Source: Volvox africanus
Taxonomy: Eukaryota; Chlorophyta; Chlorophyceae; Chlamydomonadales; Volvocaceae
Length of the DNA: 64,000 nucleotides
Direction: 5' to 3'
Assembly: GCA_030268105.1 (NCBI GenBank)
Contig: BSDZ01000004.1
Location: forward strand, 3,645,001-3,709,000
Numbering within the stretch: the stretch's first letter is position 1; each line of letters begins with the position of its first letter. The position numbers and the translations under genes were made by a program. Shown one piece after another: positions 1-64,000 of this stretch. Under the pieces are notes generated by a model. It had not been told where the DNA came from. It saw only the letters and a list, made by a program, of their open reading frames with translations, and searched no databases.

Positions 1-9
1 AGGGTGTTA

Positions 10-115
10 CCAACGAAGAGACACCTGATACCGTCATTATCGCCACCATGAACAGCCTGGAGATACTTTTCAGCGTCACGCACGTACGCACGAGTTGCAT
101 CGGCTATGCTATGCC
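10..115 (-). pseudogene. Fragment of Ty3 gag, antisense, diverged relative
   Basis: The plus strand here reads like the plus strand near 6085-6190, which is antisense to the gag gene of the Ty3 element further right. It shares the pattern around the 'cagatactt..cagcgtcac' stretch but with many substitutions. I infer a fragment of gag from an older, related element. It points opposite to the integrase fragment that follows it, so this corner is a mosaic. No open frame of useful length remains. Confidence 0.45.
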
Positions 116-184
116 CTGGTGTCTTGTCGGTCAGCGAAATATTGAGCCTAGGAACAGGAATCGACAATCTCATCACCTCAGGGA

Positions 185-669
185 TGTCATCATGCCCTCG
201 TTTTGGTGGCCGCACGTGGTGAAGGATGCAGAAAACTTCGTGCAAAGTTGCAGTTTATGTCAGCGCAATAAAGCACTATCCAGTAAGGGCCAGGGTTTAT
301 TACAACCGTTACCTATACCAGATGCCCCTTGGGAAAGTGTTTCTATGGACTTCGTAGTCGTGCTGCCCAAAACTGAGGGGGGATACGACTCGGTGTTCAT
401 TGTAGTATCCTGGGGTAGTGTCAAAGATTGGACCACTGATGGTCATCTTCCGATCTGGCCTTTGTAGGCCGACACAACAGAGGTACAACGTTCGTAATGG
501 TCGATCGCTTGACCAAGACTGTTCACTGAGCCCCCTGCACCTCGTCTTGCACCGCTGAGCAAACAGCACGATTATTTTTCAATAACGTGGTCCGATTGCA
601 TGGCGTTCCTAAAAATGTGATATCCGATCGCGTCGGTCAATTCACATCTAAGTTTTGGGAAGCACTATG
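185..669 (+). pseudogene. Ty3/gypsy integrase fragment, interrupted
   Basis: The plus strand encodes part of a Ty3 integrase: the end of the zinc-binding N-terminal domain (FWWPHVV, CSLCQRNKA) and the start of the catalytic core (SMDFVV). After a break it continues with the VRLHGVPKNVISDR and QFTSKFW stretches. The same protein is encoded on the minus strand in both elements to the right. The frame is split at 402-489 by a short insertion with terminal inverted repeats, and the fragment ends exactly where an LTR begins at 670. It is a dead remnant into which, or beside which, the tandem chromoviruses were placed. Confidence 0.7.
402..489 (+). mobile_element. Short MITE-like insertion, copy 1
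   Basis: About 88 bp interrupt the integrase fragment between 'gtgttcatt' and 'atggtcgatcgc', which are adjacent in the intact copies (near 2562 and 8775, minus strand). The ends are imperfect inverted repeats (GTAGTATCC... against GTTGTACC...) with an internal GTGTC match. The flanks GTTCATT and GTTCGTA could be a decayed target duplication. Related sequences lie at 44220-44319 and 45047-45136 inside an unrelated copia element. It has no coding capacity, so it would have to be a non-autonomous element. Confidence 0.55.
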
Positions 670-1464
670 TGTTGTATCCTTCCTTCTTCAATAATGCACT
701 GAATCTGCACGTCTGGATGTTAGCTAGTGCGCACCAAGCTTACAAACAGCAAGGCGATTCAATGCGGGCAAAGGGACAGCGGAAGACTCAAGAATAAGGA
801 AAGATCCAACTTACAATAGGCTTCACTTACAAATTGATAGATGGCCGTCAGACCCCGCGGGCAATGTTCATCACTCGGCTGCAGATGGGATGCTGTAATA
901 GCTCAGGCCGAATATATATAAGTCTATCGTATGTATGCGAATTGGATAGATTTAAGTACACGAGTACTTAGTCCAAAGTAGCGTGAGCCGACTTCGGTCT
1001 CTAGGCGGCCGTTTTGCACCTATCACGTCACGATACCGATGCGCAGTACAGGTCTCACTGGATTCCGATCTCAAGTGTGAGTATCTTTGTAGCACTGTTC
1101 TAAATATCGTGTCATCCGTGATTTTATTGAATGCAATGCATGCATATCGATATTCGGTTGCCGACCCAACCATCGTGATCGTCGCCTTCTCACATACGCG
1201 TATGGTTTATGACGTAAATGAGGTAATAATATTTAAAGTATTATTACGTGATATAAAATTCCAATGGATAGATCGTGCATTAATTATCAGCCTTGAGTCA
1301 AACATGTTGACCGACAGCGCAATGTCGTGGATGATGATGCGACATGCCTGATTAGCTAGATATACTCGAGTATATCATGCTAATATGATTGTATTATGCT
1401 TCATGATGCTCAAATGGGTTGCAGTCCACTCTGGTATGAATGGCGATCGAACCCGCGTACAACA
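670..1464 (-). repeat. LTR 1 (3' LTR of element 1)
   Basis: 795 bp bounded by TGTTGTA...TACAACA, a perfect 7-bp terminal inverted repeat. It is nearly identical to 6890-7684, with a few substitutions such as at 1011, 1036 and 1319. On the element's own strand the polypurine tract directly precedes it at 1465-1480. The left boundary falls inside a broken integrase fragment, and no 5-bp target duplication with the far end at 14134 is seen. Confidence 0.88.
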
Positions 1465-1480
1465 ACTATCCCCCCTCCCG
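1465..1480 (-). other. Polypurine tract of element 1
   Basis: The minus strand reads CGGGAGGGGGGATAGT directly upstream of the 3' LTR. This is the expected place and composition for the primer of plus-strand DNA synthesis. The same tract occurs at 7685-7700 in element 2 and, inverted, at 14136-14155. Confidence 0.75.
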
Positions 1481-1523
1481 TATGCAGCGTCCTCGCTGTA
1501 TCGGACAGCATCGACTGCAGAGA

Positions 1524-4500
1524 TCATTGGGTCTGTGTGGCACGTAGGCGAGCTTCCTCCAATAGGGGCTTCATTTCCGGCGAGAAGTTACGCATCGGCT
1601 CCCACGAATTATGCTCGCTAGAATAGCCAGTCCACTTGACCAGATATCGTGCACCTTCCGCTTTCGTCATTGTCGACCTATACGATGAACCCGATAATGC
1701 AATATTCGCCCCACATCATACACTTTTTGCTTGCCTGCGATCAAGGTCTCGGGACCGGGGTCCATTACTGCAGGGGCATCGATGTCGTTTGTAACGGGCG
1801 TCGTGCCGCGATTAGGGTGGATGAGGGAAATATGAAATGTGGGATGGATATTCATGTCAGAGGGTAGGGATAGCTCCACAGCTACATTTCCTACCATGCG
1901 AACAACGGGATATGGACCAATCCAGCAAGGTAGCAATTTACGGGAACCGTCGGCGAGCGAACGCAAGTTCTTAGTGCTCAATAATACCATTTGTCCCACC
2001 GAAAATGTTACGCCTCGTTTGGATTTATTATAATAGTCCGTCGTCCGTTGTTGTGCCGCGTCCAAGCATGCCTTCGCGTCTGTCATGCGGGATAGGAACG
2101 ACTTGGCAAAGGTTTTAGCCGCTGGGATATTTATCTCCAACTCTCTCCACACGGGTAGCACAAGAATGGAATCCGTAATTTAGAAAGAAAGGGCTTTGAC
2201 CTGTAGAGCGGTTAACAGCGTTGTTAAGCGCGAATTCTTCCGAGGTCAGGAACGTATCCCAGACTGAGGGTGTGCGTCCCACGAAATTCCGTAACATGTG
2301 GCCCAGCGTGCGATTTGTGCGTTCAGTTTGCCCATCGGATTGTGGATGATATGCTGTGCTCAAATGAACGCGCATAGTGACGAGTTCACATAGCACTTCC
2401 CAAAACTTAGACGTGAATTGACCACCACGATCGGATATCACATTTTTAGGAACGCCATGTAATCTGACCACGTTATCGAAAAATAATCATGCTGTTTGCT
2501 CAGCGGTGCAAGACGAGGTGCAGGGGGCTAAGTGAACCATCTTGGTCAAGCGATCAACCATAATGAACACTGAGTTGTATCCCCCCTCAGTTTTGGGCAG
2601 CGCGACTACGAAGTCCATAGAAACACTTTCCCAAGGGGCATCTGGTATAGGTAACGGTTGTAATAAACCCTGGCCCTTACCGGATAGTGCTTTATTGCGC
2701 TGACATAAACTGCACCTTTGCACGAAATTTTTCGCATCCTTCACCACGTGCGGCCATCAGAACGAGCGTCGTACGAGTTCTGCCAGACGTGTACTTCCAG
2801 GATGTCCTGCTAACGGGTCCTCGTGGAACCGCGAATAGCGTAGTGCAAAGCGTCATCGTTCGGCATGACGATTTGTGTGGTCGAACCATCTTTCCGTAGC
2901 CATAAATCGTTGCGCTTGTGCAAATGCTCCACATTACTCGGTGAAGCAATCCATGGATTGGTCTGATATGCGATCTTGAGTCGTTGCGCGATATCCGCTG
3001 CTATCGGCACCTCCTGACTGCGTGAACGAGTAACCGGTGCTGCCAGAATCGCAGCATGTAACGATGGATGTCGACTGAGGGCGTCAGCAATGTTAATTCT
3101 GCCAGCGATATATTCCCATGTACAGTCGAAACGAGATAGATATTCCATCCACCGGGCTTGTCATCGGTTAAGCGTGGGGACACTCCGCAAGAATGTCAGC
3201 AGTTTGTGGTCAGTCTTCAGCGTAAAAGGGCGGCCTTCAAGGTAACAGCGCCACTCCTTCAAAGCATGTAGAGCTGCCAACAGCTCCTGCTCTCTGGTTG
3301 TACATTGGGTCTCCGCACCCGAGAACTTTTTACTCGTGAAGGCAATCGGTCGTCCTTCCTGCAACAATACAGCGCCGCTTCCATGCAAGGAAGCATCCGA
3401 TACAACTTCAACACGGAATGGCAACGAGTGATCAGGGAAAGAGAGGGTAACGTCATCAGCGATGATTCGCTTGAGCTCTTCGAATGCCCGCTGACACGTG
3501 GATGTCCAGGCTTTGAGGGAAGTGAAACCTCCTTTCTTCGTCAAATTCGTAAGCGGGGCCGCAATAATGGAGTAATTTTTGATAAACTTACGGAAGTAGT
3601 TGGTCAAACCCAAGAACTGACATAGTTCGGTGAGGTTCTGCGGTGCGGGCCACTCGTGAACCACAGCTACTTTCCGTGGGTCCATCCTTATCCCAGTGGC
3701 CGATACGATGTGGCCCAAATACTCCACTTGCGGCTGCGCCCAAAAACACTTGGCGCGTTTAGCAAACAATTGCTCCCGCTTCATCACCTCGAGCACGAGC
3801 TCGAGATGCTTCAGGTGCTCCTTGGCGTCTTGGAATATATTAAAATATCATCCAAATAACAAACGACGAACCTGTCGATATACGGTCTGAACATGCGGTC
3901 CATCACTGCTTGAAATGTGGCGGGTGCATTAGTAAGTCCAAACGACAAGACCGTGTACTCGAAGTGACCAAAGGGGGTCCGGAAAGCGGTTTTCGGAATA
4001 TCAGAGGCAGCAATGCGTATCTGATTATACCCTTGTTGAAGGTCAATCGAGGAAAAATAAGCTGAGCCCTTCAGCTTATCGAGCAGGTCGTCGACGCGCG
4101 GCAAAGGGTAGCGATTTTTAATCGTGGTCGCATTCAAGCCCCTATAATCAATGCACATGCGTAACGTCCCATCCTTCTTACCGACAAACAATATCGGTGC
4201 AGAATATGGCGATGTGCTGGGCTGAATCAAACCCTTTGCGAGCAGATCCCCTGCTTGCCGCTTCATCCGCTTAATTTTGGCAGTCTAACCTGTATATAGG
4301 TTGTGAAACGGGTTGTGCTCGAACACAAAGGGGATCATGTAATCTGCAGGTAACATACTTGGGGACCCCAGGATGACATATGCATCAGTATAATTTGGCA
4401 ATGAGGGGGCTGCGACCTCAGGATCTTTCACAAGAGACTGCGCGGTGGTAACAACCAATTGCACCCAAGGCCTCGCAAGCAATTCATGGATGCCTTCCCT

Positions 4501-4563
4501 TATCACTTGATAAGCTGCTCTTACATCCTTCAAGCTTGGGTTCTTTATTTCGGCGGACGAACA
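1524..4563 (-). pseudogene. pol: pol of element 1: RT, RNase H, integrase, chromodomain (broken)
   Basis: Read on the minus strand. Reverse transcriptase covers about 4266-3811, with the catalytic [11 protein letters not shown] box. RNase H and tether cover about 3796-3000, with VVSDASLHGSGAVLL and LKTDHK. The integrase zinc finger and core cover about 2950-2115 (CSLCQRNKA, MDFVVALPK, ISDRGGQFTSKFW). The integrase C-terminus (LPCWIGPYPVVR, HPTFHISLI) is followed by a chromodomain resembling YLVKWTGYSSEHNSWEP. It is interrupted by a 1-bp loss just after the RT active site, by a shift near 2160, by a TGA inside RIGRQ*RKRK before the chromodomain, and by a 1-bp loss within the chromodomain relative to element 2. 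The stretch 4285-4560, upstream of RT, is far more diverged from element 2 than its flanks. I could not place a protease confidently. Confidence 0.88.
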
Positions 4564-5215
4564 CCGCTAACGAAATTAACCACAGGCTCCGCACAGTTCC
4601 GCCCTCCTCTGGTGTGACATCTTAGTACGACAGACAAGGTACCTTAGGCGATAGGTTCCCTTTTGCACAATGGCCAATTGTGCTGGATTCCATATCGATG
4701 CGCGCGCGGTACTGTTGTTATGTCGTGGCACCCAATGTTCATGTAGTGCTGTCTCCGAGAGACCTTGTTGCACTCATTGGGTCCTAACACACAGAGAGTC
4801 CTTCGTCGACTAAGGGTGATCCTGCCCACGATGGGATGCTTATCCTCATCAACGAGGATAACCTGAACACTTAGACGACTATGGGATCAATCCCATCATG
4901 CTTATCACTTATTTGAGATAAGATCGTCAGTAACACCTGTAATACATAGGTGTTCCAAATATTTCAATCAACAAAATCGATTTCGTTGTCATCAAAAGGA
5001 GTCAAACGTGGCGTACATCCGCATCATACCTACAATCCATGCTAGTCAGCAGAAAAGGATCCGTTAGAGGCACAAAAGTATTAACCATCGAATATATCTA
5101 GTCGAAGTAGAGAAGAGTCCCCTCATATCAACATTGCCGGATTCAATCAAGATTTATCCAAGCCAGAACGTAATTCAGCACTTCATGTCAACTAACATTT
5201 CTGTGTTAACGTGGG

Positions 5216-6483
5216 TTGGGTGCTCCGACAATATCAACAGAAATCGTGTCAGGTGCCTCGTCCGTTGAAGGTAGTCCTACAGTTAGTTGGGGTAAAAGCG
5301 GGCAGTTCCTTGTAAGGTGATTTGATGCGCACCGAAGGCAGACTCCCAATTGTCGTCACTGAGCAAACTCCGTTTGCGTACATCCCCACTTGGTAAGCCA
5401 TCGATTTTGTGTTCTTGACCGCTTCGATTCTGATGCAGCTCCGCGTGACTCGGCGGTACTTTGCAGCACACCCTTCCTCTTCCACGTACTCCAAGTTATC
5501 TGCGAGTCCCTTGGAATTAGTTCTTGGGTACCAGGAGTATGAACGTGATTAGTCGGAGGAGTGCCACCACGGCGCATCGGAGCTGGAGGTAGTGGAATGC
5601 CTGTAGTCTCAGGTGCTGGATCAGTCTCGTTAGAGATATCTTGCGTCGTGTCAACTGATAACGGTGCTAAAGATGCCAAGCGTTCCTGTCTCGTTCCAAG
5701 GCGAGCTTCGACGCCACGAACGATCTGAACCCATCACGTATACGATCTTGTCCCTTCCTGTGTCAGGTCCGTAATACTCGCTCGGGCTAACTGAAGCGAG
5801 AGACCGCGTTGGAACCAATAAATGTAGTCTCCTTCTGAGAAGCCAATCATGGGTGCTGTTACTGCTTCGAAACGCATTTGGTAGTCCTCCACGGACTCAT
5901 TAGGTCACATTCGATAAGCACCTGCGTGTAACTCTCGGTACATAGCAGCCACTTGTGACTGGTTTCCAGGAGCGAAATGAGTAAGGAGTGCGTTAATTAA
6001 TTCTTCGAACGTAAAGTGCTCCTGTACGGTGGTCCAATGATCATACCATTCTCTTGCGACACCGCTTAGTGAAGCTCCGATGAAAAGACACTTCACTTCG
6101 TCGCGATCACCACCCTTTACCAACTTCAGATACTTCTTAGCGTCACGAACATAGGAGCGAGTGGCACTTGCAGTATTCTTGGGTTCGGCATCATGATGAA
6201 TATAGAGTTGAGGTGTTGGGACTACGAAACCGGGAACCCCACCTTCATCCATAAGTTGCTGTAGTGATACCATCGCTGGATTCTGTCCCGCCTCGATGGG
6301 TCCCACAGAATCTGGCGCCCCAGAAGGATTCTGGGCTGGATAAGGGGAATTCGACTGGGGAGCATCTGATTGGGGATTATATAAGTTATCAGTGTTTGGT
6401 GTGATCTCCGGTTCTTCATAACGGACATGGATATTAAACTGGTCACTCTCCTCCATAGTTGGTGGGTACTGATCACACGACAT
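5216..6483 (-). pseudogene. gag: gag of element 1 (broken)
   Basis: The first ATG of the frame is at 6483 (MSCDQYPPTMEES); an upstream TTG at 6492 is in frame. A Pro/Asn-rich N-terminus is followed by a retrotransposon gag core with VAREWYDHWTTVQEHFTFEEL and LLTHFAPGNQSQVAAMYREL. After a TGA (..AGAYRM*PNES..) the frame continues through an Arg/Ser-rich region to one CCHC zinc knuckle near 5330-5275 (CLRCASNHLTRNC). It stops at 5216 (..PNPR*). The zinc knuckle would bind packaged RNA. The same TGA is present in element 2, so it either predates the duplication or is tolerated. Confidence 0.82.
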
Positions 6484-6871
6484 GTATTCCAACTAGTACC
6501 TTAAAAGGACAAAGAGATAAAGGTAGGACTCTACCTTTGGGTTTGTCGTTTGCGAACTGTCTGCGATCGAGTAAACTTCGATGCAAGTAGTCACCTCCAA
6601 ATGAGTATATCCTTAGTAGCCGGACCTGTCAGGTATCCAACTTATTGGGGAAGCGATTCCAAGTATGATGGCAAAGAAATCCCTTCTGTGAAATTTAGAA
6701 CTTTCCGGGTAGCAAAAATACAATTAGTAGTAACAGACGAATGTTATATCAAAAGTTCAGAGAGAGGGCAATACAGTACCGACTTTCCGATGAAGTTATC
6801 CCGTGATGCTCCTCACCGCTCGTGCAAGAATCTACTACCCAATAGCGACGATGAGACAGCCGTGAGTCAAA
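6484..6871 (+). other. 5' leader of element 1 with antisense ORF
   Basis: Leader between the primer-binding site and gag. On the opposite (plus) strand it holds an open frame starting at 6601 (MSISLVAGPVRYPTYWG...) that runs on into the LTR. Element 2 has a homologous antisense frame, but there an AT-rich segment of about 205 bp is present between 'atgagtata' and the AGPV codons. I do not recognise the protein. Confidence 0.4.
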
Positions 6872-6885
6872 CCGTCTCGCTACCA
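6872..6885 (-). other. Primer-binding site of element 1
   Basis: Four bases inside the 5' LTR the minus strand reads TGGTAGCGAGACGG. Its first seven bases fit a tRNA 3' end of the type ...GCTACCA, as in initiator tRNA. A second copy lies at 13305-13318 in element 2, with one change in the region just downstream. Position and TGG start support the call; the exact tRNA is not determined. Confidence 0.6.
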
Positions 6886-6889
6886 AATT

Positions 6890-7684
6890 TGTTGTATCCT
6901 TCCTTCTTCAATAATGCACTGAATCTGCACGTCTGGATGTTAGCTAGTGCGCACCAAGCTTACAAACAGCAAGGCGATTCAATGCGGGCAAAGGGACAGC
7001 GGAAGACTCAAGAATAAGGAAAGATCCAACTTACAATAGGCTTCATTTACAAATTGGTAGATGGCCGTCAGACCCCACGGGCAATGTTCATCACTCGGCT
7101 GCAGATGGGATGCTGTAATAGCTCAGGCCGAATATATATAAGTCTATCGTATGTATGCGAATTGGATAGATTTAAGTACACGAGTACTTAGTCCAAAGTA
7201 GCGTGAGCCGACTTCGGTCTCTAGGCGGCTGTTTTGCACCTATCATGTCACGATACCGATGCGCAGTACAGGTCTCACTGGATTCCGATCTCAAGTGTGA
7301 GTATCTTTGTAGCACTGTTCTAAATATCGTGTCATCCGTGATATTATTGAATGCAACGCATGCATATCGATATTCGGTTGCCGACCCAACCATCGTGATC
7401 GTCGCCTTCTCACATACGCGTATGGTTTATGACGTAAATGAGGTAATAATATTTAAAGTATTATTACGTGATATAAAATTCCAATGGATAGATCGTGCAT
7501 TAATTATCAGCCTTGAGTCAAACATGTTGACCGACAGCACAATGTCGTGGATGATAATGCGACATGCCTGATTAGCTAGATATACTCGAGTATACCATGC
7601 TAATATGATTGTATTATGCTTCATGATGCTCAAATGGGTTGCAGTCCACTCTGGTATGAATGGCGATCGAACCCGCGTACAACA
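6890..7684 (-). repeat. LTR 2, shared by elements 1 and 2
   Basis: 795 bp, TGTTGTA...TACAACA. It serves both as 5' LTR of element 1 and 3' LTR of element 2. A primer-binding site lies on its left and a polypurine tract (7685-7700) on its right. It matches LTR 1 almost base for base and LTR 3 less closely. Confidence 0.9.
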
Positions 7685-7743
7685 ACTATCCCCCCTCCCG
7701 TATGCAGCGTCCTCGCTGTATCGGACAGCATCGACTGCAGAGA

Positions 7744-10700
7744 TCATTGGGTCTGTGTGGCACGTAGGCGAGCTTCCTCCAATAGAGGCTTCATTTCCGG
7801 AGAGAAGTTACGCATCGGCTCCCACGAATTATGCTCGCTAGAATAGCCAGTCCACTTGACCAGATATTCGTGCACCTTCCGCTTTCGTCATTGTCGACCT
7901 ATACGACGAACCCGATAATGCAATATTCGCCCCACATCATACATGTTTGCTTGCCTGCGATCCAGGTCTCGGGACCGGGGTCCATTACTGCAGGGGCATC
8001 GGTGTCGTTTGTAACGGGCGTCGTGCCGCGATAAGGGCGGATGAGGGAAATATGAAATGTGGGATGGATATTCATGTCAGAGGGTAGGGATAGCTCCACA
8101 GCTACATTTCCTACCATGCGAACAACGGGATATGGACCAATCCAGCAAGGTAGCAATTTACGGGAACCGTCGGCAAGCGAACGCAAGTTCTTAGTGCTCA
8201 ATAATACCATTTGTCCCACCGAAAATGTTACGCCTCGTTTGGATTTATTATAATAGTCCGTCGTCCGTTGTTGTGCCGCGTCCAAGCATGCCTTCGCGTC
8301 TGTCATGTGGGATAGGAACGACTTGGCAAAGGTTTTAGCCGCTGGGATATTTATCTCCAACTCTCTCCACATGGGTAGTGCAGGATGGAATCCATAATTC
8401 AGAAGGAAAGGGCTTTGACCTGTAGAGCGGGTAACAGCGTTGTTAAGCACGAATTCTGCCGAAGTCGGAAATGTATCCCAGACAGAGGGTGTACGTCCCG
8501 CGAAATTCCTCAACATGTCGCCCAGCGTGCAATTTGTGCGTTCAGTTTGCCCATCGGATTGTGGATGATATGCTGTGCTCAAATGAACACGCATAGTTCA
8601 CATAGCGCTTTCCAAAACTTAGACGTGAATTGACCACCGCGATCGGATATCACATTTTTAGGAACGCCATGTAATCTGACCACGTTATCGAAAAATAATC
8701 GTGCTGTTTGCTCAGCGGTGCAAGACAAGGTGCAGGGGGCTAAGTGAACCCATCTTGGTCAAGCAATCAACCATAATGAACACTGAGTTGTATCCCCCCT
8801 CAGTTTTGGGCAGCACAACTACAAAGTCCATTGAAACATTTTCCCAAGGGGCATCTGGTATAGGTAACGGTTGTAATAAACCCTGGCCCTTACTGGATAG
8901 TGCTTTATTGCGCTGACATAAACTGCACCTTTGCACGAAATTTTCCGCATCCTTCACCACGTGCGGCCACCAAAACGAGCATCGTACGAGCTCTGCCAGA
9001 CGTGTACTTCCAGGATGTCCTGCTAACGGGTCCTCGTGGAACCGTGCAAGAATATCGTAGCTCAAAGCGTCATCGTTCAGTATGACGATTTGTGTGGCTG
9101 AGCCATCCTTCCGTAGCCACAAATCGTTGCGCTTGGGCAAATGCTCCACATTACTTGGTGAAGCAAACCATGGATCGGCCTGATATGTGATCTTGAGTCG
9201 TTGCGCGATATCCGCTGCTATCGGCACCTCCTGACTGCGTGAACGAGTAACCGGTGCTGCCAGAATTGCAGCATGTAACGATGGATGTCGACTGAGGGCG
9301 TCAGCAATATTGATTCTGCCGGCGATATATTCCCATGTACAGTCGAAACGAGATAGATATTCCATCCACCGGGCTTGTCGTCGGTTAAGCGTGGGGACAC
9401 CCTGCAAGAATGTCAGCGGTTTGTGGTCAGTCTTCAGTGTAAAAGGGCGGCCTTCGAGGTAACAGCGCCACTCCTTCAAAGCATGTAGAGCCGCCAACAG
9501 CTCCTGCTCTCCGGTTGTACATTGGGTCTCCTCACCCGAGAACTTCTTACTCGTGAAGGCAATCGGTCGTCCTTCCTGCAACAATACAGCGCCGCTTCCA
9601 TGCAAGGAAGCATCCGATACAACTTCAACACGGAATGGCAACGAGTGATCAGGGAAAGAGAGGGTAACGTCGTCGGCGATGATTCGCTTGAGCTCTTCGA
9701 ATGCCCGCTGACACGTGGATGTCCAGGCTTTGAGGGAAGTGAAACCTCCTTTCTTCGTCAAATTCGTAAGCGGGGCCGCAATAATGGAGTAATTTTTGAT
9801 AAACTTACGGAAGTAGTTGGTCAAACCCAAGAACTGACATAGTTCGGTGAGGTTCTGCGGTGCGGGCCACTCGTGAACCACAGCTACTTTCCGTGGGTCC
9901 ATCCTTATCCCAGTGGCCGATACGATGTGGCCCAAATACTCCACTTGCGGCTGCGCCCAAAAACACTTGGCGCGTTTAGCAAACAATTGCTCCCGCTTCA
10001 TCAACTCAAGCACGAGCTCGAGATGCTTCAGGTGCTCCTCGTGCGTCTTGGAATATATATTAAAATATCATCCAAATAACAAACGACGAACCTGTCGATA
10101 TACGGTCTGAACATGCGGTCCAACACTGCTTGAAATGTGGCGGGTGCATTAGTAAGTCCAAACGACAAGACCGTGTACTCGAAGTGACCAAAGGGGGTCC
10201 GGAAAGCGGTTTTCGGAATATCAGAGGCAGCACTGCGTATCTGATTATACCCTTGTTGAAGGTCAATCGAGGAAAAATAAGCTGAGCCCTTCAGCTTATC
10301 GAGCAGGTCATCGACGCGCGGCAAAGGGTAGCGATTTTTAATCGTGGTCGCATTCAAGCCCCTATAATCAATGCACATGCGTAACGTCCCATCCTTCTTA
10401 CCGACAAACAATATCGGCGCAGAAAATCGTGATGTGCTGGGCTGAATCATACCCTTTGCGAGCAGATCCCCCACTTGCCGCTACACTTCATCTAGCTCCA
10501 TCGGGCTTAACCTGTACATAGGTCGTGAAACGGGTTGTGCTCCGGGCACAAGAGGGATCGTATGGTCAACAGGTCGCATAGGTGGGAGCCCTGGGATGTC
10601 GCCAAAGACATCAGCATATTTATGCAGGAGAGCTTCGACCTCAAGATCCTTCACGGTGGACTGCGCGGTGGTAGCATTCGATTGCACCCGTGGCCTCACA

Positions 10701-10816
10701 AGCAACACATGGGCGCCTTTTTGTATCATCCGATCGGTTTCTTTGCGCCCAATTAGCTTGGGTTCATGATTTCCGCTGACGATCGCCGCCAAAGCGAAAT
10801 GAACCTCAGGCTCCAC
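7744..10816 (-). pseudogene. pol: pol of element 2: RT, RNase H, integrase, chromodomain (broken)
   Basis: Better kept than in element 1. The RT N-terminus at 10816-10481 reads YADVFGDIPGLPP...DHTIPL. The RT core is at 10474-10028 with CYLDD. A 433-residue open frame (10013-8712) spans RNase H (VVSDASLHGSGAVLL), the tether (INIADALSRHP), the integrase zinc finger (CSLCQRNKA) and the first part of the core (SMDFVVVLPK). A 2-bp insertion after the YLDD box and a 1-bp insertion at about 8749 shift the frame. The frame 8594-7899 then gives the integrase C-terminus (WIGPYPVVR, HPTFHISLIRPY). The chromodomain follows to 7744 after a TGA at the same place as in element 1. Confidence 0.9.
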
Positions 10817-11429
10817 AACAGTTCCGCCCTCCCCTGGTGTGACATCTTAGCACGACAGACAAGGTTCCTTAGGTGATAGGTTCCCTTTTGCACAATGGCC
10901 AATTGTGCTGGATTCCATATCGATGCGCGCGCGGTACTGTTGTTACGTCACGGCACCCAATGTCCATGTAGTGCTATCTCCAAGAGACCTTGTTGCACTC
11001 ATTGGGCCCTAACACACAGAGGGTCCTTCGTCGACTAAGGGTGATCCTGCCCACGATGGGATGCTTATCCTCATCAACGAGGATAACCTGAACACTTAGA
11101 CGACTATGGGATCAATCCCATCATGCTTATCACTTATTTGAGATAAGGTCGTCAGTAACACCTGTAATACATAGGTGTTCCAAAATTTCAGTCAACAAAA
11201 TCGATTTCGTTGCCATCCAAAAGAGTCAAACGTGGCGTACATCCGCATCATGCCTACGATCCATGCTAGTCAGCAGAAAAGGATCCATTAGAGGCACATA
11301 AGTATTAATCATCGAGTATATCTAGTCAAAGTAGCGAAGAGTCCCCTCATATCAACATTGCTGGATTCAATCAAGATTTATCCAAGCCAGAACGTAATTC
11401 AGCACTCCATGTCAACTAACATTTCTGTG

Positions 11430-12690
11430 TTAACGTGGGTTTGGTGCTTCGACAATATCAACAGAAATCATGTCAGGTGCCTCGTCTGTTGAAGGTAGTC
11501 CTACAGCTAATGGGGGTAAAAGCGGACAGTTCCTTGTAAGGTGATTTGATGCGCACCGAAGGCAGACTCCCAATTGTCGTCGCTGCACGAACTCCGTTTG
11601 CGTACATCCCCACTTGGTAAGCCATCGATTTTGTGTTCTTGACCGCTTCGATTCTGATGCAGCTCCGCGTGACTCGGCGGTACTTTGCAGCACACCCTTC
11701 CTCTTCCACGTACTCCAAGTTATCTGCAAGTCCCTTCGAATTAGTTCTTGAGTACCAGGAGTATGAACGTGATTAGTCGGAGGAGTGCCACCACGGCGCA
11801 TCGGAGCTGGAGGTAGTGGAATGCCTGTAGTCTCAGGTGCTGGATCAGTCTCGTTAGAGATATCTTGCGTCGTGTCAACTGATAACGGTGCTAAAGATGC
11901 CGAGTGTTCCTGTCTCGTTCCAAGGCGAGCTTCGACGCCACGAACGATCTGAACCCATCGCATATACGATCTTGTCCCTTCCCGTGTCAGGTCCGTAATA
12001 CTTGCTCGGGCTAACTGAAGCGAGAGACCGCGTTGGAACCAATAAATGTAGTCTCCTTCTGAGAAACCAATCATGGGTGCTGTTACTGCTTCGAAACGCA
12101 TTCAGTAGTCCTCCACGGACTCGTTAGGTCACATTCGATAAGCGCCTGCGTGTAACTCTCGGTACATAGCAGCCACTTGTGACTGGTTTCCAGGAGCGAA
12201 ATGAGTAAGGAGTGCGTTAATTAATTCTTCGAACGTAAAGTGCTCCTGTACGGTGGTCCAATGATCATACCATTCTCTTGCGACGCCGCTTAGTGAAGCT
12301 CCGATGAAAAGACACTTCACTTCGTCGCGATCACCACCCTTTACCAACTTCAGATACTTCTTAGCGTCACGAACATAGGAACGAGTGGCACTTGTAGTAT
12401 TCTTGGGTTCGGCATCATGATGAATATGGAGTTGAGGTGTTGGGACTACGAAACCGGGAACCCCACCTTCATCCATAAGTTGCTGTAGCGATACCATTGC
12501 TGGATTCTGCTCCGCTTCAGTGGGCCTCATAGGATCTGGCGCCCCAGGAGGATTCTGAGCTGGATAAGGGGAGTTCAACTGGGGAGCATCTGATTGGGGA
12601 TTATATAAGTTATCAACGTTCTTCATAATGGACACTAATATTAGCCTGATCATTTTCCTCCATAGTTGGTGGATACTGATCACACGACAT
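11430..12690 (-). pseudogene. gag: gag of element 2 (broken)
   Basis: Homologue of the element 1 gag. The frame starting MSCDQYPPTMEEND is shifted by a small deletion near 12615-12640 relative to element 1. The core (REWYDHWTTVQEHFTFEEL) lies at about 12290-12160. The second part, open from 12101 to 11430, has the CCHC knuckle CLRCASNHLTRNC near 11555-11515 and ends ..EAPNPR*. A stop (VEDY*MRFEA) near 12100 is absent from element 1, where the codon is CAA. Confidence 0.82.
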
Positions 12691-12830
12691 GTATTCCAAT
12701 AAATACCTTAAAAGGATAAAGAGATAAAGGTAGGACTCTACTTTTGGAACTTTCACTCGAGTACCATTCGCGCTCGAGTGGACTCCGACGCGAGTAAAAA
12801 TGTAGTCCACCAATACGTAGTCACCTTCAA

Positions 12831-13232
12831 ATGAGTATAGCAATTTCAATGATTATAAGTGGAGTAGCTGTGTCTATCTGGTTTTATGAAAATTATATAG
12901 AACTTGATTTTGTTCCTGATTATGTTGTTAATCTGCAATTTAAAATAATTTATTTTTTGTTATTGATAAGCACTGCATTAATTGCATTTTTAAAACCTAA
13001 ACAAGAGCAAAATCAGCTTACGGAAGATAAAGTACTTCATTTAGTCTTAATAGCTGGACCTGTCAAATGTCCAACTTATTGGGGAAGCGATTCCGAGTAT
13101 GATGGCAAAGAAATTCCTTCCGTGGGCTTAAGACCTTCCAGTGTGGCGAAAATACAATTAGTAGTAACAGACGAAGGTTTTACCAAAAGTTATGGGAGAG
13201 GATCATACAGTACCGACTTTCCGACGACGTGA
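12831..13232 (+). CDS. AT-rich antisense ORF in the leader of element 2, unknown protein
   Basis: 133 codons on the strand opposite gag-pol. The N-terminal half is strongly AT-rich and hydrophobic, with one or two likely membrane segments (SMIISGVAVSIWFY and KIIYFLLLISTALIAFL) followed by KPKQEQNQL. The second half (YWGSDSEYDGKEIPS, KIQLVVTDEGF) is normal in base composition and homologous to the antisense frame at 6601 in element 1. Element 1 lacks the AT-rich part. The abrupt shift in composition suggests captured foreign DNA. I do not recognise the product, and expression is not shown. Confidence 0.35.
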   Translation: MSIAISMIISGVAVSIWFYENYIELDFVPDYVVNLQFKIIYFLLLISTALIAFLKPKQEQNQLTEDKVLHLVLIAGPVKCPTYWGSDSEYDGKEIPSVGLRPSSVAKIQLVVTDEGFTKSYGRGSYSTDFPTT

Positions 13233-13304
13233 TGCTCCTCGCCGCCGTTCGCTCATGCAAGAATCTACTCCCCAATAGCGATGATGAGACAGCCGTGGGT
13301 CGAA

Positions 13305-13318
13305 CCGTCTCGCTACCA
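13305..13318 (-). other. Primer-binding site of element 2
   Basis: TGGTAGCGAGACGG on the minus strand, four bases inside LTR 3, the same position as in element 1. Confidence 0.6.
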
Positions 13319-13322
13319 AATT

Positions 13323-14134
13323 TGTTGTATCCTTCCTTCTTCAATCATGCACTGAATCTGCACGTCTGGATGTTAGCTAGTGCGCACCAAGCTTACGAGC
13401 GGCAAGGCGATTCAATGCGAGCAAAGTGACAGCGGAAGACTCAAGAATAAGGAAAGATCCAACTTACAATAGTCTTCGTTTACAAATCGGTAGATGGCTG
13501 TCAGACCCCGCGGGCAATGTTCATCACTCGGCTGCAGATGGGATGCTAGAATAGCTCAGGCCGAATATATATGAGTATATCGTATGTATGCGAATTAGAT
13601 AGAGTTAAGTACACGAGTACTTAGTCCAAAGTAGCGTGAGCCGACTTCGGTCTCTAGGCGGCCGTTTTGCACCTATCACGTCGCGATACCAATGTGCAGT
13701 ACAGGTCTCACTGGATTCCGATCTCAAGTGTGAGTACCTTCGTAGTACTGTTCTAAATATCGTGTCATCCATGATATTAATGGATGTAATGCATGCAATA
13801 TGCAAAGGTCCAAATATTGATATTCGGTTGCCGACCCAACCATCACGATTGTCGCCTTCTCGCATACGCGTATGGTTTATGACGTAAATGAGGCAATAAT
13901 ATTTAAAGTATTATTACGTGATATAAAATGCCAATGGATAGATCGCACATTAATTGTCAGCGTCGAGTCAAACATGTTGACCGACAGCGTGATGTCGTAG
14001 GTGGTAATGCAGCATGCCTGATTAGCTAGATATACTCGAGTATACCATGCTAATATGATTGTATTATGCTTCATAATGTTCGAATGCATGGCGGCCTATT
14101 TCGGTGCAAATGGTGATCGAACCGGCGTACAACA
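13323..14134 (-). repeat. LTR 3 (5' LTR of element 2)
   Basis: 812 bp from TGTTGTA to TACAACA. It carries scattered substitutions and short insertions against LTR 2, for example near 13797-13815. It ends one base before an inverted polypurine tract and LTR. Confidence 0.88.
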
Positions 14135-14217
14135 GCATACGGGAGGGGGGATAGTTGTTGTACGCCGGTTCGATCACCGTTCACACCAAAATAGGCCGCA
14201 ATACATTCAAGCATTAT

Positions 14218-14229
14218 GAAGCATGATAT
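14218..14229 (+). repeat. Target site duplication, left copy
   Basis: gaagcatgatat, identical to 14826-14837. Without the SINE the two sides rejoin to match the corresponding stretch of LTR 2 read in reverse. Confidence 0.85.
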
Positions 14230-14825
14230 TATTATTATTATTACATTACTCCGGCCGAAGCCTGGCGTGTGTTAAGGGGGAGACGGCACTGAGGGGGACT
14301 TCACGGACTCCCTATACTCCATATCTCCACCGCTATCCCGGTTGATCGTCCATCTTCTTCGATCAACATTGAACCATTATTGCTGGCCACACGACCCGTT
14401 CTTGCATCTTGCCAGAGTCGGGTGCTCCTGTATATATACACCAGGCCTCCTGAAATCTGCACCGCCCATGTCACGCACTACCACATGGCACCCTGTGCTT
14501 GCGGCACCCTTTGTCCTGGCGGAGGGTACTAAGCCCCCTACGACCCACTTCAGCCGCTTGGGAATTCTGCACCCCTCGTCTTAGTCTCGTGCGAGGTTCG
14601 GCCTAGCCATGCTTTCTTAGTAGCCTCCTTCTTGTCCAGCTTCAGATGGGCCTTGTATGTCCAATGTCTCCTCATCCACAGCTCCTAGCCTTCTGGTGAT
14701 GGGCTTGCCACCACATACCCACAGGTTGCCGTTAGCCTCGAACAACCCGTGGTGACAGCGATGGGAATTCGAACCCATACCTCCTGACGGGAACGTCAGT
14801 GCTCTTCCAATTAAGCTACGCTGCC
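14230..14825 (-). mobile_element. tRNA-derived SINE
   Basis: 596 bp flanked by a perfect 12-bp duplication. On the minus strand it starts with a tRNA-like head (14825-14753), continues with an unrelated body of about 500 bp, and ends in a (TAA)n tail (plus strand attattattattatt at 14230-14244). This is the standard SINE plan: pol III promoter head, body, simple-repeat tail. No coding capacity is expected. Its partner LINE is not identified; the body does not visibly match the 3' part of the neighbouring LINE, whose 3' end is missing. Confidence 0.8.
14753..14825 (-). tRNA. tRNA-like SINE head
   Basis: 73 nt that fold as a tRNA. A 7-bp acceptor stem pairs GGCAGCG with CGCTGTC, followed by discriminator A. 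The D arm is GCTTAATTGGAAGAGC (A box), the anticodon stem is CTGAC/GTCAG around GTTCCC, and the T arm is ATGGGTTCGAATTCCCAT (B box GGTTCGAATTCC). The anticodon loop is one base short and the T loop one base long, so it is a derived pol III promoter rather than a working tRNA. The loop would suit a tRNA-Gly ancestor (CCC or TCC), but that is uncertain. Confidence 0.6.
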
Positions 14826-14837
14826 GAAGCATGATAT
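14826..14837 (+). repeat. Target site duplication, right copy
   Basis: gaagcatgatat, the partner of 14218-14229, immediately before the tRNA-like 5' end of the SINE. Confidence 0.85.
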
Positions 14838-15201
14838 AATCATATTAGCATGATATACTCGAGTACATCTAGCTAATCAGGCATGTTAAATTATCATCCA
14901 CGACATCGCGCTGTCGGACAACATGTTTGACTCGAGGCTGATAATTAATGCGCGATCTATCCGTTGGCATAGTATCTCACGTAATAATACTTTAAATATT
15001 ATTACCTCATCCGTGTCATAAACCATATGTGTATGCGAGAATGCGACGATTGCGATGGTTGGGTCAGAAACTGAATATCGATATTCGGACCTTCGCATAT
15101 TGCATGCGTTGCATCCATTAATATCACGGATTACGCGATATTCATAACAGTGCTACGAAGGTACTCACACTTGAGATCGGAATCCAGTGAGACCTGTACT
15201 G

Positions 15202-18200
15202 GGATAATGCCAGCGCGTGTACTGCCATGCGCACGTAGATCGGTAGCAGGGACCCAACTCCCAATCCATACTGTTCCGCTGGTAGCAGCACGGCACGTGT
15301 GGGGAAACTGGTGGGCAAGCCGTAGCAGCGTCGGGCTACACGTGCTATCATCGCGTTCAAAAGTTTGATATCGTTAGGTGTGTATGCCATGGTGGGGAGG
15401 CTGTACGACACTACCGGTTGTATACAATTCTGTATGATTCTGATGCATTGGTCCGGCGATGCTAGGGAGCCCTGAAGTAGGTCACCCTTGTCCCTCACCG
15501 TCTTGCAGACATGGGACATCTGTGCACTCCAGTTGAGGGTCATTGTCACGTGTACCCCAAGGTATTTGTTGGGCTCCGTGGGGGGTAGGTACGGCACTGC
15601 CTGGCCGCTTATCTTGATTTTTTCCTCCAGGGCTGACTTGAGTGTGCGTGCATACGTGGGTCCGTTCAGGCCTCGGTCAGCCCAAGCCCTGTGGTGCAGG
15701 ATGCCCATCACTGCGCTTTTTTTGTGATTTACGTGCAGGCCCGCCCATTTTGAGTACAAGCTGATTTTGTCGCATTGCATTTGTAGGTCTTGTGCGTTGT
15801 TGGTCATCACAGCGAGGTCGTCGGCTTATGCGGCTGAGCTTCCTTGGTATCTGGCGTTCAAGCTGTCGGAGAGGCAGCCATTACTTGTACCCTCGTCCGC
15901 CTGCATGGAGCCATCGGAGGAGTGGTTCAAGGAAGATGATGAATAGCACCGGCAAAAGCGTGTCTCCCTGAACCGTGCCGCGTTCGATCATTATTGGTGC
16001 TGTGAGGCCGTGCTCTGTCGTATAGTGGTCCGTGCCTGGCTGTAAAGGTCCCGTACGACATAGATGAGGTCCTCGGGTAGCCCCAAGTCGTACATGATCT
16101 GTAGCAGCAGGTCGTGGTTGATGGTGTTGAATGCCGAGGAGAAGTCGACATACAGCAAGTAGAGATCTTTGCGTGCGAGGCCAGCATCCTCAATCACATG
16201 GAGCAGGTTTTGGATTTGCCTTTCTGTGTTTCTGTACCGGAGGAACCCTTCTTGCGCCTCACTGAACAATGCGAGTTCGGGTGTGACGTCCCCGATGGAC
16301 ACTGTGACGAGGCTAATCCATAACTTATAAAGGGTGTTGGCGAGGGCAATGGGTCTCTTGTTGCTCAAGAGGAGCGCATCCCCTGCTTTTGGTAGGAGGA
16401 CCGTAACGGATTCAGTCCATGTCTTCGGTGTGCGGGCCTGGACCCACATAACTTTCAGGAGGTCATGGATGGTGATCTGTAAGGCAGCAGGCAATGCCCT
16501 CAGCAGCTCGTTAGGTAGTCCATCTGGTTACGGCTTCTTATTACGGGCTAGGTGTTGGATACATTTGTTAAAGTTAAACGGGTCGGCGACACTGCTAAGC
16601 AAGACTTTATCCGTGGCCTGTCTCGGGCTGGTTAGGGAGAAGGTGTCTGGCGCGGTGCTCTGCAGGAATGGGTACGATCGCGGGATTTCCTCGGGGCGGT
16701 ACCGTCCAGTCTTTGGGGCGCTAATGGGGGCGGCCTGCGTCTGGTAGTACTGGTGTACAGCTACAAGGATGGATTCGGGTTCCGTGCACACTTTGCCTGA
16801 GACTGGGTGTTTCACTGCAGGCAGGCCGCGTTCGAGTTCATCCTTGCTGAAGATACCTTGGTGAGCCCGTCGAGGACATGTGGCGATCAGATGTTGGGTT
16901 TGGCGTCGCGCTGCAGATATGTTTTTCCGGCGTTCTATTGTTAGCGCCTGCCGTATTTGGCTACCGACCCATCAAATCGTGTCATGTAGTTGCTCCAGCA
17001 AGCCCCCCGCACCTTCGGGAGGTGTGTGGGTGCTGTTCGATGTCGGCCCATTAGGGCTTGCTGAGCTATCCGCGCAATGAGGCTGTTGGCATCCGGGGGC
17101 GGCCTGCATCCGTAGTTCCCTTTTGCATTCGTGTTTGAGCCGGGTGTGTTCTCTGTGTAGCTTTTTCAGTCCTCTGCTGACTGTGTGTTTGGTGTGTATT
17201 TTGCCCGTACATGGCGGTTTCTGCGGGCACAGGTCTAGTAGGATGTCTAGTCCCTTGTTGAGGGTTGTTTGAAGCATTGCTGCCGCAATCTCTACATTGA
17301 CCGCCGTGATGCTGTCGTGGTCACGAAGTAGTGTCATCAAGCGGGTGGCTGTCATATCACTGGGGTCCTCGGTGTGTTTCGCAATGCCAACCTCAATCTC
17401 ATGGACGGCTGGGCGGAGGTATTCCTGGAGGCTGAGGATGTCCGACGTGAGCGAGGCATCCATCTTTGATTGCGCTGCACGGATTGTGGTGTTCGGAACC
17501 GGTAGTATCACGTTTTTCCATTTAGTTCGGACCCCGTCTCCGTCTTGGTTCTTTGGGGTCACTGGTCTCTTGGCGTCCCACAGGCGGATAGCGTCGGTGG
17601 GCAGGCGGGCATGTACGGGGGTATGGTCAAAGTTTCCTCTGGCGACAGAAACAGTGCAGTATGCTTGTGGTGTGTTCCCGTTTGCAGGTGTCCCCGCTTT
17701 TATACTCGCGTGTAGAGCGGGGCACATCAGGATATCGTCTATTCGGCTTTGGTGTGCACAGCATTCCTTGCTCCACTGCTTGAAGGACGGGTGGCGGGGG
17801 GACCGGTTTTCAGGCACCGGTGTGAGCATGTTTTCGGTGATGAATTTGAGGTGTAGTCGGTCTGCTGTATTAAGCAGGCCTGTACTGCGGTCGTCAGGAT
17901 TCAAGACGGCATTAAATTCTCCGGCCAGGACTACATGTTCCCCGTTATTCTTGACCTGTCTTAGAACTGTCTGGCAGTGCGTGTATATGGTGGTTCGGAC
18001 TAAGGTGTCTTCCGGGCAGTAGATTCCCAGCACGTGTAGGGGGGAACTTGCTGACGTGGAAATCTTGCATTGGTACAGGTGCCCATGTAGCAGGGGCGGC
18101 GGTGATATGTGTGTCACTTGTCCTGCACAGGTGTAGCAGGCACCGATCGCAATTGCGACACCTGATGTGTGGTGTTCCTTGCCAGAGTTACGTGGTTTCA

Positions 18201-18603
18201 AGCTGCAGTAAAGTCTGTATCCCTGCGGTTCTTTGCGTAGGGCGTCCTTCATCCATCCAGTGTGGTTGCCGGTTTTGGTTTCCGTCAGAACAATGATATC
18301 GGCATCCCATGTCCGTACATTACACAGTGTACAGAGGAAGTTCGTCCCCAGTCCTCACATGTTGTGAGTGACGATGTGCATGTACCTGTGTATTGTTCTA
18401 TTGCGGCGTTCTGGGGGATTTGCATTCTCCAGGTGTGAGGATGTGGTGCTTTTTACGGGGGTGGTCGACAGTCTTGGGCGCTGGGCACTGGGTTCACTGA
18501 CGTTCCCACTTTCCCTTGTTGTGTGTGTCGTTTCCCCGGGGTGTTCAGCCCCGGCTGGATTGGTGCGTTTGTTAGCCCGCCGGCGGAGATGGTCAGTGGT
18601 CAT
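15202..18603 (-). pseudogene. LINE ORF: AP-type endonuclease and reverse transcriptase (four stops)
   Basis: One reading frame stays open for 3.4 kb apart from four stops at 18355, 16972, 16528 and 15826. From the N-terminus: a basic leader (MTTDHLRRRANKR), then an endonuclease/exonuclease/phosphatase domain with VTHNM*GLGTN, DADIIVLTETKTGN, VLAGEFNAVLNPDDRSTG, SRIDDILM and FDHTPVHARL. The reverse transcriptase follows with PDGLPNELL, LLPKAGDALLLSNKRPIAL, EGFLRYRNTERQI and YVDFSSAFNTINHDLL. The metal-binding box reads A*ADDLAV: TAA replaces the tyrosine codon, so it cannot be active. The thumb continues to 15202, where the LTR truncates it. The RT most resembles L1-type elements. Confidence 0.85.
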
Positions 18604-18688
18604 CAGCGATTTGGGTCTGTTGCATTGCGCGTCCGTGGGTTGGATATGCGGGGGAGTGTGCCCGGGATGTCACTCTTGGCGGGGGCAT

Positions 18689-19552
18689 TCACGCGGGGCT
18701 CTCTCTAAGAGGGATGGGAGAGGCACGGCTGTCGGGTTGGGTGCTGGTGGATGGGTCGTTGTCCTGTGCAGTTGGCTGCGGTCGTGTGCGTGTTCCTGGT
18801 GGCTTGGTTAATGTTCTCCCCGTTTGGCGGGCTAGTTGTGTTGCACGTGGGTGTTTGATCTTCTGCTGCTTTTGGCCTTGTGGCAGTCTCGTTGCTGTGC
18901 ATGTGGTTCCGTTGGTTGTTTGGATCTCCGTATACTCGGTGTGAGCTGTGCGCATCCATGTGTCCGGGGGTATTATGTCTCGCAGGTCCACATGCGTTGC
19001 CGTGGGTTCTGTGTGGTGCCGAAGATTTAGGGTGTATATTGCACCAGGTTCACGTGGCCACGTGGCGTTTTCATCACCGAGTTCCACAGGTTGCGGTTGC
19101 AGAGAGTCGTGGATGTACCACAGGTCCTTGTGTTTTCGTACTGCTATTGCATGACCTAGGAGGTGTACGAGGAAGCCCCAGTTGCATGCGTGTTCTGGCA
19201 GTTGGTGTAGTACGCTGCTTAACGTCACATTGGGTTTTATTTCCTGTCCACTCTCTATGGAGGCAACATGCGGGTGTGCGGAGTCATTTCTTTGCTGTGC
19301 AGTTCACACTGGCACGTTGTAGCGTAGGTATGGATTGATTGCCAGCATTGTGAAGTTGCCTGTGTTTTGGTTGTGGGTTAGTTGCCATATGGCGGCTGCA
19401 TTGTGGAGTTCCCGGTCAGCCATGTGTTGCAGCATTGTACGACAGTATTGCAGTACGTGCTGTGGGTTGATGTACGGTCCCCCTAGTAGGTTGTTTATGG
19501 CGTGGATCATGCAGAGCTCTTTCTGCTGTTGCTCGTGGTAAAGGGTGTCATC
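18689..19552 (-). pseudogene. Josephin-like cysteine protease ORF
   Basis: The frame contains ELCMIHAINNLLGGPYI (about 19519-19469), which fits the Josephin active-site pattern C-x-x-H-x-x-N-N-L-L known from ataxin-3. About 120 residues later it has GHAIAVRKHKDLWYIHDSLQP, matching the Josephin His/Asn block (HWFTVRK...WFNLNSL in ataxin-3), with Asp where ataxin-3 has Asn. One TGA at 19304 splits the domain. A tail rich in Thr, Gln, Pro and Arg follows to 18689. Josephin enzymes remove ubiquitin; the role in a retroelement would be inference. The N-terminus overlaps the preceding membrane ORF in another frame, suggesting either frameshifted expression or an indel. Confidence 0.6.
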
Positions 19553-21425
19553 TGGGGTTGTGCGGGTTTGTCATTATCGGCCATGTGACTTGTTTTGATG
19601 GGGCCCCAGACCCTGTTAGCGGCCACGCTCGTGTGTTGGTAAGGGGATGGGGTCGATCGGTTCGCGTGGTTTCATCTTGTGGGCCCGCACATTGGGTGCT
19701 TTCCATTCCTTCAGGGTGTCCCTCTGTCCCTGGAGTGGAGTCTCTATCCCAACTGGCAATCGTTATCAGTGTAACGATGAGGGTTATTGTGGTACCAAAC
19801 ATCGTGTTCTACGGTATCGCCAAGCCAACTATCAGACAGATGTGTATCAGCCAGCTTGCATGTCCCTTTAGCCCTGGTGTGTACTTCAGGCCTTTACCAA
19901 TTGCGGGGATACTGATCGACAGAATGGGGACCGTTGGGGCTGCTGTGGCCAGCTGTACACATAGTGTGACCAGTGCGGCTGCTGACACCATTATCTGCCT
20001 AGTCGCCAATGGGTGCTGACCTGCCCACTTGATTGTTTCAGCAGCATAGATTGCGCAGGCGAGAGCGAGGTCTATTGCTACGGGTACAGTGCTGGCTGCT
20101 ATTCGTTAAGTGAAGTGTCATAAAACCCAAATCAGTCCAACTGTTAGTAACGTTAAACAGATGGCTAAATCCAGTGGTCTCAGTGCTACCGCACAGGCGA
20201 GGGGTGCTGACAGCATAGCCGCAAGTAGGATCGCGTTGCCTGTCTGTTGCAGGGATCTCCCTTTGCTCAGATTCCACTGTCTTGCTGCTCTGTTGACTTT
20301 GTAGAGTGCATACGTTACCCCAAGGCCGGCAATGATACTGTACCCAATGAGGATCGTAATTTCGAGATCGTGCAGCAGCGCTTTGATGGTATGGGGTATT
20401 AGGTGCCCACCTGTGCGCATTACATCCCCTGGTAGGTGCATCCCGGTGTGCTTCTTCCCCGCATAAGATAAGGCAGAAAGGCTTTCTGGCTGCCGCGTGA
20501 TGCGATCCATGGGCTAGCCGATCCAAGCATCGTCCCTGCAGTCGAAGGTGGCGAGTTCTGGTGTGTGTAGTGCAGTTGTGGGGCATTCACTGTACGGCCA
20601 AGGTTGTCCAGCATTCGCCCAGCAACGTCCACACCTCCTTGGGCTGTGACCTTGATGTCGGGTGGTTGTTTAACGGATCTTCTTAGATGTCCCCATAACC
20701 TTATTCGTGGCTTATCGTGGGCTTTGTTGGTTACCAGGTCGTTCGCTCGCAATTTTCTTGGGTCTTCCACTTCCTTGCCTTCGCGGTTGCGGCATTTTCC
20801 AGAGGTCGTTCTAGTGTTGCAATTTGTGATTGCAATGGTGTATTTTTCTGTTAGGTGTATACAATCAGAAGCTGCTCCTCGAGAAGAGTGGTCTGTTTCA
20901 GGCGTCCTTCCACAGGTTCTTAACGTATCTTAGAGAATTATCATGTCTGTGGAATGCTTTTTCACAGAAGTCGTCATCTGCTGGGCAAGAGTTGCTCTGG
21001 CTGAGGTCCTGTGCTCGATGGTCTCCCTTCAGACCCATAGCCTGGTCTTCACGAGCTGGCTCTGAGAAGTAGGAATACGCATTTACGGCCTTTTGCTTGG
21101 TCTCAGTTGATGGTGAAGCCTGGGCTTCCCCGATTTGAATAATTGGCAGCATCCGCTCGGGACTTATCGCTGCTGTTGAAATTCGATTGTTTGCTGCGTT
21201 CTTTTCGTGTCCCCTCCGGTAAGCGCGTCCCTTATGTGGCACGTTCCTGCACGTACGATCCCGTTCGTCGATTGACGAGGGGGGGTGACAGGAAACCACG
21301 GGTTCCACCGCTTCCGGAGCCAGGCTGTCACAGAACGCTGTTATCAGCTTGCAGAGTGTTAGGCATAACAGAACGCGGCAGATTGCGGTCTTTCGCCTCA
21401 TCTTTCGCTGACTTACCATTTTCAA
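19548..21425 (-). pseudogene. Multi-pass membrane protein ORF upstream of the Josephin block (broken)
   Basis: The frame opens at 21425 with a basic start and a hydrophobic stretch (MKMVSQRKMRRK...CRVLLCLTLCKLITAF) like a signal sequence. It continues in another frame at about 20905-20520 (EDPRKLRAND...DVAGRMLDNLGR) and returns to the first frame at 20510-19548. That last part has about six hydrophobic segments: ITILIGYSIIAGLGVTYAL, NAILLAAMLSAPLACAVAL, LAICLTLLTVGLIWVL, VSAAALVTLCVQLATA, WLIHICLIVGLAIP and TTITLIVTLITIAS. Three stops (20118, about 20109, 19809) and at least two frameshifts break it. I do not recognise the family. It could be a captured host gene or an original part of the element. 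Confidence 0.4.
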
Positions 21426-21500
21426 ATTTCAGCAGCTCGCCTTGTTGTTATTGGACGCTTTTATGTTACATTATTCAAAACTCTATGATGGGATCGTAGA

Positions 21501-21844
21501 ACCGGATGGAAAACCCGCCCGTAACCCATGCCGTTGCAGAAGAAGAAGCTACTACTGTTTGGCCTGGGGGGTTTGTTTGGGTTCTCGATCATGGTGCCAC
21601 TGGCCGTCACGTCGTAGATGTGGCCAGCGGCCATTTGAATATCATTGCCTTGAGTTGTGTATTTCGAAAAACGGTCATAAATCTTCTCAGTCGTGAAGCT
21701 TCTAGTGTAGTTGACTGTCCACGAAAGCTCTACCATCTGGGCAAGCTCGCTCGGCGTCAATACGTGCCAAGCGGTCCTGTAAGTGGGCCTTTCCACCGTC
21801 CCGACTGCCTTGCCGACAACGAGGTTCAGCTTTTCTTCATAAAG
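21501..21844 (-). pseudogene. Truncated copy of the 228-residue gene
   Basis: Residues from about 17 to 137 of the protein encoded at 26108-25422 are recognisable on the minus strand (YEEKLNLVVGKAVGTVERP, YDRFSKYTTQGNDIQMAAG, FFFCNGMGYGRVFHPVL). Both ends are cut: on the left the sequence turns into unrelated DNA next to the LINE start, on the right it breaks just after the LYEEK codons. Confidence 0.8.
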
Positions 21845-22106
21845 AAAGGCCAAGATACTCGCTCCAGAGTTGGCACAAATACTCTCACGTATAACACTAC
21901 AAATTGTATGAGCGTTCTGCCGAGTACAGCTACAACAGAATGATTGTTGCTAGAACGGATCGCTATAGATCCCAACTGATACACCATTTCATAACACGCC
22001 CCCTCGAGAGGTTCCTAGGAACAAATCAGAAAAGAACACTAATCAGAAAGTCTTCTGAAAACCAAGAACTCAGCCAAACGAGCTCGCCCCAACCAAACCC
22101 GAATGC

Positions 22107-22360
22107 TTACTCAGCCAACCCCATTGCCATAATGCACTTCCTAAATTTGATCTCCCCAAGTGCCTTAATCAGCACATCTGCCACCATATCATCCGTCGAA
22201 CAGTGAGACAGTGCAGCTTCCTTCCTAGACACTCACCCCCGTACTAGGTGATGCTGCACGTCGATGTGCTTGGAATGAAACGACGTTATCATAGTTGTTC
22301 CCCATGCTCATCGCCCCCTGGGAATCCATCCGAATCTCTATAGCATTTGACCCCTAACCC
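22107..22360 (-). pseudogene. Ty1/copia RNase H remnant
   Basis: The minus strand encodes IEIRMDSQGAMSMGNNYDN and, after frame changes, CSTDDMVADVLIKALGEIKF ending in a stop at 22107. This is the C-terminal RNase H signature of copia-type polyproteins (D-x-Q-x-A and the 'DM-AD-LTK-L' motif). No LTRs were identified around it. Confidence 0.6.
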
Positions 22361-22409
22361 ATGCCTTCTGCTCGCAGCCTGTAACCATAAATATTACCCT
22401 TAGGGGAAT

Positions 22410-23924
22410 CAAAAATGCCGCCAATTGATGATACTCCACTGACAGAGTATTAGTCACATGGGGGTAGGTAGCTTCACTAACCCCCACATCTCATCACTGA
22501 GCTGAGCCATGATCACCTCATCCCTAGAGATTCTCTTACTGATAAATGACAAAGGTCTTCAACAAGCAAGCTCACTCATCAGAGAATTGCACGTTGAGAT
22601 TCAGAGCCAGTGGAATGACTCCACCGCCCCCTGGTGACGAAAGCACGCCAATACTAGTCCATGCACCTGCATCGCTGTTCTGCAATAGTCCACACTGCCC
22701 AAAACTGACATACCATGAACGCACTCGAGCGGTTTACCACCGGTATGAAATAGGGCTCCAAACACATCTGACTGGGTCCTTACCATCATCTTGATTGGCC
22801 AAGGGCGCCCTTATGATTCCCAAACACAAGATTCGATAAAATGTGTACACCCTCATGGTGACACCGCTTGTTGCTACTCAGCCGCCATACCCCCACCTCT
22901 GGGGCATGCAGATACACAGAACTCAGCCACCATCCCCAAACTTGGGGGTGCTTAGGAACACGGGACACAGCCGCCCTTCCTCGCAGGAAACTAAGGCATT
23001 TAGACACGCTCTAGTTGTTGCCTCAAACTGCTGTACTGTTACGGCCGTCACTAGTAAAACACCCAATGATGTTGCAGCAGTTACCACAAGCTGCCGTACT
23101 GCCACGGCCTGCACTAGCACATCACTCTTCGGTGCTCTAGTGAACAACAGAAACCGCCGTACTGCCACAGCCTTCGGAGGACTTGACACCCCACCCCAAA
23201 CAATCAGACATACTGCGTGCAGTGCGCAACCAAGTTTGTTGGGAGAAACTGTCTTTTCCACACATTTGAACATGTGCTGATCATGTCCCCGTGAGCAATA
23301 CCTGCTCGACGGTGTTGCCGTATACATGAGGACTCAAACCTCATCGGATAGAATCCTAAACCTGGGCTTCCAGACCTTGGGCTACTGCCCGTAGGAAATC
23401 TATCCCAATACAACATAGTAATCGAACCTCAACCCCAGACCATGCCGTGCCCAGCACAGAATCATCGGTCTGAATATCTTAACTTGTTGCCAAATGTCCA
23501 TGGATATCAGAAAAGTGAATCCCGTAAACACAAACGGCCATTGACTATGACTTGACGTTACCCCCAAATGAGGCAACCTCGTGCAACTCAAGCACAGCAA
23601 TCGAAAAAACGTGCAGACAGTTGCAGCCTTCCATCCCTCATTACATCAGGGGATAACCAGGATAGCTACCCAAGTATCATTGAAAGCATTCTACCATCGA
23701 CTCCCAAACACATGTCACACTTATTCATTGGGCAGCCCTCTTCCAGCCAGGCTCAGTCCTGCTGGGAACTCATCAGGCGACCTCTCATCAGGTCCCTCTT
23801 CCAGCCAAGCTGGGCATCCCTGTCAGGTCCTCTTCCACATAAGCTATTCTTACTATTCCGGTCTTCTTCCATTTAAGCTGGTCATACCTGTAGAGGAAAC
23901 ACTTTGCGCACATCCTTGTATGAT
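22410..23924. other. Gene-poor repeat debris
   Basis: No supported gene. Around 22860-23190 loosely repeated blocks share phrases such as 'gccgtactgccac'. At about 23740-23880 four degenerate units of roughly 40 bp repeat the theme 'aggtcctcttccagccaagctgg'. The open frames here look like chance products of these repeats. Confidence 0.4.
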
Positions 23925-24345
23925 ATCCCCGAATGCACATGAGGTAGATGTTGTCACAACACACAACAAATCGTATGCACGGTGCCGGTTGAGTGAACAT
24001 GCCAAGGCATGCCAAGCCTGGGCACGAGCGACCTTGACCCGCGGCATAAGTGGGGGTTCACGCAACCAATAATGCAAGTTATGCACGTGATGCATGTATG
24101 CGTGTATGTGCACATGCACGTGATGCAAGAGAAGAATTCTCGGATAGATGCAGCGACGCGTGTGTACACAATCAATGTGGACCGCCGCCTGTGCTATGTA
24201 TCCACACACGATGGCTTATCATGGATACGCTGTGCTCTGTAAGCTGATGGCTCATTCCGCTATGGATAGTTTGTCAAGCGTCGTATTCGTAGGCTCCCAG
24301 TAAGCGAATGAATGGTCCGGGCAACCGTGCGTGAGCGAGCCTATT
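23925..24345 (+). pseudogene. 3' fragment of the 228-residue gene unit
   Basis: From 'tatccccgaatgcaca' onward this matches the end of the coding region and the whole 3' flank at 28620-28960. An extra run of about 23 bp (tcacaacacacaacaaatcg...) sits a few codons before the stop. The TGTAA motif of the unit is present near 24238. Its end (24230-24345) is inverted relative to the start of the left palindrome arm at 25080-25195. Confidence 0.75.
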
Positions 24346-25079
24346 TGCTAATATACACTGAATGCGGCATATTCATCATTCTCCAAATCAATTTGCCAGC
24401 AGTAGAAGTAGTCCATCCAAGCAAAGGAAAAATACATACATATATATATAGATAGATAGATATGTGTGTGTATACTTATAAAACGATATGGCGCAGGGTG
24501 ATGACATGGGCGATACATGTATAAAGAGAATGAGCGGAAAAAAAGAATAAGTACCGCATGCACCGCTCGCTAGATAGGGCGGGGCGCTTTCCTTTCTAAC
24601 AGGGGGCATATCCTTCGTAGCTATCACGCACAACAACCGAGCAGCTGCAGGCCTGTTCAGCGAGCATTGTTTGGAATTTACCTTGAAATCAGATGATTTC
24701 AAATGTTTTACGTCTGCGTAAACGAAATCTCTGTTTGCAAATCCACTGAATTTGTAACTCGCTGTATAGCTAGGATTGGAATTTGCATTGGCCAATTTGA
24801 ATTGGTCAATTGATCGAATCCTAAAACCCTAAAACCCAATTGCAATTGATCAACACCCAATTTGCATGCGCTCGAATCATGGTAGCTAGCTATGTGAATG
24901 TATTTGATGGCTTCCTCGCTTTATTGTCCTTCATCTATCAATTCAGCATAATTCGCCATGCTCGCAAGGTCTTCCAATAGAGGACAATGTACGGCTTTTA
25001 CATGTAAGGACATTTTTCGCGATTTATCGCGAAATGCTCCCTGCCGTTGGTAGGTGAAATCATTAATTTGCAAACAGGC
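24346..25079. other. Spacer between inverted copies, with telomere-like motif
   Basis: No gene seen. It contains an ATAG/TATA microsatellite near 24438-24470, CCTAAAACCCTAAAACCC at about 24821-24838 (two units of the TTTTAGGG-type telomere repeat of Chlamydomonas), and a short palindrome TTTCGCGATTTATCGCGAAA near 25015-25035. Confidence 0.45.
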
Positions 25080-25175
25080 TCGCTCACGCACGGTTGCCCG
25101 GACCATTCATTCGCTTACTGGGAGCCTACAAATACGACGCTTGACAAACTATCCATAGCGGAATGAACCATCAAC

Positions 25176-25180
25176 TTACA
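25176..25180 (-). terminator. Polyadenylation motif TGTAA for the left 228-residue gene
   Basis: TGTAA on the minus strand, about 245 bp after the stop at 25422 and mirrored exactly at 28905-28909. TGTAA is the standard polyadenylation signal of chlamydomonadalean algae. Confidence 0.55.
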
Positions 25181-25421
25181 GAGCACAGCGTATCCATGAT
25201 AAGCCATCGTGTGTGGATACATAGCACAGGCGGCGATCCACATTGATTGTGTACACACGCGTCGCTGCATCTATCCGAGAATTCTTCTCTTGCATCACGT
25301 GCATGTGCACATACACGCATACATGCATCACGTGCATAACTTGCATTATTGATTGCGTGAACCCCCACTTATGCCGCGGGTCAAGGTCGCTCGTGCCCAG
25401 GCTTGGAATGCCTTGGCATGT

Positions 25422-26108
25422 TCACTCAACCGGCACAACATCTACCTCCTGTGCATTCGGGGACAGGTTTTTCCAGGCGCTCAGGTCGTCAGCTATCTCA
25501 GCCGACCCCGAGGTTATTTCGGTCAGATCGAATTCGACAGCGACGGTCATGACTTCCTCAAGGATCGCTGCGCCGGCGTTGTATTTGCCAAACCAGACGA
25601 TCACCTTCTCGACTGGAGTTGCAATTACTGCACCGTTCCTCTGAACGTGATCACCCAACCAGAAAGGTGCCCCTGGACTGCTCGCGGATGCTCCTGGGGC
25701 AGGCGTCTTGAGAACCGGGCGGAAAACCCGCCCGTAACCCATGCCGTTGCAGAAGAAGAAGCTACTACTGTTTGGCCTGGGGGGTTTGTTTGGGTTCTCG
25801 ATCATGGTGCCACTATCCGTCACGTCGTAGATGTGGCCAGCGACCATTTGAATATCATTGCCTTGAGTTGTGTATTTCGAAAAACGGTCATAAATCTTCT
25901 CAGTCGTGAAGCTTCCAGTGTAGTTGACTGTCCACGAAAGCTCTACCGTCTGGGCAAGCTCGCTCGGCGTCAATACGTGCCAAGCGGTCCTGTAAGTAGG
26001 CCTTTCCACCGTCCCGACTGCCTTGCCGACAACGAGGTTCAGCTTTTCTTCATAAAGGTACTTGCGAACGGCGTCGCTCAGCACAAGCTTTATCCTGTAG
26101 GACGACAT
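25422..26108 (-). CDS. 228-residue protein of unknown function, left copy
   Basis: Intact frame MSSYRIKLVLSDAVRKYLYE... ending ..VDVVPVE. I do not recognise the family. There is no signal peptide or membrane segment. The alternation of short hydrophobic and polar stretches (KLNLVVGKAVGTVERP, EKVIVWFGKYNAGAAILEEV, MTVAVEFDLTE) suggests a beta-rich soluble fold, and the middle holds the Pro/Asn linker ENPNKPPRPNS. The ATG is preceded by cctgctgttccag|gtcgac, which looks like a splice acceptor, so a 5' exon may exist. It differs from the right copy at about a dozen residues with no stops, which suggests purifying selection or recent conversion. Confidence 0.6.
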   Translation of the reverse strand: MSSYRIKLVLSDAVRKYLYEEKLNLVVGKAVGTVERPTYRTAWHVLTPSELAQTVELSWTVNYTGSFTTEKIYDRFSKYTTQGNDIQMVAGHIYDVTDSGTMIENPNKPPRPNSSSFFFCNGMGYGRVFRPVLKTPAPGASASSPGAPFWLGDHVQRNGAVIATPVEKVIVWFGKYNAGAAILEEVMTVAVEFDLTEITSGSAEIADDLSAWKNLSPNAQEVDVVPVE

Positions 26109-26865
26109 GTCGACCTGGAACAGCAGGAAATATTGTCACAGTCAATGCTTAGTCAGCTAAAATGACACTCATTATGCACCAGCGCTGTTGCACGTGCGAC
26201 AGTCCTGTATGTACTCTTATCTAATCTTCATTCGCGACAAGGCATATCCTGCATCGTCGTGGGCATACTATGACTCGCACATCAACAAGGGCACCAAGAG
26301 GCAGGTACGACCCCACGCACCTTGTAATTGCCGACGCGATGTTGGCTCTATAAAACAGCGGCGATGTCGTGCGCACAGTAGGGCTTGCGATTGTGCCTTT
26401 TGTTTATTCGAGGGTCACAGTATGTATTTATATCGATATTGTTTCGGGAGTCAATGTTTGTATTTATACTCAAGTGACGAATGTTCTGGCAGCAAGATGT
26501 CAACACGTGCGAAACCCAACAAATACAGGCTTGACCCCTTCTCGACACCTTCTGACTCTGACTGACCCGTTCGTTTCTCAACTTCTTCTGACTCTGACAG
26601 GCGGGTAGAACCTAGCTATGCAGTTTTAAGGTAAATGGATAAATTGTAAGAGATTACGTTTACAAAGACTTAAACCATAAGAAATTCTCTGATTTGGGGC
26701 ATGTGCCCGCGCTTGCCCGTGATTTTGCAGGTTTCCTTACTGCTCCCTAGCTTCTCACCAATGCTCAAAAGTAAAAGCGCCATCACAAAAACGTCAATTT
26801 AAAAGCTTTTTGACATCTTAATTATAATTAGTCCTGCGTGCGTGCATATGCGCTTGCCCGTGTTA

Positions 26866-27186
26866 TCTGACGTACTGAAATAAGGCTTCCGCAGCTGCTC
26901 GTTATAGATGATTTGTGTTGTGCTCCCTTGCTCTAGCTCTCGCTCAGCGCTGCTCAAAGATATGTTCCTGCTAACAAACAGAAATAGCTTCCCATATCAG
27001 CTATGAGCCCAGCGCTATCAGCCTCCGCCTCAATTACAGGCGCGCATTAAATAAAAAGGAGCCATACACAAAACTCAAGCATCACATGATAGGCAGTTAA
27101 ATAATGAGTTTTCAGCAGCAGGCAAATCCATAGTGGAAAGCGGAAAGCTTTCCATATGTCGGGCATCACGGGCAGGCAACATCACG
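26866..27186. other. Centre of the palindrome
   Basis: About 320 bp without clear inverted match and no gene. It would be the shared upstream region of the two divergent genes. The two arms next to it each carry a TATAAAA-like box (near 26347 plus strand, near 27748 minus strand) that points towards the centre rather than towards the genes. Confidence 0.4.
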
Positions 27187-27976
27187 GGCAAGCGCATATG
27201 CACGCACGCGGGGCTAATAACGATTGACATGGCAAACAGTTTTCAAGTTGTTTTTTTTGTGAGGGGGATGATACTTTTGAGCATTGCTGAGAAGCTAGGG
27301 AGCAGCAGAACGGTGTCGACCTGCCCGAAATCACGGGCAAGCGCGGGCACATGTACGCCAGGCGAAGAATGATTAAAATGGCCTGGTACTGGAGTAGAAA
27401 TCAGAGAATTTATTATGGTTTAAGTCTTTGTAAACTTCACCTCTTATCATGGATCCATTTAACCTACAACCGCATAGCTAGGTTCTACCCGTCAGTCAGA
27501 ACAAGTTGAGAAACGAACGGTTCCAGAAGGAGTCGAGAAGGGGTCAAGCCTGTATTTGTTGGGTTTCGCACGTGTTGACATGTATAATTTTGCTGCCAGA
27601 ACATTTGTCACTTGATTATAAATACAAAATAAAAAAATTCTATAACGCTGACTCCCGAAACAATATCGATATAAATACATACTGTGACCCTCGAATAAAC
27701 AAAAGGCACAATCGAAAGCCCTGCTGTGCGCACGATATCGCCGCTGTTTTATAGAGCCAACATCGCGTCGGCAATTACAAGGTGCGTGGGTCGTACCTGC
27801 CTGTTGGTGCCCTTGTTGATGTGCGAGTCATAGTATGCCCACGACGATGCAGGATGAAGATTAGGTAAGAGTACATACAGGACTGTCGCACGTGCAACAG
27901 CGCTGGTGTCATTTTAGTGTCATTTTAGCTGACTAAGCATTGACTGTGACAATATTTCCTGCTGTTCCAGGTCGAC

Positions 27977-28663
27977 ATGTCGTCCTACAGGATAAAGCTT
28001 GTGCTGAGCGACGCCGTTCGCAAGTACCTTTATGAAGAAAAGCTGAACCTCGTTGTCGGCAAGGCAGTCGGGACGGTGGAAAGGCCTACTTACAGGACCG
28101 CTTGGCACGTACTGACGCCGAGCGAGCTTGCCCAGACGGTAGAGCTTACGTGGAAACACAACTACACTGGAAGCTTCACGACTGATAAGATTTATGACCG
28201 TTTTTCGAAATACACAACTCAAGGCAATGATATTCAAATGGCCGCTGGCCACATCTACGACGTGACGGCTTATGGCACCATGATTGAGAACCCAAACAAA
28301 CCCCCCAGGCCAAACAGTAATAGATTCTTCTTCTGCAACGGCATGGGTTACAGGCGGGTTTTCCACCCGGTTCTCAAGACGCCTGCCCCAGGAGCATCCG
28401 CGAGCAGTCCAGGGGCACCTTTCTGGTTGGGTGATCACGTTCAGAAGAACGGTGCAGTAATCGCAACTCCAGTCGAGAAGGTGATCGTCTGGTTTGGCAA
28501 ATACAACGCCGGCGCAGCGATCCTTGAGGAAGTCATGACCGTCGCTGTCGAATTCGATCTGACCGAAATAACCTCGGGGTCGGCTGAGATAGCTGACGAC
28601 CTGAGCGCCTGGAAAAATCTGTCCCCGAATGCACAGGAGGTAGATGTTGTGCCGGTTGAGTGA
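27977..28663 (+). CDS. 228-residue protein of unknown function, right copy
   Basis: Intact frame of the same length as 26108-25422 and about 95 per cent identical. Visible differences include WKHNY for WTVNY, TAYGTM for TDSGTM, and SNRFFF for SSSFFF. The same acceptor-like cctgctgttccag|gtcgac precedes the ATG. The gene diverges head to head from the left copy with 1.87 kb between the start codons. Function unknown. Confidence 0.6.
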   Translation: MSSYRIKLVLSDAVRKYLYEEKLNLVVGKAVGTVERPTYRTAWHVLTPSELAQTVELTWKHNYTGSFTTDKIYDRFSKYTTQGNDIQMAAGHIYDVTAYGTMIENPNKPPRPNSNRFFFCNGMGYRRVFHPVLKTPAPGASASSPGAPFWLGDHVQKNGAVIATPVEKVIVWFGKYNAGAAILEEVMTVAVEFDLTEITSGSAEIADDLSAWKNLSPNAQEVDVVPVE

Positions 28664-28904
28664 ACATGCCAAGGCATGCCAAGCCTGGGCACGAGCGACC
28701 TTGACCCGTGGCATAAGTGGGGGTTCACGCAATCAATAATGCAAGTTATGCACGTGATGCATGTATGCGTGTATGTGCACATGCACGTGATGCAAGAGAA
28801 GAATTCTCGGATAGATGCAGCGACGCGTGTGTACACAATCAATGTGGATCGCCGCCTGTGCTATGTATTCACACAGGGTGGCTTATCATGGATACGCTGT
28901 GCTC

Positions 28905-28909
28905 TGTAA
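28905..28909 (+). terminator. Polyadenylation motif TGTAA for the right 228-residue gene
   Basis: TGTAA about 245 bp after the stop at 28663, mirrored in the left arm. Confidence 0.55.
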
Positions 28910-29043
28910 GCTGATGGCTCATTCCGCTATGGATAGTTTGTCAAACGTCGTATTTCGTAGTCTTTTTGTGCTTGATTTCGTCATTTTTATCGCTTGCCTT
29001 GTACACTACATATGTTTAGTTTAAAACGTTTCGTCGGTAATTA

Positions 29044-29317
29044 TTCGATAAGCATGGTACTTAAAAAGCTTGCGATACGCAAAAGCAGATTGCCGTACAT
29101 CTTGGCAGGTGAAGCAATATTAAAGTCACCGTGGTGGAGTGCTTTGGCCAGACAACGAAGTATTACATTACCAGTTGTTCGGAGTTCAAGACTCTGCTGT
29201 CATCGGTTTCCATTAGATGCACCAGTTTGCTGCATTGTCAGACTTGCAAGCCATTTCTAAGCCGACAAAGTCGACGCTTCCACAGAAAAACTCTAGCATC
29301 GTTAAGATGACTGCTAC
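29044..29317 (+). repeat. Dispersed 275-bp repeat, copy 1
   Basis: Closely matches 57021-57306 in intron 6 of gene B, from 'gcgataagcatg' to 'gttaa.acgactgctac'. Phrases such as 'ggagtgctttggccagacaacga' are identical. An open frame (VECFGQTT.Y.ITSCSEFKTLL) is kept in both copies, but I do not recognise it. No terminal repeats are seen. Confidence 0.7.
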
Positions 29318-30104
29318 ACGGTAAGCAACTCGTACTTTTTCTTTACTTTAGGAGTGATTTATCACCCGTATATGACTATTCGATTTTTATGACACAGTTG
29401 TATCAATGTTGTATTAGTTGGGATTTGTAGCGATCCGTTTTAGCAACAATCGTGTTATTGGAGCTCTACTTGGGAATACGCTAGTTAATCCGCGCTCGTC
29501 CCATCTGTTCTGCTATACGCGCGATCATTTGAGCCAACTCCCGCTCGCTCTTGGTGAGCGAGCCCTTCCTCCCTCGCTCCCATTTGCAAGGTACTAATAA
29601 TCTACATACACCACAGTCGAGAGTCAACAGGCTATAAGCAGAACGTGTCACGGCCGGCCACTGATCCAACTGGAAACAACATAGCAATTAACATGTCCTG
29701 TAGAAGTGTTTGATTGTCGCAGACTGGGGTCGCTGGGTCGCTCCGGAATTTTAAATGCAGTTGCCAAGCCAATTAGCGGGGCGGCATATATAGGGAGAGA
29801 GGTTTGAGAGCCAGAAGTGGAGCATCGCTCCTTCTACCCCCTGGCTCGCAGTGTTTTTTTATTACGATAACGTGCTGAGGACAACACAGAACTTACAAAG
29901 GCTATATATACATATATATAGTATTTACAAGGAACAGCAACCACGTCAACATCAAAGGTGCGCTTTAAATAATTCATTCATGCTTATTTGATCGTTACAT
30001 ATGTATGTAGATACGTTCGTCCTACATATATACATACATGCATTTAAGGAGGCGTCTAGCTTTTCTGCTGGTCAGCTTGGGAGGGCCCGAGTTGCCCCCT
30101 TACG
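29318..30104. other. Intergenic, no gene seen
   Basis: No supported coding region. It holds T- and A-rich tracts, a short TA-rich stretch near 29904-29920, and 'catatatacata' repeats near 30022-30045. Confidence 0.4.
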
Positions 30105-30239
30105 TTAGAGTGTCCCTGGGAGGGAGGACCAGGCTTTTTGCTTGGGAGGCAGTGGAGGTGGAGGAGGCGGGGTTTTCTTGCTTCTAGGGAAGTACGGTTT
30201 GCTCTCTTTCCCTCTCCGACTGGGAGCTGGTCTGGTCGT
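30105..30239 (-). pseudogene. Orphan proline-rich terminal exon
   Basis: After a possible acceptor (ccttag|ACG at 30240) the minus strand encodes 44 residues ending in a stop: TTRPAPSRRGKE..., RSKKTPPPPPPLPPKQKA, SLPGTL. The basic and poly-Pro character is like the last exon of gene A (KKKRPPPPPKHTKKPP). Its frame is phase 0, while the upstream exon of gene A ends in phase 2 and would give TGA on joining, so it cannot simply be an alternative last exon. It could be the remains of another family member. Confidence 0.25.
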
Positions 30240-30358
30240 CTAAGGCTCTGCTTCTTTGAGTAGCCAGGCTTACGGCTCGTGTTGTCTGTGTGCCCTTTCT
30301 GGCTGAGCGAGTGAAGGAGTGCACGGCAGAACAGACAGGCTAAGCCGTGTGTTCCCCC

Positions 30359-30433
30359 CTGCGCTGTGGTTCGGCGCGGTCAGGGCCCCCGGTGCTTGTC
30401 CCCTCACTCAGGGCAAGTCGCCCACAGTGTAAC
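30359..30433 (+). repeat. Dispersed 75-bp GC-rich repeat, copy 1
   Basis: Matches 47050-47126 in inverted orientation: gttacactgtgggc.acttgccctga...ggacaagcaccgggggccctgacc. One copy lies about 0.6 kb downstream of each metalloprotease gene. This may be a remnant of a transposable element or a part of the duplicated 3' regions. Confidence 0.65.
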
Positions 30434-30622
30434 AAACTTTCATATATACATAAATGCATACATGCGTGCATACGGCAGACAAGTAAGGGCCACAATCCTG
30501 TCCAGGGGTAAGCAGCGAGGCGGGGCCCGCCCTCCGGATGGATGATGCGTTAAACTTCATCACGCTGGGCTGCTGCTGGGGTGGCCCCGCCCAATTTTAT
30601 AATCGCCCGGGGTTCATTTTAT

Positions 30623-30627
30623 TTACA
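30623..30627 (-). terminator. Possible polyadenylation motif TGTAA of gene A
   Basis: TGTAA on the minus strand (CTATCTGTAAATAAAATG) 391 bp after the gene A stop. It is the clearest candidate in this stretch, but others exist near 30430. Confidence 0.4.
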
Positions 30628-31017
30628 GATAGATAAACCAGATAGATAGACCGGTTTCCACTGACACGAGAAAGACGTGAGGAGGCAATTAAACGCCCAA
30701 ACGTGGACGCCCCAGACGACGACCGAGTTGTAAGCTGATGATGAAACTGAATGCACGCGCCACGTCCAATACATACGCCACATCTCGCTCATCAACGTAT
30801 ACATGTGGCAACTGTCACGATAAACATGCATGCTTCTATCTGTCCCCCGCACGATGCATACATCCAATGAAGAACTAGTAGTGCATGCCATTGTCGCTCG
30901 TTCCCCGGCCGACCGGCTCATGCACAGACGCATGCATGCATCGGATGACTGTTGCTACCTGCCGGCAACTGGTTCGTGATGAGCACGTGAGCCTCGTCTT
31001 CATCATCATTGCTTGTT

Positions 31018-40347
<9,330 letters not shown>

Positions 40348-41407
40348 TTTGAACGATGATAAAGTCGCCGCACTCCCTGCTACGTGGATGGCCCGAAATG
40401 GCCCGCGCGCATGCAATTCACTTATTATTATTATTATTGATAAACACAGGCATGCCTAATAAATGAACGTTCTATATCGTATGTATCATTTATAGACATT
40501 CATCGATCCGTTATTAAATTGTCCGTACGATCAAGTCGCTTCAGTTCTGGCGGCACGTTAAGAACATGTACGTACGGCGGCGGCCTATACATATCGAAAG
40601 TAACGATGCATAAAATGCAAATGTTGCATTCAAATTGAGAGTATGACTTTTTAGTTGTTTCAATGTTCTTTGCTATTAATGGAGTCACACACACCAAGAT
40701 GTTGAATTCTTATTTTCAGAAGCTGTTGAAGACGGGCCGCGACCCTTTGTTTCCGATGCCCCGCGAAGATAAGACCTAATAAACTGTGCCGTTTCATAAA
40801 ATTTATGCCTTTATAATTTCATCATCCAAACATTGAGTTACCACGTCGCTGTTTATTCGACAAGCGACGACATGCACGCCGCGAAAAACGATCGATAATG
40901 ATGACACATATCGCTCGTTTTTTATCCGGGCCATGCGACTTCGGCTGGGGATGGAATTCCCCCCATGAACATGTCCGGCCAATATCTATCTCAACCCGGT
41001 ATAAAATATCAAAAACATTTATTATACTGCTTCAACTGCTTGCTTCTGCTTTCCACTGCGTTCAGTGCTGTCATCATGCATTAATGATACGTGCATGTCG
41101 CAGATGTCGAGAACCGGCTACGCACGTATCCCAAATAACTACCATGATTACGAATTGGAAACAAATTTTCACACAAATTTTTTAATAAAGCAGCAATAGC
41201 AACTAACAACAGTGACCAGGGGGACCAGGCGGCACGCATACGTGCGGGCAGGCAGGCACGGGCACGGACGCAGGCATCAAGCCCTTCATCACGCATGTCC
41301 CCACATGCATGCGTGGCCAGCCAAACATCCCTAAATAAAATAAAAGTATAAATATCTAAGGTACAAATAATATGTAAGAGAACCCAACAGTAACAGCTGG
41401 ACAATCA
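40348..41407. other. Upstream region of gene A, no gene seen
   Basis: Presumed promoter side of gene A. It has a short ATT run near 40423-40439. No other gene or clear regulatory box is supported. Confidence 0.4.
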
Positions 41408-41481
41408 CTTTTGAAGCGGGGCCCCAGCGCGAAGCGCCTCAGGGTCCCTGCCCTCTAGGATTGCCCATGTTTGTGTGTGTG
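41408..41481 (-). repeat. (CA)n-linked dispersed GC-rich repeat, copy 2
   Basis: Inverted copy of 37081-37140: the minus strand reads catgggcaatcctagagggc...gcgctggggccccgc, again with a GT/CA run on the same side. Confidence 0.6.
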
Positions 41482-41810
41482 TTTCTGTCTGTCAACACCA
41501 AACAAATTTGGTCACCTATCTGAATACAATATTTGTAGCCTTATCAAGTAAATATTTTGTGTTATCTCGTCTGTAGCTAACATGCATGAGCACAAACAGG
41601 TTTGGAAAAAGGTTACGGCGCTATCAAAGTTTCTACAACTGTATTTTTTTGTAGAGGGTCAGAGACCTTTCGGTCAGACCTGTGTTGCTGGTTTACTATT
41701 TTGTATGGGCCCCTCACCGTTAGACATCTGTACAGCCTGAGGTCCCTTATCCCCCAGTGGTCGGGAGATCAGTTCGTTGTGTGTTGCGTGCAAAAATATC
41801 ATCAATACTA

Positions 41811-41940
41811 ATGAAAGCAGCAGAAAAGCAAGTTTTTACAAGAGAACAAAAAGAAGTGGTAGGTGTGTCATCAATTGGTACATTCTTAGAGTATTTTGGT
41901 TTAAAACTTAATATTCATATGGCGGTGCTTTTAAATGCCT
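41811..41940 (+). pseudogene. 5' fragment of a rickettsial-type MFS transporter gene
   Basis: The ATG at 41811 starts MKAAEKQVFTREQKEVVG and continues SIGTFLEYFGLKLNIHMAVLLN. From memory this strongly resembles the N-terminus of Rickettsiales MFS (ProP-like) transporters, which typically read SIGTFLEYFDLMLYVHMAVLLNELFF. It is AT-rich (many AAA, TTA and ATT codons), unlike the host genes nearby, and has no intron. It stops being recognisable after about 43 codons, where it runs into a second bacterial fragment in the opposite orientation. Interpreted as endosymbiont DNA in the nuclear genome. Confidence 0.6.
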
Positions 41941-42185
41941 TATTTTTTTCCACCGCATCCCAAATGGCAAGTTTTGCCTGTTCAAAGGTCGGAAATACAT
42001 ACCAGTAAATTCCCGGATTACGCAGAGCACATAAAGTAATCCAATGCAGTCCCACTAAATCCTTTCCTGAGCGTCTATGCCATACCGCTACGGCTTGCTT
42101 GCCGCCGCCAAGTAAATAATTCCATAATTTTACCTGAAACGGATAAGGCCTCCAGTTGCATGGAAATTTAATTTTTAAACATTGT
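41932..42185 (-). pseudogene. Fragment of a phage-type terminase large subunit
   Basis: The minus strand encodes KIKFPCNWRPYPFQVKLWNYL, VAVWHRRSGKDLVGLHWI and YWYVFPTFEQAKLAIWDAV. This is the start of the ATPase domain of a phage-type terminase large subunit: HRRSGKDL is the deviant Walker A loop, and 'YPFQ..LW' typically precedes it. The AT-rich codon use matches the adjoining transporter fragment. Only about 85 codons remain. It joins the transporter fragment in the opposite direction over 'tttaaatgcctta', pointing to rearranged bacterial or prophage DNA. Confidence 0.6.
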
Positions 42186-42303
42186 GAGAGTCGCTCCACG
42201 CCTAAGTGGCCACACAGCAGCATTGCCACAAACAGCAGCTCACAACAGATTATGAGCCCCGGCACTTGACGGACCATGATTGGGATGAAGAGCCTGACGA
42301 GCC

Positions 42304-42388
42304 TGAGAATGACCAAACTCACAAACGGAAAATTGCCAAATCAAGTAATACGGCCCACGAGGGGCCAGGCGCTTTACTGACTTTAACA
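42304..42388 (+). repeat. Short LTR-like repeat, copy 1
   Basis: TGAGAATGACCAAACTC...CTTTAACA, about 80 per cent identical to 42528-42616. It is followed by 'ggttatgagccccg', a phrase also found at 42249, which could be a primer-binding site. Confidence 0.5.
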
Positions 42389-42527
42389 GGTTATGAGCCC
42401 CGATCGCATGTGCGCAGCTGGCCGAATGGTTCGATTCCCGCTGACTGTTGACTAGGACTGAGGGAACCGGGATGTGGCAGCCTGGGAGATGTTCGTGAGG
42501 ACTTAGTGAGTGTCGCTCACGGGGGAG

Positions 42528-42616
42528 TGTTGAGAATGAGCAACACTCATAAACGGAAGATTGTCAGATCAAATAATGCGGCCCACGAGGTGCCGGGCGC
42601 TTTGCTGACTTCAACA
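42528..42616 (+). repeat. Short LTR-like repeat, copy 2
   Basis: 89 bp from TGTTGA to TCAACA, a perfect 6-bp terminal inverted repeat, directly before gag. Very short for an LTR; alternatively it is the end of a longer LTR that was rearranged. Confidence 0.5.
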
Positions 42617-42639
42617 GAGCCCTGTTTAGGCTGAGAAGC

Positions 42640-43815
42640 TTTGCCTTAAGAATAGGAAGGAATGGTTCATTAGGGCTAAGGCAGAACTCTTCAGAGCCAA
42701 GTGTGGCTCAGCGCTCGGCCACAAGAGGGATGAGCAGAATGGCAACATGCACGGCGTTGCTCGTACCTTGCTTTTGTGCCTCTGCTGAATTACTGTGACC
42801 AGTCTCTGTACGAGAAGCATCAGGATGTCAACGAGCTGCTCAGGGCCTTGGAGGAACGCTAGGATGGGGAAGCCATCCTTCGTATCCCCATCCTATACAG
42901 CGAGCTTAAAAACTTCCAGATGAAATTGGGAGGCGAGGCACGCAGCTGCATCAACTGGCTCAGAGACATAGTCAACAAGATGAAACAGTGCAACCAGTCG
43001 GTGTCGGGCGCGCTGATTGTGAACACTGCCCTCAACGGCTTGCGGCAAGAGTTCCAGGAGTACATCAGGAACTCCAACCTGAGGGATATGCCCACGGATC
43101 TGGACGACCTGGAGGGTCATCTCCTAATGCTCGAACTACGGATCAAGTCCGAGCGGCCGACTGAGGCTGCAACCATCGCTCTACTCTGGCAACAACAGCA
43201 GGAGGGATAAGGGCAACACCTTCGGACGTGGCAACAAGTTCGGAAACGGCAAAGACAATGGCAGAGGTTCCGTGGACTTCCATGGTCGCTGCTTTCAGTG
43301 TGGTGAGGTAGGACACCACGCGATGGAGTGCCCCAAACCTAAGAAGACCAAGACCGTCTGAACCTACTGCAAGAAGAAGGGCCATACGGAGGAGGTCTGC
43401 CGCAAAAAGAAACACGATAAGGGCGTCAAGAGCAGTGACAATAACCTGCCTGAGCGCCCGATGTTCCTGTCTGTGCCAGTGGCTGCAGAGCCGCTGCTGG
43501 TACACGAACCACAGATGGAGGCCGCGGTGGCGACGGCGACGAAGCCACCCGTGGAGAAAGTTCCGCGGGGAACCGTGGAGCCACTAGTCTCGGCAGCACC
43601 GCGGTAGGAGACCGTGCCGCCTGTCAAGGCAGCGCAACTGGTGATGATGGGGACTGCCGAGGAGCCGCCTTTGGTGGAGGTACGGCAGAAGAGGCAGCGG
43701 TACAACATGGCAACATGGCACGTGGACTCTGGGACGTCCTACCACATGACGCTGGACACCTCGTGCCTACACAACTACAAGGACCTGGATGAGCCAATCA
43801 CCGTGAAGGCGAAAA
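42640..43815 (+). pseudogene. copia gag and protease (broken)
   Basis: The gag core reads KNRKEWFIRAKAEL, QDVNELLRALEER* and CINWLRDIVNKMKQC, then GLRQEFQEYIRNS. One CCHC knuckle, CFQCGEVGHHAMEC (about 43290-43335), is followed by a second incomplete one (CKKKGHTEEVC). The aspartic protease motif is WHVDSGTSYHMT (about 43724-43756). Stops near 42860, 43358 and 43604 and an insertion after 43815 disrupt it. Confidence 0.8.
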
Positions 43816-44219
43816 CCACACTGCACCGCACCGCACACGTTTCCCCGCCCGGCTCTTTTCCCCAATTTATTCCCCAACCTATTCCCCAACCTATTCCCCG
43901 ACCTATTTCACGACTGACGGCCCTGGTGGCCTTGACCCCCCCCTCCTCAGTGATAGATACAGATCGGCTTACACCACCACCCAGCAGCCTCAACTCTCCC
44001 GGTTTGAGCATGCACTAGCCCAGTGCCCTAACTGATGGCGGCATCGTATATACGGTGGTGGGTTACGGGGACATGGTTGTGGAGTTTGAGCGGTCGTCAT
44101 ACGCAAAGAATTGCGTGCACTACGGGTGGCACAAGAAGGCGGGTGATCCGACTAAAGGGGGTGTTGTTCATCCCAGGGTTTGAGAATCGGCTTCTGTCCC
44201 TGATCCAGCTCACAGAGTG

Positions 44220-44319
44220 TATAGTATCCTCGGGTATATACGGGTAGTGTCCAGGATTGGACCACAGACGGTCATCTTCCGAATGGGCCTTTGTCGGCGG
44301 ACACCACAGAGATACAATA
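44220..44319 (+). mobile_element. Short MITE-like insertion, copy 2
   Basis: About 100 bp with the core gtgtccaggattggaccac.gacggtcatcttccgaatgggccttt, clearly related to 402-489 and, inverted, to 45047-45136. The ends are imperfectly inverted (TATAGTATCC against CTATTGTATC). It interrupts the copia coding region before the pre-integrase domain. Confidence 0.55.
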
Positions 44320-44329
44320 GCGTGTGGGG

Positions 44330-45046
44330 CGATCTTTAAGGGGGAGTCGTTCAGGATCAGGGTGTGGAACTTCCAGGAGGACTGGTGGTTCCTTGCGGAT
44401 TGCCAGGACTCGGTCTACAACACAATGGGGGTTGATACCCTCCCGTTTTATGCGCCGGTCCTTAGTGCAATGACCATCTCCCTGCAACCGCATGTATAGC
44501 ACAGCCGCATGGCACACCTAAGCTATGGCAACCTGGCAAGGATGGCAGAGGAGGACATGGCTAGCGGTCTCGATGTGTCGGCCGCAGAGCACCACCGGAG
44601 GGGTGAGAAGGCAGGCGTGTGTGAACCCTGCGTGATGGTGAAGCACTCACAATAGCCATTCACCGTGTCAGAATCGTGTAAGTCGCAGTGCCATAGGCTG
44701 GTTCACATGGACTTGTGCGGCCCATTGAATGCCTTCTCGATCGAGGGCAACTGCTACATTGCCACATTCCTGGATGATCACTCAGGGGTGTTGCATGTAG
44801 TGTTCCTGGTGCACAAGAGTGATGCACCGAAGGCGGTGCACGAAACACTCCTGCTCATGGATAACTACTGTGGTCAGAAGGTTTGGGATGTTTGCACGGA
44901 CCGGGGGAGGGAGTACCTCAACCGGGAGTTGGGTACCTTTTACGCTGAGAAGGGGATTCACCACCAGACGTCTGCCCCTTATACCCCGCAGCAAAATGGG
45001 AGGTCTGAGCGGCTGAACCGCACCTTGATAGAGAAGGCGCGGACCA
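44330..45046 (+). pseudogene. copia pre-integrase and integrase (broken)
   Basis: The pre-integrase zinc domain reads HSRMAHLSYGNLARM...CEPCVMVKHSQ. The integrase core has HMDLCGP, FLDDHSGV, CTDRGREY and PYTPQQNGRSERLNRTLIEK, giving the D-D-E triad with the usual spacing of the last pair. Stops at about 44498 and 44653. Cut at EKARTM by a MITE-like insertion. Confidence 0.85.
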
Positions 45047-45136
45047 TGTACCTCTGCTGTGTACTAAGGCCCAATCGGAAGATGACCATACACGGTCCAT
45101 CCTGGACACTACCCGTAGATACCCCATGATACTACT
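45047..45136 (-). mobile_element. Short MITE-like insertion, copy 3
   Basis: Inverse orientation copy of the 402-489 and 44220-44319 family. The minus strand reads gtagtatcatggggtatc...ggtagtgtccagga...ggtcatcttccgattgggcctt...agaggtaca. It lies exactly at the integrase truncation point, next to the RT deletion. Confidence 0.55.
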
Positions 45137-45169
45137 GTTTTTAACCCTACAACGAGGCCTAACTGTGTC

Positions 45170-45602
45170 GTACTCCATGGGAGTACTGACACGGTTGCCA
45201 ACGAAGCCAACAGAGGATCATTGGCAGGCGGCAAAGGGTGTGTTGTGGTACATCGCCGGCACCATGGGATAGGTATTGTTTTTACGGCCAAGTCCGGCGT
45301 GGGAGCCCTGCACGGCTACTGTGATTCGGACTACACCGCCTGTGTTAAGACCAGCCGGTCCACCACTGGCTACGTGTTTTTGAATGTGCGAAGTGCAGTG
45401 AGTTTGCCTAGTTACCTACAGCCGACGGTTGCCACGTTGACGGCTAAGGCCGAGTACTTGTCGAGTGCCGCTGCAGTAAAGGAAGTGCTGTGGTACCGTC
45501 ACCTGGCTCAAGATTTACAGCTAGGTGTTTCGAATGTGCCAATCAAGTGTGACAACCAAGCGGCGATCAGGCTGGTCAAGAACCCGATTACATCTGTGAG
45601 GG
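45170..45602 (+). pseudogene. copia RNase H fragment
   Basis: Encodes GVLWYIAGTMG*GIVF, ALHGYCDSDYTACVKTSRST, TLTAKAEYLSSAAAVKEVLW and IKCDNQAAIRLVKN, the standard copia RNase H stretch. One stop (TAG at about 45270). It ends abruptly at VRA, where the 17-bp direct repeat starts. Confidence 0.85.
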
Positions 45603-45725
45603 CACAAACAGCAGCTCACTTACAACATATTTGCTTCCAAAGTAGCCACGTTTCACATTATTTCAATATGAGCTGTCGACTTTTTACAAATCAACCATTC
45701 CCTTTGAGGACCATCTTCCCGCCGT

Positions 45726-45788
45726 ATGATAGAAAGTGACAAAACAAATCTTAATGCTGAGTTAACAGATTTAAGAATTCGTGTTTGA
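45726..45788 (+). other. Short AT-rich frame, possibly bacterial
   Basis: Twenty residues, MIESDKTNLNAELTDLRIRV, then a stop. The AT-rich composition and coiled-coil look resemble the bacterial fragments at 41811-42185, which lie on the other side of the copia element. Too short to be sure. Confidence 0.2.
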
Positions 45789-45789
45789 G

Positions 45790-47049
45790 CATGAATTTCG
45801 AGGCCTTGCTAAACAAGTCTCCATTGTCCCAGCCCGCAATCCAACCTTTGCCTTTCGCACTTTAACCTAGATGAACCGAAACATTAACAAAGCTTAAAAA
45901 TTTGCATTTAAGCTCCGCTGCTCAACTGCAAAATTCCGAAATTTAACAAGTTGCGCACTTGTGTGGCGTTCGGCCGCGCCACGCCACGCACGCAAATTGT
46001 TGAGTTTGGGGATCCAGCAGATGTAGAATTCCCAACTAATGCATTACATGAGTCCTGAACGCACGCTGGCCACTGTGCGTATGTGTGTCAGTATGTTCAC
46101 ACGCGTGCTGGCCTAAATGTCTAAACTGATATCTAAACTATCACACGGTGCAGGTATTGGGGGCCCCGCCCTTCTTCCGGCTTCAAGGAAGCCAACAACA
46201 ACGAACTTTTGTCAGATAGAAACATATTCACAGCTGTTGATCGATTAGAACGCAGTCTAAGTTTGCAAACCAGTCAACCAGTCAAGCAAGTATGTAAGCA
46301 AGCACGGCAACCCATGATGACGGATGTATTCGACTTGGCCCGCCATGCATGCATACATAAATACCGCACACACAGTATTATTACGTACCATGATGCATTG
46401 TTATCATACGTACCCTCGTAACAAAGGGTAGATGCAACAGCGCGTGAAATGATGCCACCGGCGCGATGCGAATTCCGATCCTCCATACTTGCTTTCATGT
46501 AGCAGCCCCCATAAGGTCCTTAAGAAAACTCAATGAGGTTGCTTGCTACCATCTCGAGAGCCCTTGCCTTTGCGTACACATACACATGCGTACATATCAT
46601 GATAGACAGGACATACAAGTGGCGATGACTGCAAACAATGCCCTTGCTTGCTTTCCACAGGCGTGCATTCACACTACATATATACATTTTGAAACGAATG
46701 AACCAAGGAACTCGAAACGAGCTGTTTCGGGCTGCTTGATCCATCCATTCCGAGATGTATGTAGCATCCTAGTATGCTGGCTCCTGAGGTATCTATCTAC
46801 GTGTACAGCTATTTAATATATACCTGTAACCTGGACATCCTCCGATCGGGCTTTTACAGTTGGGTTCATATTGTCTTATTACAGAGATGCAACACTAGTA
46901 GCGCGTTCTGCGTGTGATTCTCGTGGGTGGAGGTGATCCTACCAAGCATTAATAAGTTGCGACACCTAAATAAATGCGGCACTGTGGCGCGCGAGCGAAC
47001 GCAGCAAGTATGACACTGACCTGGAAAAAATAACAATAATATGAACGGG
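45790..47049. other. Intergenic, no gene seen
   Basis: Downstream side of gene B. No supported coding region or RNA gene. Confidence 0.4.
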
Positions 47050-47126
47050 TGTTACACTGTGGGCCACTTGCCCTGAAAGGACAAGCACCGGGGGCCCTGA
47101 CCGGACCGATACACAGCGCAGGGGGA
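47050..47126 (-). repeat. Dispersed 75-bp GC-rich repeat, copy 2
   Basis: Inverted copy of 30359-30433, 0.6 kb beyond the stop of gene B. Confidence 0.65.
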
Positions 47127-47714
47127 TAATATGCATGCATGCATGCATGTACCTGGTGCGTGACGACACTCCCATACCTAAATACCTCAACATGCATGCA
47201 CCTCGCTTCATCATCATTTTGCAAAGGCATCGCTCTAACCTAGACCCAGACAGGCAGACATACATGCACACACATTCCTAATTAGTGTACGCACCAGCGT
47301 ACAGCAGAATTCAGCGGATCAACGGCGCAATCACGAATTCGTTCCGTCCCCGCCTCGTCAGCTCGAAAGTCACATTTATCATGCCCATCGACCAAGGGGT
47401 GCCCATTACCTCATCACCCCTCTGTCAACGTAGGGGATGGTAGATCGTGAGAAATCAATCCAGAGTCTATCTGGGGGAATCCGTCCGACAATCCCCAAGT
47501 CAGGACACCACTGTCCACTGCTCATTATGTAAGAAACTAACAAAGAACAACCTTGATGGGTCCACTGCTGTTACGACGCTGCTAACGACACTCGTAATCA
47601 AGTTCTCATACGCATGCAATAAAGTGTAGCACGTTTGTTCCTGGCTGGCTGACGGAACTCGAGGTCTTGGGGGGGAACGAGATTCTTCGCTCGGTGATCA
47701 CTTGCTTCCGTCGT

Positions 47715-50700
47715 TCACTTCCTTATCGGGGGTGGTGCACGCTTGCGTAAGGGAGGGGGCCGTCTGCGTGGGGGTGGCGAGCGTCTGCGTGGGGGTGGGG
47801 AACCCATATGAGAAGGCGGTTTGCGACGAACAGGTACTAAGGGTGATGGTGGGGACGGGGTACGGCTTGCAGCTAACATCGGCGGAGGAACCTGCAGTTG
47901 TCTGATGGGGCGAGGAGGTGGCCTGGGGGGATTCGGAGGAGGCACTGGGGGAGATGGTGGAGAAGGCGGGGATGGCGGCGGTCGAAACATCTTCTTAGGC
48001 GGCGATGGTGGCTGTGCGCGTGCCGGTGAGGACAGTGGGCGAGGTGGGGATCGAGATGGCGACGGCTTCGCTTGAGGAGGCGGCAGGGCCGCTTTCGGCT
48101 GTGGCGGCAGATGCGACGCTTTCTTAGGCGCAGATACTGGTTTTGCTTTGGGCGGCGATGGACGGGGTGGGGGCGGCAGGGCCGCTTTCGGCTGTGGCGG
48201 CAGATGCGACGCTTTCTTAGGCGGAGATACTGGTTTTGCTTTGGGCGGCGATGGATGGGGTGGGGGCGGCAGGGCCGCTTTCGGCTGTGGCGGCAGATGC
48301 GACGCTTTCTTAGGCGGAGATACTGGTTTTGCTTTGGGCGGCGATGGACGGGGTGGGGGCGGCAGGGCCGCTTTCGGCTGTGGCGGCAGATGCGACGCTT
48401 TCTTAGGCGGAGATACTGGTTTTGCTTTGGGCGGCGATAGAAGGGGTGGGGACAATGGGCTAGGTGGGATGCGCTTGGTTGACTTTGGTTGCGGTGGAGC
48501 CCGAAGAGACGTTTGGGGAGGTTGTCGAGCAGAATTTGTTGGAGAAGGGGGGTACGATGGACGGGGTGATGGTGGCAGGACTGGCTGCGGAGTCGTTGAC
48601 GGTAGTGGTCGGGGAGATCGCCGACCGGGAGGCTTGCTTGGTAATGGTGGGACTGGCGATGGGGGCCGCGGTTGAGGTAATGGCGGCAGCGATATCTGCG
48701 CTGGTGGTGGCGGTGGTGGTGGTGGCGGTGGTGGCGGTGATGGTGACGGTGGGGGTGGGGGTGGCGGCGGCGGTGGTGGAGGTGGGGATGTTGGCGGTGG
48801 TGGCGGCGGTGGAGGTGGTGGAGGAGGTGGAGGTGACGGTGACGGTGGTGGTGGCGGTGGGGGCGGTGGCGGCGTTGGAGGTGGTGGCGGTGGTGGCGGC
48901 GGAGGCGGTGGTGGAGGTGATAACAATGGTGGTGGTGGTGGTGGTGGCGGTGGTGGTGGTGGCGGCTGCATTGGTGGAGGCGGGGGTGGTGGAGGTGGTT
49001 GTAACGGCGGCGGTGGCGGTGGGGGCGGTGGTGGAGGTGGCTTTGACGGTGGGGGTGGGGGTGGAGGGGGTGGGGGTGGCGGTGAGGATGGTATCCGTGG
49101 ACGCGACGGGGGCGGAGAGGGGCGAGGTAACGGAGGGGGAAACGGCCGGGGTGGCGGACGTGGGAATGGAGGTGGCAACGGATGTGGTGAGGGCGGAAGA
49201 AAACGCGTAGGCGTTGGTGTCGGCGAAGGTCTAGGTGTTGGCGGAGATGGTTGGCGGGGGGATGGGAGAGGTGACTGTGGCGGCGATGGCGGTGGTGACG
49301 GGGATGGTTGTTGGCGGGTAGGGGGCGGTGACAGTTGCGGCGAGGGCGGAGGCGATAGTGGCGATGGAGGGGGTGACAGGGATGGTGTAAGGCGGGTAGG
49401 GAGCGGTGACGGGCGTGGCGAGGGCGAAGGCGATGGTGGCGGCGATGGGGGCGGCGATGGAGGGGGTGACGGGGGTGGTTGTTGGCGGGTAGGGGGCGGT
49501 GACGGTGCCGGCGAAGGTGGCGGTGATGGATGCGGCGAGGGCGGAGGCGATGGTGGAGGCAATGGATGGGGTGATGGGGATGGTTGTTGGCGGGTAGGGG
49601 GCAGTGACGGGGGCGGCGAGGGCGGAGGCGATGGGGGCGGCGATGGAGGGGGTGACGGGGGTGGTTGTTGGCGGGTAGGGGGCGGTGACGGTGCCGGCGA
49701 AGGCGGCGGCGATGGGGGCGGCGATGGAGGGGGTGACAGGGATGGTGCTAGGCGGGTAGGGACCGGAGACGGTGGCGGCGAGGGCGAAGGCGATGGTGGC
49801 GGCGATGGAAGGGGTGACGGGGGTGGTTGTTGGCGGGTAGGGGGCGGTGACGGGGGCGGCGAAGGCGGCGGCGATGGCGGGGGTGACGGGGGTGGTTGTT
49901 GGCGGGTAGGGGGCGGTGACGGGGGCGGCGAGGGCGGAGGCGATGGTGGCGGCGATGGAGGGGGTGACGGTGTTGGTGGTAGGCGGGTAGGGAGCGGTGA
50001 CGGTGGCGGCGAGGGCAGAGGCGATGGTGGCGGCGATGGAGAGGGTGACGGGATTGTTGGTAGGCGGGTAGGGGGCGGTGACGCTGGCGGCGATGGAGGG
50101 GGTGACGGGAATGGAGTTAGGCGGGTAGGGAGCGGTGACGGCGCCGGCGAGGGCGAAGGCGATGGTGGCGGCGATGGAGGGGGTGACGGGGGTGGTTGTT
50201 GGCGGGTAGGAAGCGGTGACGGTGCCGGCGAGGTCGGAGGCGATGGTGGCGGCGAGGGCGGAGGCGATGGTGGAGGCGATGGATGGGGTGATGGGGATGG
50301 TTGTTGGCGGGTAGGGGGCGGTGACGGTGCCGGCGAAGGCGGCGGTGATGGGGGCGGCGAGGCCGGCGGCGATGGTGGCAGCGATTGAAGGGCAGACGGG
50401 GCTGGTGGTAGGCGGGTAGGGGTCAGCGATGGTGGCGGCGATGGCGGGGGTGACGGAGGTGGTTGTTGGCGGGTAGGAAGCGGTGACGGTGCCGGCGAGG
50501 GCGGAGGCGATGGTGGAGGCGATTGAGGGGGTGACGGGGATGTTGGTAGGCGGTTAGGGGCCGGAGACGGGGGCGGCGAGGTCGGAGGTGATGGTGACGG
50601 GGATAGTAGTAGGCGTGTAGGGGGTGGTGCAGGCGAGGGGGGCGAGTGCAGTAACGATTGAGGAGGTTGTGGTGATGGTGGATGGACCGAAGTTATTGGT

Positions 50701-53491
50701 GTCGACACGGGACGTGTTGGCACTTGTGAAGCGGGGAAAGGGGGCGGCACAGGGGTAGGTAAAACTGATGGCGGACGCGGCACAGCAGAAATAGGAGGAA
50801 TGGTTAGTAGGCGCGTAGGCGATGGTGCCGGCGGTAGTGGCTGCAGTGATCCCGTGTTACCGGATGGGTTCAGAGCAGGTGACAGCGGTGTTGGTTGATG
50901 ATACTGAGGCAACGGTGACGTCGATGGTTGCGGTGGAGAGGGGGATACAGGGCGTGGGGGTGGCGGCGGCAGTAGCGATGATGGCGGTGGCGGAGTCGAT
51001 TGAGGTGGTGGTCTTGCTGTGGCTGTGCTTGGAGATGGCGGCGGCAGCTGGAGCGCGAAGTTGCAGTCGGGGTCGTCCATATCCACCAGTCCATCGCTGC
51101 ATCGAGCAGCCAATCAAGAATGCAATGACTGAGACAGGCAAAAAGACGGTCGTCATCATCATGCCGGGCGGGGTCACGGTGGTCGGATCCCAGACACAGA
51201 TCCGTCGTGAATGGGTATGCAAGTAAGCCAGCAGGGTAGCCTTTGCTGTATGCATGCAAGTATTACAGGGCAACAACCCTCATCAGCTGCCCACTTATTA
51301 CCTGGGCGGAGATGATATATGTATGCGTGCGGCACTACTGCTGATAGCTGCTGTGTGGGGGGGGACGCTTAACAACGGCTTTTTTATCTATCTGTTTCGG
51401 TACGGTTGTAGCAGGTGCATATAGCGAGAGGGTGCAGGCACACTGATCGATTAGTCCACATGCATACAAGATCATATTGTCTCTTACGCCGTACCAGCCC
51501 GTCGTACCAGCCCGTCGTACCAGCCAATCATACAGTCAATCGTACATACGCACTTGGAAGGCACACAGCGATCTACTTAGCTTCATTAGAGTCATCGCGT
51601 ACTTAGCCTTCAAATGATATTTTGATGATTCATTCGCTCGTTTCACAAATACTGTAGTAGTTGAATACTGCAAAGGCCTCTCGCGATGCTGAGTGAGGAG
51701 GTACTTCTTGCACCGTGAATTGTGTTTGCCGTACATCTACGATGACTACAAATACCAATACCTTGACTGCTTATCATTCCTTTTTGAACTGGAGGAATGA
51801 AAACTTTAGACGGACATCTGTATGTGTATGTGTATGTAGATGTGTAGTGCATTCCATTAATGATAACATACCATTTCTTTTATGAGCAAGGTAAGAGCGC
51901 GTGACCGACGTAATCTTTATATCAACCTGGATAAATAAAAAAATAAGTGTATTCTATTTGACGAGCCGTAACACTTTTTATTGTCGTAACTATTTTTGTT
52001 ACGCTATAAGTTGGTACGAATTGTAATAAAAAATGTACATGATCCTCGTCAGTCCCTATTCCTAAAAATTTTATCTGATATCTCTTTTCGATAGAAATGT
52101 TTTATGTTCATTCCTCATATATTTGTTAGTTGTAAAATAGTATAATTTGGATGGAAACCGTGATAGGAAAACTTAAATTTCTTGATAAATTGGAGCATTC
52201 TAGACATAGATCAGGGGCGATTTTATAAAAGGAATCGCATCTATCAGACCTGAAGATCTTATTTATATTGACAATAACCTGTTCTTATCTAGTAAAGTTG
52301 GTGATCTAAAAAACGAATTAACTAGGTTTCTCATGTTCTTTGTTTTTAGCTGCTAGTTCGTAGGGGGTTAGCGTTTTTATCTATTGTGTGTCTATCTAGG
52401 TAATCAATGTATCCCCGCCGCCGGCCCTCCAACTAGCTGGATAGCTAGCTAGTCGTTACTACCAGTCACCTACGCACCTACCAGTCATTATCCAAGCCAT
52501 CTGAGCAAGAAGAAGATGAACCGCCCGACTCAAAGGTTCTCAAGTACCGGCATAAAGACACGCTTGCAAATTGGGGCGTGGTACTCTTGACGGCAATTTT
52601 GATGCCGCCCAGTGCCGCAGGTGACAACTGCTGAGTGAATGACATCTCCCCAATGGAGCTATTGGTTGCCAGAATTCCAACAATGGCTGGCATGGAACTG
52701 GCAGGCGCCCCGTTGGCTGTGTCATTGTACTCGTGGATCCTGAGCAAGCGGATCCATGGGCGCATGTACAGTGGCGGATTGGTGGAACAGATGAGAAATG
52801 AGAATAGCACTACTGCGCGACAATAAACAGGCGTACATGCACCGATGTTGGAGAGGCTCGTGTATGGGCCTTATGTCAATGTGACCTACCTGCTGAAGCA
52901 TATAATACAATCTATCCTCCGTACTACTAATAATAAGGAGCGGATGTAGCTAGGAGTACATACGTGCGGGTAATGATGCATACATCTACGTAGCTGGGAG
53001 GGGTTCCATGGCAATCGGTCTGACAGATATATACGAGATGTTTAGAAAGGTATAACATATACCTTCCCGTTCCCGTCTTCCACACGCACGTTTCCAGTGC
53101 GCTCTGCTTTGCTATCCTTATCTCTACGTACCTATTTACCTACCTACCTACCTACGCAATTGCTGAGAAGGTACGAATGCGGTTATCCTTGATTTTGGTT
53201 GCAAGGAAGTGAGCTACGTGGATGACGGCTTAGATATTCGGGAAATAATAGCAAAATAATCCTTGATGCCCGTTATAGTAATATAATATGACAATGATAT
53301 GATCGCCTTATTATCATATTTGAGTTTTGTCAGGATCCAAGAAGAATTACAAGGCTTAAACTTTCTGGGAGCTTTCCTACTCTTATTTTTATGCATGGCT
53401 GCAGGGCATATTTATATATATGCTGCCGATACTACATACTGCTGCATGCGGTGTGAAAGATGAAGTGCCACTACCGCCTGTCGTTGTGCTC

Positions 53492-53522
<31 letters not shown>

Positions 53523-56500
53523 TACATACATACATATATATACATATATATGTATATATATCATTATTTACTCACCAGACGATGTTCAAATTAAGCGGCA
53601 GGCCCGAGTCAAATGTGGCTGATGCGCCGTTTGTGCCTTGCCTGAGCGTGAATCGAAGGGTAGAAATTTTTAAGTAGATAGTTTTGAGTACATTTAACTA
53701 TGCAGTAGTTGAGTGCCGAAGAGGCCGCTCGACAGGCTGAGTAGGTGCTTCTTGCACCTTTTTTGGGGGTTGTGCATGTGTGCCTTATATTGTATGCTAC
53801 TACACAATATGTACATGAATGTGCATGCATGAATGTCCATACAGCTGGGGATCACGCAGGCCACCAGTGGATTCCCTCCGATCGACACGCGTTTTGTGGT
53901 TAGGTAGCAATAAGGCAGGTATAGTACAATGTCCGGTCCAGAGTTCGAATGGTGATGGTGACGTATGCATGTATTCCTAAAATTAGCTGCTGGTCGCTGG
54001 CTTGAAATCAGGATCAGAATAAATGTACAATGAAATGTTATTTTATATAATGCAGTCTATATAATATGCATACAGCAGGAACTACAGGAAGCAGGAAAAT
54101 CATATCTAAGGAAGTACATACACCATCCGCAAATATACATGGCTTGTGGATTATTATTATAGGTGAATTATTAAACGATTTAGAAGGAAAACATCGAACG
54201 GGAAAGCTGGCAGAGCAGGATCCATCCAAACGGAGAGTCCATCCAGCCATACATGGCTTGAAAAAAGCATATGTGATACACAAGAAAGGATGTTTTTTGT
54301 CACTACATGATTATCTTAATTCAGTTGATATTATAGATCATTGTTCTTATTTATTTTTGGATGTATGGTGCACATACTTTCCCACGACTAGCTCGCACCC
54401 GTACGTAGGACCTACGTACCTGAAGGAAACAAACAATGCACGCTGGGAACCAGAATATGATGGTGAGTCCTTCCAGACATTGACTGTGTCTATGATGATA
54501 CGAAGCATATTCTTGCTGGTCAAAGACATGGGCGGGATCATGAAAATCCTTGGGGCGCCAGGGAGCATATCGATGACTCTGATGTGGCCACCTGGAATAG
54601 GTTCTGCCCAGCCCGCCTTGTACGACTGCACGTAACATAAAACAAATCAATATAGTGCGCGCGTTCGGACACAGGACACAGGTAGATGGAAAGGAAGACG
54701 AGTTCGAACGAGTAGTAGCATGCAAGTAGCATGCAAGACATATTACTTGGCATATACAGCGTTACCGGTTTCCGTTACCAATTACGTATGCACCCTTCCC
54801 GCCCGCTTTACTTGAAGCATACACGCCAACGAATATATACTGTACATGTAATGCATATTGTTTTAAATATGTGTTACTGCTAGGACGTGTTATCTATGAT
54901 GTCATAATGCCCAACCAATGCCATGATACCATACTTGCTCTGATGATGACATGCCATGCATGCATATTGCCCACTAACCAAGCAAAACCCTAGGTAGTAT
55001 TATTACCTGAGGCGCATTGTTGCAGACGAAGGTCCTCCGAATGTCTGTGGGCACCGGCCTTCCCAATCCATCAGTGGGGTCAGTGTACGGCATGGTGTCG
55101 CAGCGCGTTATGTTATCATCCGCGACGTAACAGCTCCGTATGCCGGAGGGCATCAAGCCAATATTATGTCCTGCAGTTCGTCATGCGCGTTCCTAAAATA
55201 AAATGCTCTTAAGTAATAAAATTAAGCCTGCCAAGCAAGCAAGGTTCGTTGGATGGGGATTCATTCGCCCGTGTGCTAGACCTGCCATACGGACGGACCT
55301 AGACAGTCCGGGGGCCAGACTCCGTGCTGATATATTGCTTATAAAGAACACATCATGTCTAACAACCTACATACCTGCATTTATACCCGTATTATACTCA
55401 ATATTAAAAACTGCTTAAGGTAAGCTTGCAAGTAATATATTATCTTAGCTATCAATTTGAACCCCATTTCTTTTCGTGATCAGTAGATAGATAGAAACAT
55501 AGATCCTTGATTGATGACGATGGCAAGCCATGTGCATGTGTGCTTATTTGTCTATATGCCGCTGTATACGCGCACACATCGCTTCGCAATTAATGCTAAA
55601 ACTCCTATGTTAGATAGGTAGATGCATTCGCAAGGCTAGGCTATCTAGAATGCGCTTTTAGCGGTAGGGGCGGCAGGCCCCAATTAACCCCCACCCCGCG
55701 ATCGATCGAATGAAGATAAAAGGATGCAGGTGGTTTTATTTCTTCGCTTCCTTTCGGTCTTAGAGTAGGTTCCAACGGACTCGAAGATTCCCTTGGAGTG
55801 TTCACGTGCCTGCTTGAGTCTGTGATGGTTCCCGAACTGGTAATATATTTGTTTTCATTGGGTGATGTGTCTTTCTGCGCGGACGGCTCCCCCCACCCTC
55901 TATCCCTGCCTTCTCTTGGGTGTGTATCGGTTCGTTCTCTTCCGAATGTCCACGTGTACTACATACATTTTCGCTCTTGCTGTCTGATGTGCGGAACCAG
56001 CTGAGTAGCATACATGACTGGATGGGGCAGGGGGTTGTTCGTTCGGTACATATGGGGCGGCCGCCTCCAGATTGATGCAGCGGGGTTCACTTGCAACACA
56101 GCAGATTCCAATAGCACCTGATCCTGCCGCCTGGAGTCCGAGTCCCTCCTTACATACAACTTGCAGCAGCGCACGGTGGTTCCACCTCCCCTAGTAACGA
56201 AATACGACGACGCGATGAGTTCCCCACCTAAATTGCGAACGACGACGGTGTTGTCGATAACACTGCTATTCTGAAAACCGGAATTGATCCATGAATAGCA
56301 ATCGGACTTCGCAGTGCAACCCAGCGCAGCCTGTAAAGGGAAATATATTTTCACACATCATTTCATATGTATTTGTACATCGTACTTATACATTTATATT
56401 TCATGATGAATAGAAATTATTATTATATTAATAGTAATAATATGCATTAACAGTAATAATATGCATTTTAGGATGCATATTGCTACATCACGATGTACAA

Positions 56501-59500
56501 CTTGGCAACTGGGCCAACGCTGTACCTAAAGCACAAACTGTATGTGTTTGTGTGTCTTTATCTAGCTACTTACGTAAGGAACCCAATCAATTACTGTAAT
56601 TATGAAACTTATCCGGCCATACATAACACCTCGTAATGCCATCCATCCATCAGCAGCAGCAGATTTGTTCGGGGATTATTACGCACCACTCCTGTCCATC
56701 CAACAACGGGCTTGTACCAGTTGAAAGGAAAGATCATTATCTTACGGCGAAAGTTTGACCACTGGCTGTAGAGGCTGGGGTTCGTCCGCTGCATTATATA
56801 AACACAAAACAAGCATGCAATGAATCAATCAATCGTCAAGTATATTTTAAGCATCGGTAGATGTGGCCTTATCCATGGTGCGCAAAACATCATAGCAAAT
56901 AATAAAGGAGAATATGTACATCTATCGCATACATGCACCATTGATCCGATGATATGTTGAAGCAACTTAGTGTGTAGTAAACAACATACCTTTAGGCTAA
57001 ATATATTCATAGGTAATCATGCGATAAGCATGATACCTAAAAAGCTCGCGATTCGCAATAGCGGATCGCCGTACATCTTGGCAGGTGAAGCAAAATATTC
57101 CCTGTCACCCTAAGTCACCCTGGTGGAGTGCTTTGGCCAGACAACGAGGTATCACATTACCAGTTGTTCGGAGTTCAAGACTCTGCTACCACCGGTTTCC
57201 ATTAGATGTACCAGTTTGCTGCATCGTCATACTTGCAAGCTATTTCTAAGGGGACAAATTCGACGCTTCCGCACAGAATCTCTAGCATCGTTAATACGAC
57301 TGCTACAGTGTGTATATCCACCCATCTCTGTAGCTACGAATGATGTAAAATCAGTCTAAAAACCAGCAGAAGATCCTGGTAATGAAAATGAACGAAACCC
57401 GCCACGCACCGCAGCCGTAACAATGAAATTAATCCATGCCCTTTATTCCTTTCCTGCTGTCACTGCTGGCTAAGCCCGCGCGGGTTCCAGTGATCTCCAT
57501 GTCTCTCTCTCTCTCTCTTCCCCCCCCCCATATATATATATATATATATATATTCACATTCATGTCACCTGCAGATGCATCCACGCCAGCTCGGTAAGGG
57601 CATATTTCTCATTTTCATCATTGCGCCCGTTTGCTCGTCCAACCCTCAAGTCGTACGGCCCATAAGATGTGTTGCCGACGCAAGGAATGTCGACGTCCAT
57701 GACCAGGTTGTTCTCGGGCCGAAAGGTAAGCTGACCATATGTGCACGACTATGTGTATACATATATACACATATAAATATAAAGCAAACAAGGCAAATAG
57801 ACGTATGGCATGTTAATTATGATGAAGATAAGGACCTGATGATAGATGACACAATGTATACCTTAAAAGGACTAACATTCAACTGAAAATTTCACCAATA
57901 TTACATACATAATTTTCTTAACCTATATTCATAACGTAACATACAGGCAAAATTAAGATACAATGGGTTGTTATATTGCAAGCAACCTGCCAAGTAACCT
58001 AGATTTACAGCCTAGCAAGCTGTGGATTGATAAATCAACCGGTCACGCACGCATATGGAGGGAGATATATTGATCCTCGCTTTGCAACGGACATAATTTC
58101 TTCCTCACTGACTTTGTGGTACCGTTCCAGGGTTGCAGTAATGCGGGCGTTGTCACCGTTGTCGTACCACCAACTCCGTACAGCCTCCGCAGTCAGGTTT
58201 GGTATCAAACCGCATGTCGAGCTTCGAAACACAAATGTCAGCGAGGATACATTCTGTTGTACATTTCCTATTACAAATAGATCCTGTACGTAACGAAATC
58301 AAGGCAAGGGGAGTATGATATGGGTTATATTAAAGTATTTTAAAATCTCTCGGATCAAACCCCGCCCATTCCTTATCTTCATATTTACTTTAGGATACAA
58401 GATTCGCTGGCAGAATGAAGATCATTATTACGAAAATGATATTTAAAAGATGGATGTAACAGATGGTTTTTTTGAAGCTGACATCCATATGTGTTGCAAA
58501 GAAGCACGCCTGCAGGTCCCAACGGCGTCGCATGCATGCGGCAGGCATGAGATCGCCCGACCGATCCTATACATACACGCACGTACACGCACGCGGTTGC
58601 TTGCCTATTAAGCCGACAAGCAAACTACATCCCTATCTGAAGTACCACTTCATTCCTTGTAAGGAACTATTTATTTGCATGTTGCTACGTGTGTGTGGGA
58701 CAGAAGAACGAATTTAGATAGATAGATAGAGTGAGAGAGAGAGAGAGAGAGATGGATAGATATGGATGGATGTGTGTGTCTGTGTGAATGAAACAATCAG
58801 ATGATCGCATATACATGTATACATACCTTGGCTGCATCCTTCCCGACTATAACGGGATTCTCCGCCTTTGGCACATCTGACAACAGCAGTCGCTCGCCGC
58901 TGACAACCTTGAGGATATCTGTCAGGCTCAAGAACTCCTGCAGCGAGCGCCGAGTGTTGTGGAAGTCCAGCACCATGCGGCGAGCCTGCTCGTGAGCCTC
59001 GCTGGTGAGCAGCCGCCGCCCGCCACCAGGACTGGTATCAGAATTTGGTCCTATACGCCGTATAGAGTGATTCAAACATGTGGACAGCCAAAACAATGGT
59101 AGATCAGGGGGATGTGGGAGATCAAAGAAGCTGTCGTCGGTCGCGCAGGATCCACGCTACGTAGTCGGCCTAGCAGCCATAAGGTTAACGTCCCTTACTA
59201 TCTTTGTGGCGACGGCGGCAGCAGATAGATAGGTAGATATAGCCTACCCGCCTCCAAAATCATAGACCGCAATAATGTTTATTCCCAATATCGACGATAG
59301 ATATTGGATTCCTTGAGGATTCCTTTGCGCAAGGTGGGCTACATACTATATATAGCTAGCGAGTCTACAGCTCTTACCAAGGCCAAGCTGCTTTGCTTGG
59401 TTAGGTGTCAGTTGCAAGGTGAGAGATGTTTGCACGACGTCTCCGGTCTTCAGAGAAGTGGATCTCACACCGAAGTCCACGCGCACTTCCACCGGAGGGG

Positions 59501-60364
59501 TACTTAAGCCCGTCGGCGTACCGACGAGAGTGCAGGTGTACTTGGCCAGGTTTCCAGCAGCACTAATATTATTGTTGCTGGTCCTGCTGCTGCTTGTGTC
59601 ATTCTGTGGGGGCATATACGACACGTAGACCTGTACCGTTCCTGCGAAGTAAATTGCAAGAATTTTAATTTAAGGGGTCATCATACAGAACCTGAATGTG
59701 CACGCCACTAGCTAGCTATGCGGCACCTCGCTCGGGACTCTCATTTATAGTTCCATTCGAGACTACTACAAACATACATCACGCCACGTCGCACGCAAAT
59801 GCATGCAGAGGCCGATAGATCGACATCGCACGGTTTGTACAGTATTCATACAAAAATTACATTTTCTTTTATCCGCTATACCTTCGACAAAAACTGTTAT
59901 GTTGACGTAGGATTCAATCAATGCCGTTGGTTGCGCTACAGCACCTGCAAACGCGGCCATCCATCGATATATTGCTTGTTGATTCATTAAAATTTTTGAA
60001 ATAAATAGATCGCATATAAAAATAATTTATATCTGATGCACGAATACCAAGGTCTTGCGCAACCCGGTTTCAACTGGTTGCTGTTTTTCGCCAAAACAGG
60101 CTGTGGCATATAATAACTATATCCTGATAATGCCGGTTATATTCGGATCAACATCAAAACAAAATATTTTAATATTTCAAAATCATATATGTAGGCTCTG
60201 TCATATATGGCTGCAGTCGTTAGCATATACGCAAGCAACCACAAAACGGATTTTGGAAGAAAGCAGTAATGTTGGCTGAAGGTAGAATATAACGATACGT
60301 ATACAACCTTACATCGGTAGTAGCAGCATAACCCTGCCAGCAGGGCCGCGAGAACCAGGCCCAT
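47715..60364 (-). CDS. Gene B: gametolysin-like pseudoprotease with giant proline-rich tail, 1744 aa
   Basis: Thirteen exons: 60364-60313, 59944-59882, 59641-59378, 59050-58827, 58283-58113, 57748-57569, 56788-56687, 56330-56228, 55170-55007, 54625-54420, 53641-53576, 52739-52482, 51096-47715. Order and phases equal those of gene A. A signal peptide (MGLVLAALLAGLCC) is followed by the same N-terminal and protease-fold regions (GTVQVYVSY, SEAHEQARRMVLDFH, RTNPSLYSQWSNFRRK, SYKAGWAEP, VWIHEYND). At the zinc site it reads RNLGHNIGLMPS (residues 384-395). First His is Arg, catalytic Glu is Asn, third His is Pro, so proteolysis by this site is not expected. The Met-turn region is replaced (CDTMPYTDP). 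After the MopE-like motif (CSDGLDNDCDGLVD) about 1,100 residues of SPPP, TRQQPPPSPPP and long poly-Pro follow, typical of hydroxyproline-rich wall glycoproteins. Expected to be secreted into the matrix. Confidence 0.85.
48072..48440 (-). repeat. 93-bp tandem repeat in the gene B tail
   Basis: Four units with period 93 bp encode a 31-residue repeat (KAKPVSPPKKASHLPPQ PKAALPPPPRPSPP, written as two parts). Units are nearly identical, differing for example at SAPKK for SPPKK and PHPSPP for PRPSPP. This implies recent expansion or homogenisation. Basic Lys-Pro blocks alternate with poly-Pro. Confidence 0.9.
48690..49090 (-). repeat. Poly-proline coding block
   Basis: GGTGGC-type runs on the plus strand encode long proline runs (9-14 Pro) broken by single Ser, Thr, Leu or Lys on the minus strand. 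They form a stiff rod between the SPPP repeats and the 31-residue repeats. The plus-strand open frames here are shadows. Confidence 0.8.
57021..57306 (+). repeat. Dispersed 275-bp repeat, copy 2
   Basis: In intron 6 of gene B; partner of 29044-29317. It carries a small internal duplication (gtcaccctaagtcaccctgg). Confidence 0.7.
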
Positions 60365-62429
60365 TAGGGGCGTTTATATCGGACTATAAGCAAGGCTGTC
60401 CAGGCTAACGTACGCGCAGCCAAAGTTGCACTGATGAAATAATATTTACCATCAAAAAATATTTTCTCCGATCAGCTCAAATTGCAAGTTTGTTTAGACT
60501 CCACGGACGATTCTTCTCCGTTACGTTTGTTCGTACATGTCGCTTCACGTCCGGAAGGCCAATCGTAGCACTAAGAATGCTTTTTAAATTCAAGATTTAC
60601 ATGTTAGCTTCTTTAATTTCACAAAGCTTCAAACTAATCTGTTTCCTTATGTAATACGTACGCTCAGCGACTTAACCATGTTTAACCGAGGAACAGCCGT
60701 CTTACGCTCCTCCGGTTATCGTTTGGATCGACTTCCAAACAGTGAACAGATACTCTCTACTAGCCGTCTACGTCGCGATTTAAGGTGGTCACAGCGTGTT
60801 CCGTTGTGTTTGTTCCTGCTTAGGGCGTGCCCTGCTGACGTGCGACGATGTATGTGCCGATGGACGGAGCGACTAACATCCACCAGTGTTGGTCGGTTAG
60901 TCCCTCGCTCCAACCGTCCCCTCAAAACATGATAAGTAAGGCTGGTGCCGGGTTGGATGGTTCTATCAGTACGATGTTAACCCTGCCTATTATCCATCGT
61001 GTTGGGGAATGGATCCGAGCGATAGGTAGGGTGTTTTGTTTCCTAGCTAGCGACAATGATAGACAGCAGTATGTATCCGGTCAGCATGCAGTATGTAGAT
61101 GTACCACCGCCAGGCTGTATCGTTTGATGCCCGCCCTCCAACCAGTGAGCATACTAGGTTCAAAACACGTAAGCAAGGAAGATGCATGCTTGCTTCCAGC
61201 CAGCAACAACATCGTATGTAATAACGAAGCAACAAACACCGATCAGCATGAGAGCACGAGCACCGTTTATGTCTTGTCGAAGACCCAAGTAGTCATAAGA
61301 TAAAACAACTTACGTCATCCCTCATCATTTATCAGACAACTAAGGGGTTGCAGATGCGCATTTCCTTACGATCATCTACCAATCACATCATCCTAAATAT
61401 ATAATTCAGAAATAATAAAATAATCATTAATAATGCTATGAACCAACATCACCAGGAACACCAACGAAAGGTGCCCAGCAGCCATACCATAGCAGTAACG
61501 GTAGCTGCCGGAAATACCCATTTTAGGCCTAAACGCACACAAACACTCACACAGACACCCTATGGTTTCCCCAATTACACAAGGCCTACCCGTATGCCTG
61601 GAAGATGCACTGTTCTGACAGCTCTCACCTGAGCCTTACTTGGCAGGACTAGTATGAAATGCGTGCGTGTGGCAAATGACGACTGCTGCTGCTGAATGGC
61701 TGGATTGCAGTAGGTAAACATATCAATTTAAATATATGTTTAAAAATAATAGTATAATATACATGTATTTATTTCTATATCTTAAATAAATTTATATATA
61801 TAATATATGAACATCCATTACATGTACTTGTTTATATATGTTTATAAAAAAATTAAAATAATGTATACATACATATGTTTATACATGGATCTGCATTTGC
61901 CCCATCCATCTACCTACCAGCAGCGAGTTTTAACAGCAGTGAAATCCTGTATGTGCGTGCCTGGAGAATGCATACTACTGGTAAACCTGTCCCCATCTCG
62001 TCCCGATAGTCTATTCACGTACCAATATACAACTAGATAGAGCACCTCTCCTGCTGCCGTACGTATTTGTTAAGACGGCACATTATTTCCATATCTAACT
62101 ACTTGTGGCAGCGGCCTGCATGCTCGGGGCCAAGTAACGGGCTGGGCTACTTGGCTTCTTATCCGTTAGTTGTTGCCATGCATGCAGATTGCACGTATAT
62201 TACAAGCCACCCACCAGCTATCTCAACCCTTTTGTCGTATATATTCCCCCGCCGCCCGCAAAACATACATCTCTACGCAAGCATGGTTTCGGAGCGAAAA
62301 CATGCCACGAGAATTTACGGAGGAAGTGCGTGATTGACAAGTATCGAAAGGGCGTACGGAACAGCAAACCACGATTTAACACGCACGCACACACGACATG
62401 CACGATGAAAGAAAGCCTATATATATGTA
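60365..62429. other. Region between divergent genes B and C
   Basis: No gene supported between gene B (starting at 60364, leftward) and the exon at 63749 (rightward). Contains AT-rich tracts (61730-61870). Presumably holds the upstream regions of both genes. Confidence 0.4.
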
Positions 62430-62475
62430 TATATATATATATATATATAACCCTATATATATATAAAACCCTAAA

Positions 62476-62512
<37 letters not shown>

Positions 62513-62540
62513 CCCTAAACCCTATATATATATATATACA
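62430..62540 (+). repeat. (TA)n with interspersed CCCTAAA motifs
   Basis: TA dinucleotide runs are separated by aaccctatat, aaaccctaaaaccctata and aaccctaaaccctata. CCCTAAA and CCCTAAAA are the plant/Volvox-type and Chlamydomonas-type telomere units. Interstitial and short. Confidence 0.6.
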
Positions 62541-63748
62541 TGCATAGAGTACGTACGCCTAGATGGATGGCCCAGGATCGGATGAAATAAGCCGCTGGAA
62601 TTCCGCCCACCTAAGTGCTTCATTCGGCAGCTGCCTGGCGGGCTGCCGTCCTGTTTGTATGTATGTTGCAACAGCCTTATATGGGCCGCCCCAATAATGA
62701 GCGTTTTATTATGGAGGAATGAAATTTCGAGGTCTATTACGTATGTTTGCATTCTCCCCGTTTTTAATTATCTGGTCCTGAAAGTAATAGTAATACATGC
62801 CCTCTGCCTTGCTTGTGTTCGGACGATATATATATTACAGTTCCCTGTGAAGGCTTAGTTGCGAATCAGGCCGTTATTTTACCAATGCTTTATGTTCACA
62901 GCGCCCGATATGATTAATTTTGCTTTTGCGCATCGCATGTACGTACATACGTTGGCACGCGCAATGGTGCGCGCATGCAAACTTACAGAAGATGTCGATG
63001 CGCGCTGTATGTATGTGTGCGGTAATACATGCATACGGACACTTTCTGTTTGACAAATCGAACGTGAATAGCGTTCGATTACAACAAATTCGGTTCAACT
63101 TTGGTATCGTTACAAATGCAATATGCACTGTATTTTAAAGTGCGTAATAACATAGGCTGGCGTGTATTATTTCTTCTTCGGTTTTCCTCACATCGCTCTC
63201 GTCATTAGTCATGCCAGTTAACGCGCAGAAATCATGAACCATGCATTACTGCAAGACAAAATGATGCTATGCATACTGAGTTAAATTTATTATCCTCATG
63301 AAAAATAAAAAACGTGAGTATTACTGAGTAACAGCCCAAAAGGCCATCGAAATAATTACTGCTACATTACTACTACCGCCGGTAACCTGCGGCAGCTGCT
63401 GTGGGCAGAATCAATTTGAAGCAGTAGCTTCAAAGGACTACTTCATTTTCGAAATAGCTGTTTAACATAATAACTCAAACGCACAAATAACCTCACATTA
63501 GCGTCAATGAAGCCGAACGGCTTGTCTGACGCGACGCCAGGAATACGAAAAAACAGTGATGTATGTACGACTGATGGCGAAGCGGAAAGAATGAATCGAT
63601 CGCACAATTGTATAAAATTCGAGATGCATTCATAACTGCAACGTAAAGATTTTTCTATTGGTTTAATTCCACTAAGACATAGACGCTCTTGTTCCTTTCT
63701 GGCATTTGCGCGTGTTCATTGTCGGGCGAGGAGGCCCAGCTTAGCATT

Positions 63749-63803
63749 ATGGCCAGACGAGGTCTTTTCCTGGCAGTCCTGTTGGCGGGAGCCTTCTTTG
63801 GAT
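63749..63803 (+). CDS. Gene C: first exon of a likely third matrix-protease-family gene (partial)
   Basis: The ATG at 63749 encodes MARRGLFLAVLLAGAFFG, a clear signal peptide, then a T and a consensus donor GTGAGT at 63804. It leaves one base over (phase 1), as do the first exons of genes A (61 bp) and B (52 bp); this one is 55 bp. The peptide resembles MELRGPFLAALLLTAC and MGLVLAALLAGLCC. The rest of the gene would lie beyond the window. It could equally be any secreted protein; the link to the family is inference. Confidence 0.45.
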
Positions 63804-64000
63804 GTGAGTGCTAACCGGTAATAATATGATTATAATGAAATATGCAATTAAAGGGTTATAATATTAACGGCAGTCTTCATCATTTCAGTTCGGCTGGTGA
63901 TGACCTTACTTCTTTTAACTTGTCTGTATATATATGTGTATATATATACTTTGTGTAATTATGAAACTATATACAACAAATTATATGTATATATGTATAT
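63804..64000 (+). other. Presumed intron 1 of gene C
   Basis: AT-rich sequence with TATA runs; no acceptor followed by a recognisable exon is seen before the window ends. Confidence 0.3.

Follow-up and report, generated by a model that had tools for sequence, protein, structure and literature searches.

A gametolysin-family (M11) paralogue of Volvox africanus with a lost catalytic site and a 1115-residue proline-rich tail: a candidate matrix pseudoprotease

Results

Two M11 genes on the minus strand of the window

We analyzed a window of 64,000 nucleotides of Volvox africanus DNA (C4:3645001-3709000, contig BSDZ01000004.1) and searched a genome comprising 126 contigs and 140,993,249 bases. 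Two genes were rebuilt from the minus strand of the window. Gene A (31018..40347) had 13 exons, GT-AG introns and only the terminal stop, and encoded 717 aa with an intact HELGHNIGLPHA site and a 58-aa basic, proline-rich tail. Gene B (47715..60364) began with an ATG at 60364, its stop codon ended at 47715, all 12 introns were GT-AG, and the reading frame contained only the terminal stop; its predicted product was an M11 pseudoprotease of 1744 aa with a 1115-aa proline-rich tail. The entry phases of gene B equaled those of gene A at 13 of 13 exons. The preliminary description of this locus had 13 exons, splice sites, phases and frame intact over 1744 codons with a last exon of about 1,127 codons, and the rebuilt model reproduced each of these points.

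Exon 1 of gene B (60313..60364, minus) opened with MGLVLAALLAGLCC, a hydrophobic N-terminus that by eye is a probable signal peptide. Exon 4 (58827..59050, minus) covered the end of a presumed pro-region and included GRRLL as well as the conserved stretch RRMVLDFHNTRRSLQEF (consensus taken from the alignment). Exon 13 (47715..51096, minus; 3382 nt, ~1127 codons) contained the CDGLVDMDDPDC motif followed by the tail. When our own spliced aligner was run with the V. reticuliferus protein as guide, exons 2-12 were recovered at identical coordinates, exon 1 extended further upstream with one frameshift, and exon 13 was placed in the shifted frame of the V. reticuliferus annotation.

Gene B matched the Pfam family Peptidase_M11 (PF05548) with 104.5 bits over residues 217-545, covering positions 4-278 of the 303 in the profile; since the curated cut-off is 21 bits, gene B is a family member by profile. 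Gene A scored 111 bits, and the two proteins were 47.5% identical over 638 residues. PF11617 matched both genes below its own cut-off. A Pfam search with residues 1-640 of gene B at E up to 1 returned nothing beyond these two families, and no pherophorin domain.

We modelled seven paralogues in the C4 cluster (G, A, B, C, D, E and F). All were free of internal stops, with an unsure end in G, and A, C, D, F and G had the site. Three near-identical truncated copies of the 3' half of gene A lay outside the window (L045, L046 and L047, at C4:3606-3616k, 3578-3588k and 3557-3567k); one had HELSH, and the other two carried stops and no recognisable exons 8-10. Intron 6 of gene B included a ~300-base repeat (window ~57355-57000, minus), and a closely similar copy lay downstream of gene A (29323-29030, minus). 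Elsewhere in the window, long open reading frames at 8712-10067 and 16972-18354 (both minus) looked by eye like parts of retroelements, of reverse transcriptase/RNase H type and endonuclease type. A near-identical inverted pair of 270-codon open frames lay at 25353-26165 (plus) and 27920-28732 (minus), and a tRNA at 14753-14825 (minus) was the sole Rfam match at the gathering threshold.

Loss of the catalytic site in gene B

Exon 8 of gene B (56228..56330, minus) ended in ...VVVRNLG, where live paralogues end in ...[HQ]ELG, and exon 9 (55007..55170, minus) read HNIGLMPS...DPTDGLGR, with the third His ligand lost and Leu at the Met-turn position. Across the junction (56228 / 55170) gene B had RNLGHNIGLMPS, reading RNLGHNIGLMP, while the homologous junction of gene A (35701 / 35139) had HELGHNIGLPHA, reading HELGHNIGLPH. 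The first His, the Glu and the third His were changed and the second His was retained, in agreement with the earlier reading that gene A has HExxHxxGxxH and that gene B lacks two ligands and the catalytic Glu.

A protein search with the first 640 residues of gene B returned 21 proteins, from Volvox and Pleodorina. The best match was Vretimale_3187 of V. reticuliferus, a gene prediction marked partial and with a misframed tail, which was 80% identical and carried the site RNLGHNIGLMPSG. Neither HExxHxxGxxH nor QExxHxxGxxH, the variant of the VMPs, was found in gene B or in this orthologue. A sequencing or assembly error at the site, which had been named beforehand as a finding that would overturn the claim, was ruled out because the same motif in a second species makes such an error very unlikely. 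The 47.5% identity to gene A, together with the same dead site in Vretimale_3187, indicates that the gene B model goes beyond chance.

It is very unlikely that the locus still yields an active enzyme, whether because an alternative exon or splice site brings the metal site back or because the protein uses a different metal or chemistry. A change of the first ligand is tolerated in the M11 family, since 13 of the 23 proteins whose sites were read have QE, and a VMP with QEXXH reportedly prefers copper. Exon skipping is documented for another Volvox M11 gene, lsg2 (PMC4378016). Gene B, however, lacks the Glu and the third His besides the first ligand, and its V. reticuliferus orthologue is equally dead. 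None of the 2578 single-intron donor/acceptor combinations within exon 8-intron 8-exon 9 gave [HQ]ExxHxxG, and HExxH was absent from all three coding-strand frames of gene B. We thus ruled out an alternative junction restoring the site among these combinations, and an exon restoring HExxH, whose transcripts the preliminary description had listed as a refutation, was not found among them.

The Met-turn was dropped as a sign of deadness. It reads DIMGY in gene A and DGLGR in gene B; since the V. reticuliferus orthologue has DGMGR and the HExxH-bearing V. carteri 99771 also has Leu, we gave this position no weight.

A long basic tail that extends a family trait

The tail of gene B after CDGLVDMDDPDC comprised 1115 residues, with 580 Pro (52%), 171 Ser (15%), 90 Lys plus Arg and no Asp or Glu. 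It was proline-rich to its end, with nothing globular after the rod as judged by composition, and was built partly from tandem repeats. Mismatches between repeats were in excess at third positions (656/840/1226) and 574 of 574 repeat pairs were in frame; we rejected this as proof of coding constraint and take it as a hint, the pairs being overlapping and not independent. The 21 relatives with the CDGLVDMDDPDC motif had tails of 12-140 residues that were proline-rich and mostly basic, and 17 of the 21 had 0 or 1 acidic residue; six further rows of the comparison were without the motif. The gene B tail was thus ~8 times the next longest compared (1115 vs 140). Since its relatives carry short tails of the same kind, the predicted tail of gene B is a family trait that has been greatly extended.

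The last 129 residues of Vretimale_3187 (P0001) matched exon 13 of gene B in a shifted frame (RHLQAQ.QQ.HHLNR). The frame of the public model shifts after DNDC, and the annotation probably uses a wrong splice acceptor there. By similarity, which runs on in one frame across gaps, a homologous tail start is present in V. reticuliferus.

Age of the loss

In a tree of 24 of the 28 rows (P0018, P0019, P0020 and P0021 were left out), the nearest relative of the pair of gene B and Vretimale_3187 was V. carteri 99771, which has HELGHNIGLSHS; the support of 87/78 was below the tree program's own mark. As both V. africanus and V. reticuliferus carry RNLGHNIGLMPSG, the loss predates the split of these two species, and on this tree it most likely occurred after the V. 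carteri lineage had split off. Stem lengths were 0.49 for gene B, 0.30-0.50 for the live D, F, C, A and G, and 0.73 for the dead E.

Orthologues of A, C, D, E, F and G were found among the proteins of Japanese V. africanus. No orthologue of gene B was found there among proteins of ~352-1120 and 960-3052 aa, with ~8000 candidates sharing most words scored in each range; the 960-3052 aa search gave two weak matches covering 3-6% of the query. When alignment A1, built from 19 of 21 proteins (P0018 and P0021 left out), served as the query, 11 proteins were returned, all already known. The Pleodorina starrii protein PLESTF_001803300 (P0020) had the site KELGHNIGLPQS, with two ligands changed and the Glu kept, and is possibly inactive too.

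Constraint after the loss

We classed alignment columns by their conservation among 12 representative live paralogues, with the active site excluded, and counted the differences between the two species in each class. Gene B differed at 8 of 129 highly conserved, 34 of 251 intermediate and 56 of 188 variable columns (conserved vs variable, p 7.7e-8 in this protein-level test). The corresponding counts at conserved and variable columns were 6/128 and 56/192 for live F, 2/130 and 31/193 for live D, and 8/130 and 59/188 for dead E, so the pattern of change in gene B after the loss resembles that of live paralogues. The family residue was kept at 117/129 highly conserved columns in gene B, 120/130 in its orthologue and 115/130 in E, as compared to 123/130 in A, 122/128 in F, 124/130 in G and 128/130 in both C and D, live genes that also helped to define the conserved columns. 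Identity to the V. reticuliferus orthologue was 80% for gene B, close to the 81.8% of the other dead pair; live pairs had 82-87%, the highest being TH vs JP. A codon-based dN/dS among paralogues was given up because dS was saturated (1.6 to infinite in 21 of 21 pairs).

Six cysteines were invariant in alignment A1, dead members included, five of them in the M11 part. The predicted fold of the orthologue Vretimale_3187 was still metzincin-like, with the active-site helix; no solved structure was matched by sequence below E 0.07.

These data bear on the reading of gene B as a young pseudogene in which the site is lost, decay is under way and the frame is intact by chance. The lack of an orthologue among the Japanese V. 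africanus proteins searched would fit it, as would the truncated copies of gene A nearby, which show that copies decay in this region; identity slightly below that of live pairs and the 117/129 conserved residues likewise count against upkeep. We nonetheless consider a pseudogene improbable. The loss, common to both species as RNLGHNIGLMPSG, predates their split; changes since then track the conservation pattern of the family; and the 13 exons are whole, with every phase and splice site preserved. When neutral change was simulated up to 20% amino-acid divergence, runs acquired 5.8 stops on average, and 499 of 500 had a stop at that divergence, with 1 of 500 staying stop-free; because stops are by nature absent from a predicted protein, the weight of this result lies in the full-length, exon-by-exon agreement. 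Taken at the protein level, gene B is constrained after the loss of its site. The earlier claim of a complete, kept M11 paralogue without a catalytic site was therefore supported by the gene model, the dead site of the orthologue and the column-wise constraint.

Other dead M11 loci

Gene E (L042/L041; C4:3737340-3728976, outside the window) had an open 13-exon model with the site FQALASNTGLKSS, which was also present in its orthologues Vafri_13772 (Japanese V. africanus) and Vretimale_3190 (V. reticuliferus). A single shared origin of dead B and E was rejected (AU p 0.0029, 41 log-likelihood units worse); two losses are needed on the tree, which indicates that B and E lost their sites independently. 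The tail of gene E was 38 residues long. Gene E, separately dead with this short tail, ruled out the dead site and the long tail as one package: deadness is not tied to the tail.

The site was also read in another 40 M11 loci, which were hand-picked, as reaching the site, from 133 exon-level genome matches; some of these were near-identical copies, and all were read over the exons around the site only. In four of the 40 the Glu was missing together with one or more His, namely L065 (QTALRNYGLWNA), L075 (QQILHNFGLYNS), L077 (QQLLVNFGIYPS) and L079 (QAMLRNLGLYYA); they lie on contigs C5 and C100, are of VMP type with open aligned exons, and look dead. L066 and L067 had Asp for Glu, L080, L085 and L086 departed at the Gly, L070 was not surely readable, and the remaining 30 had Q or HExxHxxGxxH. 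Between live L078 and dead L079 (C100:940k and 959k), a 57-codon 3' part had a dS of 0.10 and no amino-acid change, and the 42-codon active-site part a dS of 1.44, a pattern that looks like gene conversion ending short of the dead site.

Discussion

We consider it probable that gene B has been maintained as a pseudoprotease of the matrix. Its product would be secreted and belongs to the gametolysin/VMP (M11) family; pro-region, metzincin-type fold and conserved cysteines are kept, and the residues needed to hold a metal and activate water are lacking. The dead M11 fold would most likely still bind its former targets, hydroxyproline-rich wall glycoproteins, or partners, without cutting them. 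The tail should form a hydroxyproline-glycosylated rod which, being free of acids and strongly basic, would most likely anchor the protein in the extracellular matrix by its hold on sulphated glycans. The protein would then act as a structural or adhesive component and may also shield sites from live paralogues. Secretion, rod, anchoring and binding are proposed from the findings on gene B and the biology of the Volvox matrix.

The closest known system is the VMP family of Volvox, which Hallmann (2001) and Heitzer & Hallmann (2002) reportedly described as having M11 homology and (hydroxy)proline-rich domains; VMP induction by the sexual pheromone or by wounding is likewise attributed to Hallmann (2001). 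Gene B combines a metalloproteinase homology domain with a proline-rich, putatively hydroxylated domain in one protein, as the VMP family requires. It shares with the VMPs the M11 domain, the proline-rich part and membership in a large paralogous family of Volvox, in which QExxH was common among the relatives examined here. Unlike them it has neither HExxH nor QExxH, is without the Glu and the third His, and bears the exceptionally long tail. The gametolysin of Chlamydomonas (MEROPS M11) resembles gene B over most of the PF05548 profile. Gametolysin, however, is a zinc-binding enzyme, with Chlamydomonas isoforms described as having conserved zinc-binding sites (PMC8643629), and the zinc site is absent from gene B.

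Pherophorins are defined by globular pherophorin domains that flank a rod on both sides. Gene B resembles these and other volvocine hydroxyproline-rich glycoproteins in its long proline-rich rod; it differs from pherophorins in having no pherophorin domain in the first 640 residues and in a rod that is C-terminal and basic. In such matrix proteins the proline-rich rod varies strongly in length, and the Volvox matrix contains hydroxyproline-rich glycoproteins, among which the pherophorins bear highly sulfated O-linked sugars (PMC9818292).

Gene B could instead encode a regulatory decoy, a non-cutting competitor of the live VMP/gametolysin paralogues that tunes matrix remodelling by occupying their substrates, inhibitors or activating proteases; the tail would then serve just to place it. 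Pro-region, predicted fold and invariant cysteines are retained, and gene B clusters with the site-bearing A, C, D, F and G. In other families, inactive homologues of metallopeptidases share with gene B a fold kept without catalysis and have binding, regulatory or scaffolding roles, regulating active relatives or scaffolding complexes (PMC11266112); a term search of that review gave no gametolysin, Volvox, Chlamydomonas or alga, and M11 only in DOI strings. A tail of 1115 residues, however, exceeds the needs of a decoy. Nor do the present results distinguish a protein that binds regulators from one that binds structural glycoproteins. We regard the decoy as rather unlikely, and prefer the structural or adhesive matrix pseudoprotease.

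The preliminary description held that gametolysin-family pseudoproteases with such a tail are not a described class. With respect to M11 pseudoproteases this stands within the literature searched, in which we found no description, subscription papers being mostly outside its coverage. MEROPS lists non-peptidase homologues in many families, and with the limited coverage this makes the absence weak. The claim does not hold for the fusion of an M11 domain to a long hydroxyproline-type tail, since such fusions are a published kind, the Volvox VMPs, and relatives carry tails of 12-140 residues; and the dead loci extend past one gene. A wider possibility, which we advance tentatively and with less confidence than the reading of gene B itself, is that M11 matrix proteases of Volvox have repeatedly become matrix proteins that no longer cut. 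The cases of B and E are independent and conserved between species, and at least four more loci look dead. They might form an undescribed class of matrix pseudoproteases, of which B would be the extreme, with a dead head that is joined to a basic hydroxyproline rod of 1115 residues and that reads and crosslinks the matrix.

The A/B pair, with exon-by-exon homology in one cluster, is a clean live/dead pair for testing these ideas. In volvocine algae, expansion of matrix metalloproteinase genes tracks organismal size and not colonial life itself (PMC8919427). If part of the M11 expansion is non-enzymatic, gene counts would overstate proteolysis, and some of the "proteases" would be structural or regulatory parts of the matrix.
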